A stretch of DNA of 64,000 nt, taken from positions 1 to 64,000 of the forward strand of contig NZ_QDFI01000015.1 of assembly GCF_003254465.1 (NCBI RefSeq), written 5' to 3'. A program made the position numbers and the translations under genes. Of the stretch, positions 1 to 64,000 are shown piece by piece. How positions within the stretch are numbered: position 1 is the stretch's first letter; each line of letters begins with the position of its first letter. The notes beneath the pieces are model-generated. The model did no database searches and was not told the origin of the DNA. It worked only from the letters and a program-made list of their open reading frames with translations. This DNA is from Meridianimarinicoccus zhengii. Lineage in GTDB: Bacteria; Pseudomonadota; Alphaproteobacteria; Rhodobacterales; Rhodobacteraceae.

Positions 1-833
1 CCGTGTCCAGCGCGCGCCGCGCGCCGCCGCCCGCGCTGCCGATGGGCTACGCGCGGTTGGCGCGCGGTCCCGTGACGGTGATCGCCGACATGGCCGCACC
101 GCCCGAAGCAAGCCCCGGCACCGCCCACGCGGGCACGCTGGCGTTCGAAATGACGGTCGGAGGGGCGCCGCTGATCGTCAGCATCGGCAGCGGTGCGGGC
201 TTTGGCCCGGACTGGCAGGAAGCCGCGCGCCAGACCGCGTCGCACTCCACGCTCGTGCTCGGGGGGCGGTCGCTGGCCACACTGGCGCCGGGACGCGGCG
301 GCACGGTGCTGCGCGACGGGCCGACCGAGGTGGAAACCGACCTGCACCTGGACGTGCCCGATTGCCATGTGGTCGGCGCCCATAACGGCTATGGCCCGGC
401 CTTCGGGCTGGTCCATGCCCGCAGGCTGGACCTGTCGCTGGCGGGCGACGAACTGGCGGGCGAGGACCTGATCAGCGCCGTCAGCGCGGCCGACCGAGCG
501 CGGTTCGCCGGTATCGCGGGCGGCGTGGCCTTCGCGCTGCGGTTCCATCTGCATCCGGACGTCAAGGCCGATCTCGACCCGGACAGCGGGTCGGTGACCC
601 TGCGACTGCCGGGCCGGGATGTGTGGCATTTCTCCCATGACGGGGGGGCGACGATCCGGCTTGACCCCGGCGTCTATCTGGAGAAAACCCGCCCCGAACC
701 CGCGACCGGCCGTCAGATCGTGCTGGCAGGACGGATCGCCGCGCCCGCGCTGACCCTGCGCTGGCGTCTGACCCGCGACCGCGCGACCCCGGCCTTCGCG
801 CCCCGGAACCGATACGAGGACACCAACCCATGA
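1..833 (+). CDS. Heparinase II/III family protein, C-terminal part (5' truncated by window)
   Basis: The reading frame enters from the left edge and ends in TGA at 833, so only about 277 C-terminal residues are visible. They resemble the beta-rich C-terminal domain of heparinase II/III family proteins: [27 protein letters not shown] and [12 protein letters not shown] are typical. The family cleaves or binds uronic-acid polysaccharides; in Rhodobacterales a member commonly sits directly before purH, as here, where its stop overlaps the purH start (ATGA, 830-833). The true start and the catalytic alpha-toroid lie outside the window, so whether it is an active lyase cannot be judged. Family call from motif recognition only. 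Confidence 0.8.
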
Positions 834-2413
834 CCGATCGCACCCCCATCGCCACCGCGCTGATTTCCGTGTCGGACAAGACCGGGCTGGTGGCGTTCGC
901 CACGGCGCTGGCGGGGGCGGGTGTGCGTCTGCTGTCCACGGGCGGCACGGCGCGGACCCTGCGCGACGCGGGCCTGGCGGTGACGGACGTGGCCGAGGTG
1001 ACGGGCTTTCCCGAGATGATGGACGGGCGCGTCAAGACGCTCCATCCAGCGGTGCATGGCGGGCTTCTGGCGCTGCGCGACAACCCCGACCATGTCGCCG
1101 CGATGCAGGCTCACGGGATCCGGGCGATCGACCTGCTGGTGGTGAACCTCTATCCGTTCGAGGCGACGGTGGCGGCGGGCGCCGATTATGACACCTGTAT
1201 CGAGAATATCGATATCGGCGGCCCGGCAATGATCCGCGCGGCGGCGAAGAACCACGCCCATGTGGCTGTGGTGGTGGACCCGGAGGATTACGGCCCCGTG
1301 CTGAATGCTGTCGAAGCGGGCGGCACCGACCTGATCTTGCGGCAACGGCTGGCGCAGATCGCCTATGCCCGCACGGCGGCCTATGACGCGGCGGTTTCCA
1401 CATGGATGGCGGGCGCCATCGATGAGCCGACTCCGCGGCGGCGCGCCGTGGCGGCGACGCTTGCGCAGCCCATGCGCTATGGCGAGAACCCGCACCAGGC
1501 CGCGGCGTTCTACACCGATGGCAGCGCGCGGCCCGGCGTGGCGACGGCGGTGCAGCACCAGGGCAAGGCGCTGTCCTACAACAATATCAACGATACCGAT
1601 GCCGCGTTCGAGCTGGTGGCCGAATTCGCGCCCGAAGACGGCCCGGCCTGCGTGATCGTCAAGCACGCCAATCCCTGCGGCGTTGCGCGCGGCGCGACGC
1701 TGGCCGCGGCGTATGGGCGCGCCTTCGACTGCGACCGCACCTCGGCCTTTGGCGGGATCATCGCGCTGAACCAGCCGCTGGACGGCCCCACCGCAGAGGC
1801 GATCAGCGGCATCTTCACTGAGGTCGTGATCGCGCCGGGTGCCGACGATGCTGCGCGCGCGGTCTTTGCCGCGAAGAAGAATCTGCGCCTGCTGACCACC
1901 GATGGCCTGCCGGACCCGACAGCACAGCAACTGACATGGCGGCAGGTGTCGGGCGGGTTTCTCGTGCAGGACAAGGACACGGGCCGGATCGGCGCCGGTG
2001 ACCTGAAGGTGGTGACAAAGCGCGCGCCGACCGATGCCGAACTGGCGGACCTTCTGTTCGCGTGGCGCGTGGCCAAGCACGTCAAGTCGAACGCCATCGT
2101 CTATGCCAAGGACGGGGCCACGGTAGGCGTGGGGGCTGGGCAGATGAGCCGGGTGGACAGCACCCGCATCGCCGCGCGCAAGGCGCAAGACATGGCCGAG
2201 GCGCTGGGGCTGGACGCAGCCCCGACCCACGGATCGGTCGTGGCCTCCGACGCGTTCTTCCCCTTCCCCGACGGGCTGCTGACTGCGGCCGAGGCCGGCG
2301 CGACCGCCGTGATCCAGCCCGGCGGGTCCATGCGCGACGCCGAGGTGATCGCGGCGGCCGACGCGGCAGGGCTGGCGATGGTTTTCACCGGCCAGCGTCA
2401 TTTCCGGCACTGA
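830..2413 (+). CDS. purH: Bifunctional AICAR transformylase / IMP cyclohydrolase PurH
   Basis: PurH catalyses the last two steps of de novo IMP synthesis in the cytoplasm: formylation of AICAR from 10-formyl-THF, then ring closure. The 527-residue length is normal for the family. The N-terminal MGS-like cyclohydrolase domain shows [27 protein letters not shown] and [17 protein letters not shown]; the transformylase half shows [22 protein letters not shown] and the end [16 protein letters not shown]. The start overlaps the preceding stop by four bases, implying translational coupling. lspA follows six bases later. Confidence 0.97.
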
Positions 2414-2419
2414 CCCGCG

Positions 2420-2887
2420 ATGCGCGGGCTGATCATCGCGGCGCTGATCGTCTTCGCGCTGGACCAGGGCAGCAAGTGGGTGGTGGTCCACTGGCTGGGT
2501 CTGAAGCACCGGCTCGCCATCGACGTGCTGCCGCCTGTGCTGAACTTCCGCATGGGCTGGAACGAGGGCGTGAATTTCGGCCTGTTCGCCGGGCATCCCG
2601 TGGCGGTCCGCTGGGTGCTGATCGCGCTCGCCGTGGCGATCTGCGCCTGGGTGATCCGTTTTGCGCGGCGCGACGGGCGCCCGGCGATCATGTGGGCCGC
2701 GGGTGCGCTGGTGGGCGGTGCGATGGGCAACGTGCTCGACCGGGTGGTCTATGGCGCTGTGGCCGATTTCCTGAACATGTCGTGCTGCGGGATCACCAAC
2801 CCCTTCGCTTTCAACGTCGCGGATGTCGGCGTCTTCGGGGGGGCCATCGCGCTGGTGATCTGGGCACAGCCCGAAAAGACCCGGTGA
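2420..2887 (+). CDS. lspA: Lipoprotein signal peptidase LspA
   Basis: An inner-membrane aspartyl protease that removes signal peptides from diacylglyceryl-modified prolipoproteins. The 155 residues contain four hydrophobic segments. The two conserved catalytic blocks are present: GNVLDRVVYGAVADF (NxxD) and FNVADVGVFGG (FNxAD), which carry the catalytic aspartates. It starts six bases after the purH stop, so it is probably in the same transcript. The next gene encodes a lipoprotein, a likely client. Confidence 0.95.
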   Translation: MRGLIIAALIVFALDQGSKWVVVHWLGLKHRLAIDVLPPVLNFRMGWNEGVNFGLFAGHPVAVRWVLIALAVAICAWVIRFARRDGRPAIMWAAGALVGGAMGNVLDRVVYGAVADFLNMSCCGITNPFAFNVADVGVFGGAIALVIWAQPEKTR

Positions 2888-2954
2888 CGGCGCGCGCGGC
2901 CTGCGCTAGACACGGGGCCGCGACCCGACCCGAGCCCGACCCGAGGATGAAACC

Positions 2955-3467
2955 GTGACCCTGCGTGTGCCGACCCTGATCCTGCTTCTGCCCTGCCTGC
3001 TGGCGGCTTGCGGCGCATCGGACCCGCAGCTCATGAGCTTCCCGGGCAGCCGTTCGCCGAGCGAGTTTCTGGTGGCGCCCGCGAAACCGCTGGAAACGCC
3101 ACCCGATCCGACCGCCCTGCCGCCGCCCGCGCCGGGCATCGCGAACCGTGCGGATCCGACGCCGGTCGAGGATGCCATGGTTGCGCTTGGCGGCCGGCCC
3201 GATGCCGGGGTGGCGGGGGACAGTGCGTTCCTGACCCATGTGTCGCGCTATGGCCGCGACCCGGAAATCCGCGCGACCCTCGCCGCCGAGGATCTTGCCT
3301 TCCGGCAGTCCAATCCGGGGCGCGTGCTGGAACGGGTCTTCAACGTGAACCGCTATTTCGACATCTACGCAGACCTGTCGCTGGACCAGCAGGCGGAACG
3401 CGACCGGCTGACGGCGGCGGGCGTGCCGACCAGCACCGCGCCGCCTGCCGCGCTCCAGCCGGACTGA
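2955..3467 (+). CDS. DUF3035 / BamF-like outer-membrane lipoprotein
   Basis: A 170-residue predicted lipoprotein. After a hydrophobic N-terminus the lipobox LLAACG (Cys at residue 19) directs lipidation by the LspA encoded just upstream. The remainder is proline-rich (ETPPDPTALPPPAPG) followed by a short conserved segment with PDAGVAGDSAFLTHVSRYG and VLERVFNVNRYFDIYADL. This matches what I remember of the DUF3035 family, which in alphaproteobacteria includes BamF of the beta-barrel assembly complex; that assignment is from memory. The start is GTG-type (2955) with AGGATG-rich sequence just before it. Confidence 0.7.
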   Translation: MTLRVPTLILLLPCLLAACGASDPQLMSFPGSRSPSEFLVAPAKPLETPPDPTALPPPAPGIANRADPTPVEDAMVALGGRPDAGVAGDSAFLTHVSRYGRDPEIRATLAAEDLAFRQSNPGRVLERVFNVNRYFDIYADLSLDQQAERDRLTAAGVPTSTAPPAALQPD

Positions 3468-3542
3468 CCGCTCACGAAACCGCGCGCGGCCTTGCGCGGG
3501 CCGCGCCGGGGCGTATCTGTCACCAAACGGAGGATCGCCCCG

Positions 3543-4910
3543 ATGATGTCCATGTCCCGACGGTGCAGCGGGTTCGTCGCCGCTTTCGCGCTTGTCGCGG
3601 CCCCGCTGGCCGCCATGGCGGCGCCGGATGCCGGCGTCAGCCAGTTCACACTCGACAACGGCATGGAAGTCGTGGTGGTCGAGGATCATCGCGCGCCCGC
3701 CGTGGTGCACATGGTCTGGTATCGCACCGGGGCGGCCGATGAACCGGCGGGCGTGTCGGGCATCGCGCACTACCTCGAACACCTGATGTTCAAGGGCACC
3801 GATGACATGGGACCCGGCGAATTCTCGGACGTGGTCCGCGCCAACGGGGGACAGGACAACGCCTTCACCTCGTGGGATTATACCGGGTATTTCCAGCGGG
3901 TCGCGGCCGACCTTCTGCCTGACATGATGGCCATGGAAGCCGACCGGATGACCGATCTGGTGCTTACGGATGCCGTGGCCCTGCCCGAACGCGACGTGAT
4001 CCTCGAGGAACGCGCGCAGCGGGTGGACAGCGACCCCGGATCAATCCTGCGCGAACAGATGCGGGCGGCGCAGTATCTCAACCATCCCTACGGCGTGCCG
4101 ATCATCGGCTGGCGGCACGAGATGGAACGGCTGGATACCGAAGCGGCGATCGATTTCTACCGGACGCATTACGCGCCCAACAACGCCATCCTGATCGTGG
4201 CGGGCGACGTGACGCCCGGAGACGTGCGCGCGCTGGCCGAGGAACACTATGGCCCCATTCCGGCCAACCCGGAGATCGGGGCGCGCATGCGTCCCGCCGA
4301 GCCGCCGCAGATGGCCGCGCGCCGTGTCGTGCTGGAGGATGCCCGCGTGGCGCAGCCCTACGTCGCGCGCAGCTACCTCGCCCCCGAACGCGACGCGGGC
4401 GATCAGGGCCGCGCCGCCGCGCTGACGCTGCTGTCGGACCTGCTGGGCAGTGGAACGGACAGTTTCCTGTCGGAACGGATGCAGTTCGGATCGGGCAACG
4501 CGATCTATACCGGCGCGTGGTACGGCGGCATGTCGCTGGATGCCACGACCTTCAACGTGACCGTGGTACCGGGCGAGGGCGCGACCCTTTCCGAGATCGA
4601 GGCGGAACTGGATGTGGTACTGGCCGACTTCATCGAAACGGGCGTGGATGCCGACAAGCTCGCGCGGCTGAAACGGCAATATGCCGCCGATGCGGTCTAT
4701 GACATGGACGACGTGCAGCGGCGTGCCCAGCGGATCGGATCGGCGTTGACGAGCGGGCTGACGCTTGATGACGTGGCCGCATGGCCCGACGCGATCCAGG
4801 CGGTGACCGCCGACGACATCCTTGCCGCAGCGCGCGACGTGCTGCGCCCAGAGGCTTCGGTCACCGGCTGGCTGACCGCGCCCGCCGAGACCCCCGAGGT
4901 GACCCAATGA
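3543..4910 (+). CDS. M16 family zinc metallopeptidase, active-site subunit
   Basis: A predicted periplasmic M16 (pitrilysin-type) protease of 455 residues. A signal peptide is visible (RRCSGFVAAFALVAAPLAAMA). The inverted zinc motif HxxEH is present as H76-Y-L-E79-H80 in GIAHYLEHLMFKGT, as expected for the catalytic subunit. The start at 3543 is preferred over an upstream in-frame start because ACGGAGG lies nine bases ahead of it and the signal peptide begins there. Its stop overlaps the start of a second M16 gene, and such pairs normally form a heterodimer. The substrate is unknown. Confidence 0.9.
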   Translation: MMSMSRRCSGFVAAFALVAAPLAAMAAPDAGVSQFTLDNGMEVVVVEDHRAPAVVHMVWYRTGAADEPAGVSGIAHYLEHLMFKGTDDMGPGEFSDVVRANGGQDNAFTSWDYTGYFQRVAADLLPDMMAMEADRMTDLVLTDAVALPERDVILEERAQRVDSDPGSILREQMRAAQYLNHPYGVPIIGWRHEMERLDTEAAIDFYRTHYAPNNAILIVAGDVTPGDVRALAEEHYGPIPANPEIGARMRPAEPPQMAARRVVLEDARVAQPYVARSYLAPERDAGDQGRAAALTLLSDLLGSGTDSFLSERMQFGSGNAIYTGAWYGGMSLDATTFNVTVVPGEGATLSEIEAELDVVLADFIETGVDADKLARLKRQYAADAVYDMDDVQRRAQRIGSALTSGLTLDDVAAWPDAIQAVTADDILAAARDVLRPEASVTGWLTAPAETPEVTQ

Positions 4911-6223
4911 TCCCCCGCATCCTCTTCGCCGCGCTCGCGGTTGCTACACTGGCGCTGCCCGCCGCGGCCGAGATCGACATCGAGGAGATCGAAACCCCCG
5001 GCGGCATTTCGGTCTGGCTGGTGGAGGAACCGACGATCCCCTTCGTGGCGCTGGAAATCGTGTTTCGCGGTGGAACATCCCTCGATCCGGCAGACAAGGG
5101 CGGGGCGGTCAACCTGATGACCGCGTTGCTGGAGGAAGGGGCCGCCGACATGGATGCGCGCGCCTTCGCCGCCGCCCGCGACGATCTGGCCGCGAGCTTC
5201 CGCTTCGACGCGAGCGATGACAGCGTCAGCGTGTCTGCGCGGTTCTTGTCGGAGACACAGGAGGCCGCCGCCGACCTGCTGCGCGTGGCGCTCGTGGAGC
5301 CGCGCTTCGACGACGATGCGGTGGAACGGGTCCGGGCGCAGGTCCTGTCCGGTCTGCGGTCCGATGCCGAGGACCCCAACGCCATCGCGGGGCGGGCCTT
5401 CGCCGCGGCGGTCTATGGCGACCATCCCTATGCCCGGCCCGGCGACGGCACGCTGGACAGCGTGGCGGCGCTGACCCGCGACGATCTTCTGGACGCGCAT
5501 GCCGGTGCCCTGGCCCGCGACCGGGTGCATGTGGCGGCTGCGGGGGACATCACCGCCGAGGATCTGGCCGCGCTCGTCGACCGGGTGCTGGGTGGGCTGC
5601 CCGAAACGGGGGCCGAATTGCCCGGTCCGGCGGCGCGGTCCTTCGACGGCGGCACCGCGGTCATCGACTTCCCGACGCCGCAATCGGTGATCAGTTTCGG
5701 GCAGCCGGGCATAGACCGCCATGACCCCGATTTCTTCGCGGCCTATGTGGTGAACCAGATCCTTGGCGGCGGCGGATTCGGGTCGCGTCTGACCGAAGAG
5801 GTCCGGGTGAAACGCGGGCTGACCTACGGGATCTATTCCTATCTCAGCGCGAAGGATCACGCGGACCTGTATGTCGGGGGTGCGTCGACCGCCAATGCCC
5901 GTGCCGCCGAAACCGTGGATGTCGTGCGCGCGGAATGGGCGCGCATGGCCGCCGAAGGCCCGACCGAGGCCGAGGTGGAGGCCGCCAAGACCTATCTGAT
6001 CGGCGGCTACCCGCTGCGGTTCGACAGCAACGCGTCCATCGCGCGGATCATGGTTGGGATGCAGCTTGACGGGCTGACGCCCGATTACATCGCCACGCGC
6101 AACGACAAGGTCGCGGCCGTGACGGTCGAAGATGTGCGGCGCGTGGCGGCTGAACTGCTCGACCCCGATGCGCTGACATTTTTCGTGGTGGGCCAGCCCG
6201 AGGGTCTGACCGCCGGGAACTGA
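4907..6223 (+). CDS. M16 family peptidase-like protein, non-catalytic partner
   Basis: A second M16 paralogue of 438 residues with its own signal peptide (FAALAVATLALPAAA). It starts inside the stop of the upstream M16 gene (ATGA, 4907-4910). The position where HxxEH should occur reads GGAVNLMTALLEEG, so the zinc ligands are missing, but the C-terminal family block RVKRGLTYGIYSYLS is retained. In known bacterial M16B pairs one subunit carries the zinc site and the other the RY-type substrate-binding residues; this gene fits the second role. The enzyme is presumably a heterodimer of the two products. Confidence 0.88.
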   Translation: MIPRILFAALAVATLALPAAAEIDIEEIETPGGISVWLVEEPTIPFVALEIVFRGGTSLDPADKGGAVNLMTALLEEGAADMDARAFAAARDDLAASFRFDASDDSVSVSARFLSETQEAAADLLRVALVEPRFDDDAVERVRAQVLSGLRSDAEDPNAIAGRAFAAAVYGDHPYARPGDGTLDSVAALTRDDLLDAHAGALARDRVHVAAAGDITAEDLAALVDRVLGGLPETGAELPGPAARSFDGGTAVIDFPTPQSVISFGQPGIDRHDPDFFAAYVVNQILGGGGFGSRLTEEVRVKRGLTYGIYSYLSAKDHADLYVGGASTANARAAETVDVVRAEWARMAAEGPTEAEVEAAKTYLIGGYPLRFDSNASIARIMVGMQLDGLTPDYIATRNDKVAAVTVEDVRRVAAELLDPDALTFFVVGQPEGLTAGN

Positions 6224-6267
6224 TCGCCCCCTAGTGAATCACCTCCGCTCATGCTAGGTCTGGTGTC

Positions 6268-8100
6268 ATGCAGGCACCAGACCCCAACATCCACCAGGCT
6301 ACCCCCAGGATTGCGCAGCTTTCCGAGGCGGCGATCAATCGTATCGCGGCGGGGGAGGTCGTGGAACGCCCGGCATCCGCGGTCAAGGAACTGGTGGAAA
6401 ACGCGCTCGACGCGGGGGCGCGGCGCGTCGAGGTGGCCTTTGCCGATGGCGGGCGGACGCTTCTGCGTGTCACCGATGACGGGCACGGCATACCCGCGGC
6501 GGACCTGCCGCTTGCGCTTGCGCGGCACGCCACGTCCAAGATCGACGGGTCGGACCTGCTGAACATCCACAGCTTCGGCTTTCGCGGCGAGGCGCTGGCG
6601 TCGCTCGGGGCGGTCGGGCGGCTGACCGTCACCAGTCGCCATGGCGGGGCCGATGCCGCCAGCATTTCCGTCGCTGGCGGGCGGCAGGGCGATGTGCGCC
6701 CCGCGGCACTGCGGGTGGGCACGGTGGTGGAGTTGCGCGACCTGTTTCACGCCACACCCGCCCGCCTGAAGTTCCTGCGCACCGACCGTGCAGAGGCGCA
6801 GGCGATTGCCGACGTGGTCAAGCGGCTGGCGATGGCGGAGCCCTTCGTGGGCTTCACCCTGCGCGACCTGACCGGCGGCGGCGATGGGCGCGTGGTGCTG
6901 CGCGCGGATCCCGAAGGCGGCGATCTGTGGGGGGCGCTGGACGGGCGGCTCGGGCGGATCATGGGGCGCGATTTCGCGGACAACGCGCTGCGGATAGATG
7001 CTGTGCGCGACGGGATCGCCCTGCGCGGTCTGGCGGCGCTGCCGACCTATTCCCGCGGGGCCGCGGTAGCGCAGTTCCTATTCGTTAATGGCCGCCCGGT
7101 GCGCGACAAGCTGCTGATCGGTGCGCTGCGGGCGGCCTATGCCGACGTGCTGTCGCGGGACCGGCACCCGGCGGCGGCCCTGTTCATCGATTGCGACCCG
7201 GTGCTGGTGGACGTCAACGTGCACCCGGCCAAGGCCGAGGTGCGGTTCCGCGATCCCGGCCTCGTGCGCGGGCTGATCGTGTCGGCGCTGCGCCATGCGC
7301 TGGCGGAAGCCGGGCACCGGGCATCTTCCACCGTGGCCGGGGCGACGCTGGGCGCGATGCGGGCCGAGGTTCCGGCCGCGCGTGTCTACCAGATGGATCG
7401 GCCCGGACTGGGCGCCCGGGCGACGGGCTATGCCATGCAGGCGCCCGAACCGATGGGCTTCGCGGAAACCGCCGCGCCCTCTGCCCGCCACGATCCCGTG
7501 CCCGCCGACACCGCGCCGACGGACCGCCCGCTTGGCGCGGCGCGGGCGCAGGTGCACGAGAACTACATCATCGCGCAGACTGCGGAAGGCATGGTGATCG
7601 TGGACCAGCACGCTGCCCATGAACGGCTGGTCTATGAGCGCCTCAAGGCGCAGCGCGCCGCCAATGGCGTGGCCGCACAGGCCCTGCTGATCCCCGAGAT
7701 CGTGGACATGGGAGATGCCGCCGCCCTGATCCTCGACCATGCCGAATCTCTCTCAGCGCTCGGCCTGGTGGTGGAACCTTTCGGGGCGGGCACCGTGGCG
7801 GTGCGGGAAACCCCGGCGATCCTCGGGCTGGTGGACGCGGCGGGGCTCTTGCACGACATCGCCGACGAACTGGCCGATCTGGGCGCGTCTGGCCAGCTGG
7901 AGGCACGAATCGACGCGGTGCTGTCGCGCATGGCCTGTCACGGCTCTGTCCGGTCGGGGCGGCGCATGGGCGCCGAGGAGATGAACGCGCTGTTGCGCGA
8001 GATGGAGGCGACGCCACTGTCGGGCCAGTGCAACCACGGTCGCCCGACCCATGTGGAACTCAAACTGGCCGATATCGAACGGCTGTTCGGGCGGACATGA
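6268..8100 (+). CDS. mutL: DNA mismatch repair protein MutL with endonuclease motifs
   Basis: MutL couples mismatch recognition by MutS to strand removal. This 610-residue protein has the N-terminal GHKL ATPase blocks ([32 protein letters not shown]) and the MutL C-terminal dimerisation domain. The C-terminus contains [12 protein letters not shown], which fits DQHA(X)2E(X)4E, plus [12 protein letters not shown] and [12 protein letters not shown]. These are the metal-dependent nicking-endonuclease motifs of MutL from bacteria that lack MutH. A proline/alanine-rich linker separates the halves. The rmuC start overlaps its stop. Confidence 0.96.
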
Positions 8101-9251
8101 TCGCGGTCGGGCCATGGCAGATCGACCCGGCGGACCCGGTGGGGATGGCCGTTCTGGCGGGCGCGGGCGTGGCGGCCCTGCTGGTGCTGCTTGTCCTGCT
8201 GGCGCTACGCGGGCAGGCGCGGGCCGCGCGCACCATCGAACCGTTGGCGCAGCACCTGACCGCCGTGGCGCGGCGGGTGGAGGACGTGAGCGACGCGCAG
8301 CAGCGCCTGTCGGGCGGTCTGACGCAGGTGGGCGAGGCGCAGGCCCGCGCGCAGGCCGCGACACTCGCGACGATGGAAACACGGCTTGCCGAGGTCACGC
8401 GGGCCATGGGCGACAGCCTGCAAGGGTCGGCCACGCGCACAGCACGATCGCTGGGCGAATTGCAGACCCGCCTGGAGACCATCGACAAGGCGCAGGCCAA
8501 TATCGAGAAACTGTCGGGCAACGTGCTGGGCCTGCAGGACATCCTGTCGAACAAGCAGGCGCGCGGCGCGTTCGGGGAAATCCAGCTCAACGACATCGTG
8601 TCCAAGGCGCTGCCGCCGGACAGTTTCACGATGCAGGCCACGCTGAGCAACGGCAAGCGCGCCGATTGCCTGATCCACCTGCCGCAGCCGCCAGGGCCGC
8701 TGGTGATCGACAGCAAGTTCCCGCTGGAACCCTACGAGGCGCTGATCGACGCCGATACGGACCACGCCCGCTCGCAGGCGGCGCGCGACCTGCGCATGGC
8801 GGTGCGGCGGCATATCAAGGCAATCGCCGAGAAGTACATCATCGAGGGGGAAACCGCCGACGGCGCGCTGATGTTCGTGCCCTCCGAAGCGGTCTACAGC
8901 GAGTTGCACGCGCGGTTCGGCGAACTGGTGCGCGAAGGCTTCGCCGCGCGGGTCTGGCTGGTGTCGCCGACGACTTGCATGGCGACGCTGAACACCCTGC
9001 GGTCGGTACTGAAGGACGTGCGGATGCGCGAACAGGCCGGGCTGATCCGGCGCGAACTGCACCTGCTGCACGCGGATGTGGAGCGGCTGGTCGGGCGGGT
9101 CGAGAATCTAGATCGACATTTCGGGCAGGCGCAGAAGGATATTTCAGAGATTCGCATCTCTGCCGAAAAGGCCGGACGCCGCGCCCAGCGGATGGACGCG
9201 TTCGATTTCGAGGATGCGTCCGCGCCTGCGGTCATCGAGAAAGCGGGCTAA
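8097..9251 (+). CDS. rmuC: DNA recombination protein RmuC
   Basis: A 384-residue RmuC family protein, thought to limit inverted-repeat recombination and containing a nuclease-like core. After an N-terminal membrane anchor ([17 protein letters not shown]) there is a long coiled coil rich in Gln/Arg/Glu (about residues 45-150), then the conserved core with [26 protein letters not shown] and [16 protein letters not shown]. The start at 8097 overlaps the mutL stop (ATGA), so the two DNA-maintenance genes are coupled. It converges on chrR. Confidence 0.93.
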
Positions 9252-9327
9252 TAGGAGGGCGTGCAGCGTTTGGGTGATACCCTATTGCGCAGTGCTGGCA
9301 GGAACCGCCCTGACGATGGCACGGGCG

Positions 9328-9975
9328 CTAGATCCGCAGGAAAGGCTGGGCGAGCCGCGGCAGCACGGACGTGAAGCGAAGCCGCGCATCGGTGGCTGTC
9401 AGGCAGATACAGTCGTCCGTGCCGAACGCGACGGGCGTGTGCTGCACGTCTTCATCCGCTACCTCGATGTCGCCGCGGTGATACGCGCCGTCCGCATCCC
9501 GGTAAGCGCCCTGAAGCACCAGCGTCATCTCCGTGCCGCCATGGCTGTGATCGGGCATGGCCATGCCGCTGGGGATGTAGAGCAGCCGCACCTTCGCGCT
9601 ATCCTGCGTGGGCAGGATGGCCTGCTTCACGCCGCGTCCGACATTGCGCCATGCGACCGACCCGACATCGCCGCCGACATAGCGCTGCACCGCGTCGGGC
9701 AGGACGCCCGGCGTTCGGCGGGGTGTCGCCGCGCGCGCGGTGGGCGCGTGGCCCTTGATCCGCGCAAGCGTCGCCGACAATGCGCCATCGTCCATGTGCG
9801 CCGGGTCCACTGTGTCCAGAACGGCGCCCCCCACCGTCTCGTAGGCGCCGAGCCGTGCGCGGCTGTCATCCGAAAGGGATACATGGGCCGCCACGACCAC
9901 GCTGAAAGCTTCGGGAAGCACGCCCGCGGCATAGGCCATCAGGAATTCATCGCCGATATGATGCGTTACAGCCAT
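9328..9975 (-). CDS. chrR: Anti-sigma factor ChrR with both N-terminal zinc cysteines replaced by Ser
   Basis: ChrR holds sigma-E inactive until singlet oxygen releases it. The 215-residue protein shows the two-domain plan: an N-terminal anti-sigma domain and a C-terminal cupin (about residues 105-195) with DHSHGGTEMTL and HTPVAF, which supply His/His/Glu/His metal ligands. In the N-terminal domain H6 and H31 are kept, but the usual HxxxCxxC reads HVSLSDDSR, giving Ser35 and Ser38 in place of the cysteines; the codons are tcg and agc. The start at 9975 gives the same numbering as the Rhodobacter protein; an earlier ATG at 9987 overlaps the sigma-factor stop. Co-transcribed with rpoE. Confidence 0.9.
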   Translation of the reverse strand: MAVTHHIGDEFLMAYAAGVLPEAFSVVVAAHVSLSDDSRARLGAYETVGGAVLDTVDPAHMDDGALSATLARIKGHAPTARAATPRRTPGVLPDAVQRYVGGDVGSVAWRNVGRGVKQAILPTQDSAKVRLLYIPSGMAMPDHSHGGTEMTLVLQGAYRDADGAYHRGDIEVADEDVQHTPVAFGTDDCICLTATDARLRFTSVLPRLAQPFLRI

Positions 9976-9983
9976 TCCACGTC

Positions 9984-10532
9984 TCATTTCATCTCGTGCC
10001 GCAATCGTTCAAGTGCCAACCTAATCCGCGACTTGATCGTGCCCAGCGGCAATCCCGTTTCTGCGGCAATTTCGCCATGGGACAGATCCCCGAAATAGGC
10101 GCGTTCCACCAGCACGCGCTGTTTCTCGGGAAGTGCCTTCAGGGCTTCTGCCAGCCGTTCGCTTTCCTGCTGAAGGACCAGGATGTCCGCCTGGTCCGGT
10201 TCGTCCTCCGGCCCCCAGGCCAGATCGTCCGGTTCCGGGCGCCGTTGCCGGCGCAGCATGTCGATCTTGCGGTTGCGCGCGATCGTGAAGATCCACGTTG
10301 CCACGCTGGCACGTGTGGGGTCGAACAGGTGCGCCTTCTGCCAGACCGTCGCCATCACGTCCTGCGCGCATTCCTCGGCCATCGTGTTGCTTGCCCCCGA
10401 CTTCATCAGGAACCCCTTCACGCGCGGCGCAAAATACTGGAACAGCGTCACGAAGGCAGTTTCGTCCCGATCCGCACGTATCCGCGCGATGCAGTGTGCC
10501 CATTCCGCGTCCCGTGTGTCGTTCGTCGTCAC
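9984..10532 (-). CDS. rpoE: ECF sigma factor RpoE (sigma-E, singlet-oxygen response)
   Basis: An ECF-type sigma factor whose sequence closely follows Rhodobacter sphaeroides RpoE: region 2 has ECAQDVMATVWQKAHLFDP and ATWIFTIARNRKIDMLR, region 4 has LPEKQRVLVERAYFGDLSH and ETGLPLGTIKSRIRLALERL. The GTG start at 10532 gives 182 residues and matches the expected N-terminus (TTNDTRDAEWAHC). An ATG at 10586 would add 18 unlike residues, and neither has a strong ribosome binding site. It overlaps or abuts chrR, which encodes its antagonist, and is divergent from a five-gene operon that in R. sphaeroides belongs to the sigma-E regulon. Confidence 0.94.
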   Translation of the reverse strand: MTTNDTRDAEWAHCIARIRADRDETAFVTLFQYFAPRVKGFLMKSGASNTMAEECAQDVMATVWQKAHLFDPTRASVATWIFTIARNRKIDMLRRQRRPEPDDLAWGPEDEPDQADILVLQQESERLAEALKALPEKQRVLVERAYFGDLSHGEIAAETGLPLGTIKSRIRLALERLRHEMK

Positions 10533-10626
10533 CGTGAAGTCCCAAACCGCAGCATCGCGTGTCGTGTCGCAACATATGCGTGGCATGTCACGCGTCTAGC
10601 GGCTGCCTTCGGCCAAACCTCACATC

Positions 10627-10664
10627 TTCGGCATTGTATAGTGCCGAAAGCCACGTTCGGATCA
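10627..10664 (-). promoter_or_regulatory. Candidate sigma-E autoregulatory promoter upstream of rpoE
   Basis: On the minus strand TGATCC (10664 to 10659) is followed after 17 bases by CTATAC (10641 to 10636), similar to the sigma-E promoter elements known from R. sphaeroides. Transcription would begin near 10629, upstream of both possible rpoE starts. The -10 element lies inside an inverted repeat, TTCGGCA and TGCCGAA (10627-10633 and 10642-10648) with an 8-base spacer. I found no equally good element pointing toward the divergent operon. Confidence 0.5.
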
Positions 10665-10811
10665 TTCTTTGTCGCCTGCGGATCGCATGCGCGCATACGG
10701 ACCGTTCTTGGAAACGTGGGCACGGGCACCGGCCTTGTCGCCCATTGTCATCCGCTTGTGTCTGGCCTGCGTATGCCTTTCAACGGTGTAAGAAAAGATA
10801 TCGGGGTAGGT

Positions 10812-12101
10812 ATGCCATACGACACGACAGGCGGGGTGCCCTTGCGGGTGGCCGTGATCGGCGCGGGTATTTCGGGGATGGGCGCGGCGTATCGCCTGGG
10901 TCAGCATCACGACGTGACCCTGTTCGAGGCAGAACGGCGCCTTGGCGGTCATGCCCGCACGGTGATCGCGGGTCGGCGCGGGGACCAGCCCGTGGATACC
11001 GGGTTCATCGTGTTCAACTACGCGACCTATCCGCATCTGACGGCGCTGTTCGCGGAACTGGACGTGCCGGTGGCCGAAAGCAACATGACCTTCGCGGCGT
11101 CCATCGACGGCGGACGGATCGAGTATTCCATCGATACGCTGAATTCGCTGTTCGGGCGGCGGCGCAACGCGATCAGCCCCGGCTTTCTCGGTATGCTGCG
11201 CGACATATTCCGCTTCAACGCGCGGGCCGAGGCACTGGCGCAGGACGATGCCCTGACGATCGGCGATCTGCTGGACCGGCTGGGCACGGGTGCGCGGTTC
11301 CGCGACCATTACCTTTTGCCCTTCTCGGGCGCGATCTGGTCCATGCCGGAGCGCGACATCCTCGATTTTCCGGCGGCGGCGATGGTGCGATTCTTTCGCA
11401 ACCATGCCCTGCTGGGCGCTACCGGGCAGCACAAGTGGTTCACCGTGCGGGGCGGGTCCATCGAATACGTCCGCCGACTAGAAAATGCGATGCGCGCCCG
11501 CGGTGTCGATATCCGGCTGGATGCGCCCATCGCCCGCGTCGAACGGGACGGGCCCGGCGTGCGGATAAAGGCCGAAGGTGCGGAGTGGGAATCCTTCGAC
11601 CATGTTATCTTCGCCACGCATGGCGATGACAGCCTGCGGATGCTGGGCGACGCCGACAGCGTGGAGCGTGCGGCGCTCGCCGGAGTGCGCTATCAGCCGA
11701 ACACCGCGGTGCTGCATTGCGACGAGAGCCTGATGCCGGTGCGGCGGCGCTGCTGGGCATCGTGGAACTATGCCGAGGGTCTGGGTGGGCGCGACCATAT
11801 CGGGCTGACCTACTGGATGAACTCGCTCCAGCCGATCCCGAAGGAAGATCCGCTCTTCGTGACGCTGAATGCCACGCGCGAGATCGACCCGGCGAAGGTC
11901 TACGACACGGTGCAGTTCGGCCATCCGGTGTATGATCTGGGCATGGCGGCGTCGCAGCGGGCGGTGGCCACCCTGAACGGGCATCGCAACACGTGGTTCT
12001 GTGGCGCATGGATGCGCAACGGCTTTCACGAGGACGGGCTGGCCACGGCGATGGACGTGGTCAACGCGATCTCGGACCGGACGGGGGTGCTGGCGGCGTG
12101 A
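10812..12101 (+). CDS. FAD-dependent amine oxidase-like oxidoreductase (RSP_1091-like)
   Basis: A 429-residue flavoprotein of the amine-oxidase/phytoene-desaturase type. The N-terminal Rossmann fold reads VAVIGAGISGMGAAYRL with the FEAERRLGGHARTV continuation, and the C-terminal FAD motif is NTWFCGAWMRNGFHEDGLA. The start at 10812 (MPYDTTGG) is preferred because it leads straight into the FAD fold with GGGG-containing sequence just upstream. It heads an operon with 4-base overlaps. From memory, the R. sphaeroides gene in this position (RSP_1091) is sigma-E controlled and implicated in furan fatty acid formation; transfer of that role is inference. Confidence 0.88.
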   Translation: MPYDTTGGVPLRVAVIGAGISGMGAAYRLGQHHDVTLFEAERRLGGHARTVIAGRRGDQPVDTGFIVFNYATYPHLTALFAELDVPVAESNMTFAASIDGGRIEYSIDTLNSLFGRRRNAISPGFLGMLRDIFRFNARAEALAQDDALTIGDLLDRLGTGARFRDHYLLPFSGAIWSMPERDILDFPAAAMVRFFRNHALLGATGQHKWFTVRGGSIEYVRRLENAMRARGVDIRLDAPIARVERDGPGVRIKAEGAEWESFDHVIFATHGDDSLRMLGDADSVERAALAGVRYQPNTAVLHCDESLMPVRRRCWASWNYAEGLGGRDHIGLTYWMNSLQPIPKEDPLFVTLNATREIDPAKVYDTVQFGHPVYDLGMAASQRAVATLNGHRNTWFCGAWMRNGFHEDGLATAMDVVNAISDRTGVLAA

Positions 12102-12862
12102 CGCAGGACGGCGTGGATCATGTGCGGGGCGTGACCTTTCACGGGCGCAAGGGCCGGGTGGCCAATGCGTTCCGGTATTCGGTCGATTACGTCCTTTGCG
12201 ATCCCGACCGCGCTGTGGGGCCGCGCCTGTTCTCGCGCAACCGGGGCAACCTGACCGCGCTGCACGATCGCGACCATGGCGGGGCGCCGGGGGAGGGGCA
12301 TGGCGTGGCCTGGGCGCGCGAGGTGCTGGCGACGCACCAGTTGGATCGCTGCGATGGGCCGATCCTGTTGCTGGCGCAGCCGCGGGTGCTGGGCCATGTG
12401 TTCAACCCGGTCAGCTTCTGGCTGTGTCATGGCGCCGATGGCAGCCTGCGCGCGGTCATTGCCGAGGTGTCGAACACCTTCGGCGACCGCCATTCTTACC
12501 TGTGCCATCATCCCGACCAGCGCCCGATCACCCGGCACGAACGGCTGCAGGCATCCAAGATCTTCCATGTCTCGCCGTTCCAGCCGGTGGGGGGCGATTA
12601 TGTCTTCCGATTTGACATCCGCGACGATCGGGTCGGCGTGTGGATCGACTATCGCATTCCGAACGGCGAGCGGCTTTATGCAACTCTCACGGGGCAGCGT
12701 GGGCCGCTGACCGACGGCGCGATCCTGCGGGCAGCGCTGCGCCGGCCCTTCGGGTCGCGGAGAGTGCTGGGGCTGATCCACTGGCAGGCGCTGGTCCTGT
12801 GGTGGAAAGGCGCGCGCTGGCATCCGCGCCCCGCACCACCCGCCGAGGAGGTGTCCCGATGA
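12098..12862 (+). CDS. DUF1365 domain-containing protein
   Basis: A 254-residue DUF1365 protein, a family found next to FAD oxidoreductases and cyclopropane fatty acid synthases. Family blocks seen: VRGVTFHGRKGRVANAFRY, LLAQPRVLGHVFNPVSFWL, AEVSNTFGDRHSYLC and ASKIFHVSPFQPVGGDYVF. The GTG start overlaps the preceding stop (GTGA, 12098-12101). The biochemical role is unknown; the context suggests a part in modifying membrane fatty acids under stress. Confidence 0.9.
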   Translation: MTQDGVDHVRGVTFHGRKGRVANAFRYSVDYVLCDPDRAVGPRLFSRNRGNLTALHDRDHGGAPGEGHGVAWAREVLATHQLDRCDGPILLLAQPRVLGHVFNPVSFWLCHGADGSLRAVIAEVSNTFGDRHSYLCHHPDQRPITRHERLQASKIFHVSPFQPVGGDYVFRFDIRDDRVGVWIDYRIPNGERLYATLTGQRGPLTDGAILRAALRRPFGSRRVLGLIHWQALVLWWKGARWHPRPAPPAEEVSR

Positions 12863-14103
12863 CCGCCACGACCCTGACCGCCCCCGGCGCGCGCCTGCCT
12901 GCATGGGCGCTGTTCGGGGCCGTCCTGTCGGGGGCGGGGCTGCCGATCTACATCTACGCGCCCAAGTTCTTCGCCGACAGCTACGGTGTCAGCCTGACCC
13001 TGCTGGGGGCGGTTCTGTTCGGGCTGCGGCTGTTCGACGTGGTGCAGGACCCGGTGCTGGGCTGGGTGTCGGAACGGCTGGAGAGGGCGCGTGGCCGGGC
13101 CGTGGCTGTCGGGACCGCACTGCTGGCGCTGTCGATGGTCGGTCTGTTCGCGGTGGCCCCGCCGGTGTCGCCGGTTTTGTGGTTCGCGCTGACGGTGACG
13201 GGGCTGTTCACGGCGTTCAGTTTCCTGACGATCACCTTTTATGCGCAGGGTGTCGCCAAGGCGGGCGGGCTGCCCGGCGGCCACGTGCAACTGGCCGCAT
13301 GGCGCGAAAGCGGCGCACTGACCGGCGTGTGTCTTGCGGCCGTGGCGCCGACCTTGCTGGCGGGCGTGTCGGCCACGCCCGAGGCGGTCTTTGCGTGGCT
13401 CTTCGCCGCGGTGGCGCTGCTGGCCGCACTTTCCATGGCGCCGGAATGGCGCGGCAGCATCTCACGCGAGGAGCCCACTCCCATCGGCGCGATCCTGCGC
13501 GACCGCACCGCGCGGCGGCTTCTGATTCTCGCGTTGGTGAACGCCGCGCCGCTTGCGGTCAGTTCCACCCTGTTCCTGTTCTACGTCGAAAGCCGTCTGG
13601 GCGCGCCAGGCTGGGAAGGGCCGCTTCTGGTGCTGTTCTTTCTTGCCGCCGCGCTGTCCGCGCCGGGCTGGGGCTGGCTGGCGGGGCGGATCGGGGCGAA
13701 GCGCGCGCTTCTGGGCGCGATGGTGCTGGCCATCGCCAGTTTCGCCACCGTGCTGGCCCTTGGCGACGGCGATACCCTGCCATTCGCCATCATCTGCGTG
13801 CTGTCGGGTGCGACCATCGGCGCCGACCTGACGCTGCTACCGGCCCTGTTCGCGCGGCGCATGGCCGATATCTCACCCAATGGCGGGCAGGGCTTCGGGC
13901 TCTGGTCGCTCGTTTCGAAATTCACCCTTGCGCTTGCAGCGGCGTCGTTGCTGCCGCTGCTGGAGGCCGGGGGGTTCACCGTGGGTGGGGACAACGATCC
14001 GGCCGCGCTGTGGCGCCTGACGCTGCTCTACGCACTTGTCCCCTGTGTTCTGAAACTGGTCGCCATTGGCCTGCTGGCCGCGACCAAGCTGGAGGAGAGC
14101 TAG
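12859..14103 (+). CDS. MFS transporter (GPH / Na+-sugar symporter-like)
   Basis: A 414-residue polytopic membrane protein with about 12 hydrophobic segments. The loop after the second helix has LRLFDVVQDPVLGWVSERLE, the signature of the glycoside-pentoside-hexuronide cation symporter branch (D-x-x-x-D-P). GWLAGRIGAKRALLG is the equivalent loop of the second half. The start overlaps the DUF1365 stop. No sugar genes adjoin it; within this stress operon a lipid-related or unrelated solute is as likely as a sugar. Confidence 0.85.
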   Translation: MTATTLTAPGARLPAWALFGAVLSGAGLPIYIYAPKFFADSYGVSLTLLGAVLFGLRLFDVVQDPVLGWVSERLERARGRAVAVGTALLALSMVGLFAVAPPVSPVLWFALTVTGLFTAFSFLTITFYAQGVAKAGGLPGGHVQLAAWRESGALTGVCLAAVAPTLLAGVSATPEAVFAWLFAAVALLAALSMAPEWRGSISREEPTPIGAILRDRTARRLLILALVNAAPLAVSSTLFLFYVESRLGAPGWEGPLLVLFFLAAALSAPGWGWLAGRIGAKRALLGAMVLAIASFATVLALGDGDTLPFAIICVLSGATIGADLTLLPALFARRMADISPNGGQGFGLWSLVSKFTLALAAASLLPLLEAGGFTVGGDNDPAALWRLTLLYALVPCVLKLVAIGLLAATKLEES

Positions 14104-14106
14104 ACC

Positions 14107-14694
14107 ATGGACGTTCTGATCTACGTCGCCCTGGGGGCCATCCTTGCATGTCTCGCCCAGGTACTGGCCCGCAGATTCGTCGGCTTCGGGGCGCAATCGC
14201 CCGAAGACTACGCCGGGCAAGGCCCCGATTTCGACATCCGCCGTCATCTGACCGGCGACATCGCCAGCGAAGGCGTGATCTACGGACCCACGGGCCGGGT
14301 CGCGGCGCGGTTCGTAGCCGAGATGCATGCGGAATGGGATGGCGATACGGGAACGATGACCGAGCATTTCCGGTATGACAGCGGCACCGTGCAGGATCGC
14401 TCATGGGTGTTGAAGGTCGGGCCGGAGGGTGCGATCACCGCCACGGCGCCTGATCTTGTGGGCGAAGGACGGGGTGCCCAGAAGGGGACCGGCGTGATGC
14501 TGCGTTACGCGATCCGGCTTCCCGAAAGCTCGGGCGGCCACGTCCTGCAGGCGACCGACTGGATGTATCTCATGGAAAACGGCACGATCATCAACCGCAG
14601 CGAGTTCCGCAAGTTCGGCTTCCGTGTCGCCGAACTCGTGGCGACGATGCGCCCTGTCGCGGCCGCCGAGTCCGAAAGGGTCGCCGCTGAATGA
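14107..14694 (+). CDS. DUF3833 domain-containing protein
   Basis: A 195-residue protein with one N-terminal hydrophobic segment (VLIYVALGAILACLAQVLA), then a DUF3833-like domain: GPDFDIRRHLTGDIASEGVI, VAEMHAEWDGDTGTMTEHF and ATDWMYLMENGTIINRSEF. The Cys within the hydrophobic segment is not in a clean lipobox, so anchoring by the helix is more likely. It starts three bases after the transporter stop and overlaps the SDR start. Function unknown; it is a conserved member of the sigma-E-linked operon. Confidence 0.82.
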   Translation: MDVLIYVALGAILACLAQVLARRFVGFGAQSPEDYAGQGPDFDIRRHLTGDIASEGVIYGPTGRVAARFVAEMHAEWDGDTGTMTEHFRYDSGTVQDRSWVLKVGPEGAITATAPDLVGEGRGAQKGTGVMLRYAIRLPESSGGHVLQATDWMYLMENGTIINRSEFRKFGFRVAELVATMRPVAAAESERVAAE

Positions 14695-15434
14695 AAAGGG
14701 AATGGATCGGCAAGCGATATTGGCTCGTCGGGGCGTCCGAGGGCCTTGGACGCGCACTGGCGCACCGTATGAGCGCGGCAGGTGCCGAACTGATCCTGTC
14801 GGCGCGGGATCGTGGTTCCCTCGATGCGCTTGCGGCGGAGTTGCCGGGTCGCTGCCACGTCCTGCCGATGGACGCCACCGACCCGGAGGCGGTCGCCACC
14901 GCCGAGGCGCAACTGGGCCGCGTCGACGGGCTCGTGTATCTGGCCGGGGTCTACTGGCCCATGAAGGCGACCGATTGGGACAGCGATCGCGCCGCGCAGA
15001 TGATCACCGTGAACGTGAACGGGGCAATCCGGTCGGTGGGTGCGGTGCTGCCGCAGATGCTGGCGCGCGGCGGCGGGCATATCGTGCTGACCGGCAGCCT
15101 GTCGGCGTATCGCGGCCTGCCCGGCACCATCGGCTACAGTGCCAGCAAGGCGGCGATCATGTCGCTGGCGGAGTCGATGCAATGCGACCTGCACAATTCG
15201 GGGATCGACGTCCAGCTTGCCAATCCGGGCTTCATCCGCACGCGCCTGACGGACAAGAATGATTTCAGGATGCCCTTCCTGATGGAACCCGACGCGGCGG
15301 CGCGGGCCATGCTGAAACACATGGAAAGCGACCGGTTCGCGGTGGATTTCCCGTGGCTTTTCTCGACCGTGTTCCGGCTGAGCCGCCTGTTGCCCGAGTT
15401 TCTCTATACCCGGATCTTCGGCGCGCGGGCGTGA
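14691..15434 (+). CDS. SDR family oxidoreductase
   Basis: A 247-residue classical short-chain dehydrogenase. The coenzyme motif is LVGASEGLGRAL, the catalytic block is TGSLSAYRG followed by YSASK (Tyr and Lys), and VQLANPGFIRTRL follows. The start overlaps the DUF3833 stop (ATGA). It is the last gene of the five-gene operon. The substrate is unknown; the operon context favours a lipid-derived carbonyl. Confidence 0.88.
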   Translation: MKREWIGKRYWLVGASEGLGRALAHRMSAAGAELILSARDRGSLDALAAELPGRCHVLPMDATDPEAVATAEAQLGRVDGLVYLAGVYWPMKATDWDSDRAAQMITVNVNGAIRSVGAVLPQMLARGGGHIVLTGSLSAYRGLPGTIGYSASKAAIMSLAESMQCDLHNSGIDVQLANPGFIRTRLTDKNDFRMPFLMEPDAAARAMLKHMESDRFAVDFPWLFSTVFRLSRLLPEFLYTRIFGARA

Positions 15435-15515
15435 CATGCACGCGCCTTGCACCTGGATGGCGGCGGGCGCATGATCCCCGTGACAAGCCCCGTGTTGTGA
15501 CGAAAGGATCGGGAC

Positions 15516-15887
15516 ATGCCTGAGATCCATGCGGACGTGATCGCACAGGTGATCGCGCTGGCGCGTGAAATCGACGAGTCGACGGTTGTCGGTGCCCATG
15601 ACGGGATGCGCGACCCCGCCGCGGGTTCGCTGGCGGCCCGGGAACTCAGGGACTTCATCGGGAACCTGACCGAGGAAGAGCAATACAGCCTTGTGGCGGT
15701 CATGTGGATCGGGCGCGATAGTTTCGACGCCGAAGACTACGACGAAGCTTACGCGACCGCGCAGCAGGAGGCGACGAACGCCACGGAAGCGTATCTGTCA
15801 GGCATCCCCATGCTGGCGGATTACCTTGAAAGCGGTCTGGAATCGCTCGGGATCGCACCGGGCGAGGCTGACAAGGGCGTGTACTGA
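15516..15887 (+). CDS. DUF3775 domain-containing protein
   Basis: A small acidic protein of 123 residues matching the DUF3775 pattern (IAQVIALAREIDE, ELRDFIGNLTEEEQYSLVAVMWIGR, TEAYLSGIPMLADYLESGLESLGI). GAAAGGATCGGGAC precedes the ATG, giving a reasonable ribosome binding site. Function unknown. It stands alone between the SDR and a 278-base non-coding stretch. Confidence 0.82.
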   Translation: MPEIHADVIAQVIALAREIDESTVVGAHDGMRDPAAGSLAARELRDFIGNLTEEEQYSLVAVMWIGRDSFDAEDYDEAYATAQQEATNATEAYLSGIPMLADYLESGLESLGIAPGEADKGVY

Positions 15888-16165
15888 CATCAGGGCCCGG
15901 CAGACGCCGCACCTTGGACCGATTCGGTCATCCACCGCCCCCGTGCCCTGTCCGAGCCATGCCGATGACGGGCGGATCGGCGGCCGGGTTCTGAACCGGA
16001 AAGGTTCAGAATGGATTTCTTTGACCATCGCATGTCTTGACACGCTGCGGCGCAGCAAAAATCGCATACATCATATGCACTTGACGCAACCCTTTATCCT
16101 CGGGCATGACGGATGCGTGCCAGCCTGTTTCAGCACGCTGACATCATCGGCAAGGGGAACCTGAC

Positions 16166-16414
16166 ATGCGCAAGCTTTGGGCGATTCTGTGTGTCGTCGG
16201 CTTCACGGCCTTCTGGACGTACGGGTTCATCGCGCTGTCCGGCGTTCTGGGGGAGCGACCGACCCACGCGATGACCTTCGTGCTGTGTCTTGCGGGGCTT
16301 GGTGCGGGATTGGCGGGCTGGTTCCAGGTGATGCGTTCGGCCCCCTCCATGCATCGACGGCGCGCTGCGGCGCGTTCCCGGCTTGAAGAGGAATATCTTC
16401 AAAGCGCGGGGTGA
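16166..16414 (+). CDS. Small membrane protein, unknown function
   Basis: An 82-residue protein with two hydrophobic segments (about residues 4-27 and 36-55) and a basic C-terminal tail (HRRRAAARSRLEEEYLQ), a typical small inner-membrane protein. AAGGGGAA lies eight bases before the ATG. Not recognised as a named family. Near its 3' end an imperfect inverted repeat (16381-16405) could act as a terminator for transcripts from either side. Confidence 0.65.
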   Translation: MRKLWAILCVVGFTAFWTYGFIALSGVLGERPTHAMTFVLCLAGLGAGLAGWFQVMRSAPSMHRRRAAARSRLEEEYLQSAG

Positions 16415-16420
16415 GCCGCT

Positions 16421-16438
16421 CACGCAGGGAGGAGCGTG
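16421..16438 (-). ncRNA. Anti-SD hairpin 4 of array
   Basis: A 5-base stem (CACGC with GCGTG) encloses an 8-base loop TCCTCCCT on the minus strand. It lies about 150 bases from the other three and next to the short palindrome GTGAGCCGCTCAC (16411-16423). Confidence 0.5.
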
Positions 16439-16590
16439 TTGCGGACATCATGTCGTTGGCATGGGGGTGCGGGCCGGTATCGCCGGGGCCACCGTCAATA
16501 GCAGGGGGGCTTTCGGCATCGCCGGGAGCCCCTTTGCGTATCTGGCCATGTGACCGGGCGCTGCCTTTCCGGTATCGGGCGAAGGAAAAC

Positions 16591-16626
16591 GGCGACACCG
16601 CGTGAGGGAGGAGGAGCGGTGCCGCC
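16591..16626 (-). ncRNA. Anti-SD hairpin 3 of array
   Basis: A stem of 6 plus 4 base pairs with one mismatch (core CACCGC with GCGGTG) encloses a 14-base loop containing TCCTCCTCCC on the minus strand. It has the longest stem of the four. Confidence 0.6.
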
Positions 16627-16638
16627 GTTGATCGCGCA

Positions 16639-16662
16639 TGACCCAGGGAGGAGGAGGGGCCA
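16639..16662 (-). ncRNA. Anti-SD hairpin 2 of array
   Basis: A 6-base stem including one G-U pair encloses a loop reading CTCCTCCTCCCT on the minus strand. It lies 16 bases after the preceding hairpin, so the two could form one two-hairpin RNA. Confidence 0.55.
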
Positions 16663-16678
16663 GCGGCAATCCTTCGAG

Positions 16679-16702
16679 GCAGGGAGGGAGGAGGAACCCT
16701 GC
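16679..16702 (-). ncRNA. Anti-SD hairpin 1 of array
   Basis: A perfect 6-base stem (GCAGGG with CCCTGC) encloses a 12-base loop reading TTCCTCCTCCCT on the minus strand. Confidence 0.6.
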
Positions 16703-16928
16703 TCGTGAAACGTACATAGGCCGCCATGCCGCAGATGCAAAGTGCGTGGCGCAACAATGCTGCATTGCACTGTCTGCATGACTTTCCGCAGTGCAGCAAG
16801 TGCCCGATCTGGTGAATATGATCTGGTGATGCGGCGTGATACGCCATGTGAAGGATGATAGGGCATATCAGGGGGCCGGTGCGGCCCGGAGGAGCCCGGA
16901 GGCCAACTGGACAGGATTGGGACATGCG
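16703..16928. other. Non-coding stretch between the anti-SD hairpins and the PAS gene
   Basis: No convincing gene on either strand. It contains an inverted repeat GCACTG/CAGTGC (16767-16772 and 16789-16794) that could be the 5' structure of a minus-strand RNA. It must also hold the promoter of the plus-strand PAS gene. Further GGAGG repeats occur at 16888-16903 but lack the full hairpin-loop arrangement. Confidence 0.4.
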
Positions 16929-17825
16929 ATGGCAAGCGACATGACGACCCCGCCGGCCAGAGCCGCGATCAACGCTGTCGAATCGCTGGCCGCGACTCTG
17001 GCACAGGGCCGGTCCGATGCGGCGGGTGCCCTTTTCGCGGCGCATGGCGCCCCGTCGCCGATGATCGTGTGGCGCCCGACACTGGCCGATGCCCGCCACC
17101 CGATCCTGCGCAGCTTCCTGCGCGGCTGCGGGGAAGACGGCGGGCCGCTGCCCTTGTCCTGGCTCGATAGTGAGGAATTCGCGGCGCTGGCGGATTGGGC
17201 GATGGTCGTGGCCCCGGTCGGTAACGACGGCGACGATTATGTCTATCGCCATTACGGCACCAAGATTGCCGAGGTCTACCAGACCGATCTGACCGGGCAG
17301 CGCACGTCGTCCATCGGGGGGCATGTCGCGCTGTTCTTCACGGCGCTCTATAACGCGGTATCGATGCGGCGCGAATCGGCCCTGAGCGTCCACGAGCCGC
17401 CAAGGCAGGTCTTCGTGCGGGCGTGGCGGCGCGTGATCCAGCCGCTGATGGATGATGACGGGCGCATCGTCTGCCATGCCGTCGCCAATGTTCCCGACAA
17501 CGATCTGCGCGCAGGGCTGGAAGTTCTGCCCCATGCGGTGATGGTCGTCACGGCAGGCGGGGAAGTTTGCTACGCCAATCGTGCGGCCTGCCTGCTGTTC
17601 GGCCAGTCGCGCAGCCCGCTGGCAGGGATGGGGATCGGCGCCTTTACGGGGCTGGACGTGCGGTTGCCGGAAAGCCCGGACCGACTGATCCTCGATGGGC
17701 GCCCGCATGAGGATCGGGCCCTCATGGCCCGCGGCGGGATTGTCGTGCCGATCCGGCTGACCGTCGGCGCCACGTTCTACAGGGACCTGCCGCTCTATGT
17801 CGTGTCGGCCCGCGAGGATCTCTGA
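16929..17825 (+). CDS. PAS domain-containing protein, likely sensory
   Basis: A 298-residue cytoplasmic protein with no transmembrane segment. The middle (about residues 50-160) resembles the PAS_5-type domain of alphaproteobacterial sensors (HPILRSFLRGCGEDGG, YRHYGTKIAEVYQTDLTGQR). A second PAS-like segment follows (LEVLPHAVMVVTAGGEVCYA, CLLFGQSR). No kinase, cyclase, HTH or methyl-accepting domain is attached, so it must signal through a partner or bind a ligand alone. GGATTGGG upstream supports the start at 16929. It lies alone beside the anti-SD hairpin array. Confidence 0.72.
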   Translation: MASDMTTPPARAAINAVESLAATLAQGRSDAAGALFAAHGAPSPMIVWRPTLADARHPILRSFLRGCGEDGGPLPLSWLDSEEFAALADWAMVVAPVGNDGDDYVYRHYGTKIAEVYQTDLTGQRTSSIGGHVALFFTALYNAVSMRRESALSVHEPPRQVFVRAWRRVIQPLMDDDGRIVCHAVANVPDNDLRAGLEVLPHAVMVVTAGGEVCYANRAACLLFGQSRSPLAGMGIGAFTGLDVRLPESPDRLILDGRPHEDRALMARGGIVVPIRLTVGATFYRDLPLYVVSAREDL

Positions 17826-17860
17826 CGACGTCAGGGCCTGTCGCTTTGGCCGGTACGAAT

Positions 17861-17901
17861 GACAGGACCGCGCCGGAGCGGTTCTCCGGCGCGGTCCTGT
17901 C
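17861..17901. terminator. Perfect 17-bp hairpin between convergent genes
   Basis: Arms at 17861-17877 and 17885-17901 are perfectly complementary over 17 bases with a 7-base loop. It sits between the plus-strand PAS gene and minus-strand rpmJ, so it probably terminates both. No U-run follows on either side, which is common in GC-rich alphaproteobacteria. Confidence 0.65.
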
Positions 17902-17928
17902 AAATTCTCCAGCGGCAGTGCCGGGCTG

Positions 17929-18054
17929 TCAGCCCTGGCGTGCCTTGAATTTCTTCTGGGTCTTGTTGATCACATAGACCCGACCCTTGCGGCGCACCAC
18001 ACGGCAATCGCGGTGACGCTGCTTGAGCGAGCGAAGCGAGTTCCTGACCTTCAT
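17929..18054 (-). CDS. rpmJ: 50S ribosomal protein L36
   Basis: A 41-residue basic protein beginning [17 protein letters not shown] and ending [12 protein letters not shown], the alphaproteobacterial L36 form. It lacks the four-cysteine zinc ribbon of the classical type (only one Cys is present), so it is the zinc-independent version. GGAGTAGACC precedes the ATG. The gene is monocistronic, bounded by the 17-bp hairpin downstream and the tRNA-Val gene upstream on the same strand. Confidence 0.95.
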
Positions 18055-18193
18055 GGTCTACTCCTGTTCCTCGCGGCGCGCGGCAGGCGCCGTGTTGCGT
18101 TTCGTGCCCCTTCGGGCGGTTCGGGGCGCGCCTTTGGCGCGCAGTCGTATCGCACCAGCGGCGCGAGGTCGTCTTCCGCGCCAGAGGGGCGCA

Positions 18194-18268
<75 letters not shown>

Positions 18269-18434
18269 CGCCGTGGTGCCCCTGCGACAGCCCGATGCGA
18301 CACATGCAACAGTCCGCCGCGCGGTGGCGCCCGCGTCGGTGCGCGGTCTATAGAGGGAGTCGCAGGGCGGTTCAAGGGGTATTGGACCCCTCGCGAATCC
18401 GGATATAACCAAACTGTTGCAGCAAGGAGCGCCG

Positions 18435-19286
18435 GTGCATTTCGACCTGATCCAGCCGTCCGAGGTTCTGACCGGCGCGGTGTTCGCCTCACCCCATAGC
18501 GGACGGGACTACCCGTCCGACCTGCGCATGGCGACCGTGCTGGACGAGCGTGCGTTGCGGTCGTCCGAGGATGCGTTCATGGACCTGCTTGTGAGCGATG
18601 CGCCCAGCCTTGGCGCGCCCTTGCTGCTGGCGCGGACGCCGCGGGCCTATGTGGATCTCAATCGCAGCGTGGACGAGCTGGACCCGGCGGTGATCGACGG
18701 GGTGCGCCGCGGGCCGCACAACCCGCGCGTGACTTCGGGCCTGGGCGTCATCCCGCGGGTGGTGGCCAATGGCCGGGCGATCTATCGCGGCAAGCTGACG
18801 CTCCAGGATGCCCGCGCGCGGCTTGAAACACACTGGCACCCCTATCATGCCGCCTTGCGCGATCTGCTGGCGCGCCAGCAGGCCACGTTCGGCACGGCGG
18901 TGCTCGTGGATTGCCACTCGATGCCCCACGAGGCTATCGAGGGCATGGCCGGGCGAAATGGCCGCGCACCGGATATCGTTCTGGGCGACCGCTTCGGTGC
19001 GGCAGCTTCGCGCGAGATGGTGGACCGGATCGAGCACGCCTTCACGGCCGAAGGGCTGACCGTCGCCCGCAACACGCCCTTCGCCGGCGCCTTCATCGCG
19101 CAAAGGTATGGCAGGCCCGCGCAAGGTTGCCACGTCGTGCAGGTGGAACTGGACCGGGCCCTTTACATGGACGAGGCGACGCTGACGCCGCGGCCCGACT
19201 TCCACGACCTGCGCGCCACAATGGCCCGCGTGATGGCGCGGATCGTGGACATCGCCCGCCCGGCTGTCCCGTTGGCGGCGGAATAG
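18435..19286 (+). CDS. N-formylglutamate amidohydrolase
   Basis: A 283-residue member of the HutG-type N-formylglutamate amidohydrolase family, metal-dependent enzymes hydrolysing N-formyl-L-glutamate or related N-acyl amino acids. Conserved segments: SPHSGRDYP, RAYVDLNRSVDELDP, VDCHSMPHE (metal-ligand type) and GDRFGAAAS. The GTG start at 18435 is chosen because AAGGAG lies five bases upstream; an in-frame ATG at 18417 has none. No hut genes adjoin it, so a role in histidine breakdown is not supported by context. Confidence 0.88.
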   Translation: MHFDLIQPSEVLTGAVFASPHSGRDYPSDLRMATVLDERALRSSEDAFMDLLVSDAPSLGAPLLLARTPRAYVDLNRSVDELDPAVIDGVRRGPHNPRVTSGLGVIPRVVANGRAIYRGKLTLQDARARLETHWHPYHAALRDLLARQQATFGTAVLVDCHSMPHEAIEGMAGRNGRAPDIVLGDRFGAAASREMVDRIEHAFTAEGLTVARNTPFAGAFIAQRYGRPAQGCHVVQVELDRALYMDEATLTPRPDFHDLRATMARVMARIVDIARPAVPLAAE

Positions 19287-19553
19287 ATGCGGCGCGGCAG
19301 GATCGCGCGTGGCCGCCAGTCGGCCCACGCTTCCCGTCGGCATGGTGGTGGACCGGGATAGACGCCAAATTCAGCGCCGCTATGGCGTGCCTGTGCGGGA
19401 ACGGGATCGCGCGCGCATGGCCCCTGTCCGGAACAGCTTGCACATGGCGCCCGTCCGTGTTGTGCACGGTGCCTGCCAGATGGCGTCGCGCTGCCGCCTG
19501 CGCCTGGCGCGCCAGGGTGCCGCCCGTCAGGTCCCGACCCGGAAGGAAACCCG

Positions 19554-20330
19554 ATGCGCATCCAGATCGACCTTGCCTTGCACTATCGGTTTTCGCAGCC
19601 CAACACCGTGTTCCTTGCGCTGGAAGCGTGCAACACGGACGGGCAGGCGATCGTGCAGAGCGAGCTTTATCCGGGCGATTCCGCCCTGACCCGCATTCCC
19701 GGCGATTCCAATGTCGGGGAACGGATCTGGGCCCGGGTGCCGGGCTACGAACTGAGCCTGCAATACCGCGCGCTGGTCGACATCACCCGGTCGCGCGCCG
19801 TGCTCGAAGGCCGGAGCGCGATGCCGCGGCATCTCATTCCGGGCGATGTGGCACCCTATCTCCGCCCGTCCCGGTATTGTCAGTCCGACAAGTTCATGGG
19901 TTTCGTCCAGAAGCGCTTCGGCCACCTGTCCGGCGGCGACAAGGTCGCGGCCATGCGGGCCTGGATCGAGGACGAGCTGACCTATGTCCCCGGCAGTTCG
20001 GACGCCGATACAAATGTGCTGGAAACCTTCGCGGGGCGGCAGGGCGTCTGCCGCGACTACGCGCATCTGATGTGCTCCATGGTGCGCGCGGCCGAGATCC
20101 CGGCGCGGATGGTTGCCGCCTACAGCCCTTACGTCGTGCCGCCCGATTTTCACGCCGTCGCCGAGGTCTGGCTGGACGGGCAATGGCACCTTGTCGACGC
20201 GACAGGCATGTGCGGGGCCGACACGCTGGCGATCATCGCCGTGGGGCGGGACGCCTATGACATCGCGTTCATGGACTCACAGGCCCCTGCGAACATGCTG
20301 TCGCAATCCGTTTTCGTGACGCGGGTCTGA
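19554..20330 (+). CDS. Transglutaminase-like cysteine protease family protein
   Basis: A 258-residue protein of the transglutaminase-like superfamily. An N-terminal beta-rich segment of the type seen in bacterial family members (QIDLALHYRFSQPNTVFLAL) is followed by the core with the catalytic triad in GRQGVCRDYAHLMCSM (Cys), PDFHAVAEVWLDG (His) and HLVDATGM (Asp). There is no signal peptide, so it is probably cytoplasmic. GGAAGGAAACCCG precedes the ATG. These proteins often act as proteases or amidases; the substrate is unknown. Confidence 0.87.
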   Translation: MRIQIDLALHYRFSQPNTVFLALEACNTDGQAIVQSELYPGDSALTRIPGDSNVGERIWARVPGYELSLQYRALVDITRSRAVLEGRSAMPRHLIPGDVAPYLRPSRYCQSDKFMGFVQKRFGHLSGGDKVAAMRAWIEDELTYVPGSSDADTNVLETFAGRQGVCRDYAHLMCSMVRAAEIPARMVAAYSPYVVPPDFHAVAEVWLDGQWHLVDATGMCGADTLAIIAVGRDAYDIAFMDSQAPANMLSQSVFVTRV

Positions 20331-20545
20331 CGCGTCTCGGGGATGCGGCGCGGGCTTTGCCCTGCCGGTCCATGCAATCTCCTTTCCGCGCACCGCTGCC
20401 GCGCGCGGCGTTGCGGGCGCAGACATATGGGGCGGGATGGCCGCGGTCGCATGACCCTCGGGCCGACCCAGTCTTTGGACATTGCCCGGCCGGGTTTCAG
20501 GGGGCGCGAGCCCGAAGGCCGGGCCCCGTGCCCGCGACGACAGGT

Positions 20546-21631
20546 TCAGGCGGAATCGTCGCCGCCGTCCCTTCCGCCTCGTCCGCCGGCCCCCGGCCAT
20601 CCCGGCGGCGCGTCGATCATCTGCATCGGTGGCGCATCAGGGTCCGCGATCGCGGCGAGTGCCGCGCGAGCGAGGAATTCGCCTGCCTTTCGCACGTCCT
20701 CCTCGATGATCAGGATGGGGTCGCGGAACAACCTCAGGAACGGGATCGCGTCCTTCGACAGCAGGTCCACGTCGCGCCCCATGGATCGCCCGCAGGATTC
20801 CAGCCCGGCAACGGCGGCCATGGCCGCCAGGGGCGTGCCCACCAGAACCCCGTCGATGGCCGGGTCGTGGTGCAGCGCGGCGACCACGGCGGACGTGATC
20901 GCGCCGATGGAATCGTCGCTCGATACACCCGGGGCGACGATCAATGCCGCGCCGGCCCTTTCTGCAGCACGTGTCGCGCCGCCGATCATGTGATGGGCAT
21001 AGCTTTCGCCCCGTGGCGGGGCGATCAGCAGAATGCGCCGCCGTCCGGCCCGCGCCAGCCGCGACACGCCCAGTTCACCGAAGGCCGCATTGTCGAAATC
21101 GAAGAAGGCATGTTCCGCGGACCTTTCGCCGCGCCCATGGGTGGCAAAGGGAAAGCCCTTGTCGAGAAGGTAATCGACGCGCGCATCGCGTGGTGCGATC
21201 TGGTTGAGGATGATGGCATCCGCCGATCCCGTCTCCACGATGGTGCGCACGGGATTCATGCGGTCGTCATCGGGGAAATAGGGGGTGATGGTCAGGTGAT
21301 AGCTGGTACCACGCAGCCCGGATGCGATGGCCGAGATCAGCCGCGCGGTCAGGTCCATCATCTCGTGATCCGTAGGCAACACGAGGCTGACGACATTCGT
21401 CCGCCCGGTCCGCAGGCGCACCCCCGCCCGGTTGGGCACATAGCCGATCCGTTCGGCGGTCTGGCGGACCTTCAGCTTGGTGATGGCGCTGATATCCGGC
21501 GCATCGCCGAGCGCGCGCGACACGGTGGGCACGGCGAGCCCCGTAAGGTCCGCGATGGTTCTGAGGGTTGGTTTGCGTGACACCGGCGTTGCTGCGGCTC
21601 CCGTAGGGGGTTCAGGGTTATTGCGGCACAT
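20546..21631 (-). CDS. LacI family transcriptional regulator
   Basis: A 361-residue LacI-type regulator. The DNA-binding headpiece is TLRTIADLTGLAVPTVSRAL followed by the hinge region with YVPNRAGVRLRTGRTNVVSL; the rest is a periplasmic-binding-protein-like sensor domain. The start at 21631 leaves a short leader before the headpiece; longer starts give unlikely N-termini. It is divergent from a sugar-binding protein and GH1 beta-glucosidase, and three LacI-style palindromes lie between them, so it very probably controls those genes and itself. The C-terminus is Gly-rich and probably disordered. Confidence 0.92.
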   Translation of the reverse strand: MCRNNPEPPTGAAATPVSRKPTLRTIADLTGLAVPTVSRALGDAPDISAITKLKVRQTAERIGYVPNRAGVRLRTGRTNVVSLVLPTDHEMMDLTARLISAIASGLRGTSYHLTITPYFPDDDRMNPVRTIVETGSADAIILNQIAPRDARVDYLLDKGFPFATHGRGERSAEHAFFDFDNAAFGELGVSRLARAGRRRILLIAPPRGESYAHHMIGGATRAAERAGAALIVAPGVSSDDSIGAITSAVVAALHHDPAIDGVLVGTPLAAMAAVAGLESCGRSMGRDVDLLSKDAIPFLRLFRDPILIIEEDVRKAGEFLARAALAAIADPDAPPMQMIDAPPGWPGAGGRGGRDGGDDSA

Positions 21632-21662
21632 GAGCACCACCCGGCTACCCTTTTGCAAGCCT

Positions 21663-21674
21663 GCAAGCGCTTGC
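21663..21674. promoter_or_regulatory. LacI-type operator GCAAGCGCTTGC
   Basis: A perfect 12-base palindrome with the central CG step typical of LacI-family operators. It lies 32 bases upstream of the regulator's own start, so it may serve autoregulation. Confidence 0.55.
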
Positions 21675-21719
21675 CCGCCGCGACTGCACGGCACAGCCGG
21701 ATACGTCTTGAAACTACAT

Positions 21720-21733
21720 CTAAATCGTTTTAG
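21720..21733. promoter_or_regulatory. LacI-type operator, site 1 of tandem pair
   Basis: CTAAATCGTTTTAG fits the palindrome CTAAAnCGnTTTAG with a central CG. Its centre is 20 bases from that of the next site, about two helical turns, so two dimers could bind the same face. The sequence differs from the upstream palindrome at 21663. Confidence 0.6.
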
Positions 21734-21739
21734 AAAAAT

Positions 21740-21753
21740 CTACAACGATTTAG
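21740..21753. promoter_or_regulatory. LacI-type operator, site 2, overlapping the ribosome binding site
   Basis: CTACAACGATTTAG has one mismatch to the CTAAAnCGnTTTAG palindrome. It runs into the Shine-Dalgarno AGGAGG (21752-21757) of the sugar-binding-protein gene, so occupancy would lie over the start of the transcript. Confidence 0.58.
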
Positions 21754-21768
21754 GAGGGGGAATCACCT

Positions 21769-23157
21769 ATGACTTACGCTTCGAAGTTGCTGCCTTTCGC
21801 CCGACGGCACGACGCAGTGGCCGCTTGCCTTGCAACGGCCCTGGTCCTGCCGACTGCAGCGCTGGCCGACAGCCATCTGCTGTTTCCCATCGGCGAAGGG
21901 CCGTTCGACTGGGCAGGCTACGAGGCGTTCGCCGCCGAAAACGACTTCACCGGCGAGACGCTGACGATGACCGGGGTCGGGACTGGCGACGATGCCGCGC
22001 GGCTGCGCAATCTCTATGCCTATTTTACCCACGCCACCGGGGCCGAAGTGCAGTATTCCGGGTCCGAAAGCTTCGAGCAGGACATCGTGATCGCCACGCG
22101 CGCCGGCTCCGCCCCGCATATCGCCACCTTCCCGCAACCAGGCCTTGCGCGGGACCTGGCAGCACAGGGTTTCCTGACACCGATCGACGGCCTGTCTGAC
22201 TGGGTGGCGGAAAACTATGCTGCGGGATCGTCATGGGTCGATCTTGCCACCTTTGCCGGGCCGGAGGGCGATGCCGGGCTTTACGGGCTGTTCTACGGGG
22301 TCGATGTCAAGTCGCTGGTCTGGTACGTCCCCGAAGCCTTCGAGGAAGCGGGTTACGCCGTACCCCGGTCGATGGAGGACCTGAAGGCGCTGACCGAACA
22401 GATCGTGGCCGATGGCGGCACGCCGTGGTGCATCGGCATCGGGTCGGCGGCCGCGACCGGCTGGCCCGCGACCGACTGGGTCGAGGACATGATGCTGCGC
22501 ACGCAGCCGCCCGAGGTCTATGACGCCTGGGTTGCCAACGACATGCCGTTCGACGACCCGCGCGTCGTCGCGGCGATCGAGGAATACGGCTGGTTCGCCC
22601 GCAACCCCGATTTCGTGGAGGGCGGGGGCCGCACCGTCGCGGCAACCGATTTCCGCGACAGCGTGCTTGGGCTGTTCTCGTTTCCGCCGGATTGTCTCCT
22701 GCACCGGCAGGCGTCGTTCATCCCCAACTTCTTCCCCGAGGGTGTCGAACTTGGAACCGATGTCGATTTCTTCTACTTCCCGGCCTACGCGGGCAAGGAC
22801 CTGGGCCGGCCAGTGCTGGGGTCCGGCGGGCTCGTGACGATCACGCGGGATGCGCCCGTGGCGCGCGCCTTCATCGAATTCCTGAAAACGCCGGTCGCCC
22901 ACGAGATCTTCATGGCGCAGGGCAATTTCCTGACGCCGCATCTGGGCGCGAACGACGCGACCTATGCCAATGAAACCCAGCGCGCGATGGGGCAGATCCT
23001 GACCGATGCGACCACGTTCCGTTTCGATGCGTCCGACCTGATGCCGGGCGAGATCGGGACATCCGCGTTCTGGAATGCCATGGTGGAGTACACCACAGGC
23101 ACGCCGGCCGAAGAGGTCACGCGCGCCGTGCAGGATCGCTGGGATTCGATCCGCTGA
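21769..23157 (+). CDS. Sugar ABC transporter substrate-binding protein (AglE-like)
   Basis: A 462-residue periplasmic binding protein of the family-1 extracellular solute-binding type, with a signal peptide (ACLATALVLPTAALADS). The N-terminus of the mature part (EGPFDWAGYEAFAAENDFTG) and YSGSESFEQDIVIATRAGSAPHIA recall alpha-glucoside binding proteins of the AglE group. AGGAGG precedes the ATG by 11 bases. No permease or ATPase gene follows; the next gene is a beta-glucosidase. It therefore relies on membrane components encoded elsewhere, or the locus has lost them. Confidence 0.88.
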   Translation: MTYASKLLPFARRHDAVAACLATALVLPTAALADSHLLFPIGEGPFDWAGYEAFAAENDFTGETLTMTGVGTGDDAARLRNLYAYFTHATGAEVQYSGSESFEQDIVIATRAGSAPHIATFPQPGLARDLAAQGFLTPIDGLSDWVAENYAAGSSWVDLATFAGPEGDAGLYGLFYGVDVKSLVWYVPEAFEEAGYAVPRSMEDLKALTEQIVADGGTPWCIGIGSAAATGWPATDWVEDMMLRTQPPEVYDAWVANDMPFDDPRVVAAIEEYGWFARNPDFVEGGGRTVAATDFRDSVLGLFSFPPDCLLHRQASFIPNFFPEGVELGTDVDFFYFPAYAGKDLGRPVLGSGGLVTITRDAPVARAFIEFLKTPVAHEIFMAQGNFLTPHLGANDATYANETQRAMGQILTDATTFRFDASDLMPGEIGTSAFWNAMVEYTTGTPAEEVTRAVQDRWDSIR

Positions 23158-23236
23158 CGACACGGTGCCGGGCGCCGTCGCCACCGGTGACAGGCCCGGC
23201 CCATCACGACACAGGATAACAAGAAAGGAAGCCACC

Positions 23237-24574
23237 ATGGCGCTTTCGCTGAGCAGAGCAGACTTTCCCGAGGGCTTCGACTTCGGCGCGTCCACCGCGG
23301 CCTACCAGATCGAGGGCACGCGCTGGGGCGGGGTCGGCCCGTCGCACTGGGACAGTTTCGCCGCAACGCCCGGCAACGTGGTGCGCGGTGAGGACGGGGC
23401 GGTCGCCTGCGACCACTTCCACCGCTACGCGGAAGACTTGGACCTCTTGCGGGACGGCAATTTCGACGTCTACCGGTTCTCGACATCGTGGACCCGCGTG
23501 ATGCCCGACGGGAAGACCGTGAACCCGGAGGGCCTGGATTTCTACGACCGGCTGGCCGATGCCATCGTCGCACGCGGGCTGAAGCCGTCGCTGACGCTGT
23601 ACCACTGGGACCTGCCCTCGGCGCTGGCCGATCAGGGCGGATGGGCCAACCGGGATGTTGCCGACCGTTTTGCCGACTACACGCGCGCGGTCATGGAACG
23701 CATCGGTGACCGGATGGACAGCGTGGCGACGATCAACGAACCGTGGTGCGTCGCGTGGCTGAGCCATTTCCTTGGGCATCATGCGCCCGGTCTGCGCGAC
23801 ATCCGCGCGGCATCCCGCGCCATGCATCACGTGCTGCTGGCCCATGCGCGGTCGCTGGCGGTTATCCGCGACACGCAGCCCGATTTGCGCGCGGGGATCG
23901 TGCTCAACTTCGCGCATCCCAACCCTGCCAGCGGCGGCGAGGCAGACCGCGCCGCGACCACCCGCTTCGACGGGATCCACAACCGCTGGTTCATCGAGGC
24001 GCTGACGAAGGGTGCCTATCCCGAAGACATCCGCGCAGCGCTCGCGCCGCACATGCCGCAGGGCTGGCAGGACGACATGGGGGACATCGCGGCCCGGATC
24101 GACTGGCTGGGCGTCAACTACTACACGCGCAATACGATAAAGCATGACGCGGACAGCCCGTGGCCGCGATTCCACGAGGTGCCGGGCACCCTGCCCAAGA
24201 CCGACATGGGGTGGGAGATCTACCCCGACGGGTTGCGCGCGCTGCTGCTGCGACTGGCCCGGGACTATACCGGCGACACGCCGATCTACGTCACCGAAAA
24301 CGGCATGGCGGGCGACGATCACCTTAAGGACGGCGCGGTCGATGACCCGGTGCGGGTGCAGTATTTCGACGATCACCTGCGCGCGGTGCATGGCGCGATT
24401 GCCGAGGGCGCGCCGGTGCGCGGCTACTTCGCGTGGTCGCTGCTGGACAATTACGAATGGTCCTTCGGCTACGACAAGCGGTTCGGGATCGTCCATGTGG
24501 ACTACGCCACGCAGGCCCGGGTGCCCAAGGCGTCCTATCGCGCGTTGCAGGCGGCTTTCGCCAGCAATCGCTAG
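23237..24574 (+). CDS. GH1 family beta-glucosidase
   Basis: A 445-residue glycoside hydrolase family 1 enzyme, retaining, cleaving terminal beta-linked glucose or related sugars. The family starts as expected (FPEGFDFGASTAAYQIEG). The acid/base Glu is in TINEPWCV and the nucleophile Glu in IYVTENGMAGDD. YFAWSLLDNYEWSFGY is the usual aglycone-site segment. There is no signal peptide, so it acts on imported glycosides. It follows the sugar-binding protein by 79 bases under presumed LacI control. Confidence 0.95.
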   Translation: MALSLSRADFPEGFDFGASTAAYQIEGTRWGGVGPSHWDSFAATPGNVVRGEDGAVACDHFHRYAEDLDLLRDGNFDVYRFSTSWTRVMPDGKTVNPEGLDFYDRLADAIVARGLKPSLTLYHWDLPSALADQGGWANRDVADRFADYTRAVMERIGDRMDSVATINEPWCVAWLSHFLGHHAPGLRDIRAASRAMHHVLLAHARSLAVIRDTQPDLRAGIVLNFAHPNPASGGEADRAATTRFDGIHNRWFIEALTKGAYPEDIRAALAPHMPQGWQDDMGDIAARIDWLGVNYYTRNTIKHDADSPWPRFHEVPGTLPKTDMGWEIYPDGLRALLLRLARDYTGDTPIYVTENGMAGDDHLKDGAVDDPVRVQYFDDHLRAVHGAIAEGAPVRGYFAWSLLDNYEWSFGYDKRFGIVHVDYATQARVPKASYRALQAAFASNR

Positions 24575-24603
24575 GGTCCGGCGGCATCCCGCACCGGCAA
24601 GGG

Positions 24604-24624
24604 GCCCCGGGTCACGCCCGGGGC
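24604..24624. terminator. Hairpin between convergent beta-glucosidase and DMT transporter genes
   Basis: GCCCCGGG and CCCGGGGC form an 8-base perfect stem around a 5-base loop, 30 bases after the beta-glucosidase stop and 44 bases beyond the DMT transporter stop. No U-run follows. Confidence 0.5.
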
Positions 24625-24667
24625 GGCATCCGCGTGCAACCGGTGTGCCGCGTGGTGGCTGGCGGTG

Positions 24668-25546
24668 TCATGGCTGCCGCGCCTCGCGCAGGATGATGAT
24701 GACGCCGCTCATCACGATGATGGCTGCGCCCGCCATGGTCCAGACGCCCGGAATGTCGCCCCAGATCGCCCAGCCGAGACCCGTGGCCCAGATCAGCGCG
24801 GTGTAGTCGAAGGGTGCGACGATGGCCGCCGGGGCCATGCGGAAGGCCTGCCCGATCAGCGCGAGCCCGAGACTGCCGCACACGGCGATGGCGGCGAAGA
24901 GCACCAGGTCGGCGGTCTGCACGGGCGTCCAGACCGCCAGCGCCGGACCCGCCGCGTAGATCATCGGGAACAGCATCGCGAACAGCATCATCGTCCAGAG
25001 CCGTTCGTCCCGTCCGATCCAGCGCGCCGTGATCATGAACAGTGCGTATCCCAGCGCCGTGCCCACGGGCAGCAGCGCCGCCGGCTGGAACGCGGCGCTG
25101 CCCGGGCGCACGATCACCAGAACCCCGACGAACCCCAGCATTACCGCAGCCCAGCGGCGCCAGCCGACCTGTTCCCCCAGCAGCGGCACCGACAGCGCGG
25201 TGATGAAGATCGGCGCGGAGAACACGAGCGCCGTCGCCTCGGCAAGCGGCATGAGCTTCAGCGCGGTGAAGAACAGCGCCGCTGCCACGACCATCAGAAG
25301 CCCGCGCAGGGCATGCAGGCGCAGGTGGCGGCTGCGCAGGCCCGTCCGTCCGAAGACGGCAAGGATCACCGCGGCGATCAGCGGCACGGCGATCAGGTTG
25401 CGCAGGAAGATGATCTGGATGGGCGCGTAGCGATCGGTGAGCAGCTTGGCCATCGCATCGTTCGCCACGAGGAACATCACACCCGCGCAGATCGTCAGGA
25501 TCGCCATGGGCGTCTCGCGGGCATTCAGGGTGCCAAGGCTGCGCAT
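24668..25546 (-). CDS. DMT family (EamA) transporter
   Basis: A 292-residue membrane protein with ten hydrophobic segments in two EamA repeats (first ending near LSVPLLGEQVGWRRWAAVM, second near LIWATGLGWAIWGDIPGVWT). Members export amino acids, nucleosides or other metabolites; the substrate cannot be told. It is divergent from the MarR regulator gene, whose palindromic operator candidate lies about 100 bases from its start, so it could be a regulatory target. Confidence 0.88.
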   Translation of the reverse strand: MRSLGTLNARETPMAILTICAGVMFLVANDAMAKLLTDRYAPIQIIFLRNLIAVPLIAAVILAVFGRTGLRSRHLRLHALRGLLMVVAAALFFTALKLMPLAEATALVFSAPIFITALSVPLLGEQVGWRRWAAVMLGFVGVLVIVRPGSAAFQPAALLPVGTALGYALFMITARWIGRDERLWTMMLFAMLFPMIYAAGPALAVWTPVQTADLVLFAAIAVCGSLGLALIGQAFRMAPAAIVAPFDYTALIWATGLGWAIWGDIPGVWTMAGAAIIVMSGVIIILREARQP

Positions 25547-25644
25547 GCGCGGTCCTCCGGTTCGAACTGGTGATCGGCTCTGCGCTACCAGAGCGGCACG
25601 CGGGATGCGAGGGCCGTGGACCCCGCCGAGTGCTTGTCACGGAA

Positions 25645-25659
25645 GTATCGATTCGATAC
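25645..25659. promoter_or_regulatory. Palindromic MarR-type operator candidate GTATCGATTCGATAC
   Basis: Perfect 7-base arms around one central base, centred 17 bases upstream of the MarR start at 25669. The position suits autorepression and possibly control of the divergent DMT transporter. Confidence 0.55.
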
Positions 25660-25668
25660 CAAGAGGCG

Positions 25669-26280
25669 ATGACTGCATCGCCCGAGACATCCGACAGGAT
25701 CGCCGAACTTCTTGTCCATCTGGGCCGCGCGGCGCGCTGCGAATCCGGCGGGTCGGACCTGACTGCGGCGCAATGGACATGCCTGCGGTTCTTCGCCCGT
25801 GCGAACGGCAGCACCCGCACGCCGTCGGGTTTCGCCAGTTTTCAGGCGACGACCCGCGGCACGGCGTCCCAGATCGTCAAGAGCCTCGAATCCCGCGGCC
25901 TCGTCGTGCGGACCCGGTCGGACCGGGACGGGCGCAGCGTGCGGTTCGATCTGACGGGCGCGGGCCATGCCATGCTGCGCCGCGACCCGCTGCGCGACAT
26001 GATCGGCGTGATCGGGCGGCTCGACGCCGACGACCGGGTCCGGTTCCTGGCCACGCTGTCACGGCTGGTGTCGGGGCTTGCCGACCGACGCGCGGCCCCC
26101 ACCTTTGGCACCTGCCGCGATTGCAGCCATTTCGCGCCGCAGCGCGACGGAGGTTACTGCGCCTGCATGGCCGCCGAACTGGTGCCCGACGAAATCGACA
26201 GGCTGTGCGCGGTGTTCGCACCGGCCTCCACCCCAAAGACCGCCCCGCAGACGGAAGGACAGCAAGATGCCAGCACCTGA
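25669..26280 (+). CDS. MarR family regulator with C-terminal cysteine cluster
   Basis: A 203-residue winged-helix regulator. The HTH region is FASFQATTRGTASQIVKSLE with wing RSDRDGRSVRFDLT. An extension after residue 140 carries five cysteines, C149, C152, C164, C166 and C180 (TFGTCRDCSHF, GGYCACMAAE, EIDRLCAVF), which could bind a metal or an iron-sulfur cluster; ordinary MarR proteins lack this. AAGAGG supports the start at 25669. Its end overlaps by 14 bases the start of an Mrp-type Fe-S carrier gene, followed by an Nfu gene, so the regulator may sense Fe-S or redox status. That role is inference. Confidence 0.85.
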   Translation: MTASPETSDRIAELLVHLGRAARCESGGSDLTAAQWTCLRFFARANGSTRTPSGFASFQATTRGTASQIVKSLESRGLVVRTRSDRDGRSVRFDLTGAGHAMLRRDPLRDMIGVIGRLDADDRVRFLATLSRLVSGLADRRAAPTFGTCRDCSHFAPQRDGGYCACMAAELVPDEIDRLCAVFAPASTPKTAPQTEGQQDAST

Positions 26281-27427
26281 CACGACCGGACCGCGCATGA
26301 TCGCCATCAGCAGCGGCAAGGGTGGTGTGGGTAAATCCACCGTGACCGCCAATGTCGCCGTCGCCATGGCCGATGCGGGGCTGAAGGTGGGCGTGGTCGA
26401 TGCCGATGTCTACGGCCCGTCGATCCCCGGCATGCTGGGCATTCCTGCGGACAAGCCCGCCATGACGCCCGGCGGTGCGGTGGTCCCGGCAGAGGCGCAC
26501 GGGGTCAAGGTCATCTCCATGGCGATGCTGACCGATGACGACAAGCCTGCGATCCTGCGCGGCCCGATGGTGACGAAATACCTCCAGATGTTCGTGAAGC
26601 AGGTCGCGTGGGGCGAACTGGACGTGCTGCTGCTGGACCTGCCGCCGGGTACGGGCGACATCCAGCTGACGCTGACGCAAGCGTTCCCGCTGTCGGGCGC
26701 CGTTGTCGTCAGCACACCGCAGGATGTGAGCCTGAAGATCGCGCGGCGGGGCCTGCGCATGATGGAACAGGTGGGTGTTCCGATTCTCGGCGTGGTCGAG
26801 AACATGAGCGGCTTTACCTGCCCGTCCTGCGGCACCGTCACCCATATCTTCCATGATGGCGGCGGTGCGGCGATCGCGGACCAGCTTGGCGTGCCGTTCC
26901 TGGGCAAGGTGCCGCTCGATCCCGCCGTGGTGGATTGCGGCGATGACGGCGCACCGCTGGTGCGGGTGGCGCCCGAAAGTCCCGCCGCACAAGCCTATCG
27001 CGGGATCGCGTCGGCGCTTTCGGGGGCCGCGGCCGTGGCCGGGATCGCCACGCCCTTTGCCTGGAACCTCACAGATGACAGCGGCAAGCCCGCGCCGATG
27101 GCCACGACACCCGATGGCCCGGCGGACAGGCTGGCCGCGCTCGATCACGGCCCGGGCGGGCTGCGGCTGGTCTGGGCGGACGGGCATGCGCAGACGCTGG
27201 GCACCCGCGATCTGCGCCTTGCCTGCCGGTGTGCGAAATGCCGCGACGAGATGACAGGCAAGCGCCTGCTCGACCCGGCCGTCGTGCCGCTCGATATCGG
27301 GATCACCCGGATCTGGAGCATCGGGAACTACGCGCTCGGCATTGCCTTCGGCGACGGGCACGACACCGGCATCTACACCTTTGCGGCCCTGCGCGCCATG
27401 CAGGGCACGGAGCTGGAGGATGTCTGA
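26267..27427 (+). CDS. Mrp/NBP35 family Fe-S carrier ATPase fused to a DUF971 domain
   Basis: A 386-residue protein. The N-terminal part is an Mrp/ApbC-type deviant P-loop ATPase (SSGKGGVGKSTVTANV, VVDADVYGPSIPGMLGI) with the cluster-binding pair C185 and C188 (FTCPSCGTV). The usual N-terminal MIP18/DUF59 domain is absent. From about residue 295 a DUF971 (GBBH-like N-terminal) domain follows with GGLRLVWADGH, LACRCAKCRDE and YALGIAFGDGHDTGIYTF, adding more cysteines. GGAAGGA lies seven bases before the ATG. It probably moves Fe-S clusters to apo-proteins, with DUF971 as an extra binding module. Confidence 0.88.
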   Translation: MPAPDTTGPRMIAISSGKGGVGKSTVTANVAVAMADAGLKVGVVDADVYGPSIPGMLGIPADKPAMTPGGAVVPAEAHGVKVISMAMLTDDDKPAILRGPMVTKYLQMFVKQVAWGELDVLLLDLPPGTGDIQLTLTQAFPLSGAVVVSTPQDVSLKIARRGLRMMEQVGVPILGVVENMSGFTCPSCGTVTHIFHDGGGAAIADQLGVPFLGKVPLDPAVVDCGDDGAPLVRVAPESPAAQAYRGIASALSGAAAVAGIATPFAWNLTDDSGKPAPMATTPDGPADRLAALDHGPGGLRLVWADGHAQTLGTRDLRLACRCAKCRDEMTGKRLLDPAVVPLDIGITRIWSIGNYALGIAFGDGHDTGIYTFAALRAMQGTELEDV

Positions 27428-28667
27428 CACCCCGCGCCGCCGCATCCGCGCGCAAGGCTCCGCCCATGACGCCGACGCCATGGGCTTCGTGCTGGACGCA
27501 GACGTGCAGGCGGGGCAGTCGGCGCGGTTCGACGGGCCGTCGGATGCACCGCTCGCGCGTGCGCTCTTTGCGCTCGACGGCGTGACGCGCGTGGAGGTCG
27601 CCGCCGCGACGATCTGGGTGCGCAAGACCGCCACTGCGGACTGGGCCGCGCTGAAGCCCGTCATCGCCGCGGCGATCCGGGACGTGCTGGACGCGACCGA
27701 TGCGCCGCTCGGGCGTGGCGGGAACGACGACCCGGACGCGGCCCTGCTCACGGCGGTGCGGGACCTGCTCGACCGGCAGGTCAACCCCTCGGTGGCGGCC
27801 CATGGCGGGCACATCACCGCCGAGCGGGCCGCGGGCGCCACGGTCTTCCTGCGCATGTCTGGTGGCTGTCAGGGCTGTGCCGCGTCGGCAGCGACCCTGC
27901 GGCAGGGCGTGGAACGGATGTTGCGCGCCGCGCTGCCGCAGATCCGCGAGATCGTGGACATGACGGACCACGCGGCGGGTGACGCGCCGTTCTATGCGCG
28001 CGAACAGGGGTCCTCGCCGTTGCTGCACCGCAGCGTTCCGGCGGGGGTGATCGATCTAGTGGATGGGCAGGTGACGGTGGACCCCGCCTATCTTGCCCCC
28101 CGGCTGGGGCTGACGCCCGACACACTGCGTGCGGGACTGCGCAGCGGCGATGTGGTGGGCGTGACGGAAGCCGGGGAAGGCGCCGATGCCGGCCGGACAC
28201 GGATCGTGATGCGCAGCGCAAGCCGCGCCTGGGCCGCCGAGATCGAGACGGATGGTACGGCGCGTGAAATCCCGCCGCCGCGGCCGGCCATGGCCCCCGG
28301 TGGCGGTGAACAGGCGCTTGCGGACCGTCTGCGCGCGCATATTTCGGGGTTGCCCGCGGACCGGACGACGGTCAGCTACGGCGCCCTTGCGCGGGCGATG
28401 GGGCTTTGGGCGCCGGGATCGATCCGGCGGATCACACGAGCGCTTGAAACCACGATGCGCGAGGACGCGGCGGCGGGTCGGCCCTTCATTGCGGCCCGCG
28501 CGGTCAGCCGTGCCGGGGGCGGCCTGCCGGGCCGCGGGTTCTTCGATCTCGCGGCGGACCTGTCGCGGGGTCCAGCCGGGGCGGAAGACGACAGCGCCTT
28601 TCATGCGCGGGAGCTGGCTGCGCTGATGGACCGGGTGGGGCACCCGGACACGGCGACCGCACCCTGA
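27420..28667 (+). CDS. Nfu-type Fe-S scaffold with extra C-terminal domains
   Basis: A 415-residue multidomain protein whose ATG overlaps the Mrp gene end by eight bases. Residues about 10-90 look like the Nfu N-terminal domain, residues about 105-180 are the NifU C-terminal domain with the cluster cysteines C150 and C153 (MSGGCQGCAAS). Residues about 207-280 resemble DUF6522 (GVIDLVDGQVTVDPAYLAPR, SGDVVGVTEAGEGADAGRTR). The last ~100 residues (TVSYGALARAMGLW, MREDAAAGRPFIAARAVSR) form a small helical, possibly winged-helix domain I cannot name. Normal Nfu proteins end after the CxxC domain, so the last two domains are unusual. Confidence 0.82.
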   Translation: MSDTPRRRIRAQGSAHDADAMGFVLDADVQAGQSARFDGPSDAPLARALFALDGVTRVEVAAATIWVRKTATADWAALKPVIAAAIRDVLDATDAPLGRGGNDDPDAALLTAVRDLLDRQVNPSVAAHGGHITAERAAGATVFLRMSGGCQGCAASAATLRQGVERMLRAALPQIREIVDMTDHAAGDAPFYAREQGSSPLLHRSVPAGVIDLVDGQVTVDPAYLAPRLGLTPDTLRAGLRSGDVVGVTEAGEGADAGRTRIVMRSASRAWAAEIETDGTAREIPPPRPAMAPGGGEQALADRLRAHISGLPADRTTVSYGALARAMGLWAPGSIRRITRALETTMREDAAAGRPFIAARAVSRAGGGLPGRGFFDLAADLSRGPAGAEDDSAFHARELAALMDRVGHPDTATAP

Positions 28668-28826
28668 CGACAAGGGCGTGCGGTCGCCTGAGTGCGTGAT
28701 GAGCGATACGCACCGGCGGACTGGACCGATGGTCGAACGACGCGGTCCGCGCAGCAGACTTGGGCGACCTGAATTGGGTACATCAAGACAGACGTGCGTT
28801 TTCCACGTTTAATCGCCGGAAAACGA

Positions 28827-28913
28827 TGGTGCCCAGGAGAGGACTCGAACCTCCACACCCTTGCGAGTACTAGCACCTGAAGCTAGCGCGTCTACCAATT
28901 CCGCCACCTGGGC
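28827..28913 (-). tRNA. tRNA-Leu (anticodon CAG)
   Basis: An 87-base minus-strand tRNA with a long variable arm, as in class II tRNA-Leu. Acceptor GCCCAGG pairs with CCTGGGC, then A and an encoded CCA. The anticodon stem CTAGC/GCTAG encloses TTCAGGT (anticodon CAG), and the T-loop is GGTTCGAGTCC. Confidence 0.96.
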
Positions 28914-29052
28914 CGGTGTCGTGAGCGCGGCTGATATCGAGACCCACACGGGGTGTCAACACGGTATCGCAGGTATTTTCGCCGCGACGTGATGCGCCTT
29001 GTCCGGGGCCGGGCGGAACGGTATCAGCGGGACAGCGAGAACGGAGGCCGTG

Positions 29053-30036
29053 ATGTCGAAACTGGTGACCATCTTTGGCGGGTCCGGCTTCGTCGGGCGT
29101 TACATCGCCCGGCGGATGGCGGCCGAAGGCTGGCGCGTGCGCGTCGCCGTGCGCCGCCCCCATGAGGCGGGATTCGTCCGTCCCTATGGCGTCGTCGGAC
29201 AGGTGGAGCCGGTGTTCTGCAACATCCGGGACGATGCCTCCGTCCGGGCGGTCCTGGGCGGCGCGGATGCGGTGGTGAACTGCGTCGGCGTGCTGAACGA
29301 GATCGGCAAGAACACTTTCGCGGCCCTTCAGGCCGAGGGTGCCGGACGGATCGCGCGACTGGCGGCGGAGGCCGGGATCGACACGATGGTTCATGTCTCC
29401 GCCATCGGCGCGGATGCCGGGAGCCGCAGCGCCTATGCCCGCACCAAGGCCGCGGGCGAGGCCGCGGTGCTGGAGCATCAGCCGCGCGCCGTGATCCTGC
29501 GCCCCTCCATCGTGTTCGGCGCAGAGGACCAGTTCTTCAACCGTTTCGCGGGCATGGCACGGCTGGGTCCGGTGCTGCCCGTGGTCGGCGCCGGGACGCG
29601 GTTCCAGCCGGTCTATGTCGATGACGTGGCTGCGGCGGCGGTCAAGGGCGTTCTCGGGCAGACCGCGCCGGGCGTATATGAACTGGGCGGTCCGGACGTG
29701 ATGACGTTCCGCGACCTGATGCAGTTGATGCTGAAGGTGATCCGCCGCCGTCGGCTGGTGCTGAACATGCCGTTCGGCGTGGCGTCGCTGATGGGTTTCG
29801 GGTTCGACATGCTGCAGAAGCTGTCGCTTGGACTGATCGAGAACAATATGATCACACGCGACCAGGTCGCGAACCTGCGCAACGACAATGTCGTCGCCGA
29901 CGATGCCCGCGGGCTGCCGGAACTCGGGATCGCGCCGACCGCTATGGCGGCCGTGCTGCCCGATTACCTGTGGCGGTTCCGGCCCGGCGGGCAGTACGCC
30001 GAATTGACGGATTCGGCCCGCCAGCTGAAGGGTTGA
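29053..30036 (+). CDS. Complex I NDUFA9 subunit family / NAD(P)-binding protein
   Basis: A 327-residue atypical SDR-like protein. The N-terminal Rossmann motif is VTIFGGSGFVGRYIARRMA, followed by NCVGVLNEIGKNTF, VHVSAIGADAGS and ILRPSIVFGAEDQFFNRF, which are typical of the NDUFA9/39-kDa complex I accessory family and its bacterial relatives. Start at 29053 is supported by ACGGAGG five bases upstream. In alphaproteobacteria related proteins are linked to respiratory complex I or quinone biology; no complex I genes lie nearby. It converges on uppP with only six bases between the stops. Confidence 0.88.
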   Translation: MSKLVTIFGGSGFVGRYIARRMAAEGWRVRVAVRRPHEAGFVRPYGVVGQVEPVFCNIRDDASVRAVLGGADAVVNCVGVLNEIGKNTFAALQAEGAGRIARLAAEAGIDTMVHVSAIGADAGSRSAYARTKAAGEAAVLEHQPRAVILRPSIVFGAEDQFFNRFAGMARLGPVLPVVGAGTRFQPVYVDDVAAAAVKGVLGQTAPGVYELGGPDVMTFRDLMQLMLKVIRRRRLVLNMPFGVASLMGFGFDMLQKLSLGLIENNMITRDQVANLRNDNVVADDARGLPELGIAPTAMAAVLPDYLWRFRPGGQYAELTDSARQLKG

Positions 30037-30042
30037 CCGCGG

Positions 30043-30846
30043 TCAGCCATAGGCGATCGCCAGCAGGATGACGCCAAGCACGATGCGGTAGATCACGTAT
30101 GGCGTGAAGCTCACCGACCGCAGCAGGCGCATCATCAGGGCCAGCGCGGCGAATGCCGAAACGAAGGCGAAGGCGGCGGCGATGGCCCCGTTGCGGGCGG
30201 CGGCCACGTCTGCGGTGCCGATCACGTCGGCGGCCAGCAGCACACCGGCCATGGCGATGGTGGGGATCGACATCAGCATCGACAGGCGTGCGGCCCCTTC
30301 GCGGCCATATCCCAGAAGCCGCGCGCCCGTGATCGTGATGCCCGACCGGGATGTGCCGGGGATCAGTGCGAGAACCTGCCACAGCCCCATGATGACCGCG
30401 TGGCGGATCGTCCAGCGTTCGGCGCTGCGGGTTTCGGGCCCCTTCTGGTCGGCCCAGTAGAGCACGATCCCGAAGACCAGCATGGTCCACCCGATCACGG
30501 CGGTGGAGCGCATCATTTCGTCGAGCCCCGTCAGCTTGATCGCCAGCCCGGCGATGACCACGGGCACGGTCGCGATGGCGAGGCACAGGGCAAGGAACGC
30601 GCCCGGCGTGTCCACCTTGCCCCGCATCAGCCGCAGGCTGCCGGCGGCAGCGGCGCGCACGTCGGACCAGAAGAACAGGATCACGGCGAACAGCGTGCCG
30701 ACATGCACGGCGACGTCGATCACCAGCCCCTGGTCCGCCGCGCCGGTCAGCCGGGGCAGGAGAATCAGGTGCCCGGAGGAGGAAATCGGCAGGAATTCGG
30801 TGATTCCCTGAATGACGGCAACAAGGAACAGGTGGAACAGTGTCAT
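30043..30846 (-). CDS. uppP: Undecaprenyl-diphosphatase UppP (BacA type)
   Basis: A 267-residue integral membrane phosphatase that recycles the lipid carrier undecaprenyl diphosphate for cell-wall synthesis and gives bacitracin tolerance. The two signature blocks are QGITEFLPISSSGHLIL and LIPGTSRSGITITGARLLG, with about eight membrane segments. The start at 30846 (MTLFHLFLVAVIQG) is chosen because it gives the standard N-terminus; a longer ATG at 30900 would add 18 polar residues. Confidence 0.95.
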   Translation of the reverse strand: MTLFHLFLVAVIQGITEFLPISSSGHLILLPRLTGAADQGLVIDVAVHVGTLFAVILFFWSDVRAAAAGSLRLMRGKVDTPGAFLALCLAIATVPVVIAGLAIKLTGLDEMMRSTAVIGWTMLVFGIVLYWADQKGPETRSAERWTIRHAVIMGLWQVLALIPGTSRSGITITGARLLGYGREGAARLSMLMSIPTIAMAGVLLAADVIGTADVAAARNGAIAAAFAFVSAFAALALMMRLLRSVSFTPYVIYRIVLGVILLAIAYG

Positions 30847-30904
30847 GTTTCGGGGACCGGACTGGATGGAAAATCGTGAAGATGATGCTGCTTGGCGCAC
30901 ATAT

Positions 30905-30919
30905 GTCAGCTTAGCTGAC
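30905..30919. promoter_or_regulatory. Perfect palindrome GTCAGCTTAGCTGAC between uppP and gltD
   Basis: Seven-base perfect arms around one central base, 59 bases upstream of uppP and 132 bases upstream of gltD. The odd-length symmetry suits a dimeric repressor operator. The regulator is unknown. Confidence 0.4.
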
Positions 30920-31050
30920 CTTATTTCGCCGGATCAGGGTGGCGCAGGTGCCGGAAAACGGTCCGAAGAGCCAATATAGGTCACCATTTATGACTTTTCT
31001 TTTCGTCCGACCGGTTCTAAAAGGCGGCAACCTAGGTTCGGAGGCAGCCC

Positions 31051-32520
31051 ATGGCACAGCAGAAGATGCTTCAGTTCGTATCCGTAGCACGGGACATGCC
31101 GGAGAAACGAGCGCCCAATCTACGCAACACGGATTTCGGCGAGATTTACGCGGAGTTCGCCGCGGGAAAGGCCGCCGAGCAGGCCGGGCGGTGCAGCCAG
31201 TGCGGGGTGCCCTACTGTCAGACCCATTGTCCGCTGCACAACAACATTCCCGACTGGCTGAACATGACGGCCACGGGGCGGTTGCGCGAAGCGTATGAGT
31301 TGAGCCAGGAGACGAATACCTTCCCCGAGATTTGCGGCCGCATCTGCCCACAGGACCGCCTGTGCGAAGGCAACTGCGTCATCGAGCAGTCGGGCCACGG
31401 TACCGTCACCATCGGCGCGGTCGAGAAATACATCACCGACACGGCGTGGGAACAGGGCTGGGTGAAGCCCATCAAGCCCGCCACGGAGCGCGAGGAAAGC
31501 GTGGGCATCATCGGCGCGGGCCCCGGCGGGTTGGCGGCGGCGGACATGCTGCGCCGCGCGGGCGTGCAGGTGACGGTCTATGACCGCTACGACCGCGGCG
31601 GCGGGCTGATGACCTATGGCATCCCCGGCTTCAAGCTGGAGAAAGAGGTCGTCATGAAGCGGATGGACCAGCTTGAAAAGGGCGGTGTCCAGTTCCGGCT
31701 GAACTGCACCGTGGGCGAGGATATCAGCTTTGCCGCCATCCGCGGGGCACATGATGCGGTGCTGATCGCCACCGGCGTCTACAAGACCCGCGAATTGCAG
31801 GGGCCGGGCAGCGGCGCAGACGGGATCGTGCGGGCCATCGATTACCTGACCGCGTCCAACCGCGTGGGCTTCGGCGATACGGTGCCCGAGTTCGACAGCG
31901 GCGAGTTGAACGCTGCGGGCAAGCGGGTGGTCGTGATCGGCGGCGGCGACACGGCGATGGACTGCGTGCGCACGGCGGTGCGGCAGGGCGCGGAAAGCGT
32001 CAAGTGCCTCTATCGCCGGGACCGGGCCAACATGCCCGGAAGCCAGCGCGAGGTCGCCAATGCCGAGGAGGAAGGCGTCGAATTCGTCTGGCTCTCCGCG
32101 CCAAAGGGCTTTTCCGGTGACCCGGTCGAGGGCGTGATGGTGCAGAAGATGCGGCTCGGGCAGCCCGATGCGACGGGGCGCCAGATGCCCGAACTGATCG
32201 AGGGCGCGGATTACGTGGAACCCGCCGATCTGGTCATCAAGGCGCTGGGCTTCGAGCCGGAGGACCTGCCGACACTCTGGGGCGAGCCGGAACTGGAGGT
32301 CACGCGCTGGGGCACGGTGAAGGCCGATTTCCGCACCCATGAGACCAGCATGGACGGGGTCTATGCCGCGGGCGACATCGTGCGTGGCGCGAGCCTCGTG
32401 GTCTGGGCGATCCGCGACGGGCGCGAGGCGGCGGAGGCCATGCTGGAGCGGTTCCATGCGCGGGTCGGCGCGCCGATTGCGGCCGAATATGCCACGCGGG
32501 AGGCTGTCGAGATCCTGTAG
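31051..32520 (+). CDS. gltD: Glutamate synthase [NADPH] small subunit
   Basis: The NADPH-oxidising beta subunit of GOGAT, 489 residues. The N-terminal 4Fe-4S cysteines are in CSQCGVPYCQTHCPLHNN and CGRICPQDRLCEGNC. The FAD site is SVGIIGAGPGGLAAADML and the NADPH site VVVIGGGDTAMDCVRTA, with the closing YAAGDIVRGASLVVWAIRDG. CGGAGG precedes the ATG by seven bases. Together with GltB it makes glutamate from glutamine and 2-oxoglutarate. It is upstream of gltB with one small gene between them. Confidence 0.96.
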   Translation: MAQQKMLQFVSVARDMPEKRAPNLRNTDFGEIYAEFAAGKAAEQAGRCSQCGVPYCQTHCPLHNNIPDWLNMTATGRLREAYELSQETNTFPEICGRICPQDRLCEGNCVIEQSGHGTVTIGAVEKYITDTAWEQGWVKPIKPATEREESVGIIGAGPGGLAAADMLRRAGVQVTVYDRYDRGGGLMTYGIPGFKLEKEVVMKRMDQLEKGGVQFRLNCTVGEDISFAAIRGAHDAVLIATGVYKTRELQGPGSGADGIVRAIDYLTASNRVGFGDTVPEFDSGELNAAGKRVVVIGGGDTAMDCVRTAVRQGAESVKCLYRRDRANMPGSQREVANAEEEGVEFVWLSAPKGFSGDPVEGVMVQKMRLGQPDATGRQMPELIEGADYVEPADLVIKALGFEPEDLPTLWGEPELEVTRWGTVKADFRTHETSMDGVYAAGDIVRGASLVVWAIRDGREAAEAMLERFHARVGAPIAAEYATREAVEIL

Positions 32521-32528
32521 GAAGTCCA

Positions 32529-32557
32529 TATGACTCGCGTATGACTTTTGTATGACT
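32529..32557 (+). repeat. Three TATGACT direct repeats at 11-bp period
   Basis: TATGACT starts at 32529, 32540 and 32551, exactly 11 bases apart, with flanks CGCG, TTTG and CGCG. Tandem direct repeats on one helical face at 11-bp spacing are the usual layout for OmpR/PhoB-family response regulators. The repeats lie directly after gltD and about 100 bases before the small CpxP-like gene, the likely target. Confidence 0.55.
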
Positions 32558-32653
32558 CGCGTAGGCGCCGCGCATCGGCAGCGGCACGGACGAAGCCAGG
32601 AAATGTCAGCACGACTGACGCGGTTTGCAGCCCATGGCAGAAAGGTGACAGCG

Positions 32654-33208
32654 ATGCGGAAATGTCTTGCTGCGGCTTTGACCGCCCTGATCCTGTCCAC
32701 TGCCCCCGTTTGGGCGGCGGACGCGCCATATGCCGGGATGGAGAGGCGTGCCATCGCCAGCCTGTCCGAGGCCGATATCGCAGCACTGCGCGCGGGCGAG
32801 GGCTGGGGGTTGGCGCTGCCCGCGGAACTGAACGGCTGGCCGGGGCCGCGCCATGTGCTCGACATGGGCGACGCGCTGGACCTGAGCGACACGCAGCGCG
32901 GGCAGGTGGAACGGCTGTTCGGTCTGATGCAGGGCGAGGCGCAACGGGTCGGCGAAAACTACATCGAGGCCGAGCAGGCGCTGGATGCGGCCTTCGACGA
33001 CCCGACGCTCGACCCGGTGGTGCTTGCGGGGCTGGTGGTGGCGGCCACCAACGCGCTGGGCGAGCTGCGGATGATCCATCTCGCCGCGCATATCGAGACG
33101 CGGCAGATCCTGACCGACGCACAGATCGAGACCTATAACATGCAGCGCGGCTACGGTGCCGATGCCCATGGCGGACAGGCCGGGCATGGCGGCCACGGCG
33201 CGCATTGA
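32654..33208 (+). CDS. CpxP/Spy-like periplasmic protein with His-rich tail
   Basis: A 184-residue secreted protein with a signal peptide (AAALTALILSTAPVWAAD). The mature part is helical and contains two LTxxQ-like motifs (DLSDTQRGQVERLF and ILTDAQIETYNMQRG), as in Spy/CpxP/CnrX-type periplasmic chaperones and metal sensors. The C-terminus is His/Gly-rich (GGQAGHGGHGAH), a plausible metal-binding tail. The ATG at 32654 with AAGG upstream fits the signal peptide; a longer start does not. It lies between gltD and gltB, where no such gene is expected. Family call is by motif only. Confidence 0.72.
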   Translation: MRKCLAAALTALILSTAPVWAADAPYAGMERRAIASLSEADIAALRAGEGWGLALPAELNGWPGPRHVLDMGDALDLSDTQRGQVERLFGLMQGEAQRVGENYIEAEQALDAAFDDPTLDPVVLAGLVVAATNALGELRMIHLAAHIETRQILTDAQIETYNMQRGYGADAHGGQAGHGGHGAH

Positions 33209-33225
33209 GACAAGGAGCCACGACG

Positions 33226-36200
33226 ATGACCAAGTTCGATCAGGCCTGGGTGGCCGAGCAGGAAGCGCAGCGCGCCTATGTGGCGGAGCACGGGCTTTAC
33301 AACCCGGAGGACGAGCATTCGTCCTGCGGTGTGGGCCTTGTCGTGTCCATCGACGGCACGCCGTCGCGTGCGGTGGTGGAAAGCGGCATCACCGCGCTCA
33401 AGGCGATCTGGCACCGGGGCGCGGTGGATGCCGACGGCAAGACCGGCGACGGGGCGGGCATCCATGTGCAGATCCCGGCCACGTTCTTTTACGACCAGGT
33501 GCGCCGCACCGGGCACGAACCCGCGATGGACCAGTTGATGGCGGTGGGCCAGGTCTTCCTGCCGCGCACGGATTTCAACGCGCAGGAAAAGTGCCGGACC
33601 ATCGTGGAGGCCGAGGTCCTGCGCATGGGATACTACATCTACGGCTGGCGGCACGTGCCGGTGGACATCACCTGCCTTGGCGAGAAGGCCAACGCGACGC
33701 GCCCCGAGATCGAACAGATCATCATCGCCAACAACAAGGGCGTGGACGAGGAGACGTTCGAGCGGGAGCTGTACGTCATCCGCCGCCGGATCGAGAAAGC
33801 CGCGGCGCAGGCCCATGTCAACGGGCTCTATATCTGTTCGCTGTCCTGCCGGTCGATCATCTACAAGGGCATGATGCTGGCCGAACAGGTGGCGGAGTTC
33901 TATCCCGACCTGACCGACGAGCGGTTCGAGAGCGCCTTCGCCATCTATCACCAGCGGTATTCGACGAACACCTTCCCGCAATGGTGGCTGGCGCAGCCGT
34001 TCCGGATGCTGGCCCATAACGGCGAGATCAACACGCTCAAGGGCAACATCAACTGGATGAAGTCCCACGAGATCCGGATGGCGCATTCCGCGTTCGGAGA
34101 CTTTGCCGAGGACATCAAGCCGATCGTGCCGGGCGGGTCTTCGGACAGTGCCGCGCTGGACGCGGTGTTCGAGGTGCTGGTGCGCGCGGGCCGCAACGCG
34201 CCCATGGCCAAGACCATGCTGGTGCCGGAATCGTGGTCCAAGCAGGCGCTGGAACTGCCGCCGGCGTGGCGCGACATGTATTCCTATTGCAACTCGGTGA
34301 TGGAGCCGTGGGACGGCCCCGCGGCGCTGGCCATGACCGACGGGCGCTGGGTCTGTGCCGGGCTCGATCGCAACGGGCTGCGGCCGATGCGCTATGTCGT
34401 GACGGGTGACGGGCTGCTGATCGCCGGGTCCGAGGCCGGGATGGTGCCGGTGGACGAATCCCGCGTGAAGGAAAAGGGCGCGCTGGGACCGGGGCAGATG
34501 ATCGCCGTGGACATGAAGGCGGGCGCGCTGTTCCACGACACCGAGATCAAGGACAAGCTGGCCGCGGCCCAGCCCTTCGGCGACTGGGTCGGCAAGATCA
34601 ACGACCTGTCGGACGAGCTGGCCGGGGCCGAGGAGGTCGCGGGCTTCGACGGGGCGGAGTTGCGCCGCCGCCAGATCGCCGCAGGCTACACGATGGAGGA
34701 CCTGGAAACGATCCTCGCCCCCATGGCCGAGGACGGCAAGGAGGCCATCGCGTCGATGGGCGACGACACGCCCGCCGCGGTGCTGTCGGAAAAGTACCGC
34801 CCGCTGAGCCATTTCTTCCGCCAGAACTTCAGCCAGGTGACGAACCCGCCCATCGACAGCTTGCGCGAGTTCCGGGTGATGAGCCTGAAGACGCGGTTCG
34901 GGAACCTCAAGAACGTGCTGGACGAGGACAGCAGCCAGACCGAGATCCTCGTGCTGGACAGCCCCTTCGTCGGCAATGCGCAGTTCGAGGCGCTGAAACG
35001 GCATTTCAACGCCCCGGCGGTGGAGATCGACTGCACCTTCGCGCGCGGCGCGGGGCCGGATGCGCTGCGCGCCGGGTTGCAGCGGATCCGCGACGAGGCG
35101 GAGGATGCGGTGCGGTCGGGCGCGGGGCACATCATCCTGTCGGATGTGGGGCAGGGCGAGGCGCGCGTGGCGATGCCGATGATCCTTGCGACCAGCGCGG
35201 TGCATAGCTGGCTGACGCGCAAGGGGCTGCGGACCTTCACGTCGCTCTGCGTGCGGTCGGCGGAGTGCATCGATCCGCACTATTTCGCCGTGCTGATCGG
35301 CGCGGGGGCGACGGTGGTGAACGCCTATCTGGCCGAGGATAGCCTGGCCGACCGCATCTCGCGCGGGCTGCTGGACTGCACGCTGTCCGAGGCCGTGGCG
35401 CGGTATCGCGCGGCCATCGACCAGGGCCTTCTGAAGATCATGGCGAAGATGGGGATTTCCGTCGTGTCGTCCTATCGCGGCGGGCTGAACTTCGAGGCCG
35501 TGGGCCTGAGCCGCGCGATGTGCGCCGAATACTTCCCCGGCATGCCGTCGCGCATTAGCGGCATCGGCGTGACCGGCATCCAGCGCAAGCTGGAACAGGT
35601 CCATGCGCAGGGCTTCGGCGGCGGGCGCGACGTGCTGCCCATCGGCGGGTTCTACAAGGCGCGCCGGTCGGGCGAGACCCATGCATGGGAAGCGCAGGCG
35701 ATGCACATGCTGCAGGCGGCCTGCGACCGGGCAAGCTTCGAGATGTGGAAGCAGTATTCCGCGAAGATGCGGTCGGCCCCGCCGATCCACCTGCGCGACC
35801 TGCTGGACATCAAGCCCGTGGGCAAGGCGATCCCGCTGGAGGAGGTGGAATCGATCACCTCCATCCGCAAGCGGTTCGTGACGCCGGGCATGTCGCTGGG
35901 CGCGCTGTCGCCCGAGGCGCACAAGACCCTGAACGTCGCCATGAACCGCATCGGTGCCAAGTCCGACAGCGGCGAGGGCGGCGAGGATCCGGCGCATTTC
36001 GTGCCCGAACCCAACGGCGACAACCCGTCCGCCAAGATCAAGCAGGTCGCGTCGGGGCGCTTCGGCGTGACGGCGGAATACCTCAACCAGTGCGAGGAGC
36101 TTGAGATCAAGGTCGCGCAGGGCGCCAAGCCCGGCGAGGGCGGGCAGTTGCCCGGCATGAAGGTGACGGCGCTGATCGCGCGGCTGCGCCATTCGACGCC

Positions 36201-37764
36201 GGGGGTGATGCTGATTTCGCCCCCGCCGCATCACGACATCTATTCGATCGAGGATCTGGCGCAGCTGATCTATGACCTCAAGCAGATCAACCCACGCGCC
36301 AAGGTGACGGTGAAGCTGGTGGCGCAGTCGGGTGTCGGAACGATCGCGGCGGGTGTGGCCAAGGCCAAGGCGGACGTGATCCTGATTTCGGGCCACAATG
36401 GCGGCACGGGGGCGTCGCCTGCGACCTCGATCAAGTATGCCGGGCTGCCGTGGGAAATGGGCCTGACCGAGGCGCATCAGGTCCTGTCGATGAACAACCT
36501 GCGCGACCGGGTCACGCTGCGCACCGACGGGGGTCTGCGCACGGGGCGCGACATCGTCATCGCCGCCATGATGGGGGCCGAGGAATACGGCATCGGCACC
36601 GCCGCCCTGATCGCCATGGGCTGCATCATGGTGCGCCAGTGCCAGTCCAACACCTGCCCCGTGGGCGTGTGCACGCAAGACGAGAAACTGCGCGACAAGT
36701 TCACCGGCACGGCGGACAAGGTGGTGAACCTCATCACCTTCTACGCGCAGGAGGTGCGGGAGATCATGGCGGGCATGGGCGTGCGGTCGCTTGACGAGAT
36801 CATCGGCCGGGCGGATCTGCTGTCCCAGGTCAGCCGCGGGTCGGCGCATCTGGACGATCTGGACCTCAACCCGCTGCTGATCACCGTGGATGGCGCGAAG
36901 AACGCGCGCTATGACCGCGGCAAGCCGCGCAACCCGGTGCCCGACACGCTGGATGCCGAGATCGTCAAGGATGCCGCGCGGTTCCTCAAGGACGGCGAGA
37001 AGATGCAACTGTCCTATGCGGTGCAGAACACGCTGCGCAGCATCGGCACGCGCACGTCGAGCCATCTGGTCAAGTCCTTCGGGATGCGCAACAGCCTGCA
37101 ACCCGACCACCTGACGGTGAAGCTGACCGGCAGCGCGGGCCAGTCGCTGGGCGCGTTCCTGGCGCCGGGTCTGAAGCTGGAAGTGTCGGGTGACGCCAAC
37201 GATTACGTGGGCAAGGGCCTGTCGGGCGGCACCATCGTGGTGCGCCCGAAGCAGGTCAGCCCGCTCGTGGCCAGCGACAACACGATCATCGGCAACACGG
37301 TGCTTTACGGCGCGACGGACGGCTACCTGTTCGCGGCGGGCCGCGCCGGTGAGCGGTTCGCCGTGCGCAACTCGGGCGCGCATGTCGTGATCGAGGGCTG
37401 CGGGTCCAACGGCTGCGAATACATGACCGGCGGGGTCGCGGTGATCCTTGGGTCGATCGGGGCCAATTTCGGCGCGGGCATGACCGGCGGGATGGCGTAT
37501 CTGTACGATCCCGAGGGCAAGGCCTGGGACATGATGAACCTGGAGACTCTGGTGACCTGCCCCGTGACCGTGGACCACTGGGAAGCCGAACTAAAAGGGC
37601 TGGTCGAACGGCACCACCGGGAAACCGGCAGCCGCCGCGCTGGTGACATCCTGCAGCACTGGGAGACCGAGAAGGGCAATTTCCTTCAGGTCTGCCCGAA
37701 GGAGATGCTGAACAAGATCGCGCATCCGCTGGGGATCGAGGACGCGCGCGTTCCCGCGGAGTGA
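33226..37764 (+). CDS. gltB: Glutamate synthase [NADPH] large subunit
   Basis: A 1512-residue alpha subunit of GOGAT. A 33-residue propeptide precedes the catalytic N-terminal nucleophile C34 (HSSCGVGLV), which becomes residue 1 after processing. The class II amidotransferase domain is followed by the central domain, the FMN domain with the 3Fe-4S cysteines C1133, C1139 and C1144 (CIMVRQCQSNTCPVGVC) and the C-terminal beta-helix domain rich in glycine repeats. AAGGAG lies eight bases before the ATG at 33226. A strong hairpin follows the stop. Confidence 0.97.
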   Translation: MTKFDQAWVAEQEAQRAYVAEHGLYNPEDEHSSCGVGLVVSIDGTPSRAVVESGITALKAIWHRGAVDADGKTGDGAGIHVQIPATFFYDQVRRTGHEPAMDQLMAVGQVFLPRTDFNAQEKCRTIVEAEVLRMGYYIYGWRHVPVDITCLGEKANATRPEIEQIIIANNKGVDEETFERELYVIRRRIEKAAAQAHVNGLYICSLSCRSIIYKGMMLAEQVAEFYPDLTDERFESAFAIYHQRYSTNTFPQWWLAQPFRMLAHNGEINTLKGNINWMKSHEIRMAHSAFGDFAEDIKPIVPGGSSDSAALDAVFEVLVRAGRNAPMAKTMLVPESWSKQALELPPAWRDMYSYCNSVMEPWDGPAALAMTDGRWVCAGLDRNGLRPMRYVVTGDGLLIAGSEAGMVPVDESRVKEKGALGPGQMIAVDMKAGALFHDTEIKDKLAAAQPFGDWVGKINDLSDELAGAEEVAGFDGAELRRRQIAAGYTMEDLETILAPMAEDGKEAIASMGDDTPAAVLSEKYRPLSHFFRQNFSQVTNPPIDSLREFRVMSLKTRFGNLKNVLDEDSSQTEILVLDSPFVGNAQFEALKRHFNAPAVEIDCTFARGAGPDALRAGLQRIRDEAEDAVRSGAGHIILSDVGQGEARVAMPMILATSAVHSWLTRKGLRTFTSLCVRSAECIDPHYFAVLIGAGATVVNAYLAEDSLADRISRGLLDCTLSEAVARYRAAIDQGLLKIMAKMGISVVSSYRGGLNFEAVGLSRAMCAEYFPGMPSRISGIGVTGIQRKLEQVHAQGFGGGRDVLPIGGFYKARRSGETHAWEAQAMHMLQAACDRASFEMWKQYSAKMRSAPPIHLRDLLDIKPVGKAIPLEEVESITSIRKRFVTPGMSLGALSPEAHKTLNVAMNRIGAKSDSGEGGEDPAHFVPEPNGDNPSAKIKQVASGRFGVTAEYLNQCEELEIKVAQGAKPGEGGQLPGMKVTALIARLRHSTPGVMLISPPPHHDIYSIEDLAQLIYDLKQINPRAKVTVKLVAQSGVGTIAAGVAKAKADVILISGHNGGTGASPATSIKYAGLPWEMGLTEAHQVLSMNNLRDRVTLRTDGGLRTGRDIVIAAMMGAEEYGIGTAALIAMGCIMVRQCQSNTCPVGVCTQDEKLRDKFTGTADKVVNLITFYAQEVREIMAGMGVRSLDEIIGRADLLSQVSRGSAHLDDLDLNPLLITVDGAKNARYDRGKPRNPVPDTLDAEIVKDAARFLKDGEKMQLSYAVQNTLRSIGTRTSSHLVKSFGMRNSLQPDHLTVKLTGSAGQSLGAFLAPGLKLEVSGDANDYVGKGLSGGTIVVRPKQVSPLVASDNTIIGNTVLYGATDGYLFAAGRAGERFAVRNSGAHVVIEGCGSNGCEYMTGGVAVILGSIGANFGAGMTGGMAYLYDPEGKAWDMMNLETLVTCPVTVDHWEAELKGLVERHHRETGSRRAGDILQHWETEKGNFLQVCPKEMLNKIAHPLGIEDARVPAE

Positions 37765-37777
37765 CGGCCTGAAACGC

Positions 37778-37806
37778 CCCCGCCGGCGGCCATCCCGCCG
37801 GCGGGG
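37778..37806 (+). terminator. Terminator hairpin after gltB
   Basis: Perfect 12-base arms (37778-37789 and 37795-37806) around a 5-base loop, 13 bases after the gltB stop. Very GC-rich, with no U-run beyond CATTCG. Confidence 0.7.
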
Positions 37807-37893
37807 CATTCGATAGGGTTTCAGGAGTCGCGGTCGCTGTGGTACCTTAGGGTCATTCAACGATATCCATTGGCCGACCCCACGAGAGACCGC

Positions 37894-38451
37894 ATGACCA
37901 AGACATTCGCCGCCATCGCCGCTTTCCTGACCGTTCTGGGGGGTGAGCAGGCCGATGCCGCCGCGCTGCGCCTGATCTATTCCGGGAACGACATTCCGCT
38001 GGTGTCCGGCCCGCCGGACTACGTCGGCGACCTGTACCCGGCATTTTCTGGCGAGATCGTGCTTGACGAGGCTGTGTTCGGGGGCAGTGTCGCCAACCAG
38101 ACACTGTCCTTTTTCGCGAGCAGTTCGCCATTCGGCCCGGGCAACGACGTGGATGGCATCCTGTCCTGGACCCATGGGGTTCCGCTGTATTCGGTCGGCG
38201 GGACGACCGTGTCGCTGACCTTTGACGGGTCCAAGAACGTCGTGTCGTGGTTCATCGACGCGCTGGACGGGCCGCCGGACTATACCTCCACCACCACGCG
38301 GGATTTCTATATCGGGGGCAATGGCGGGACCTATTACACCGATGCGGGGACATGGGTGACGGCGGCGATCCCGGTGCCCGGGGCGGGTCTTGCGCTTGGG
38401 TCGGCGGGGCTGGCGCTGTTGTGCCTGCGTCGGAGGCCGCGCGCCGCGTGA
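37894..38451 (+). CDS. VPLPA-CTERM sorting-signal protein (exosortase substrate)
   Basis: A 185-residue secreted protein with a signal peptide (FAAIAAFLTVLGGEQADAA) and a C-terminal tripartite sorting signal: the motif IPVPGAG, a hydrophobic stretch (LALGSAGLALLCL) and a basic end (RRRPRAA). This fits the VPLPA-CTERM class processed by exosortases in Rhodobacterales. The mature domain is beta-rich with many Gly, Ser and Thr and shows no known enzyme motif. No exosortase gene is in the window. The ATG at 37894 gives the signal peptide its correct beginning. Confidence 0.85.
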   Translation: MTKTFAAIAAFLTVLGGEQADAAALRLIYSGNDIPLVSGPPDYVGDLYPAFSGEIVLDEAVFGGSVANQTLSFFASSSPFGPGNDVDGILSWTHGVPLYSVGGTTVSLTFDGSKNVVSWFIDALDGPPDYTSTTTRDFYIGGNGGTYYTDAGTWVTAAIPVPGAGLALGSAGLALLCLRRRPRAA

Positions 38452-38501
38452 TCCCTGCGACATGGCGTGTGTGCCGCGCCAATTGACCCTTTCGAATCCG
38501 C

Positions 38502-39245
38502 GTGATTGATGGCGCAATGGCGCGGCGCAAGACCCCCACAACCAAGGCGAACGGGTCCGCCCCTGCGAAGGGGCGGTGCTGGCCCGTGCGCCGGTGGTTT
38601 CGCCGTTTCGGCCTTGCGGCTGTCGCGCTGCTGGCGCTGTGGGTCGCGGCCGCGGGGCTGCTGCCGGTGCCTGCGACGCCCTACATGCTGGCCGAACGGG
38701 TGCGGCACGGGACGCTGGCCCATGACTGGGTTGCGATCGGCGCAATCGCCCCTGTGATGCAGCGCGCGGCGGTGGCGGCGGAGGATGCCGATTTCTGCAG
38801 CCATTGGGGGTTCGACATCGCGGCGCTGCGGGCGGCCATCGATGGCGGGCTGCGGCGCGGCGGATCGACGATCAGCCAGCAGACCGTGAAGAACGTCTTC
38901 CTGTGGCAGGGCCGGTCCTGGCCGCGCAAGGCCGCCGAGGCGATCCTGACCCCCGTGGTGGAACTGGCCTGGTCCAAGCGGCGTATCCTCGAGGTCTATC
39001 TGAACGTGGCCGAGTTCGACACCGCCGTGTTCGGGGTGGAGGCTGCGGCGCAGCATTATTTCGGCGTGGCCGCGCGCGACCTGAGCGGCGTTCAGGCGGC
39101 CCGGCTCGCCGCGATCCTGCCCAGTCCCAAGACCCGTTCGGCTTCCAGCCCCGGCGATTTCACGCGCGGGCGGGCGGCGGCGATCCTTGACGGGGCCGAA
39201 ACCATCCGCCGCGACGGGCGCGCGGCCTGTTTCCAGCCCGGCTGA
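38502..39245 (+). CDS. mtgA: Monofunctional biosynthetic peptidoglycan transglycosylase
   Basis: A 247-residue inner-membrane GT51 transglycosylase that polymerises lipid II. After one N-terminal membrane helix ([19 protein letters not shown]) the catalytic motifs follow: [12 protein letters not shown] (general base Glu), [12 protein letters not shown] and [14 protein letters not shown]. No transpeptidase domain is attached. The GTG at 38502 and the in-frame ATG at 38517 are both possible starts. mtgA and uppP lie in the same window but not in one operon. Confidence 0.94.
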
Positions 39246-39293
39246 CATGTGCCCGCCGTTGCAACCGGGCGCAGTTCGCGGCAAGACGGGGGC

Positions 39294-39980
39294 ATGGCCC
39301 AACCGGAACCCGCGATGACCGTGCTTTACCATGCGCCGCTATGCCCCTTCAGCCGGAAGGTGCGGCTGACCCTGCGCGAGAAGGGGATCGACTGCGACCG
39401 GCAGGAAGAACGCTACTGGGAGAAGTCGGCCGATTTCCTGCGTCGCAACCCGCTGGGCAAGGTGCCCGTGCTGCGCATCGACGGGCTGACCCTGTGCGAA
39501 AGCATGGCGATCTGCGAATACCTGGACGAGGTCTATCCCAACCCGCCGCTTTTGCCGCGCGACCCGCGGGAGCGGTTCGAGGTGCGGCGGCTGGTCGGCT
39601 ATTTCGACGATGCCTTCTATCACCAGGTGACGCTGAAGGTGCTGGGGGAGCGGGTTCTGAAGAAGCTCACCGGCGCGGGCTATCCCGACAGCCGCAACGT
39701 CAAGGAGGGCGTGACGGCGATCAAGGGGCACCTGGACTACATGGCGCATCTGCTGGATCACCGCCGCTGGCTGGCGGGCGACGTGATGACGCTGGCCGAT
39801 TTCGCCGCCGCGGCGCATCTGTCGGCGCTGGACTACCGGTCGGACGTGGACTGGCACCGGCAGCCGCTGGTGAAGGACTGGTACGCCAAGATCAAGTCGC
39901 GCCCTGCGTTTCGCGGGCTGCTGGCCGACCAGGTGGCGGGCTTCCCGCCTGCCGATCATTATGCCGATCTGGATTTCTGA
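39294..39980 (+). CDS. Glutathione S-transferase family protein
   Basis: A 228-residue GST fold protein. The thioredoxin-like N-terminal domain has [16 protein letters not shown] (Cys at the active-site position), [10 protein letters not shown] and [11 protein letters not shown]; the all-helical C-terminal domain ends with the [19 protein letters not shown] signature. The Cys in the active site suggests an omega/beta-like or FzlA-like protein rather than a Ser/Tyr type. FzlA, a GST-like FtsZ partner in Caulobacter, is a possible identity that I cannot confirm. queG starts 12 bases downstream. Confidence 0.87.
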
Positions 39981-39991
39981 TCCCGCGCCCG

Positions 39992-41059
39992 ATGCGTGAC
40001 GCCGCCGCCCTGAAGGCGGCCATGGCCGCGCGGGCACGGGCCGAAGGGTTCGCGGCGATGGGGGTCTGCCGCCCCGACGCGGTGCCCGAGTTGCCCGCGC
40101 GTCTGGCCGAATTCGTCGGGCAGGGGCGGCACGGGCAGATGGGCTGGATGGCCGAACGCATCGCATGGCGCGGCGACCCGACCGCGCTGTGGCCCGCGGC
40201 GTGCAGCGTGGTGATGCTGGCGGAGGCCTATACACCGGATCACGACCCGCTGGAGACGCTGGCATTGCGGGACCGGGCGGCGATCAGCGTCTATGCGCAG
40301 GGGCGCGACTACCATGATCTGGTGAAGAAGCGACTCAAGCGGCTGGGGCGCTGGCTGCTGGACCAGCCCGAAGCGGCGGGCGCGGCGATCAAGGTCTTCG
40401 TCGACACGGCGCCGGTGATGGAAAAACCGCTTGCGCAGGCGGCGGGGCTGGGCTGGCAGGGGAAGCACACGAACCTTCTGGGGCGGAGCTTCGGCAATTG
40501 GGTGTTCCTGGGCGCGATCTTCACGACCGTCGATCTGCCCCCCGATGCGCCCGAGGGCGAGCATTGCGGCAGTTGCACGGCATGCCTCGATATCTGCCCG
40601 ACCGAGGCGTTTCCGGCGCCCTTCCAGCTGGATGCGCGGCGGTGCATTTCGTACCTGACGATCGAGCATCATGGGCCGGTGGACCCAGCGTTGCGGGGCA
40701 AGCTGGGCAACCGGATCTATGGCTGTGACGACTGCCTGGCGGTCTGCCCGTGGAACAAGTTCGCCGTGGCCGCCACCGAAACCCGCTATGCCGCGCGGGA
40801 CGAATTGCGCGCCCCGCCGCTGGCAGACCTCGCACGGCTGGACGATGCGGCGTTCCGGGCGCGGTTTTCCGGCTCGCCAATCAAGCGGATCGGGCGCGAC
40901 CGCTTCGTGCGCAACGTGGCCTATGCCATCGGCAACAGCGGCGACCCGGCGCTGGTCGGCGCGGCGCAGCGGTTGGTGGACGACCCCGACGCCGCGGTGG
41001 CCGATGCCGCCCGCTGGGCCGTGGCACGGTTGCGGGGCGGGGGTTGTGCGCGTGGCTGA
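39992..41059 (+). CDS. queG: Epoxyqueuosine reductase QueG
   Basis: A 355-residue cobalamin- and Fe-S-dependent enzyme doing the last step of queuosine tRNA modification. The two 4Fe-4S motifs are [16 protein letters not shown] and [34 protein letters not shown] and [18 protein letters not shown] are family blocks. A C-terminal HEAT-like tail ([19 protein letters not shown]) contacts tRNA. It begins 12 bases after the GST stop, so the two are probably co-transcribed. Confidence 0.95.
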
Positions 41060-41128
41060 AGACCCCATTTCTGGGGTATACGCGGTGTGGTATCGTCACC
41101 GCATGACGCAACGGATGGAGGATCGATC

Positions 41129-41317
41129 ATGAGTCGCCATATCATCGACGCCATGACCAAGCGCAGCACATCGGGCATGAAGCTGACGATGTCGCGCATT
41201 CCGATGGACGAACTGCCCCGGCGCACGACGCTTGCGTTGCAGCGCCGGCCGGTGTCGCGCCCTGCAAGCACGCGCGCACGGGAATACGCCCGGATCGAGC
41301 GCGGCTACACCGCCTGA
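41129..41317 (+). CDS. Small basic protein of unknown function
   Basis: A 62-residue, strongly basic protein (17 Arg/Lys) with no hydrophobic segment. GGAGG-containing sequence (41117-41122) lies seven bases before the ATG, which is the main support for a real gene. No family is recognised. Its 3' end overlaps that of rlmJ on the other strand by 13 bases. Confidence 0.45.
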   Translation: MSRHIIDAMTKRSTSGMKLTMSRIPMDELPRRTTLALQRRPVSRPASTRAREYARIERGYTA

Positions 41318-42087
41318 AGCGTGGCGAAGCGGCGGGCGAGCGCTGCCGCTTCCTCCGCCCAGCCATAGGGCGGGTTCACGACGAACAGCCCGCTGCCACG
41401 CAGCCCGTGACCGGGCCGCGCCGGCGGGAATGTAACTTCGTGCCGGAAGGCGTTCGGTAGCCCGAGGCGGTCAAGCGCGGCGACCATCGGGCGATGCGCC
41501 CCGTTGGCCAACACGGAATACCACAGCATCAGCACGCCGACATTCCACCGCCGGTGAAGCGCGGCGAGCAGGTTTGGCATCGCGTCCCAATCCGATTTCA
41601 GTTCATAGGACGGGTCGATCAGCATCAGCCCGCGGCGTGGCGTGGGTGGCACCAGCGCCTTGGCCATGGACGGGCCATCCTCCCCCCTCACGATCACGCC
41701 GGGCAGCGCGTCTTGCAGGGCCGCGCGTTCGCGCGGGTGCAGTTCCGCCAGGATTATGGGATCGTCGTCGCGCAGAAGCGTCTGCGCGATTCGCGGCGAA
41801 CCGGGATAGGCCTGCGGCCCCGCCAGCGCGCGGGCATGGGCCAGCGCGCGGGCATAGGGGTGATCGGCGGCGAACCAGTGTTCCATCCGCCCGATGCCCG
41901 CCGCGCACTCGCCTGTTTTCACCGCCTCGGGCGCGGAAAGATCATACATCGCGCGCCCGGCATGCGTTTCGACATAGCACATCGGCTTGGGCTTGCGCGC
42001 CATGTAGTCGAGCGCCACGGCGAGCAGCGCGTGCTTGTGCACATCCGCGGCGTTGCCCGCGTGATAGATGTGCTGGTAGGACAGCAT
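41305..42087 (-). CDS. rlmJ: 23S rRNA (adenine(2030)-N(6))-methyltransferase RlmJ
   Basis: A 260-residue SAM-dependent methyltransferase modifying A2030 of 23S rRNA. The N-terminus MLSYQHIYHAGNAADVHKH is diagnostic, THAGRAMYDLS is part of the cofactor site, and LMLIDPSYELKSDW carries the catalytic DP(P/S)Y motif, with Ser in place of the second Pro. FVVNPPYGW is the closing block. Fifteen bases separate it from ilvE on the same strand, so co-transcription is likely. Confidence 0.94.
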   Translation of the reverse strand: MLSYQHIYHAGNAADVHKHALLAVALDYMARKPKPMCYVETHAGRAMYDLSAPEAVKTGECAAGIGRMEHWFAADHPYARALAHARALAGPQAYPGSPRIAQTLLRDDDPIILAELHPRERAALQDALPGVIVRGEDGPSMAKALVPPTPRRGLMLIDPSYELKSDWDAMPNLLAALHRRWNVGVLMLWYSVLANGAHRPMVAALDRLGLPNAFRHEVTFPPARPGHGLRGSGLFVVNPPYGWAEEAAALARRFATLQAV

Positions 42088-42102
42088 CCCGCGCGGCGCC
42101 CG

Positions 42103-42972
42103 TCAGGCGCGCACGCGTTTCTCGTAGGCCTCGGCGATGTCGCGGGCCATCGCGCCCACCTCGAAATTGTAATCGCCGATCTGGCCCACCGGCGTCACCT
42201 CGGCGGCGGTGCCGGTCAGCCAGCATTGCTGGAAGCTTTCAAGCTCCTCGGGCATGATGTGGCGTTCGTGCACGGCGATCTGGCGGTCCTTGAGCATCTG
42301 CACCACGGTCTGCCGCGTGATGCCGTTCAGGAAGCAGTCGGGCTTGGGCGTGTGCACCTCGCCGTCCTTGACGAAGAAGATGTTGGCGCCCGTCGCTTCG
42401 GCCACGTAGCCGCGATAGTCGAACATCATGGCGTCGGAACAGCCCTTCGCCTCGGCCGTGTGCTTGGACATGGTGCAGATCATGTAGAGCCCGGCGGCCT
42501 TGGCCTGGCTGGGGGCGGTTTCCGGGCTGGGCCGCTTCCATTTCGCGATGTCGAGCTTCGCGCCGCGGGTCTTGGCGTCGCCGTAATAATTGCCCCAGGT
42601 CCAGGCCGCGACGGCCATGCGGACCGGGTTGCGGGCCGAGGCGACGCCCATGTCCTCGCCCGCGCCGCGCCACGCGATGGCGCGCACATAAGCGTCGGAC
42701 AGGTTGTTGGCCTGCATGACCTCGTATTTCGCGGCCTCGATTTCATCGACGGTCCAGGGGATGTCGAAATCGATCAGGTTGGCCGACGCGCGAAGGCGTT
42801 CGGAATGGCGGCGCGATTCGAAGATGGTCCCGCCATAGGCGCGCTCGCCCTCGAATACCGACGACGCGTAATGCATGGCATGGGTGAGAATATGCACATT
42901 GGCGTCCCGCCACGGCACCAGTTTGCCGTCGAGCCAGATCATGCCGTCGCGATCGTCGTAGCTTCCCGCCAT
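42103..42972 (-). CDS. ilvE: Branched-chain amino acid aminotransferase
   Basis: A 289-residue fold-type IV PLP enzyme interconverting Leu/Ile/Val and their 2-oxo acids. HAMHYASSVFEGERAYGG is the N-terminal signature; the PLP lysine lies in CTMSKHTAEAKG; EATGANIFFVKDGEVHTP and FLNGITRQTVVQ form the phosphate-binding region. TGTAAEVTPVGQIGDYNF completes the active site. It is divergent from petP with about 145 bases between. Confidence 0.94.
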   Translation of the reverse strand: MAGSYDDRDGMIWLDGKLVPWRDANVHILTHAMHYASSVFEGERAYGGTIFESRRHSERLRASANLIDFDIPWTVDEIEAAKYEVMQANNLSDAYVRAIAWRGAGEDMGVASARNPVRMAVAAWTWGNYYGDAKTRGAKLDIAKWKRPSPETAPSQAKAAGLYMICTMSKHTAEAKGCSDAMMFDYRGYVAEATGANIFFVKDGEVHTPKPDCFLNGITRQTVVQMLKDRQIAVHERHIMPEELESFQQCWLTGTAAEVTPVGQIGDYNFEVGAMARDIAEAYEKRVRA

Positions 42973-43117
42973 GGAATTCCCTTTCCGCCTGCCGGTTTCC
43001 GGATGTTGCGCAATTCATGGCCGGCTCGGACCATTTATTGCCAAAAATCTGCGCGGTTCTAGCCGCGGGCACTTGGAAAGTCAACAAGGCTGACATAAAC
43101 TTCCCGCAAGCGTGGCG

Positions 43118-43615
43118 ATGGAGACGGACATGGACGGACAAGGCGGGGAAAAGCTGCTGTTCCTGACGGACGAACAGCTGCGCCAAGGGATCGAGGCGAT
43201 GTTCTTCGCCTACCGGGGGTTCACGTCGGATCCGGACCGCATTCTCGACCAGCATGGCTATGGTCGGGCGCATCACCGGGCGCTTCATTTCATCAACCGC
43301 AGCCCGGGCACAACGGTGACGAACCTGCTGGCGATTCTCGGGGTGACGAAGCAGTCGCTGAACCGGGTGCTGCGGACGCTGATCGCCGATGGCCTGGTCG
43401 AAGGACGCGTGGGCGCGCAGGACCGTCGCGAGCGACACCTGCACCTGACAGCGGCAGGAGTGGCGCTGGAATCGCAGTTGTCGGACGCGCAGCAGGCCCG
43501 GATGCGGCAGGCGTACCGGCAGGCGGGCCCCGAAGCGGTGGCCGGGTTCCGCCGCGTGCTGGAGGCGATGATGGAGCCCGAGATCCGCCGCCAGTATGCG
43601 CGTCTTGCCGAGTGA
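43118..43615 (+). CDS. petP: MarR family regulator PetP
   Basis: A 165-residue MarR-type winged-helix protein (TTVTNLLAILGVTKQSLNRV, wing AQDRRERHLHLT). The directly following OmpR-type response regulator gives the petP-petR pair known from Rhodobacter capsulatus, named for its position upstream of the cytochrome bc1 genes; here no pet genes follow. Candidate starts are GTG 43112, ATG 43118 and ATG 43130; none has a strong ribosome binding site and 43118 is a compromise. Confidence 0.85.
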   Translation: METDMDGQGGEKLLFLTDEQLRQGIEAMFFAYRGFTSDPDRILDQHGYGRAHHRALHFINRSPGTTVTNLLAILGVTKQSLNRVLRTLIADGLVEGRVGAQDRRERHLHLTAAGVALESQLSDAQQARMRQAYRQAGPEAVAGFRRVLEAMMEPEIRRQYARLAE

Positions 43616-43619
43616 ACCG

Positions 43620-44333
43620 ATGAGTGCGACCGACATGCCCGACACCCATCTTCTGGTGGTGGACGACGACGAACGCATCCGCGGCCTTCTGCAGAAATTC
43701 CTGCGCCGTCACGGGTTCTGGGTCAGTGTCGCGCGGGACGCGGCACAGGCGCGGCGGCTGCTGGAGGGGCTTGATTTCGATCTGATCGTGCTGGACGTGA
43801 TGATGCCGGAGGAGGACGGGATCACCCTGACGGCCAGCTTGCGCGAGGATATCGCGACGCCGATCCTGCTGCTGACCGCACGGGGCGACACCGCGGACCG
43901 GATCGCGGGGCTGGAGGCCGGGGCCGACGATTACCTGCCCAAGCCCTTCGAGCCGAAGGAGTTGCTGCTGCGGATCAACGCGATCCTGCGGCGTATGCCG
44001 CCACCCGATCCGGGTGCCGCGGGGGACGGGGCGATCCTGAGCCTTGGTCCGGTGCGGTATGACACCGAGCGCGGCGAGATGTGGCAGGGGACGGAGGTGA
44101 TCCGGCTGACGGCGACCGAGCAGCACCTGATGCGCATATTCGCGGCGCGGCTGGGTGCGGCGCTGAGCCGGGCACAACTGGCGGAGGAGCTGGGCCGCGA
44201 CAGGGGGCAGGCGCAGGAACGCGCCGTGGATGTGCAGATCACCCGCCTCCGGCGCAAGATCGAGGCCGATCCGAAACAGCCGCGCTACCTTCAGACCGTG
44301 CGCGGCGCGGGTTACATGCTGGTGAGCGACTGA
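43620..44333 (+). CDS. petR: OmpR-family response regulator PetR
   Basis: A 237-residue two-component response regulator. The receiver domain has the acidic pair (VVDDDERIRG), the phosphorylated Asp in LIVLDVMMPEEDG, Thr in LLLTARGDT and Lys in YLPKPFEPKE. The C-terminal winged helix ends with VDVQITRLRRKIEADP and YLQTVRGAGYMLV, the OmpR/PhoB class. It starts four bases after petP. No cognate kinase is adjacent. This class binds direct repeats at 10-11 bp spacing. Confidence 0.92.
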   Translation: MSATDMPDTHLLVVDDDERIRGLLQKFLRRHGFWVSVARDAAQARRLLEGLDFDLIVLDVMMPEEDGITLTASLREDIATPILLLTARGDTADRIAGLEAGADDYLPKPFEPKELLLRINAILRRMPPPDPGAAGDGAILSLGPVRYDTERGEMWQGTEVIRLTATEQHLMRIFAARLGAALSRAQLAEELGRDRGQAQERAVDVQITRLRRKIEADPKQPRYLQTVRGAGYMLVSD

Positions 44334-44411
44334 GCCTGCGCCGTGCTTGCCACAATGCGCCGCGTGCCGCGGCACGACATGTCCCCACCGCCGCTTTTGC
44401 GGCGTCGGGTC

Positions 44412-44426
44412 CCGTGGGTCCCACGG
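44412..44426. promoter_or_regulatory. Palindrome CCGTGGGTCCCACGG upstream of the deacetylase gene
   Basis: Seven-base perfect arms around one base, 50 bases upstream of the deacetylase start. The single-base centre is too tight for a hairpin, so a protein-binding site is more plausible. No regulator is indicated. Confidence 0.3.
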
Positions 44427-44475
44427 TTGCGGGCGCCCGATTGCGGAGGGCCCTGCGCCGTTCTAGGGTCGCGGC

Positions 44476-45438
44476 ATGACAACGGCCCTGTACCATCACC
44501 CGGATGCGGCGTCCCACGTGACCCCGCCCGGTCACCCCGAACAGGTCGCGCGGTATCACGCGATCATGAAGGCTCTGGACGATCCGCGCTTTGCCGCGCT
44601 CGACCGGCGGCTGGCGCCCATGGTCGCGGATGAGGCGCTGTTGCGCTGCCATCCGCAATGGTATCTCGACCGGGTCGCAGCTGCGGCCCCGGCGGAGGGC
44701 TGGGCATCGCTGGATGCCGATACCCATGTGATGGCCGCGAGCGAGACCGCTGCGCGCCGGGCCGCAGGGGCCGCGGTGGCGGCAGTGGACGCCGTGATGA
44801 CAGGCGAGGTGGGGAACGCCTTTTGCGCGTTGCGCCCGCCGGGGCACCATGCGGAACGGGAAACGGCAATGGGGTTCTGCCTCTTCGGAACCGTGGCGGT
44901 GGCGGCGAAGCACGCGCTGGAGGCGCATGGTCTGGCCCGCGTGGCGGTGATGGATTTCGATGTGCATCACGGCAACGGCACGCAGGATCTGCTGTGGGAC
45001 GAGCCGCGCGCGACCTTCGTGTCCACGCACCAGTCGCCGCTCTACCCCGGCACGGGTGCGGCGGGGGAGCGCGGGGCGCACGGGCAGATCCTGAACCTGC
45101 CGCTGCCCGCGGGCACCGATGGGGTCGCGTATCGCGCGGTGTTCGAGGCGCGGGTGCTGCCGGCGCTGCGCGCGGCCCGGTCGGAACTGTTGCTCGTCTC
45201 TGCCGGGTTCGATGCCCATCGCGCCGACCCCTTGGCGCAGATGGCGCTGGGGACGGACGATTTCGCCTGGATCACGGAACGGCTGTGCGATGTCGCGGAC
45301 GAGAGTTGCGGGGGCCGGGTGGTCTCGGTACTCGAAGGGGGATATGACCTCGACGCGCTCGCCGACAGCGTCGCCGCCCATCTGGGCGTGCTGATGGATC
45401 GCGGCGGGGCAGGAACCAAAGAGGGCCGCGGACAATGA
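44476..45438 (+). CDS. Histone deacetylase family protein (AcuC/HDAC-like)
   Basis: A 320-residue zinc-dependent deacetylase of the class II HDAC/acetylpolyamine amidohydrolase type. Active-site segments: ALRPPGHHAERE (His pair), VMDFDVHHGNGTQD (Asp and His zinc ligands), LLVSAGFDAHRADPL (Asp ligand) and VLEGGYDLDALADS. Substrates could be acetylated polyamines or proteins. Its stop overlaps the xseB start, so it is the first gene of an operon with xseB, ispA and dxs. Confidence 0.93.
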   Translation: MTTALYHHPDAASHVTPPGHPEQVARYHAIMKALDDPRFAALDRRLAPMVADEALLRCHPQWYLDRVAAAAPAEGWASLDADTHVMAASETAARRAAGAAVAAVDAVMTGEVGNAFCALRPPGHHAERETAMGFCLFGTVAVAAKHALEAHGLARVAVMDFDVHHGNGTQDLLWDEPRATFVSTHQSPLYPGTGAAGERGAHGQILNLPLPAGTDGVAYRAVFEARVLPALRAARSELLLVSAGFDAHRADPLAQMALGTDDFAWITERLCDVADESCGGRVVSVLEGGYDLDALADSVAAHLGVLMDRGGAGTKEGRGQ

Positions 45439-45677
45439 CCGAGACGGATGTGAAGGACATGAGCTTCGAGACCGCCATGGCGGAACTGGAGAAGGTCGTG
45501 GGGCGGCTGGAATCCGGCGACGTGCCGCTGGAGGATTCCATCGCGCTTTACGAACGCGGCGCGGCGCTGAAAGCCCATTGCGCGGCGCGACTGCAGGCGG
45601 CCGAGGAAAAGGTGGCGACCATCACGCTCGACGAACAGGGCCAGCCCAAGGGGTCGGTGCCCATGGACACCCAGTGA
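45435..45677 (+). CDS. xseB: Exodeoxyribonuclease VII small subunit
   Basis: An 80-residue XseB with the family core SFETAMAELEKVVGRLESGD and PLEDSIALYERGAALKAHC. It is the small helical subunit of ExoVII, which degrades single-stranded DNA; XseA is not in the window. It overlaps both neighbours by four bases. The xseB-ispA-dxs order is common in alphaproteobacteria. Confidence 0.95.
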   Translation: MTETDVKDMSFETAMAELEKVVGRLESGDVPLEDSIALYERGAALKAHCAARLQAAEEKVATITLDEQGQPKGSVPMDTQ

Positions 45678-46567
45678 CGTCGGCGGAGGACGGCGCGCCG
45701 TCGTTCGAGGCGGCACTGGTGGCGGCGGCGCGGGATATCGAAGGCTGTTTCGATCATGTGCTGTCGGGCGGGCCGGACCTGCCGGTGGTCGCGGCGATGG
45801 GGTACGCCACGCGCGGCGGCAAACGTCTGCGCGGGTTTCTCGTGCTGGAATCGGCGGCGTTGCACGGGGTCGCGCGGGCCGATGCGATCTGGCCCGCCAC
45901 GGCGATCGAGGCGCTGCACGCCTATTCGCTGGTCCATGACGACCTGCCCTGCATGGATGACGACGACCTGCGCCGGGGTCAGCCCACGGTGCACCGCGCC
46001 TGGGACGAAGGCACCGCCGTGCTGGTGGGCGACGCGTTGCAGACGCTCTCGTTCGATCTCGTGACGCGGGCGGACGGGATCCCGCCGGAGCGGCGGCTCG
46101 ATCTGGTGGCGTCGCTGGCCCGCGCGTCGGGGATGGCGGGCATGGTGCTGGGGCAGGCGCAGGACATCGCCGCCGAAAGCGCCGCCGCGCCGCTGACGCT
46201 GGACGAGATCACGACGCTGCAGGCCAACAAGACGGGCGCGCTGATCGGCTGGTCGGCAGAGGCGGGCGCGCGCATGGCCGGGGTCGATCCGGCGCCTCTG
46301 ACAGCCTATGCTGCGGCGCTGGGGCTGGCGTTCCAGATCGCGGACGACATCCTGGACGTGGAGGGCGACCCGGCGGCGGCGGGCAAGCGTCTGCGCAAGG
46401 ACGACGCTGCGGGCAAGGCGACGTTCGTGTCGCTGCTGGGGCTGGATGCGGCGCGGGCGCGGGCAAGGTCGCTGGTGGAGGACGCCTGCGACGCGCTGGC
46501 ATCCTATGGCGACCGGGCCGAAACCTTGCGGGCGGCGGCGCGCTTCGTTATCTCCCGCAGCCACTAG
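45674..46567 (+). CDS. ispA: Polyprenyl (farnesyl diphosphate) synthase
   Basis: A 297-residue short-chain trans-prenyltransferase. The first Asp-rich motif is [19 protein letters not shown] and the second is [27 protein letters not shown] precedes them. It condenses DMAPP/GPP with IPP to farnesyl diphosphate for quinones, undecaprenyl lipids and carotenoids. The GTG start at 45674 overlaps the xseB stop (GTGA). dxs follows after 44 bases and supplies the precursor pathway. Confidence 0.94.
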
Positions 46568-46611
46568 AGCGGCGCCCTGCCGCCCCACGCCGCCCCGGCG
46601 GGAAGGACAGC

Positions 46612-48540
46612 ATGACCGACCGACCGCAGACGCCGCTTCTGGACCGCGTGGCCAGCCCTGCCGACCTGAAGGCCCTGTCGGATGCCGAACTTCGACGGTT
46701 GGTCGACGAGGTCCGGGCCGAGACGATCAGCGCCGTGTCGGTCACGGGCGGGCACTTGGGCGCCGGGCTGGGCGTGGTGGAACTGACCGTGGCGCTGCAC
46801 GCGGTCTTCGACACGCCGCGGGACAAGCTGATCTGGGACGTGGGCCACCAATGCTATCCGCACAAGATCCTGACCGGGCGCCGGGACCGCATCCGGACCC
46901 TGCGCCAGACCGGGGGGCTGTCGGGGTTCACCAAGCGCAGCGAGAGCCCGTTCGATCCGTTCGGGGCGGGGCATTCGTCCACCTCCATCTCGGCGGCGCT
47001 GGGGTTCGCGGTGGCGCGCGACCTGGGTGGTGCGCCGCCCGAAGGCGCGGGCGATGCCATTGCGGTGATCGGCGACGGGGCGATGTCGGCAGGCATGGCG
47101 TTCGAGGCGCTCAACAATGCGGGGCATCTGAAGAAACGCCTGATCGTGATCCTGAACGACAACGAGATGTCGATAGCGCCGCCCACGGGGGCGCTGTCGT
47201 CCTACCTCTCGCGGCTTTATGCCGGGGCGCCGTTCCAGGAGTTCAAGTCGGCGGCCAAGGGCGCCGTGAGCCTGCTGCCCCCGCCGTTCCAGGAAGGGGC
47301 GAAGCGCGCCAAGGACATGCTCAAGCACCTCACGGTGGGCGGCACCATGTTCGAGGAGCTGGGCTTCAGCTATCTCGGCCCCATCGACGGGCACGACATG
47401 GACCAGTTGCTGCCGGTGCTGCGCACGGTCAAGGCACGGGCCACGGGGCCGATCCTGATCCATGCGATCACCCGCAAGGGCAAGGGTTATGCCCCGGCCG
47501 AGGCGCGCGCGGACCGCGGCCATGCCACCGCGAAGTTCGACGTGCAGACCGGCGCGCAGGCCAAGGCCAAGTCGAACGCGCCGAGCTATACCAACGTCTT
47601 CGCCGATGCCCTGCTGGCCGAGGCTGCGGCGGACAGCCGGATCGTGGCGGTGACGGCGGCGATGCCGGATGGCACGGGGCTGACCCGTTTCGCCGACCGC
47701 TACCCGTCGCGGATCTTCGATGTGGGCATCGCGGAACAGCATGGCGTGACATTTTCCGCCGGGCTGGCGGCCGGTGGCCTGCGGCCCTTCTGCGCGATCT
47801 ATTCGACCTTCCTGCAGCGCGGATACGACCAGGTCGTGCATGATGTGGCGATCCAGCGGCTGCCCGTGCGCTTCGCCATCGACCGCGCGGGGCTGGTCGG
47901 CGCGGATGGCGCGACCCATGCGGGTGCCTATGACGTCGCCTTCCTGTCGAACCTGCCGGGATTCGTAGTGATGGCTGCCGCGGACGAGGCCGAGTTGATG
48001 CACATGGTGGCCACCGCCGCCGCCCATGACGATGGCCCCATCGCGTTCCGCTATCCGCGGGGCGAAGGGGTGGGCGTGGAGATGCCGGCGCGCGGCACGC
48101 CGCTGGAGATCGGCAAGGGCCGGATCGTGCGGCAAGGGTCCGGTGTGGCGATCCTGTCCTTCGGTGCGCGGCTGGCAGAGGCGGAGAAGGCCGCGGAACG
48201 GCTGGCGGCACGGGGTATCACGCCGACCCTGGCCGATGCGCGCTTCGCCAAGCCGCTGGACCGCGACCTGATCCTGCGGCTGGTGGCGGAGCATGACGCG
48301 ATGGTCACCGTCGAGGAAGGCGCCGTCGGCGGATTCGGCAGCCATGTCGCGCAGCTTCTGGCGGAGGCGGGCGTGTTCGACCGGGGGCTGAAGTTTCGGT
48401 CTATGGTATTGCCGGACACGTTCATCGACCACGCGAGCCCGGCGGAGATGTATGCGAACGCCGCCATGGATGCTGCGCATATCGAAGCGAAGGTGCTGGA
48501 CGTTCTGGGGGTGGAGCGGCTGGACGCGCGGCGGGGGTGA
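46612..48540 (+). CDS. dxs: 1-Deoxy-D-xylulose-5-phosphate synthase
   Basis: A 642-residue TPP enzyme that condenses pyruvate and glyceraldehyde-3-phosphate, the entry step of the MEP isoprenoid pathway. The TPP motif is [18 protein letters not shown] with [36 protein letters not shown] and [16 protein letters not shown] (catalytic Glu) are present. GGGAAGG lies eight bases before the ATG. It completes the isoprenoid operon with ispA. Confidence 0.97.
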
Positions 48541-49048
48541 ACCGACCGCCAGTCTGACCGGAACCCCGCAGGAAGCCCGTCGGGAAACCTCGCGCTCGGG
48601 TGCGCAAGCGGCGCGGACAGGTCCCTGCCGAAGGACCCGGCCACCGCCCCATGACAGGCATCTCGCGGCGGCTTTGCCTGCATCGGCTGTCCGGTGCGCG
48701 ACCATGGATGCCGCAACCTGGGTGCACATCCGGTTAACCGCTTTGGACCTTTGTGCGGATGCTCTGCGGGGCTGCGATTTTGCCGACCGTGCCTCGGTCA
48801 GATCGGGGAAGGGAGGATCGGAACGGCCCGTGGAAGCGCGTGCTTCGGCTGACGTTGTTGTATGAATTTTTCATGTCACACGACCGCGGCGCTACGGTGA
48901 CGCCAAATACAAAATACTGAAAAAATGCACTTTTGTCTGGAGCTGCAATTCTCGGCGAGCGCTGCACAAGAAGTGGGCGCGAATTTGTCTAGGCGATATC
49001 CCAGACTTCGCTATCCTTTCGGCGTCGAAACCGGAGTTCGAGTCGCTC
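48541..49048. other. 508-bp intergenic region upstream of the secreted-protein pair
   Basis: No gene is supported on either strand. Bases 48855-48950 are AT-richer than the surroundings and include the inverted repeat ATGAA/TTCAT (48862-48874), so this is the likely promoter zone of the plus-strand gene at 49049. The first 300 bases show nothing I can interpret. Confidence 0.4.
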
Positions 49049-50947
49049 ATGTTGTCCAGTCCGCTCATGTCCGCACGCCATGCCACGCTTCGCTTGGCGA
49101 TCATTGCCGTGTTTGCAGCACTTCTTGCCGCCGTTCAGGCCCGCGCCGCCGACGTTCAAGCCGACCCGCGCCGCGCCGCGCTGTTCTGGCACCAGGAAAC
49201 CGGGGTCCAGCCGAGGTTCGATCTGATTGCACTGACCAGCGAAACCTATGCCCGCGCCGCGGAGATCGACCGCCCCGGGATCCTCCAGTCGCAGGTCGCG
49301 CGGATGGAGGCGGACGTGGCCTCCATCGACATCACCGACGATATCTATGTCCTGCGCATCCGGTCGCGGCTGTCGGAATACGACCCGCGCGAGGGCGGCT
49401 TCTTCGACAGCCTGTTCGCCGGGGCCTCGTACATCCCGCTGCCGCTGGAGGGCAATCCGTTCACGGAGGACAATTTCGCGGGACGCGCGCTCGACGGAAA
49501 CTACGAGCTGCATTTCCTGAATGCGCCGGATTTCCATTTCTGGCCGGAAAGCGAGGACAAGGCGCGCGCGATCATGGCCTCCGCCGGGCGCGAACCGTCG
49601 GTCGTCGTCGAATTCCGGCTCCAGCCCATCGCGGCCCAGCCCGCGCCGCCGGTGCGGGACGCGACCCGCCGCATCTATGGCCGGGTCCTGTCGGCGCAGG
49701 TGGAAGACGACCGGGGCAATCCGCTGTTTTCCCGCAGTGTGGACCCGGTCGCCGCGGCGGACATGCCGGCGGCCCGCGCGGCGGCGCGCGACGTGATGGC
49801 GAGCCCCGACGATCTGACCATGGCGATGCTGTGGCACAAGATCGTGGACGGTCCGACCCCGGACTGGGCGCGGCTCGTATCGCAGGATCCGGTGCTGGGT
49901 CGCGCCGACATCTTCGCCCGCGACGCGGTGGAACAGGTGCTGATCGCGCAGGCGCAGGACTATTACGCCCGGATCGACCCCGCCCGCGCCTTCCGGCTGA
50001 CGGTGAACGCCGATGTGGGTCCCTATGACATGGCGACCGGGGTGTTCCCGATCACCATGGGCGGGGTGGTCCGGTACGAGCACGATTTCCCTTTCGTCGC
50101 ATATCCGGATGACGTGGAACGCCGGAGCCGGTCGCAGCAGGTCATCCGAGCGCCCGAACGGACCACCCACTTCGGGCTCGCCTTCGAGAACGGCGACGCG
50201 CTCGAAGGCTTTCCCGCCGATCAGGACACGGCCCGCGCCATCGGGTTGAACCTGCGCGGCATGGCCGAGGTCGTGGTGCGCCCGGTCAAGGCGGAGACGG
50301 TGGAAAACCGGCTCGGCACGGATGCCGAGAAGTTCCTTCTGGCGCGGATCGAAGCGATCCGCGTGACGGAGGGCAACAGCGGCAAGCTGCTGCACGAGGC
50401 GACATACCCTCGTTATGTTGGCCCGGTCGAGATCGCCCTGCGCACGCCCGCGCCTGAAACCTTCGAAGGAGTCGATCCCTATGACGTGGAAATCCGCGGC
50501 CTGACGCTGGGCATGTCCGAGGCGGAGTTCACGGCCGCGGCCCAGGCCGTGTTCGGCGCGGCCGGCCCCGACAGCGAGGATCCGGCGCGCATCCGGTTCC
50601 GGGGCGGGGCCAATGAACGGGGTTATGCCGTCCTCGACATGGACCGGAACGTGAAGGCGATTTCCTATGTCCGGAGCTGGGAAGGATCGCTGGCGCAGCC
50701 CGTCTACGAGGCGACGATCACCAAGTACGGCGTGCCGGGGCGCGGGTCCGAGGTGCGCACCGATCCGCTCACCCGCAGCGACCAGGAAGCGCTGATGCAC
50801 TGGACGACGAACAGCCAGCGCGTGGGCGGGTTCACGGGCCGGGTGTGGTACTGGGACTACCAGGAGGAAACGACCCTCTATCTCGACCTCGAAGACCGGT
50901 CCAAGGACACCTTCGCACCGCCGCCCGCGGTCATCAGCCTTGACTAG
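49049..50947 (+). CDS. Secreted protein of unknown function, possibly DUF4852-like
   Basis: A 632-residue protein with a signal peptide (RLAIIAVFAALLAAVQARAAD; starts at 49049 or 49067 both possible). The mature part is acidic and shows no enzyme motif. A repeated pattern of edge strands ending in FPI or FP (MATGVFPITMGGVVRYEHD, HDFPFVAYPDD) recalls what I remember of DUF4852, but this is weak. The C-terminal third (LTLGMSEAEFTAAAQAVFG, VLDMDRNVKAISYVRSW) looks like a small alpha/beta module. It overlaps the next secreted-protein gene by eight bases, so the two proteins probably act together in the periplasm or outside. Confidence 0.7.
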   Translation: MLSSPLMSARHATLRLAIIAVFAALLAAVQARAADVQADPRRAALFWHQETGVQPRFDLIALTSETYARAAEIDRPGILQSQVARMEADVASIDITDDIYVLRIRSRLSEYDPREGGFFDSLFAGASYIPLPLEGNPFTEDNFAGRALDGNYELHFLNAPDFHFWPESEDKARAIMASAGREPSVVVEFRLQPIAAQPAPPVRDATRRIYGRVLSAQVEDDRGNPLFSRSVDPVAAADMPAARAAARDVMASPDDLTMAMLWHKIVDGPTPDWARLVSQDPVLGRADIFARDAVEQVLIAQAQDYYARIDPARAFRLTVNADVGPYDMATGVFPITMGGVVRYEHDFPFVAYPDDVERRSRSQQVIRAPERTTHFGLAFENGDALEGFPADQDTARAIGLNLRGMAEVVVRPVKAETVENRLGTDAEKFLLARIEAIRVTEGNSGKLLHEATYPRYVGPVEIALRTPAPETFEGVDPYDVEIRGLTLGMSEAEFTAAAQAVFGAAGPDSEDPARIRFRGGANERGYAVLDMDRNVKAISYVRSWEGSLAQPVYEATITKYGVPGRGSEVRTDPLTRSDQEALMHWTTNSQRVGGFTGRVWYWDYQEETTLYLDLEDRSKDTFAPPPAVISLD

Positions 50948-53213
50948 CGGATTGTGGCGCGCCGCGGCACTGGCCGCGGGGCTTGCGGGCGGTGCGGCGG
51001 CGGCGGGCCCGATGGCGATCTGCCAGGCCGCGAACCCGCAGTTTCCGCAGTTGTGCGGCTGTGCCATAGGAAGATCGCAGGCGGAAGGGATCGACGGCGC
51101 GGCGCTGGACAAGCTCCTGGCCAACGACTTCATGGGCGTGCCGCTGGATGCGATGCAGCGTTACGGGCTGATCTTCGTGGAATGCACGCAGGCGGCGGTG
51201 ATGCAGCAGCTTTCCCCCGGCATGGCGATGCCGGGCGTTCCCGGGCCTCCCCCGGTGGCGGGCGTTCCAGGGGCACCTCCGGTAGCGGGCATCCCCGAAG
51301 CCCCTCCTGTGGCAAGTCTTCCCGGTCAGGCACCGTCGGTCGCAACCTCGCCCGAAGCCGCCGGCCCGTCGAGGCATGCGGCCCCGGCTCCGGTCGAAGC
51401 TCAGCCGGGCGCACCGTCTTTCGCGCCGCCGCCCCTGACTGCCGTGACCCCTCTAGCCCCGCTGCCGCCCATGCCTGGCGCGGTCGCGGCGGCACCGGTT
51501 CCGGTCCCGTCCGGACCCGGCAGCATGCGGATCGACCTTGACCCGCTGACAACTGCGGGCACCGCCATCAACCTCGACCCGTCAACTTCCGGTACCGGGG
51601 CGGCCATCGATCTCGATTCACCGGTAGCGTCCGCACCGATGATCGACCTCGACCCGCCCGCCGCCAACGCAGGATCGGCGATCGACCTCGATCCGCAGAC
51701 AAGCAGCACCGGGGCAGTCATCGACCTCGACCCGCCTGTCGGAACGTCACCGGTGATTGACCTCGACGCGTCCACCGGTACCACGCAGACCATCGACCTC
51801 GACCCCGCGCCGCGCGCGCCGCCTGCGACCGGAGGATTCAGGCTCGTGGTGCAGGACGGTACCCAGATGCCTCCGCCGGGGTCGTGGTTCGCCTACGCCG
51901 AGCTGATCCGCAACGATCCATTCCCCGCATGGGCCGACCGGATCATCGGCGGTAGCGGCGTGACCGACGAGCGGGGCACGATCCTCATGGCTGCCTGCAA
52001 CGCGCGCTCCGCACCGGCCCTCGTGGTCGGCCCGCTGCGCGACCCAGCCGCGCTGTACGCCATCACGCTGGAGGTGCGGGGCGCGGGCGGCATCCTGCAC
52101 GAGCAAACCGTCCCCGCGCGCTGGATCGAGCAGGACCTTGGCCATGCCGAATTTCGCACTGGCCTGATGAACGCCCTGCGCCGGGGCAGCTCCGTGATTG
52201 TGCGCCTGAAGGACGCGGGCGGGACCGTGACCGACACTCTCACCTTCGGTCTGCGCGGATCGTCCGACGCGCTGCCCGGTTTCGACTGCGCCAACAAGCA
52301 ACCCTGGCTCAGCACGACACCGGGCGGCTTCGGCGGCGAATGGGTGCGCGGCGCTTGGATGCCGACCGAGCGGTGGGACGACGACCCGCGCGGCGCGCCC
52401 GCGCTGACTCTGGGCCAACCCAACACCGTGCTGGAACGGCTGACGCTGACCTGCGACCGGCGCTTCGTGCTCGATCCCGCGGGCAAATACGTGCCCCCGC
52501 CCGGTTTCGAAGCAAGCCTCGCCTTCACGCTGGCGCTATCGGTGGATGGGGGGCCTGAGACCGAACTGCCCGCGCGCTTCGCATCGTCCTTCAGTACGGA
52601 ACTGGTGACGGTCGATCCCCTTCCCGCGTCACTGCTGGCGGCGATGGCCACGGGGCAGCGGCTGATGGTGGGGCGGCCCGACATGGAACCGGGCGACATG
52701 CTGACGCGCAGCTTCGATCTGGCAGGGCTGGCGGCGGGGCTGGGCGGGCTGGCCTGTCCGCCGCCGCCCGAAGCCCCGGCGGCGCGGCCGCGCACCGACC
52801 TGACCGGGCTGGGGCTGCTATGGCAGGCGGGGGATATCGGCGAAAGCCTGCCGCGGGATTTCAACGGCAATGTGCAGCCGACCCCGGTCGCGTGGCTTGA
52901 CCTGCAGCGGACGGACCTGCCCAATCTTGGGCTCTATTGCGGCGGCTATCCCTATTTCCTCGGCGGTGATTTCCCGGTGCGCGGCGACGCGACGCTGCGG
53001 CTGACCGTGGACGGTGACCCCACCCTGTCGGAGGACGTCGCCTTCGGCAGCTACCGGGCCTTCATGAACGGCAGCCCAGATCCGGCGCTGGCGCAAGCGA
53101 TCCTGTCGGGCCGCACCCTGCGGGTGACCCTGCTGGAGGACAGCCGCATCGATGTGCTCTACCCGCTCGACGGGGCCGCCGCGACCCTGCGCGCAGCGGG
53201 CTGCGCCGGGTAA
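50940..53213 (+). CDS. Large secreted protein with IDLDP repeats, unknown function
   Basis: A 757-residue protein starting at a TTG that overlaps the upstream gene by eight bases; no ATG or GTG is available near the signal peptide (RAAALAAGLAGGAAAAG). A cysteine-containing head (CQAANPQFPQLCGC) is followed by a Pro/Ala-rich stalk with PPVAGxPG-type repeats (about residues 97-190), then eight repeats of 12-13 residues each beginning IDLDP (about 198-289). The remaining ~470 residues form several beta-rich segments with scattered cysteines. Nothing resembles an enzyme. It could be a surface or periplasmic scaffold. The stalk and repeats suggest an extended spacer. Confidence 0.7.
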   Translation: MTSGLWRAAALAAGLAGGAAAAGPMAICQAANPQFPQLCGCAIGRSQAEGIDGAALDKLLANDFMGVPLDAMQRYGLIFVECTQAAVMQQLSPGMAMPGVPGPPPVAGVPGAPPVAGIPEAPPVASLPGQAPSVATSPEAAGPSRHAAPAPVEAQPGAPSFAPPPLTAVTPLAPLPPMPGAVAAAPVPVPSGPGSMRIDLDPLTTAGTAINLDPSTSGTGAAIDLDSPVASAPMIDLDPPAANAGSAIDLDPQTSSTGAVIDLDPPVGTSPVIDLDASTGTTQTIDLDPAPRAPPATGGFRLVVQDGTQMPPPGSWFAYAELIRNDPFPAWADRIIGGSGVTDERGTILMAACNARSAPALVVGPLRDPAALYAITLEVRGAGGILHEQTVPARWIEQDLGHAEFRTGLMNALRRGSSVIVRLKDAGGTVTDTLTFGLRGSSDALPGFDCANKQPWLSTTPGGFGGEWVRGAWMPTERWDDDPRGAPALTLGQPNTVLERLTLTCDRRFVLDPAGKYVPPPGFEASLAFTLALSVDGGPETELPARFASSFSTELVTVDPLPASLLAAMATGQRLMVGRPDMEPGDMLTRSFDLAGLAAGLGGLACPPPPEAPAARPRTDLTGLGLLWQAGDIGESLPRDFNGNVQPTPVAWLDLQRTDLPNLGLYCGGYPYFLGGDFPVRGDATLRLTVDGDPTLSEDVAFGSYRAFMNGSPDPALAQAILSGRTLRVTLLEDSRIDVLYPLDGAAATLRAAGCAG
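51531..51806 (+). repeat. Eight tandem IDLDP-coding repeats
   Basis: Units begin at 51531, 51567, 51606, 51642, 51681, 51720, 51756 and 51792, spaced 36 or 39 bases apart. Each starts with ATCGACCTCGACCC or a close variant encoding I(D/N)LD(P/S/A), followed by 7-8 variable Ser/Thr/Ala/Gly/Pro residues. The core is conserved in sequence while the spacers differ, so selection on the protein motif is likely, not recent slippage. Confidence 0.9.
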
Positions 53214-53305
53214 CCGGGGTGCCGGGGTGCGGCGGTGGCGGTCCGTCCGGTCCCTGAGTAACTTGTTCCCGGCGCATGCTTTCGACGCATCTGCCGCGTC
53301 GCAGC

Positions 53306-53327
53306 GGCCCCGGTGCAGACCGGGACC
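53306..53327 (-). terminator. Terminator hairpin after the sugar ABC transporter operon
   Basis: CCCGGT and ACCGGG (53309-53314 and 53319-53324) around a 4-base loop, extended by two more pairs beyond one mismatch. It lies ten bases beyond the minus-strand ATPase stop and about 90 bases beyond the plus-strand stop at 53213. Confidence 0.45.
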
Positions 53328-53336
53328 GCGGTCAAG

Positions 53337-54077
53337 TCAGAGCGTGGCACCCATCATCATGCGCACGATTTCCTCGTCGCTGGTCTCGGCCGGCCGACGT
53401 TCCCCCGCGACGACGCCACGGGCGAGCACAATGATCCGGTCCGCGGCGGCGAAGATGTCCGGCAGGTTGTGCGAGATCAAGATGATCCCAACGCCCTTCG
53501 ACTTCAGCCGGTCGATCAGCGCCATGACCTCCCGCTGTTCGGGCACGCCGAGCGCCGCCGTCGGCTCGTCCATGATGACCAGCCGCGCCTGCCAGTGAAC
53601 GGCGCGCGCGATGGCGATGGCCTGCCGCTGCCCGCCCGACAATTCCCGCACCGGGGCGGACGGGTCAGGGATGACGATGCCGAGATTGCGCAGAACCTCC
53701 ACCGCGTTGCGCCGCATCTCGGGACGATCGAGGAAGGGCAGACCGCAGACCCGCCGCGTCCGTTCCCGCCCGAGATAGAGGTTCAATCCGGGGTCGAGAT
53801 TGTCGGCAAGCGCGAGATCCTGGTAGATCGTCTCGATCCCGGCACTGCGCACCGCCTCGGGCGAGCGTCCGGTCAGGAGCGACCCGTCGAACTGCACGTT
53901 TCCCTCCGTCGGGGCATGCACGCCGGAGATCATCTTGATGACCGTGGACTTGCCCGCGCCGTTGTCGCCGGCCAGGACCACGCATTCGCCTGCGTTCACG
54001 TCGAAGGTGACGTTGCTGACCGCTTCGATCCCGCCGAAGCGCTTCTTCAGCCCGCGTACCTGGAGCAAGGCTGTCAT
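53337..54077 (-). CDS. Sugar ABC transporter ATP-binding protein (FrcA-like, single NBD)
   Basis: A 246-residue ATPase of the carbohydrate-uptake CUT2 family. Walker A is GDNGAGKST, the signature is ELSGGQRQAIAIARA, and Walker B is LVIMDEPTAAL. Typical CUT2 ATPases are double-domain proteins of about 500 residues; this is a single domain, as in fructose-type FrcA. It overlaps the permease gene by four bases and is the last gene of a three-gene importer operon divergent from the SorC-type regulator. Confidence 0.92.
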   Translation of the reverse strand: MTALLQVRGLKKRFGGIEAVSNVTFDVNAGECVVLAGDNGAGKSTVIKMISGVHAPTEGNVQFDGSLLTGRSPEAVRSAGIETIYQDLALADNLDPGLNLYLGRERTRRVCGLPFLDRPEMRRNAVEVLRNLGIVIPDPSAPVRELSGGQRQAIAIARAVHWQARLVIMDEPTAALGVPEQREVMALIDRLKSKGVGIILISHNLPDIFAAADRIIVLARGVVAGERRPAETSDEEIVRMMMGATL

Positions 54078-55087
54078 GGCCGTCCTCCCGTCAGCCGGCC
54101 CTTGGACTGGTCCACCAGCACAGCGACGATGATCACGAGCCCCACGGCGACGAACTGCCAGTAGGGTGGCAGACCGCAGAACACGAGCCCGAACTGGATC
54201 ACCGCGATGATGAAGGCGCCGATGACGGTCCCAGTGACAGTCCCCTGTCCGCCGGTCAGCGATGCGCCGCCGATGAACACCGCGGCCACGGCGTAAAGCA
54301 GGATCGGTTCCCCCGCATTGGCGGCACCGGCGGAAAAGCGCCCGGTATAGATCAGCCCGCCGATCCCTGCCGTCACGGCCGAGATCACGAAGAGCAGGAT
54401 CAGGTGGCGTTTCACGTCCACCCCTGCGCGCTCGACCGACGCCCGGTTCGCGCCGAGCGCATAGGTATGCACCCCGAACCGGGTATGCGTCAGCAGGTAG
54501 TGGCACGCGATCGCCAGCAGGGCCGCGATCACGACCGGAACGGGAAAGCCGAGGATGTCGCCATTGCCGAAGGCGCGCAATTCGTCGCTGCGCACGGACA
54601 CGGTGGCGCCGCCCGCCACGATCAACGCCATGCCGCGTGCGATGCCGTAGGTGCCCAGCGTCCCGATGAAGCTGGGCACGTTCAGATAGGCGACGAGCCA
54701 ACCGTTGACGAGCCCGACAAGACTTGCCGCCCCCAGCCCCACGAGTACGGCGAGCAGGAGCGCCAGCCAGCCGCCATCGACCCCGAGCCCTCGGATCACG
54801 AGTGCCATGACGACCGCGGCCAGCCCGGTGGTGAAGCCGATGGACAGGTCGATATGCCCCGCCACGATCACCAGTGTCAGTCCGAGCGCAAGCAGCAGAA
54901 TCTGCGATGCCGCGACCGCGATGGCCTGCACGTTATAGGCGCGAAAGATGAAGGTGCCGCCGGTTTCCGACTGCGCATAGAGTTCAAAGAAGCCCAGGAT
55001 GAGGATGAGAAACAGCCAGGACCAGGCGTTCAACAGGGACTTCAGGAATGAAGCCCCTGTCTTTGGTGTTGTCAGCGCGGGGTTCAT
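54074..55087 (-). CDS. Sugar ABC transporter permease (RbsC/FrcC-like)
   Basis: A 337-residue CUT2 permease with about ten hydrophobic segments. ALGLTLVIVAGHIDLSIGF and AVAAVFIGGASLTGGQGTV are the two characteristic blocks. It overlaps both neighbours by four bases (ATPase after, binding protein before), so the three genes are one transcript. Imports a monosaccharide or polyol for the catabolic genes on the other strand. Confidence 0.93.
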   Translation of the reverse strand: MNPALTTPKTGASFLKSLLNAWSWLFLILILGFFELYAQSETGGTFIFRAYNVQAIAVAASQILLLALGLTLVIVAGHIDLSIGFTTGLAAVVMALVIRGLGVDGGWLALLLAVLVGLGAASLVGLVNGWLVAYLNVPSFIGTLGTYGIARGMALIVAGGATVSVRSDELRAFGNGDILGFPVPVVIAALLAIACHYLLTHTRFGVHTYALGANRASVERAGVDVKRHLILLFVISAVTAGIGGLIYTGRFSAGAANAGEPILLYAVAAVFIGGASLTGGQGTVTGTVIGAFIIAVIQFGLVFCGLPPYWQFVAVGLVIIVAVLVDQSKGRLTGGRP

Positions 55088-56055
55088 TCGGAGTAGATGA
55101 ACTTCGCGATGTTCTCGTCACCGACATTGTCGGCATTGATGACCGTGAAGCCCGTTCCGATGGATACGGGTACCGACTGGCCGGTCAGCACGGCATAGGC
55201 CGCCATCACGCCGAAATACCCGATTTCCGCGGGGTGCTGGGCAATGGCCGCGTCGACGAGGCCGGAGGAGATGTTGTCCACGATGCTTTTCGGCGCATCG
55301 AACGCGATGACCGTGACGTCGTCGGCCATGTTCGCGGAATCCACCCCGTTGCCTGCGCCGAGCGCCGAGAACAGGTTGGCGCCGAACACGCCCTTGATGT
55401 CGGGGTTGCGGGCCATCACCGCCTGGAACTGCGAAGCCGCGAGCGAGGCGTCATTCTCGTTGTACTGGGTGTCCAGCACCTCGATGTCGGGATAGTTCGC
55501 GGCCATCTCGGCCTTGAATCCTTCCTCGCGCTGGTCGGTGGTGGAGATGCCGGGCCGCACGTTGGACACGTAGACCTTGCCCTCGCCGCCGATCGCGTCG
55601 GCCATGAAACGCGCGGCCATGCGCCCACCGCCGACATTGTCCGACGCGATGTAGGACATCGGGAAATCGCCGTCGCCCGCGCCGTCCTGATACTGGCCGT
55701 CGTCGATGAAGGTGTCGACGGTGATGATCGGGATGCCGTTTTCATGGGCGCGGCGCAGCGGTTCGATCATCTGGGTGCTGTCCGTCGGCGCGATGAGGAT
55801 CGCATCCGGGCCGCGCGCGATCACGGCGTCGAGGACCGGCGTCTGAAGGACCGGGTCGAATTCTTCCGCGCCCTGGAAATCCACCGTGATCCCAAGTGCA
55901 TCGGCGGCCGCCTGCGCGCCCCGGTTCATGGTGATGTAGAAGGCGTCGGTCGTCAGGCCGGGCACCAGCGTGATGGTGATGTCGTCCTGGGCCTGTGCCA
56001 CGGACGCGCCGGCCAGTGCCGCCACGAGGGCGCACGAAGTCACGAGATTTCGCAT
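55084..56055 (-). CDS. Sugar ABC transporter substrate-binding protein (RbsB/FrcB-like)
   Basis: A 323-residue periplasmic binding protein of the ribose/galactose (Peripla_BP_4) type with a signal peptide (CALVAALAGASVAQAQ). Ligand-domain blocks include ADALGITVDFQG, PDAILIAPTDSTQMIEPLRR, IPIITVDTFI, PMSYIASDNVGGGRMAARFM and VTVIAFDAPKSIVDNI. The hinge residues match pentose/hexose-binding relatives but do not define the sugar. First gene of the importer operon; GGAGGAAACC precedes the ATG. Confidence 0.94.
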   Translation of the reverse strand: MRNLVTSCALVAALAGASVAQAQDDITITLVPGLTTDAFYITMNRGAQAAADALGITVDFQGAEEFDPVLQTPVLDAVIARGPDAILIAPTDSTQMIEPLRRAHENGIPIITVDTFIDDGQYQDGAGDGDFPMSYIASDNVGGGRMAARFMADAIGGEGKVYVSNVRPGISTTDQREEGFKAEMAANYPDIEVLDTQYNENDASLAASQFQAVMARNPDIKGVFGANLFSALGAGNGVDSANMADDVTVIAFDAPKSIVDNISSGLVDAAIAQHPAEIGYFGVMAAYAVLTGQSVPVSIGTGFTVINADNVGDENIAKFIYSE

Positions 56056-56131
56056 GGATCGGTTTCCTCCCTTTGATCCCGGCCTCTGAAAGCGGGCCGG
56101 TAATGCATCGCCGCGGTGACTCCGCGTCGAA

Positions 56132-56146
56132 TCAAATCAAGTTTGA
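56132..56146. promoter_or_regulatory. Palindrome TCAAATCAAGTTTGA in the divergent promoter region
   Basis: Five-base arms TCAAA and TTTGA separated by five bases, between the ABC importer and SorC genes. A candidate SorC operator acting on the importer promoter. Confidence 0.4.
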
Positions 56147-56195
56147 CGAAAGAAGGATTGCCCAGCCCATGGCGACAGGGCAAGAATAAAATACC

Positions 56196-56209
56196 TGAAA
56201 TTTGTTTCA
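56196..56209. promoter_or_regulatory. Palindrome TGAAATTTGTTTCA just before the SorC start
   Basis: Five-base arms TGAAA and TTTCA around four bases, ending three bases before the regulator start at 56213. It occupies the ribosome-binding-site position, where no purine-rich sequence is seen, so it is a candidate autoregulatory site. Confidence 0.4.
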
Positions 56210-56212
56210 CGC

Positions 56213-57172
56213 ATGGGGCCCATGACCGACCCGACCCGACCCACCCGCCTGATGAACCGCAGCCTGATGCATACTGCCGCGCGGCTGCATTATGTCGAGG
56301 GCATTTCCCAGATGGAAACCGCCCGCCGGATGCAGGTTTCGACGGCGACGGTGTCGCGGCTGCTGTCGCGGGCCCGCGACGAAGGCATCGTGCGCATCCA
56401 GGTCATCGATCTCGACGAGGCTGACGAGATCGGCGACCGGTTGCGCGCGGCGTTGCCGTTGCGCCAGGTGCGCGTGCTCGAAAGCGACCGGGTGGCGGCG
56501 CTGGCATCGCAGGTCGGGGCGTTGCTGGCCGAGGCTGCACTGCCGCGCGGTGCGGTTCTTGCGGTCGGCTGGGGCCGGACCGTGCAGGGCGTCATCTCCG
56601 CCGGTCTGCCCGCGTTGCCGGGCGCGGTGGTCGTGCCCACGACCGGGGGGATGCACCAGACAGCGTCGCATTTCCAGATCAACGAATTCGTGCGCATGGC
56701 GGCCGAACAGATGGCGGCGGAACCACGGCTTCTCTATGCGCCGTCCCTGCCGTCGCCGGAACTGCATGCAGCACTTCTGCGAGACCCGCAAATGGCCCAT
56801 GTGATGAAATGCTGGGATCGTGTCGACGCCGCGATCGTCGGGATCGGCGCCTTTCGCAGCGCCGCGAGCCGCCGCGAGGTCGGCTTTCCCGCCGACCGCG
56901 CCGACCGCATCGCCGGCGACGTCGTGCGCCATTATTTCGACGTGACCGGGGCCGAGATCGCGTGGCCGGGTCAAGACCGGCTGATGGCCATGAGCTGCGC
57001 GCAACTGCGCCGCGTGCCGCTGGGGATCGGCGTTGCGACCGGACGCGACAAGGTCGATGCCATCATCGGCGCGGCCCGGTCTCGCATGATCAACGCGCTT
57101 GTCACCGATACGCGCACCGCGGGCGCGGTACTTGATGCGCTGGACCTGACCGGTCCGGAAGACATGGCCTAG
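56213..57172 (+). CDS. SorC/DeoR-type sugar-binding transcriptional regulator
   Basis: A 319-residue SorC family regulator. The N-terminal HTH is ARRMQVSTATVSRLLSRARD followed by EGIVRIQVID. The sensor domain has AVGWGRTVQGVI, VPTTGGMHQTASHFQ and PLGIGVATGRDKVDAIIGAA, which in the family bind a phosphorylated sugar. It is divergent from the ABC importer and upstream of the catabolic operon; it most likely regulates both, with a sugar phosphate made by the encoded kinases as effector. Confidence 0.93.
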   Translation: MGPMTDPTRPTRLMNRSLMHTAARLHYVEGISQMETARRMQVSTATVSRLLSRARDEGIVRIQVIDLDEADEIGDRLRAALPLRQVRVLESDRVAALASQVGALLAEAALPRGAVLAVGWGRTVQGVISAGLPALPGAVVVPTTGGMHQTASHFQINEFVRMAAEQMAAEPRLLYAPSLPSPELHAALLRDPQMAHVMKCWDRVDAAIVGIGAFRSAASRREVGFPADRADRIAGDVVRHYFDVTGAEIAWPGQDRLMAMSCAQLRRVPLGIGVATGRDKVDAIIGAARSRMINALVTDTRTAGAVLDALDLTGPEDMA

Positions 57173-57201
57173 CTGTCCGGCAGGGATGCGAGAAAGATAT
57201 T

Positions 57202-57219
57202 TCAGCAAATTATTGTTGA
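57202..57219. promoter_or_regulatory. Candidate SorC operator TCAGCAAATTATTGTTGA
   Basis: An 18-base imperfect palindrome fitting TCAnCAAnnnnTTGnTGA, 83 bases upstream of the aldolase start and in the only AT-rich stretch of this gap. It is the best candidate for control of the catabolic operon. Confidence 0.5.
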
Positions 57220-57301
57220 TAGGGCTAGCCGCGGCGGCTATGCCTCTGGGGGCGCCAAGCTGCGCGCCGCTGCCAACCCAGAAAGACGAGGATCCGGACC
57301 C

Positions 57302-58207
57302 ATGCCCTTGACGATGACCACTTCGGAGCGGCGCGGATACCAGCAGATATGCGGGTCCAACGGGCTGATGATGGTCGTGGCCTGCGACCAGCGGGGGGGC
57401 ATGCGCAAGGTGCTCGCCGACACGCCCGAAGCCCAGTCCGCCATCGATGAGGCGCAACTGGGCATCGTGAAGGCGGATATCGTGCGATACCTTGCGAACA
57501 AGGCGTCCTGCGTGCTTCTGGATGCGGTCTGCGCGGTGCCGAACGTGGTCGATGACGGAGTTCTGGCGCGGGATACCGGGCTGCTGATCGGGCTTGATGC
57601 GTCGGGCTGGGACGTGGACGCGCAGGGCTATCGCCTGTCGAAGCTCGTGCCGGGCATCACCGCGCGGCGGGTGCGGGAACTGGGCGGTACCGGGGCCAAG
57701 CTGATGGTCTATCTGCGCCCCGACCGGCCTGCGGCGAACAACGTGAACATCCAGATCATCCGCGATTGCGTGGCCGATTTCGCGGCGGAGGACCTTTTGC
57801 TGGTGGTCGAGATCCTGACCTACCAACTCGCAGGCGAAAGCGATGCCGACTATGCCGCCGCCTTTCCCGGCCTGATCGTGGACAGTGCGCGGATTTCACT
57901 GGAGCTGGGTGCCAAGGTTCTCAAACTGCCGTATCCCGCGACCGCGGAAGCCTGCGCGCAGATCACCGCGCTGTGCGACGGGGTGCCATGGGCGGTACTG
58001 TCCGCCGGGGTGGACCACGCGACATTCGTGGGTCAGGTCGAGACGGCCATGCAGAACGGGGCCTCCGGTGTGATTGCCGGGCGGGCGCTGTGGAAGGATT
58101 GCATCTCGCTCGATCCCGATGTCCGGCGCGACCGTCTCGACACTGTCGCATCGTCACGACTGGGCGAGATTCAAGGCATTCTCGACAGCCATGCCGCGGC
58201 CCGCTGA
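57302..58207 (+). CDS. LacD/YihT-like class I aldolase (tagatose-1,6-bisphosphate aldolase family)
   Basis: A 301-residue TIM-barrel aldolase. LMMVVACDQRGGMRKVLA matches the family start; the Schiff-base lysine is probably in GAKVLKLPYPA; the end WAVLSAGVDHATFVGQVE and NGASGVIAGRALWKD is shared with LacD and YihT (sulfofructose-phosphate aldolase). It should split a ketose phosphate into DHAP and an aldehyde. An alternative start is 57314. Its last 17 bases overlap the ROK kinase gene. A YihT role is less likely because no sulfoquinovosidase or sulfonate genes are present. Confidence 0.85.
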   Translation: MPLTMTTSERRGYQQICGSNGLMMVVACDQRGGMRKVLADTPEAQSAIDEAQLGIVKADIVRYLANKASCVLLDAVCAVPNVVDDGVLARDTGLLIGLDASGWDVDAQGYRLSKLVPGITARRVRELGGTGAKLMVYLRPDRPAANNVNIQIIRDCVADFAAEDLLLVVEILTYQLAGESDADYAAAFPGLIVDSARISLELGAKVLKLPYPATAEACAQITALCDGVPWAVLSAGVDHATFVGQVETAMQNGASGVIAGRALWKDCISLDPDVRRDRLDTVASSRLGEIQGILDSHAAAR

Positions 58208-59075
58208 TACGGCCATCGGGCTTGACGTGGGCGGCACGCGCATTCGTGCCGCGATCATCGGTCGTGACGGGGCGATGCGGGACCGGCGCATCGAAGCCGT
58301 GCAGCCGGATCGCGCGGGCTTCGCCGCGCAGGTGTCGCGGCTGGTGGAGGCGCTGAACCATACAGGATGTGCCGGGATCGGCATCGGCATTCCGGGGCGC
58401 GTGGACGGGGGCACCGGCGCGATCCTGTCGGCGGGGTATCTCGACATTGCCGGGCTCGACCTGCGGGCGCGGTTGGGCGCGACGGCGGGACTGTCGGTCC
58501 GGGTGGAAAACGACGCGGCCATGGCGTTGCTGGCCGAAGTGTCGTGCGGCCCGGCCGACGCGCGCGGCCTGGTGGCCATGGTCACGGTCGGCACTGGCGT
58601 TGGCGGCGCGCTGGTCAGCGAAGGTCGTCCCTGGCATGGTGGCGGCGTGGCGGGGCAGTTCGGCCATATCGTCGTGGATGCGGGCGGGCCGCCGTGCCGG
58701 TGCGGGCAGCGGGGGTGCGTGGAAACCTTCAGCTCCGGTACCGCGCTCGGCGCGCTGGTGCTGGCGGAGGGACTTGCACCCGGAACGCGCGCCGAGGATC
58801 TTCTTGACCGCGCAGTACAGGGCGATGCGGTCGCGGCAACAGTGCTGGACCGCTGGGCGCTGCCCATGCAGCGCGCGCTGCACACGCTGGCGGCGGTGGT
58901 CAACCCGGTGCGGGTCGTGATCGGCGGCGGGCTGGGCGGGGCGATGGCCGCCGCGCTGGACCGGCTGCCCGCGCGCGACGGCTGGTACAGCCAACCCTTT
59001 GCCGCGGCGACGCTGGGCGACGATGCGGGCGTGATCGGCGCGGGGCTGTCGGTCTTCGCGGGGCGGGCGCCGTGA
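58191..59075 (+). CDS. ROK family sugar kinase
   Basis: A 294-residue ROK protein. The ATP motif is TAIGLDVGGTRIRAAIIG, catalytic Asp is in RVENDAAMALLAE, and the zinc-binding ROK signature is GHIVVDAGGPPCRCGQRGC with the following VE. There is no N-terminal HTH, so it is an enzyme, not a repressor. The ATG at 58191 overlaps the aldolase gene by 17 bases. It may phosphorylate glucose, mannose, fructose or an amino-sugar; together with PfkB the operon has two sugar kinases. Confidence 0.92.
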   Translation: MPRPADTAIGLDVGGTRIRAAIIGRDGAMRDRRIEAVQPDRAGFAAQVSRLVEALNHTGCAGIGIGIPGRVDGGTGAILSAGYLDIAGLDLRARLGATAGLSVRVENDAAMALLAEVSCGPADARGLVAMVTVGTGVGGALVSEGRPWHGGGVAGQFGHIVVDAGGPPCRCGQRGCVETFSSGTALGALVLAEGLAPGTRAEDLLDRAVQGDAVAATVLDRWALPMQRALHTLAAVVNPVRVVIGGGLGGAMAAALDRLPARDGWYSQPFAAATLGDDAGVIGAGLSVFAGRAP

Positions 59076-59653
59076 AGCGGGTTGTCCTTGTCAACGGCGT
59101 CCCCGCCAGCGGCAAATCGGCCCTTGCGGCGCGGCTTCTGCCGTATCTTCACGCGGAAGGGTTGGCGGCGGTGCCCTTCGCGCTCGATACCGTGAAGGAG
59201 GCGCTGTTCGATCATGTCGGCACCGGGGACCGCGACCACAACCGGATGCTGGGGCGCGCGAGCTATCAGGCGATCTTCGACACGATCGCGGCCTTTCCCG
59301 ATGATCTGGTCCCGGTGATCGACGCATGGCACGGTTTCCAGCCGGACACGGTCCTGCGCGACCATCTTGCCCGCGCCGGGGTCGCGCGCGTGATCGAGCT
59401 GTGGTGCGACATTCCACCGGAAACCGCCGCCGTACGGTATCGCGCCCGCAGCGCCGTGCGGCGACCGGGCCATCCCCCGGCATCCTATGCCGACGAATTG
59501 CTGGAGCTTGCCCGGTGCGCTTGCCCCGTGTCGCTTGGCCCGGTGGTGCGGGCGCGCGGCGACGGCCCGCCCGACGACCCTGCACCGCTGCGCGCCGTGG
59601 CCGACCTGTTGCGGACGGGCGGTCCGACGAACCCTGAGGGAGGAGAGATGTGA
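59072..59653 (+). CDS. P-loop AAA_33/zeta-toxin-like kinase domain protein
   Basis: A 193-residue single-domain P-loop protein with VVLVNGVPASGKSALAARLL at the start (Walker A) and DLVPVIDAWHGFQPD in a Walker-B-like position; RYRARSAVRRPGHPP may be the arginine-rich lid. The fold is that of small-molecule kinases such as chloramphenicol phosphotransferase, zeta toxin or gluconate kinase. The GTG start overlaps the ROK stop (GTGA) and the end overlaps the SDR gene. Its presence in a sugar operon suggests a third kinase, with unknown substrate. Confidence 0.75.
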   Translation: MKRVVLVNGVPASGKSALAARLLPYLHAEGLAAVPFALDTVKEALFDHVGTGDRDHNRMLGRASYQAIFDTIAAFPDDLVPVIDAWHGFQPDTVLRDHLARAGVARVIELWCDIPPETAAVRYRARSAVRRPGHPPASYADELLELARCACPVSLGPVVRARGDGPPDDPAPLRAVADLLRTGGPTNPEGGEM

Positions 59654-60381
59654 TGACGGAATTCGACAAGGGCCCGATCCTCGTGACCGGGGCCAGCGGC
59701 GGCATCGGTGCCGCCACGGTGCGCCATCTGGTGCGGGCGGGCGCGCAGGTGATCGCGGCGGGGCGCGACGAAGACAAGCTTGCCGCACTCGCCGCCGAAA
59801 CGGGCTGCACGACACTGGCCTTCGACCTGACGTCCGAGGACAGCGTGCGGGACGCCCTCGGCGATCTCGACCTGTGGGGGGTCGTGAATTGCGGCGGCTG
59901 GGGGGGCGAGATCGCCACGCCCATGGACACCGATATCGACGTCTTCGACAAGGTGATCGCCGTGAACACCCGCGGGGCGCTTCTCGTGACCAAGTACGCA
60001 TCGCGCAGCATGATCCGGCTGGGCCGCGGCGGCGCCATTGTCAACGTGTCGAGCCAGGCCGCGCTCGTCGCGCTGAAGGGGCATATCTGTTACGGCGCGT
60101 CGAAGGCGGCGCTCGACAACATCACCCGTGTCTCGGCGCTGGAACTGGGGCCCCACGGCATCCGCGTGAACGGCGTGCATCCCACGGTCGTGATGACCCC
60201 GATGTCCGCGTGGTACTGGGGCCGCCCCGAGATCGAAGGTCCGTTCCTGTCGCAGATGCCGCTGGGCCGCTGGGCGACCGAGGACGAGATCGCGGCGCCC
60301 ATCGTCTTTCTTCTGGGCGACGGCGCGTCCATGATCACGGGCGTGTCGCTGCCCATCGATGGCGGCTATACCGCCTGCTGA
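59653..60381 (+). CDS. L-xylulose reductase-like SDR
   Basis: A 242-residue SDR with ILVTGASGGIGAATVRHL, catalytic INVSSQ-type block (VNVSSQAALVAL), CYGASKAALDNITRV and GIRVNGVHPTVVMTPM, closing with MITGVSLPIDGGYTAC. The segment from NVSSQ to the C-terminus is strikingly like dicarbonyl/L-xylulose reductase (DCXR), including the PTVVMT and GG-x-x-AC end. The usual NNAG motif reads NCGG. Probably interconverts a ketose and an alditol using NAD(P)H. A GTG at 59650 is an alternative start. Confidence 0.88.
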   Translation: MTEFDKGPILVTGASGGIGAATVRHLVRAGAQVIAAGRDEDKLAALAAETGCTTLAFDLTSEDSVRDALGDLDLWGVVNCGGWGGEIATPMDTDIDVFDKVIAVNTRGALLVTKYASRSMIRLGRGGAIVNVSSQAALVALKGHICYGASKAALDNITRVSALELGPHGIRVNGVHPTVVMTPMSAWYWGRPEIEGPFLSQMPLGRWATEDEIAAPIVFLLGDGASMITGVSLPIDGGYTAC

Positions 60382-60432
60382 CACGCGTGCGGTAGGGGGC
60401 CGCAACAGACGCAGGACCATGAGGGAGGAACC

Positions 60433-61257
60433 ATGAAACAGGCACGCCTAAAAAGGCTGTTCGGCGTATCGGGCAATTGCTTCGATGTCGCCATCGACCA
60501 CGGGATGTTCAACGAGAAGAGCTTCCTGTCGGGGATCGAGAACATGCACGGCGCGATCGAAACGGTCGCCGCCGCGCGCCCCGACGCCATCCAGCTGCCG
60601 CCGGGAACCGCGCCGCTGTTGCAGGCGCGACCCGGCCGCGACCGCCCGGCGCTTGTGCTGCGCACGGATGTCGCCAATGTCTACGGGTCGCCCCTGCCGC
60701 GGCGGCTGTTCTCGGAACTGATCGCGCAGCCGGTGGCACAGGCGGTGCGGCTGGATGCGGCCTGCGTGGTGGTCAATCTTCTGATGCTGCCCGACCAGCC
60801 CGAGATGCACGAAGCCTGCATCCGCAACATCAACGTGCTCAAGCCCGCCTGCGACGACGCGGGGATGCCGCTGATGGTGGAACCGCTGGTGATGCAGGAC
60901 AACGCGCAGGGCGGTTACATGGTGGACGGCGATATCGACATGATCCTGCCGCTGGTCCGGCAGGCGGTGGAACTGGGTGCCGACATCATCAAGGCCGATC
61001 CCTGCACCGACCCCACTGAATATCACCGCGTGATCGAGATCGCGCAGGACGTGCCGGTGCTGGTGCGCGGCGGCGGCAAGGTGTCTGACACCGAGATCCT
61101 GACCCGCACCCGGACCCTGATGGACCAGGGGGCGCGCGGCATCGTCTATGGCCGCAACGTGATCCACCATGCGGACCCGGCGGGCATGACGGCGGCGCTG
61201 ATGGCCATCGTGCATGACGGTGCGACGGTCGCCGACGCGCTGGCGAAGATCGGCTGA
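60433..61257 (+). CDS. DhnA-type class I aldolase (LsrF/FbaB-like)
   Basis: A 274-residue TIM-barrel aldolase of the DeoC/FbaB/LsrF superfamily. FDVAIDHGMFNE at the start, MVEPLVMQDNAQGG in the middle and the Schiff-base lysine in ADIIKADPCTDP, then VPVLVRGGGKVSDTE and GARGIVYGRNVIHH (phosphate-binding end). It is a second, distinct aldolase in the same operon as the LacD-like one. GAGGGAGGAACC precedes the ATG. Likely cleaves a phosphorylated ketose or a beta-keto intermediate. Confidence 0.85.
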   Translation: MKQARLKRLFGVSGNCFDVAIDHGMFNEKSFLSGIENMHGAIETVAAARPDAIQLPPGTAPLLQARPGRDRPALVLRTDVANVYGSPLPRRLFSELIAQPVAQAVRLDAACVVVNLLMLPDQPEMHEACIRNINVLKPACDDAGMPLMVEPLVMQDNAQGGYMVDGDIDMILPLVRQAVELGADIIKADPCTDPTEYHRVIEIAQDVPVLVRGGGKVSDTEILTRTRTLMDQGARGIVYGRNVIHHADPAGMTAALMAIVHDGATVADALAKIG

Positions 61258-61261
61258 CGCG

Positions 61262-62407
61262 ATGCGCACGATCCGTTTCGGCATCATCGGCTGCGGACTG
61301 ATGGGCCGCGAGTTCGCCTCGGCCGCCGCGCGCTGGATGCATCTGCAAGCCATGCCCGCCCGACCCGAGATCGTCGCGGTCTGCGACACCAACGCGGACC
61401 TGATGGACTGGTTCACGACGCATCTGCCATCGGTGTGCCAGACCACGACCGATTACCGCGACCTGCTGGCGAACGACGCGGTGGACGCGGTCTATTGCGC
61501 GGTGCCGCATGTCCTGCACGGCGCGATCTACCCCGAGATCCTCGCCGCGGGAAAGCATCTGCTGGGGGAAAAGCCCTTCGGCATGGACCGGGCGCAGAAC
61601 GACGCCATCATGGCGGCCATCGCCGCGCGCCCCGACCTGCTGGTGCGTTGCTCGTCGGAAATGCCGTTCTATCCCGGCGCGCAGAAGGTCGTCGATTTCG
61701 CGCGCGCGGGCCATGTGGGCGAGATCCTCGAAGTGGAATGCGCCTTCCTGCATTCGTCGGACATCAACCCGGACAAGCCGATCAACTGGAAGCGGATGAT
61801 CGACGTGAACGGCGCCTATGGCTGCATGGGGGATCTTGGCATGCATGTCTGCCACGTCCCGCTGCGGCTGGGCTGGCTGCCGCGATCGGTGCAGGCGGGC
61901 CTCGTGAAACGCGTGACGACCCGTCCCGACGGGACCGGCGCGCATGTCCCCTGCGAGACATGGGACAACGCCACGATCACCGGCACCGTGGGCGAAGGGG
62001 CGGCGGAATTTCCACTTGTGCTGAAGACATGGCGCATCGCGCCGGGGGAGGCGAACACGTGGTCGCTGCGCGTCCTTGGCATGTCCGGATCGGCCGAATT
62101 CACCACCAAGTCGCCGCGCCAGTGGCGGTTCATGACCTACGAACCCGGCGGGCGCCAGACATGGCAGGTGGAGGATCTGGGCTATCAGCCGCTTTTCCCC
62201 GCGATCACGGGCGGCATCTTCGAGTTCGGCTTCACAGATGCCATCCAGCAGATGTGGGCCGCCTTCGTCGACGAGCTGGCGGGCGGGGATGCGCGGGGAT
62301 TTCCCTGTGCCACCCCGCTTGAGGCCGCGCAGCACCATGCCATCCTGACCGCCGCGCTGGCGGCAGGCACCGAACATCGCAACATCGAAGTGGAGTATCC
62401 CGCATGA
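61262..62407 (+). CDS. Gfo/Idh/MocA family oxidoreductase
   Basis: A 381-residue NAD(P)-dependent sugar/polyol dehydrogenase. RFGIIGCGLMGREFA is the cofactor motif, GEKPFGMDRAQN carries the EKP lysine, and GCMGDLGMHVCHVPLRLGW contains the catalytic region with the His. It begins four bases after the DhnA aldolase stop and overlaps the next gene by four. Substrates in the family include myo-inositol, glucose and other aldoses; here it presumably oxidises the imported sugar. Confidence 0.92.
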   Translation: MRTIRFGIIGCGLMGREFASAAARWMHLQAMPARPEIVAVCDTNADLMDWFTTHLPSVCQTTTDYRDLLANDAVDAVYCAVPHVLHGAIYPEILAAGKHLLGEKPFGMDRAQNDAIMAAIAARPDLLVRCSSEMPFYPGAQKVVDFARAGHVGEILEVECAFLHSSDINPDKPINWKRMIDVNGAYGCMGDLGMHVCHVPLRLGWLPRSVQAGLVKRVTTRPDGTGAHVPCETWDNATITGTVGEGAAEFPLVLKTWRIAPGEANTWSLRVLGMSGSAEFTTKSPRQWRFMTYEPGGRQTWQVEDLGYQPLFPAITGGIFEFGFTDAIQQMWAAFVDELAGGDARGFPCATPLEAAQHHAILTAALAAGTEHRNIEVEYPA

Positions 62408-63075
62408 AACGTTCCGACGTGAATGCCGCCATCGCGGCGGCCGAACGGCAGCTGGCAGACCACGGCTGGGCGATGCCAGATTTCGCCGCCTGGACCCCCG
62501 CCGACCACGCCGCCAACCCGGAGCGGAGCCGCTGGCTGGCCGAGCGCCAGATCGGCTGGGACGTGACGGATTTCGGGCTCGGCGACTTTGCCCGCCGCGG
62601 GCTGGTGCTGTTCTGCGTGCGCAACGGGCTGGCCGGGGTTCCCGGCGAACGCCCCTATGCGGAAAAGCTGCTCTTCGTCGGGGTCGATCAGGTGACGCCC
62701 TTCCACGCCCACAAGATGAAGCTGGAAGACATCATCGTGCGCGGCGGCGGCACCCTGTGCGTGGAATTCACCGCCGAGGGCACCGTGACCCCCGCGGACG
62801 GCGAACCGCTGGACGACACGGCGATGATCGACGGAATGCCGGTCCCGGCCATCGGCCAGGTGCATCGCCTGCGCGCGGGCCAAAGCATCACGATCCCCCG
62901 CGGGCTTCAGCACAGCTTCTGGGGTGAGGGCGCGCCGGTTTTCGTGGCCGAGGTGAGCCAGTGCAACGACGACAAGGGCGACAACTTCTTTCTCGAACCG
63001 CTGGGCCGGTTCAGCGCCATCGACGAGGATGCGCCGGCGCATCGCCTGCTGTGGAACGAAGGGGGGGCCGCATGA
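62404..63075 (+). CDS. D-lyxose isomerase family cupin protein
   Basis: A 223-residue cupin matching the D-lyxose isomerase (former DUF1498) family. Metal ligands are in TPFHAHKMKLEDIIVRG (two His and Glu) and GLQHSFWGEGAPV (His); ITIPRG precedes the last. The family interconverts D-lyxose/D-xylulose and D-mannose/D-fructose. It overlaps both neighbours by four bases. This is the gene that most narrows the substrate: a lyxo- or manno-configured aldose. Confidence 0.88.
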   Translation: MKRSDVNAAIAAAERQLADHGWAMPDFAAWTPADHAANPERSRWLAERQIGWDVTDFGLGDFARRGLVLFCVRNGLAGVPGERPYAEKLLFVGVDQVTPFHAHKMKLEDIIVRGGGTLCVEFTAEGTVTPADGEPLDDTAMIDGMPVPAIGQVHRLRAGQSITIPRGLQHSFWGEGAPVFVAEVSQCNDDKGDNFFLEPLGRFSAIDEDAPAHRLLWNEGGAA

Positions 63076-64000
63076 GACAGGGCACCCGGCGCGGCATCGC
63101 CTGCGCGGGGAACTGGATCCTCGACATGGTCAACGACCTGCCGCACTGGCCGGACAAGTCGGAGCTTGTGCATATCACGGCGCAGACCACGGGGCTGGGT
63201 GGCGGGGCGGCCAATGTCGCGGGCGCGCTGGCCGCGATGGGCGCGCCCTATCCGGTGTTCCCGGTCGGGCTGATCGGCGCGGGCATGGTCGGCGACGAGG
63301 TGCTGCGCCTGTGCCGTGCCGCGGGGCTGCCAACCGACCGGATCGGGCGCACCGCTTCGGCCACCACGGCGCAGACGCTGGTGATGAATGTGCCGGGCGA
63401 CAGCCGGACATTCTTCTATCACCCCGGTGCCAACGACCTGCTGGATGCGGCGGCGATCGACGTGCCCGGCCTTGCCGACGCGGGCGCGCGGATATTCTAT
63501 CTCGGCTACCTGACGCTTCTGGGCGCGCTGGACCGGATCGGGCCGGACGGACGCACCGCCGCCGCCCATGTGCTGGCCGATGCGCGCGGCCGGGAGATGC
63601 TGACCTGCGTGGATCTCGTGTCCGCCCGCGGCCCGCAATACCGCGAGACGGTGATGGCCACGCTGCCCGAGATCGACATACTTCTGCTCAATGAGATCGA
63701 GGCGGCGCGCGCCACCGGGCTGTCCATCGTCGGGGCCGGCGATGTACGGGGGATGGAAGGCGCCGCCCGCGCGCTGTGCGATGGCGGTGTGCGCCGCGCG
63801 GTGATCCTGCATTCCGCCGCGCACGTGGTCTGGTTCGAAGACGCGGCGGCGCATGTATTCGATACCCCACCCGTGCCGCCCGAGGATGTCGTAAGTCCGG
63901 TCGGCGCGGGCGATGCCTTTGCGGCGGGTGTGCTTCATGGGCTGCATGACGGCTGGCCGCGGGACCGCGCGGTCGAACTGGGCTTTCGCGCCGCCCGCGC
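63072..64000 (+). CDS. PfkB family carbohydrate kinase (3' truncated by window)
   Basis: 309 codons are visible before the window ends; the frame is still open. The N-terminal PfkB signature region is GLGGGAANVAGALAAMGAP and the C-terminal signature with the catalytic Asp is SPVGAGDAFAAGVLHG. The body resembles ribokinase/fructokinase-type enzymes. It overlaps the isomerase stop (ATGA). Only some 10-20 C-terminal residues are probably missing. It would phosphorylate the ketose made by the isomerase, giving the substrate for one of the two aldolases. Confidence 0.9.
   Translation, partial: MRQGTRRGIACAGNWILDMVNDLPHWPDKSELVHITAQTTGLGGGAANVAGALAAMGAPYPVFPVGLIGAGMVGDEVLRLCRAAGLPTDRIGRTASATTAQTLVMNVPGDSRTFFYHPGANDLLDAAAIDVPGLADAGARIFYLGYLTLLGALDRIGPDGRTAAAHVLADARGREMLTCVDLVSARGPQYRETVMATLPEIDILLLNEIEAARATGLSIVGAGDVRGMEGAARALCDGGVRRAVILHSAAHVVWFEDAAAHVFDTPPVPPEDVVSPVGAGDAFAAGVLHGLHDGWPRDRAVELGFRAAR

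Follow-up and report, generated by a model that had tools for sequence, protein, structure and literature searches.

In Rhodobacter sphaeroides, one transcript carries both the CcsR RNAs, which are cut out of it, and the coding sequence of CcaF1, a protein that helps process them. A figure legend in the description of this ccaF1-CcsR operon gives it an RpoHI/RpoHII promoter (PMC10253847). In the passages that we cite on Sinorhizobium meliloti, LsrB activates NfeR1, an ar14 RNA, at a TGCA-N6-GCAT site from -72 to -57 (PMC10746234), and the predicted targets of NfeR1 are mostly transport genes (PMC7143759). The stems of the Rhizobiales members of this group are described as so divergent that a covariance model loses its power (PMC3927594). 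Here, we have analysed a 64-kb stretch of Meridianimarinicoccus zhengii DNA (the window, meaning the whole stretch at its full length). By its loops, its fold and its match to a model, one of its loci is a predicted cuckoo-type anti-Shine-Dalgarno RNA, a kind of RNA that is already known. We think it likely that this is a free-standing small-RNA gene standing behind a worn copy of the promoter of DUF1127(ccaF1)-cuckoo operons, the operon having been split in this genome.

The motif CTCCTCCCT occurs five times in the 64-kb window when both strands are counted, where 0.25 copies are expected, and none of 100 shuffles reached five. Four of these copies lie in one array, all on the minus strand (16685-16693, 16645-16653, 16605-16613, and 16426-16434), and all four are predicted within hairpin loops of that strand. 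TCCTCCC by itself is not enriched across the whole window (10 observed, 9.3 expected), and the distinctive features of the array are the clustering of TCCTCCC and its placement in loops, not the overall count. Four hairpins with TCCTCCC in the loop, as found between 16405 and 16720, were reached in none of 2,000 dinucleotide shuffles (shuffle mean, 0.028), and the same is true of the three found between 16579 and 16720 (0/2,000). The parts of the locus, its predicted promoter and its neighbors are as follows.

16941 to 17825, plus strand: PAS-domain gene, the divergent neighbor (Pfam PAS, 26.6 bits; start uncertain, frame open from 16836)
16755 to 16779, minus strand: box 1 of the predicted promoter, ATGCA-N5-TGCA...GCAGCATTG, covered by the profile match
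16726 to 16741, minus strand: box 2, TTTGCATCTGCGGCAT (family form, TTGTGCANNNGCAGCAT), in the same profile match and deviating from the strict pattern
16714 to 16720, minus strand: probable -10 element CCTATGT, read from the sequence, with the predicted RNA start a few bases downstream
16583 to 16711, minus strand: predicted three-hairpin anti-Shine-Dalgarno RNA (Rfam ar14 and CcsR1 below gathering, model R1, fold z -6.07)
16675 to 16705, minus strand: hairpin 1, TCCTCCC in the loop at 16686-16692
16630 to 16671, minus strand: hairpin 2, type A of the two-hairpin unit, TCCTCCC at 16646-16652
16588 to 16629, minus strand: hairpin 3, type B and probable terminator, TCCTCCC at 16606-16612, then a T-rich stretch
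16421 to 16438, minus strand: hairpin 4, 5-bp stem with the loop TCCTCCCT, an outlier excluded from the RNA
16166 to 16414, plus strand: 82-residue open frame on the other side of the array, no Pfam match over the cut-off

The first-pass annotation had described this array as one of four hairpins. The four minus-strand loops stand, but they resolve into a three-hairpin unit and one outlier. The core (16579-16711) folds at -58 kcal/mol, with none of 200 shuffles equally stable, and each of its three hairpins holds CCUCCUCCC unpaired in the loop, which is the shape of ar14 RNAs. With at least two hairpins, an anti-Shine-Dalgarno motif in the loop and unrelated stems, it is also built like the cuckoo kind. 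A scan of 16380-16960 gave a sole terminator-like site, at hairpin 3 on the minus strand, and hairpins 1 to 3 (16588-16705) are modeled as one compact RNA ending in this stem, with a predicted length of about 130 nt from about 16711 to 16583. Since hairpin 4 follows the terminator-like stem at a distance of about 150 nt, pairs over only 5 bp and falls outside the matches to Rfam and to our own model R1 (see below), we set it apart as an outlier or relic. Its tail (16405-16580) produced a single TCCTCCC-loop hairpin in 1 of 2,000 dinucleotide shuffles, and the fold of this tail is of unremarkable stability (z, -1.17; 27 of 200 shuffles equally stable). With the fourth hairpin isolated in such a tail, we rejected an array of four equal hairpins.

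At gathering thresholds, Rfam reported only two tRNAs in the whole window. With the threshold open, ar14 (RF02344) matched 16586-16711 at 47.0 bits (E 2.8e-7; gathering, 58.8) and CcsR1 (CcsR, RF02791) matched 16584-16671 at 43.4 bits (E 4e-9; gathering, 65.3). The covariance scan proposed in the first-pass annotation thus finds both families by E value and neither by gathering score. The locus is not filed as Rfam ar14 because its score is below gathering, nor as CcsR because, in addition to a score below gathering, the DUF1127 gene is missing. Across 142 genomes of the class, searched with stricter filters, ar14 matched seven including the window's own, none of them above gathering, and a gathering scan of six loci, five from relatives and one from contig 109 of the window's genome, gave no Rfam match.

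Since the stems diverge and covariance models weaken, we built a model of our own, R1, from 33 two-hairpin units of 12 genomes, all of other genera. The training rows were hand-picked from motif pairs, with unit-bridging pairs and some near-identical units dropped. The structure of R1 covers hairpin B alone (10 pairs), so that its covariation figures apply to hairpin B and not to A: both sides change in 9 of the 10 pairs, 97.9% of cells are paired, and the covariation score was reached by none of 500 shuffles. R1 places the window locus in this group (16583-16672, 63.2 bits, E 1.6e-11 over 245,886 bases), together with the contig 109 locus (81.3 bits). At E 1e-5 or better, it matches 233 of 295 genomes of the family, or 221 of 283 without the 12 that supplied training units. 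At two loci, L009 (genome G008) and L014 (genome G031), at least five nearly identical two-hairpin units stand in tandem, which suggests recent duplication of the unit. Spread by plasmids was considered and rejected, the lone match being a weak one to a Paracoccus plasmid that covers 27% of a 212-base query.

The window's genome carries two strong cuckoo loci, the window array (contig 56) and an array of two hairpins and a T-run on contig 109 (17492-17589). A third ar14 match (contig 155; 22.7 bits, E 0.07) is weak. Arrays of the contig 109 type also occur in G003, a genome of the same genus, and in G004, G005, and G006. The PAS protein has a 71% identical relative in Meridianimarinicoccus roseus TG-679, and the PAS gene is accompanied by a divergent array in G003 (contig 42) and G006 (contig 79). 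These two PAS-linked arrays keep the fold and differ in sequence, and hairpin 1 has no counterpart in them. Both genomes have a phenylacetate-CoA ligase-like gene between the array and the PAS gene (mutual identity, 77%), a gene without a match in the 64-kb window. At these loci (L033 and L035), the PAS gene follows the ligase-like gene and lies near branched-chain amino acid transporter-like genes; the names phenylacetate-CoA ligase, receiver domain, MraZ, and branched-chain transporter were given by eye from translations. Around the PAS homologs of G001, G002, and G007, no clear two-hairpin unit was seen in the surrounding 10, 17, and 18 kb (the whole contig for G001). R1 gave nothing at E 1 around the first two and a weak match near the third (21.2 bits, E 0.013). 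In G005, a genome in which no PAS homolog was found, contig 20 carries a second unit. The call of a cuckoo-type RNA made in the first-pass annotation is therefore upheld by the ar14 and CcsR1 matches below gathering, by R1, and by the PAS-linked arrays of two related species.

The absence of a DUF1127 gene near the array, remarked upon in the same annotation, extends to the whole contig. The genome search gave two DUF1127 hits, one on contig 175 and one on contig 158, and none on the window's contig 56, so that the arrangement of CcsR, co-transcribed with such a gene, is not found here. In the first-read loci of 12 other genomes, a DUF1127-like frame of about 71 codons precedes the first hairpin in 11, as judged by eye, the exception being L003. 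Ahead of the DUF1127-like frames stands a family element of two boxes, ATGCA-N5-TGCATRGCRGCATTG and, after 11 to 14 nt, TTGTGCANNNGCAGCAT, followed by a CTAT- or CCAT-like -10; box 2 is readable at all of the 12 first-read loci except L013. A strict pattern drawn up from this element, GCATTGN{11,14}TTGTGCANNNGCAGCA, is present in 148 of the 295 family genomes, in most of them once, with a reversed control of 0 in every row. It is present in 140 of 282 when the 13 genomes seen while it was drawn up (8 of them matching) are set aside. We inspected 30 promoter loci, as selected by the search tool from the matches in the 148 genomes, 28 of them from previously unseen genomes. All 30 have an anti-Shine-Dalgarno hairpin within 1.5 kb downstream, and 29 have two or more. 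The interval between promoter and hairpin holds a DUF1127-like frame, by a loose frame pattern, in 27 loci and lacks it in 3 (L090, L099, and L109), where the first loop is 108 to 176 nt away. Because these three belong to three other genera, the stand-alone layout is not unique to this genus. No publication listed by our literature search names the two-box promoter in its listing, and the promoter may already have been published.

Does the window array have this promoter? The contig 109 locus satisfies the strict pattern; the window locus does not, with too many differences. We therefore give the result of a promoter profile made from the 30 loci, none from this genus, and run on 33 sequences. 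In the window it matches the minus strand at 16783-16723 with 21.1 bits (E 4e-5, above inclusion), a match that ends just short of the predicted RNA and supports the strand assigned to the array in the first-pass annotation. The runner-up in the window or the reversed window scores 5.5. From box 2 to the first TCCTCC there are 30 nt, and the spacing from TTG to CTAT is that of the contig 109 promoter. The contig 109 array itself scores 59.0 bits. Other loci above inclusion are those of G004 (contig 68, 45.3), G006 (contig 103, 41.3), G003 (contig 43, 39.9, and contig 42, 25.8), G061 (35.2, fetched twice), and G005 (contig 1, 26.7), as well as L003 (19.0 bits). The PAS-linked ortholog on contig 79 of G006 falls below inclusion (12.3 bits), and there was no hit at the contig 20 array of G005. 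Weak partial hits also occur elsewhere, for example a short one at L047 of the window's genome, which still scores above inclusion (13.7 bits, E 0.008).

Against TTGTGCANNTGCAGCA, box 2 of the window has more than two mismatches, and single-box hits at two mismatches mean little, since there are 54 TTGTGCANNTGCAGCA sites against 72 in the reversed control. A promoter of the E. coli sigma-70 type was rejected: a scan of 16380-16960 with the consensus TTGACA/TATAAT, which is not the alpha-proteobacterial form, gave no site, and TTTGCA and CTATGT can be read there by eye. An inverted repeat, TTGCTGCACTG...CAGTGCAATGCAGCA (window 16755-16802), overlaps box 1. The microRNA hits that Rfam gives for this repeat are meaningless, and its role may be that of an additional operator or of a pause in transcription. 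The first-pass annotation had suggested that the array might be a differently controlled version. This is not supported, because the promoter of DUF1127-cuckoo operons has a diverged copy immediately upstream of the array; the copy being weak, the strength of the promoter may have changed.

Promoter copies also stand elsewhere in this genome. The DUF1127 gene of contig 175 (L049, minus strand) has its own (about 1555-1490, 36.2 bits), with neither TCCTCCC nor an anti-Shine-Dalgarno hairpin within 1.5 kb after it. On contig 160 (L048, minus strand), a gene for a 70-residue protein with no Pfam family match lies behind another copy of the cuckoo-operon promoter (about 1550-1498, 23.7 bits), with no TCCTCCC in the following 1.5 kb. 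An ancestral operon would thus have split into two RNA loci and a DUF1127 gene, each with a promoter copy, which seems the simplest reading. In the window, the worn DUF1127(ccaF1)-cuckoo promoter would drive a transcript of about 130 nt, with no protein gene between, and this transcript would fold into three hairpins displaying CCUCCUCCC, the last being the probable terminator. The order of these events, like the transcription of the RNA, is something that we infer. Since the two RNA loci and the DUF1127 gene each have a copy of the promoter, the partner protein and the RNA would be co-regulated from separate places instead of being co-transcribed.

The same promoter score can be read in another way. 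The window promoter has 21.1 bits against 59.0 at contig 109, R1 gives 63.2 bits against 81.3, and hairpin 4 is isolated, all of which would suit a worn and silent copy, in which the PAS-linked array is a relic with an eroding promoter and the contig 109 locus does the work. In S. meliloti, only one of six NfeR1 copies was detected under the conditions examined (PMC7143759). Against a relic, the stems and loops of the window array are intact (z, -6.07), the PAS-linked arrays of two other species keep their fold despite differing sequence, and hairpin 1 looks like a gain. We regard a silent copy as unlikely. The position of the array upstream of the plus-strand PAS gene, and the inverted repeat that every hairpin also gives on the plus strand, could indicate instead a leader element of that gene in which GGGAGGAGG is displayed or hidden. 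This was rejected as highly improbable, since the promoter match and the terminator-like stem both indicate the minus strand, the ligase-like gene separates array and PAS gene in G003 and G006, and other genera have the same hairpins with no PAS gene behind them.

By analogy with described systems, LsrB, RpoHI/RpoHII, or PhaR may control this promoter. Box 1 at contig 109 has the form of the LsrB site (ATGCAATTTCTGCAT) and lies at about -71 to -57, counted from the -10; that of the window is nearly so, and the NfeR1 promoter enters this comparison solely through its published motif. The LsrB (VtlR) consensus of Brucella and Agrobacterium, GCAT-N3-TG-N3-T, as given in PMC8844928, was also tried and fits neither box by eye. 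By manual count, the TTG and CTAT of the window are about one base off their positions in the published RpoHI/RpoHII logo (PMC3441632). The TGC...GCA boxes could also place the same RNA under PhaR, a repressor that senses the storage polymer. In the reports cited, PhaR of B. diazoefficiens binds TGCRNYGCASMA (PMC6201568), and in S. meliloti the PhaR motif is known and PhaR represses the RNA MmgR (PMC12542648). The window's genome has a PhaR-type gene and phasin-family hits, with TGCGGTGCAGCA ahead of a phasin-like gene (Pfam score below cut-off). In the copies read, however, the half-sites of box 2 are one base further apart, and box 1 reads TGCATRGC, which breaks the palindrome. The published LsrB site of NfeR1 fits box 1 better (PMC10746234), and the R. 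sphaeroides operon is described, in the legend cited, with its RpoHI/RpoHII promoter (PMC10253847). We dropped PhaR as a first choice because of the extra base in box 2, and control by this repressor seems quite doubtful.

The loops of the predicted RNA are complementary to GGGAGGAGG. They are expected to pair with ribosome sites of the GGGAGGAG type and lower translation, chiefly of uptake systems and sugar genes. The perfectly complementary GGGAGGAG stands 3 to 9 nt ahead of ATG at 20 sites of the genome, against 6 in the reversed control. By Pfam, 8 of these 20 sites stand before transport genes, which encode ABC components (three binding proteins, a permease, and an ATPase), a TRAP binding protein, a BPD_transp_2 permease, and a xanthine/uracil-type permease. 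Further genes led by GGGAGGAG encode an FGGY kinase, a GFO/IDH/MocA oxidoreductase, an RbsD/FucU protein, and a nucleotidyl transferase. One site (L165) precedes a frame with no Pfam hit, scanned only as an 80-residue fragment. Among the control AAAGGAGA sites, 1 of 19 leads into a transport gene (an ABC ATPase), and others lead genes for ribosomal proteins S2 and S16, FliS, a Clp ATPase, and a phage sheath protein. The difference (8/20 versus 1/19) has a one-sided Fisher value of 0.012, in small sets sorted post hoc, of which at least two sites (L147 and L163) seem to lie inside genes, and such operons may have strong ribosome sites for unrelated reasons. The RNA may repress targets and may respond to stress or nutrients. 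Within the window, a short-chain dehydrogenase gene has a perfect GGGAGGAG ribosome site (59638-59655, plus strand), which makes it a candidate target of the RNA.

These observations allow a broader proposal, which we put forward tentatively and with less than even confidence. The two-box promoter, which occurs in half of the genera sampled from the family, could mark a DUF1127-cuckoo regulon. The operon would have been dismantled here, leaving the two RNA loci, the DUF1127 gene and the 70-residue protein of contig 160, each with a promoter copy, as one co-regulated unit dispersed across the genome. A single regulator (of the LysR type, like LsrB, possibly with RpoH) would couple the silencing of sugar uptake to nutrient or stress status, and the RNA would mature without ccaF1 on the same transcript. 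A natural locus with the promoter and a predicted RNA but no ccaF1-type gene makes the role of co-transcription testable, and the family-wide promoter offers a way to search for further loci of this sort and for their regulator.

How does the locus compare with the known systems? With CcsR1-4/ccaF1 of R. sphaeroides (cuckoo RNA, CIN1 locus), as far as the cited description goes (PMC10253847), it shares the conserved anti-Shine-Dalgarno loops and the two-hairpin units, and it shares with the DUF1127-cuckoo operons (27 loci of other genera) the same kind of promoter element. Unlike CcsR1-4, the window RNA has no DUF1127 gene after its promoter or on its contig, and it consists of three hairpins, with a CcsR1 score below gathering. 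AbcR1/AbcR2 of the alpha-rhizobia also have anti-Shine-Dalgarno seeds that silence nutrient-uptake genes, but they are described as a different RNA at a different locus, beside lsrB (PMC8844928). NfeR1 (ar14, S. meliloti) is, in the parts of its description used here, a short, separate RNA of three hairpins, each with CCUCCUCCC, and variable stems, like the window RNA, and both have an upstream TGCA-N6-GCAT-like element, which in the window reads TGCA-N6-GCAA (PMC10746234). The locus differs from ar14/NfeR1 in its score (47.0, below the gathering score of 58.8) and in having no sigma-70 type site by the E. coli-type consensus. The transport bias of the GGGAGGAG sites agrees with the predicted targets of NfeR1 as given in PMC7143759. 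Judged by its shape, short, separate and with three hairpins, the window RNA would work most like NfeR1.
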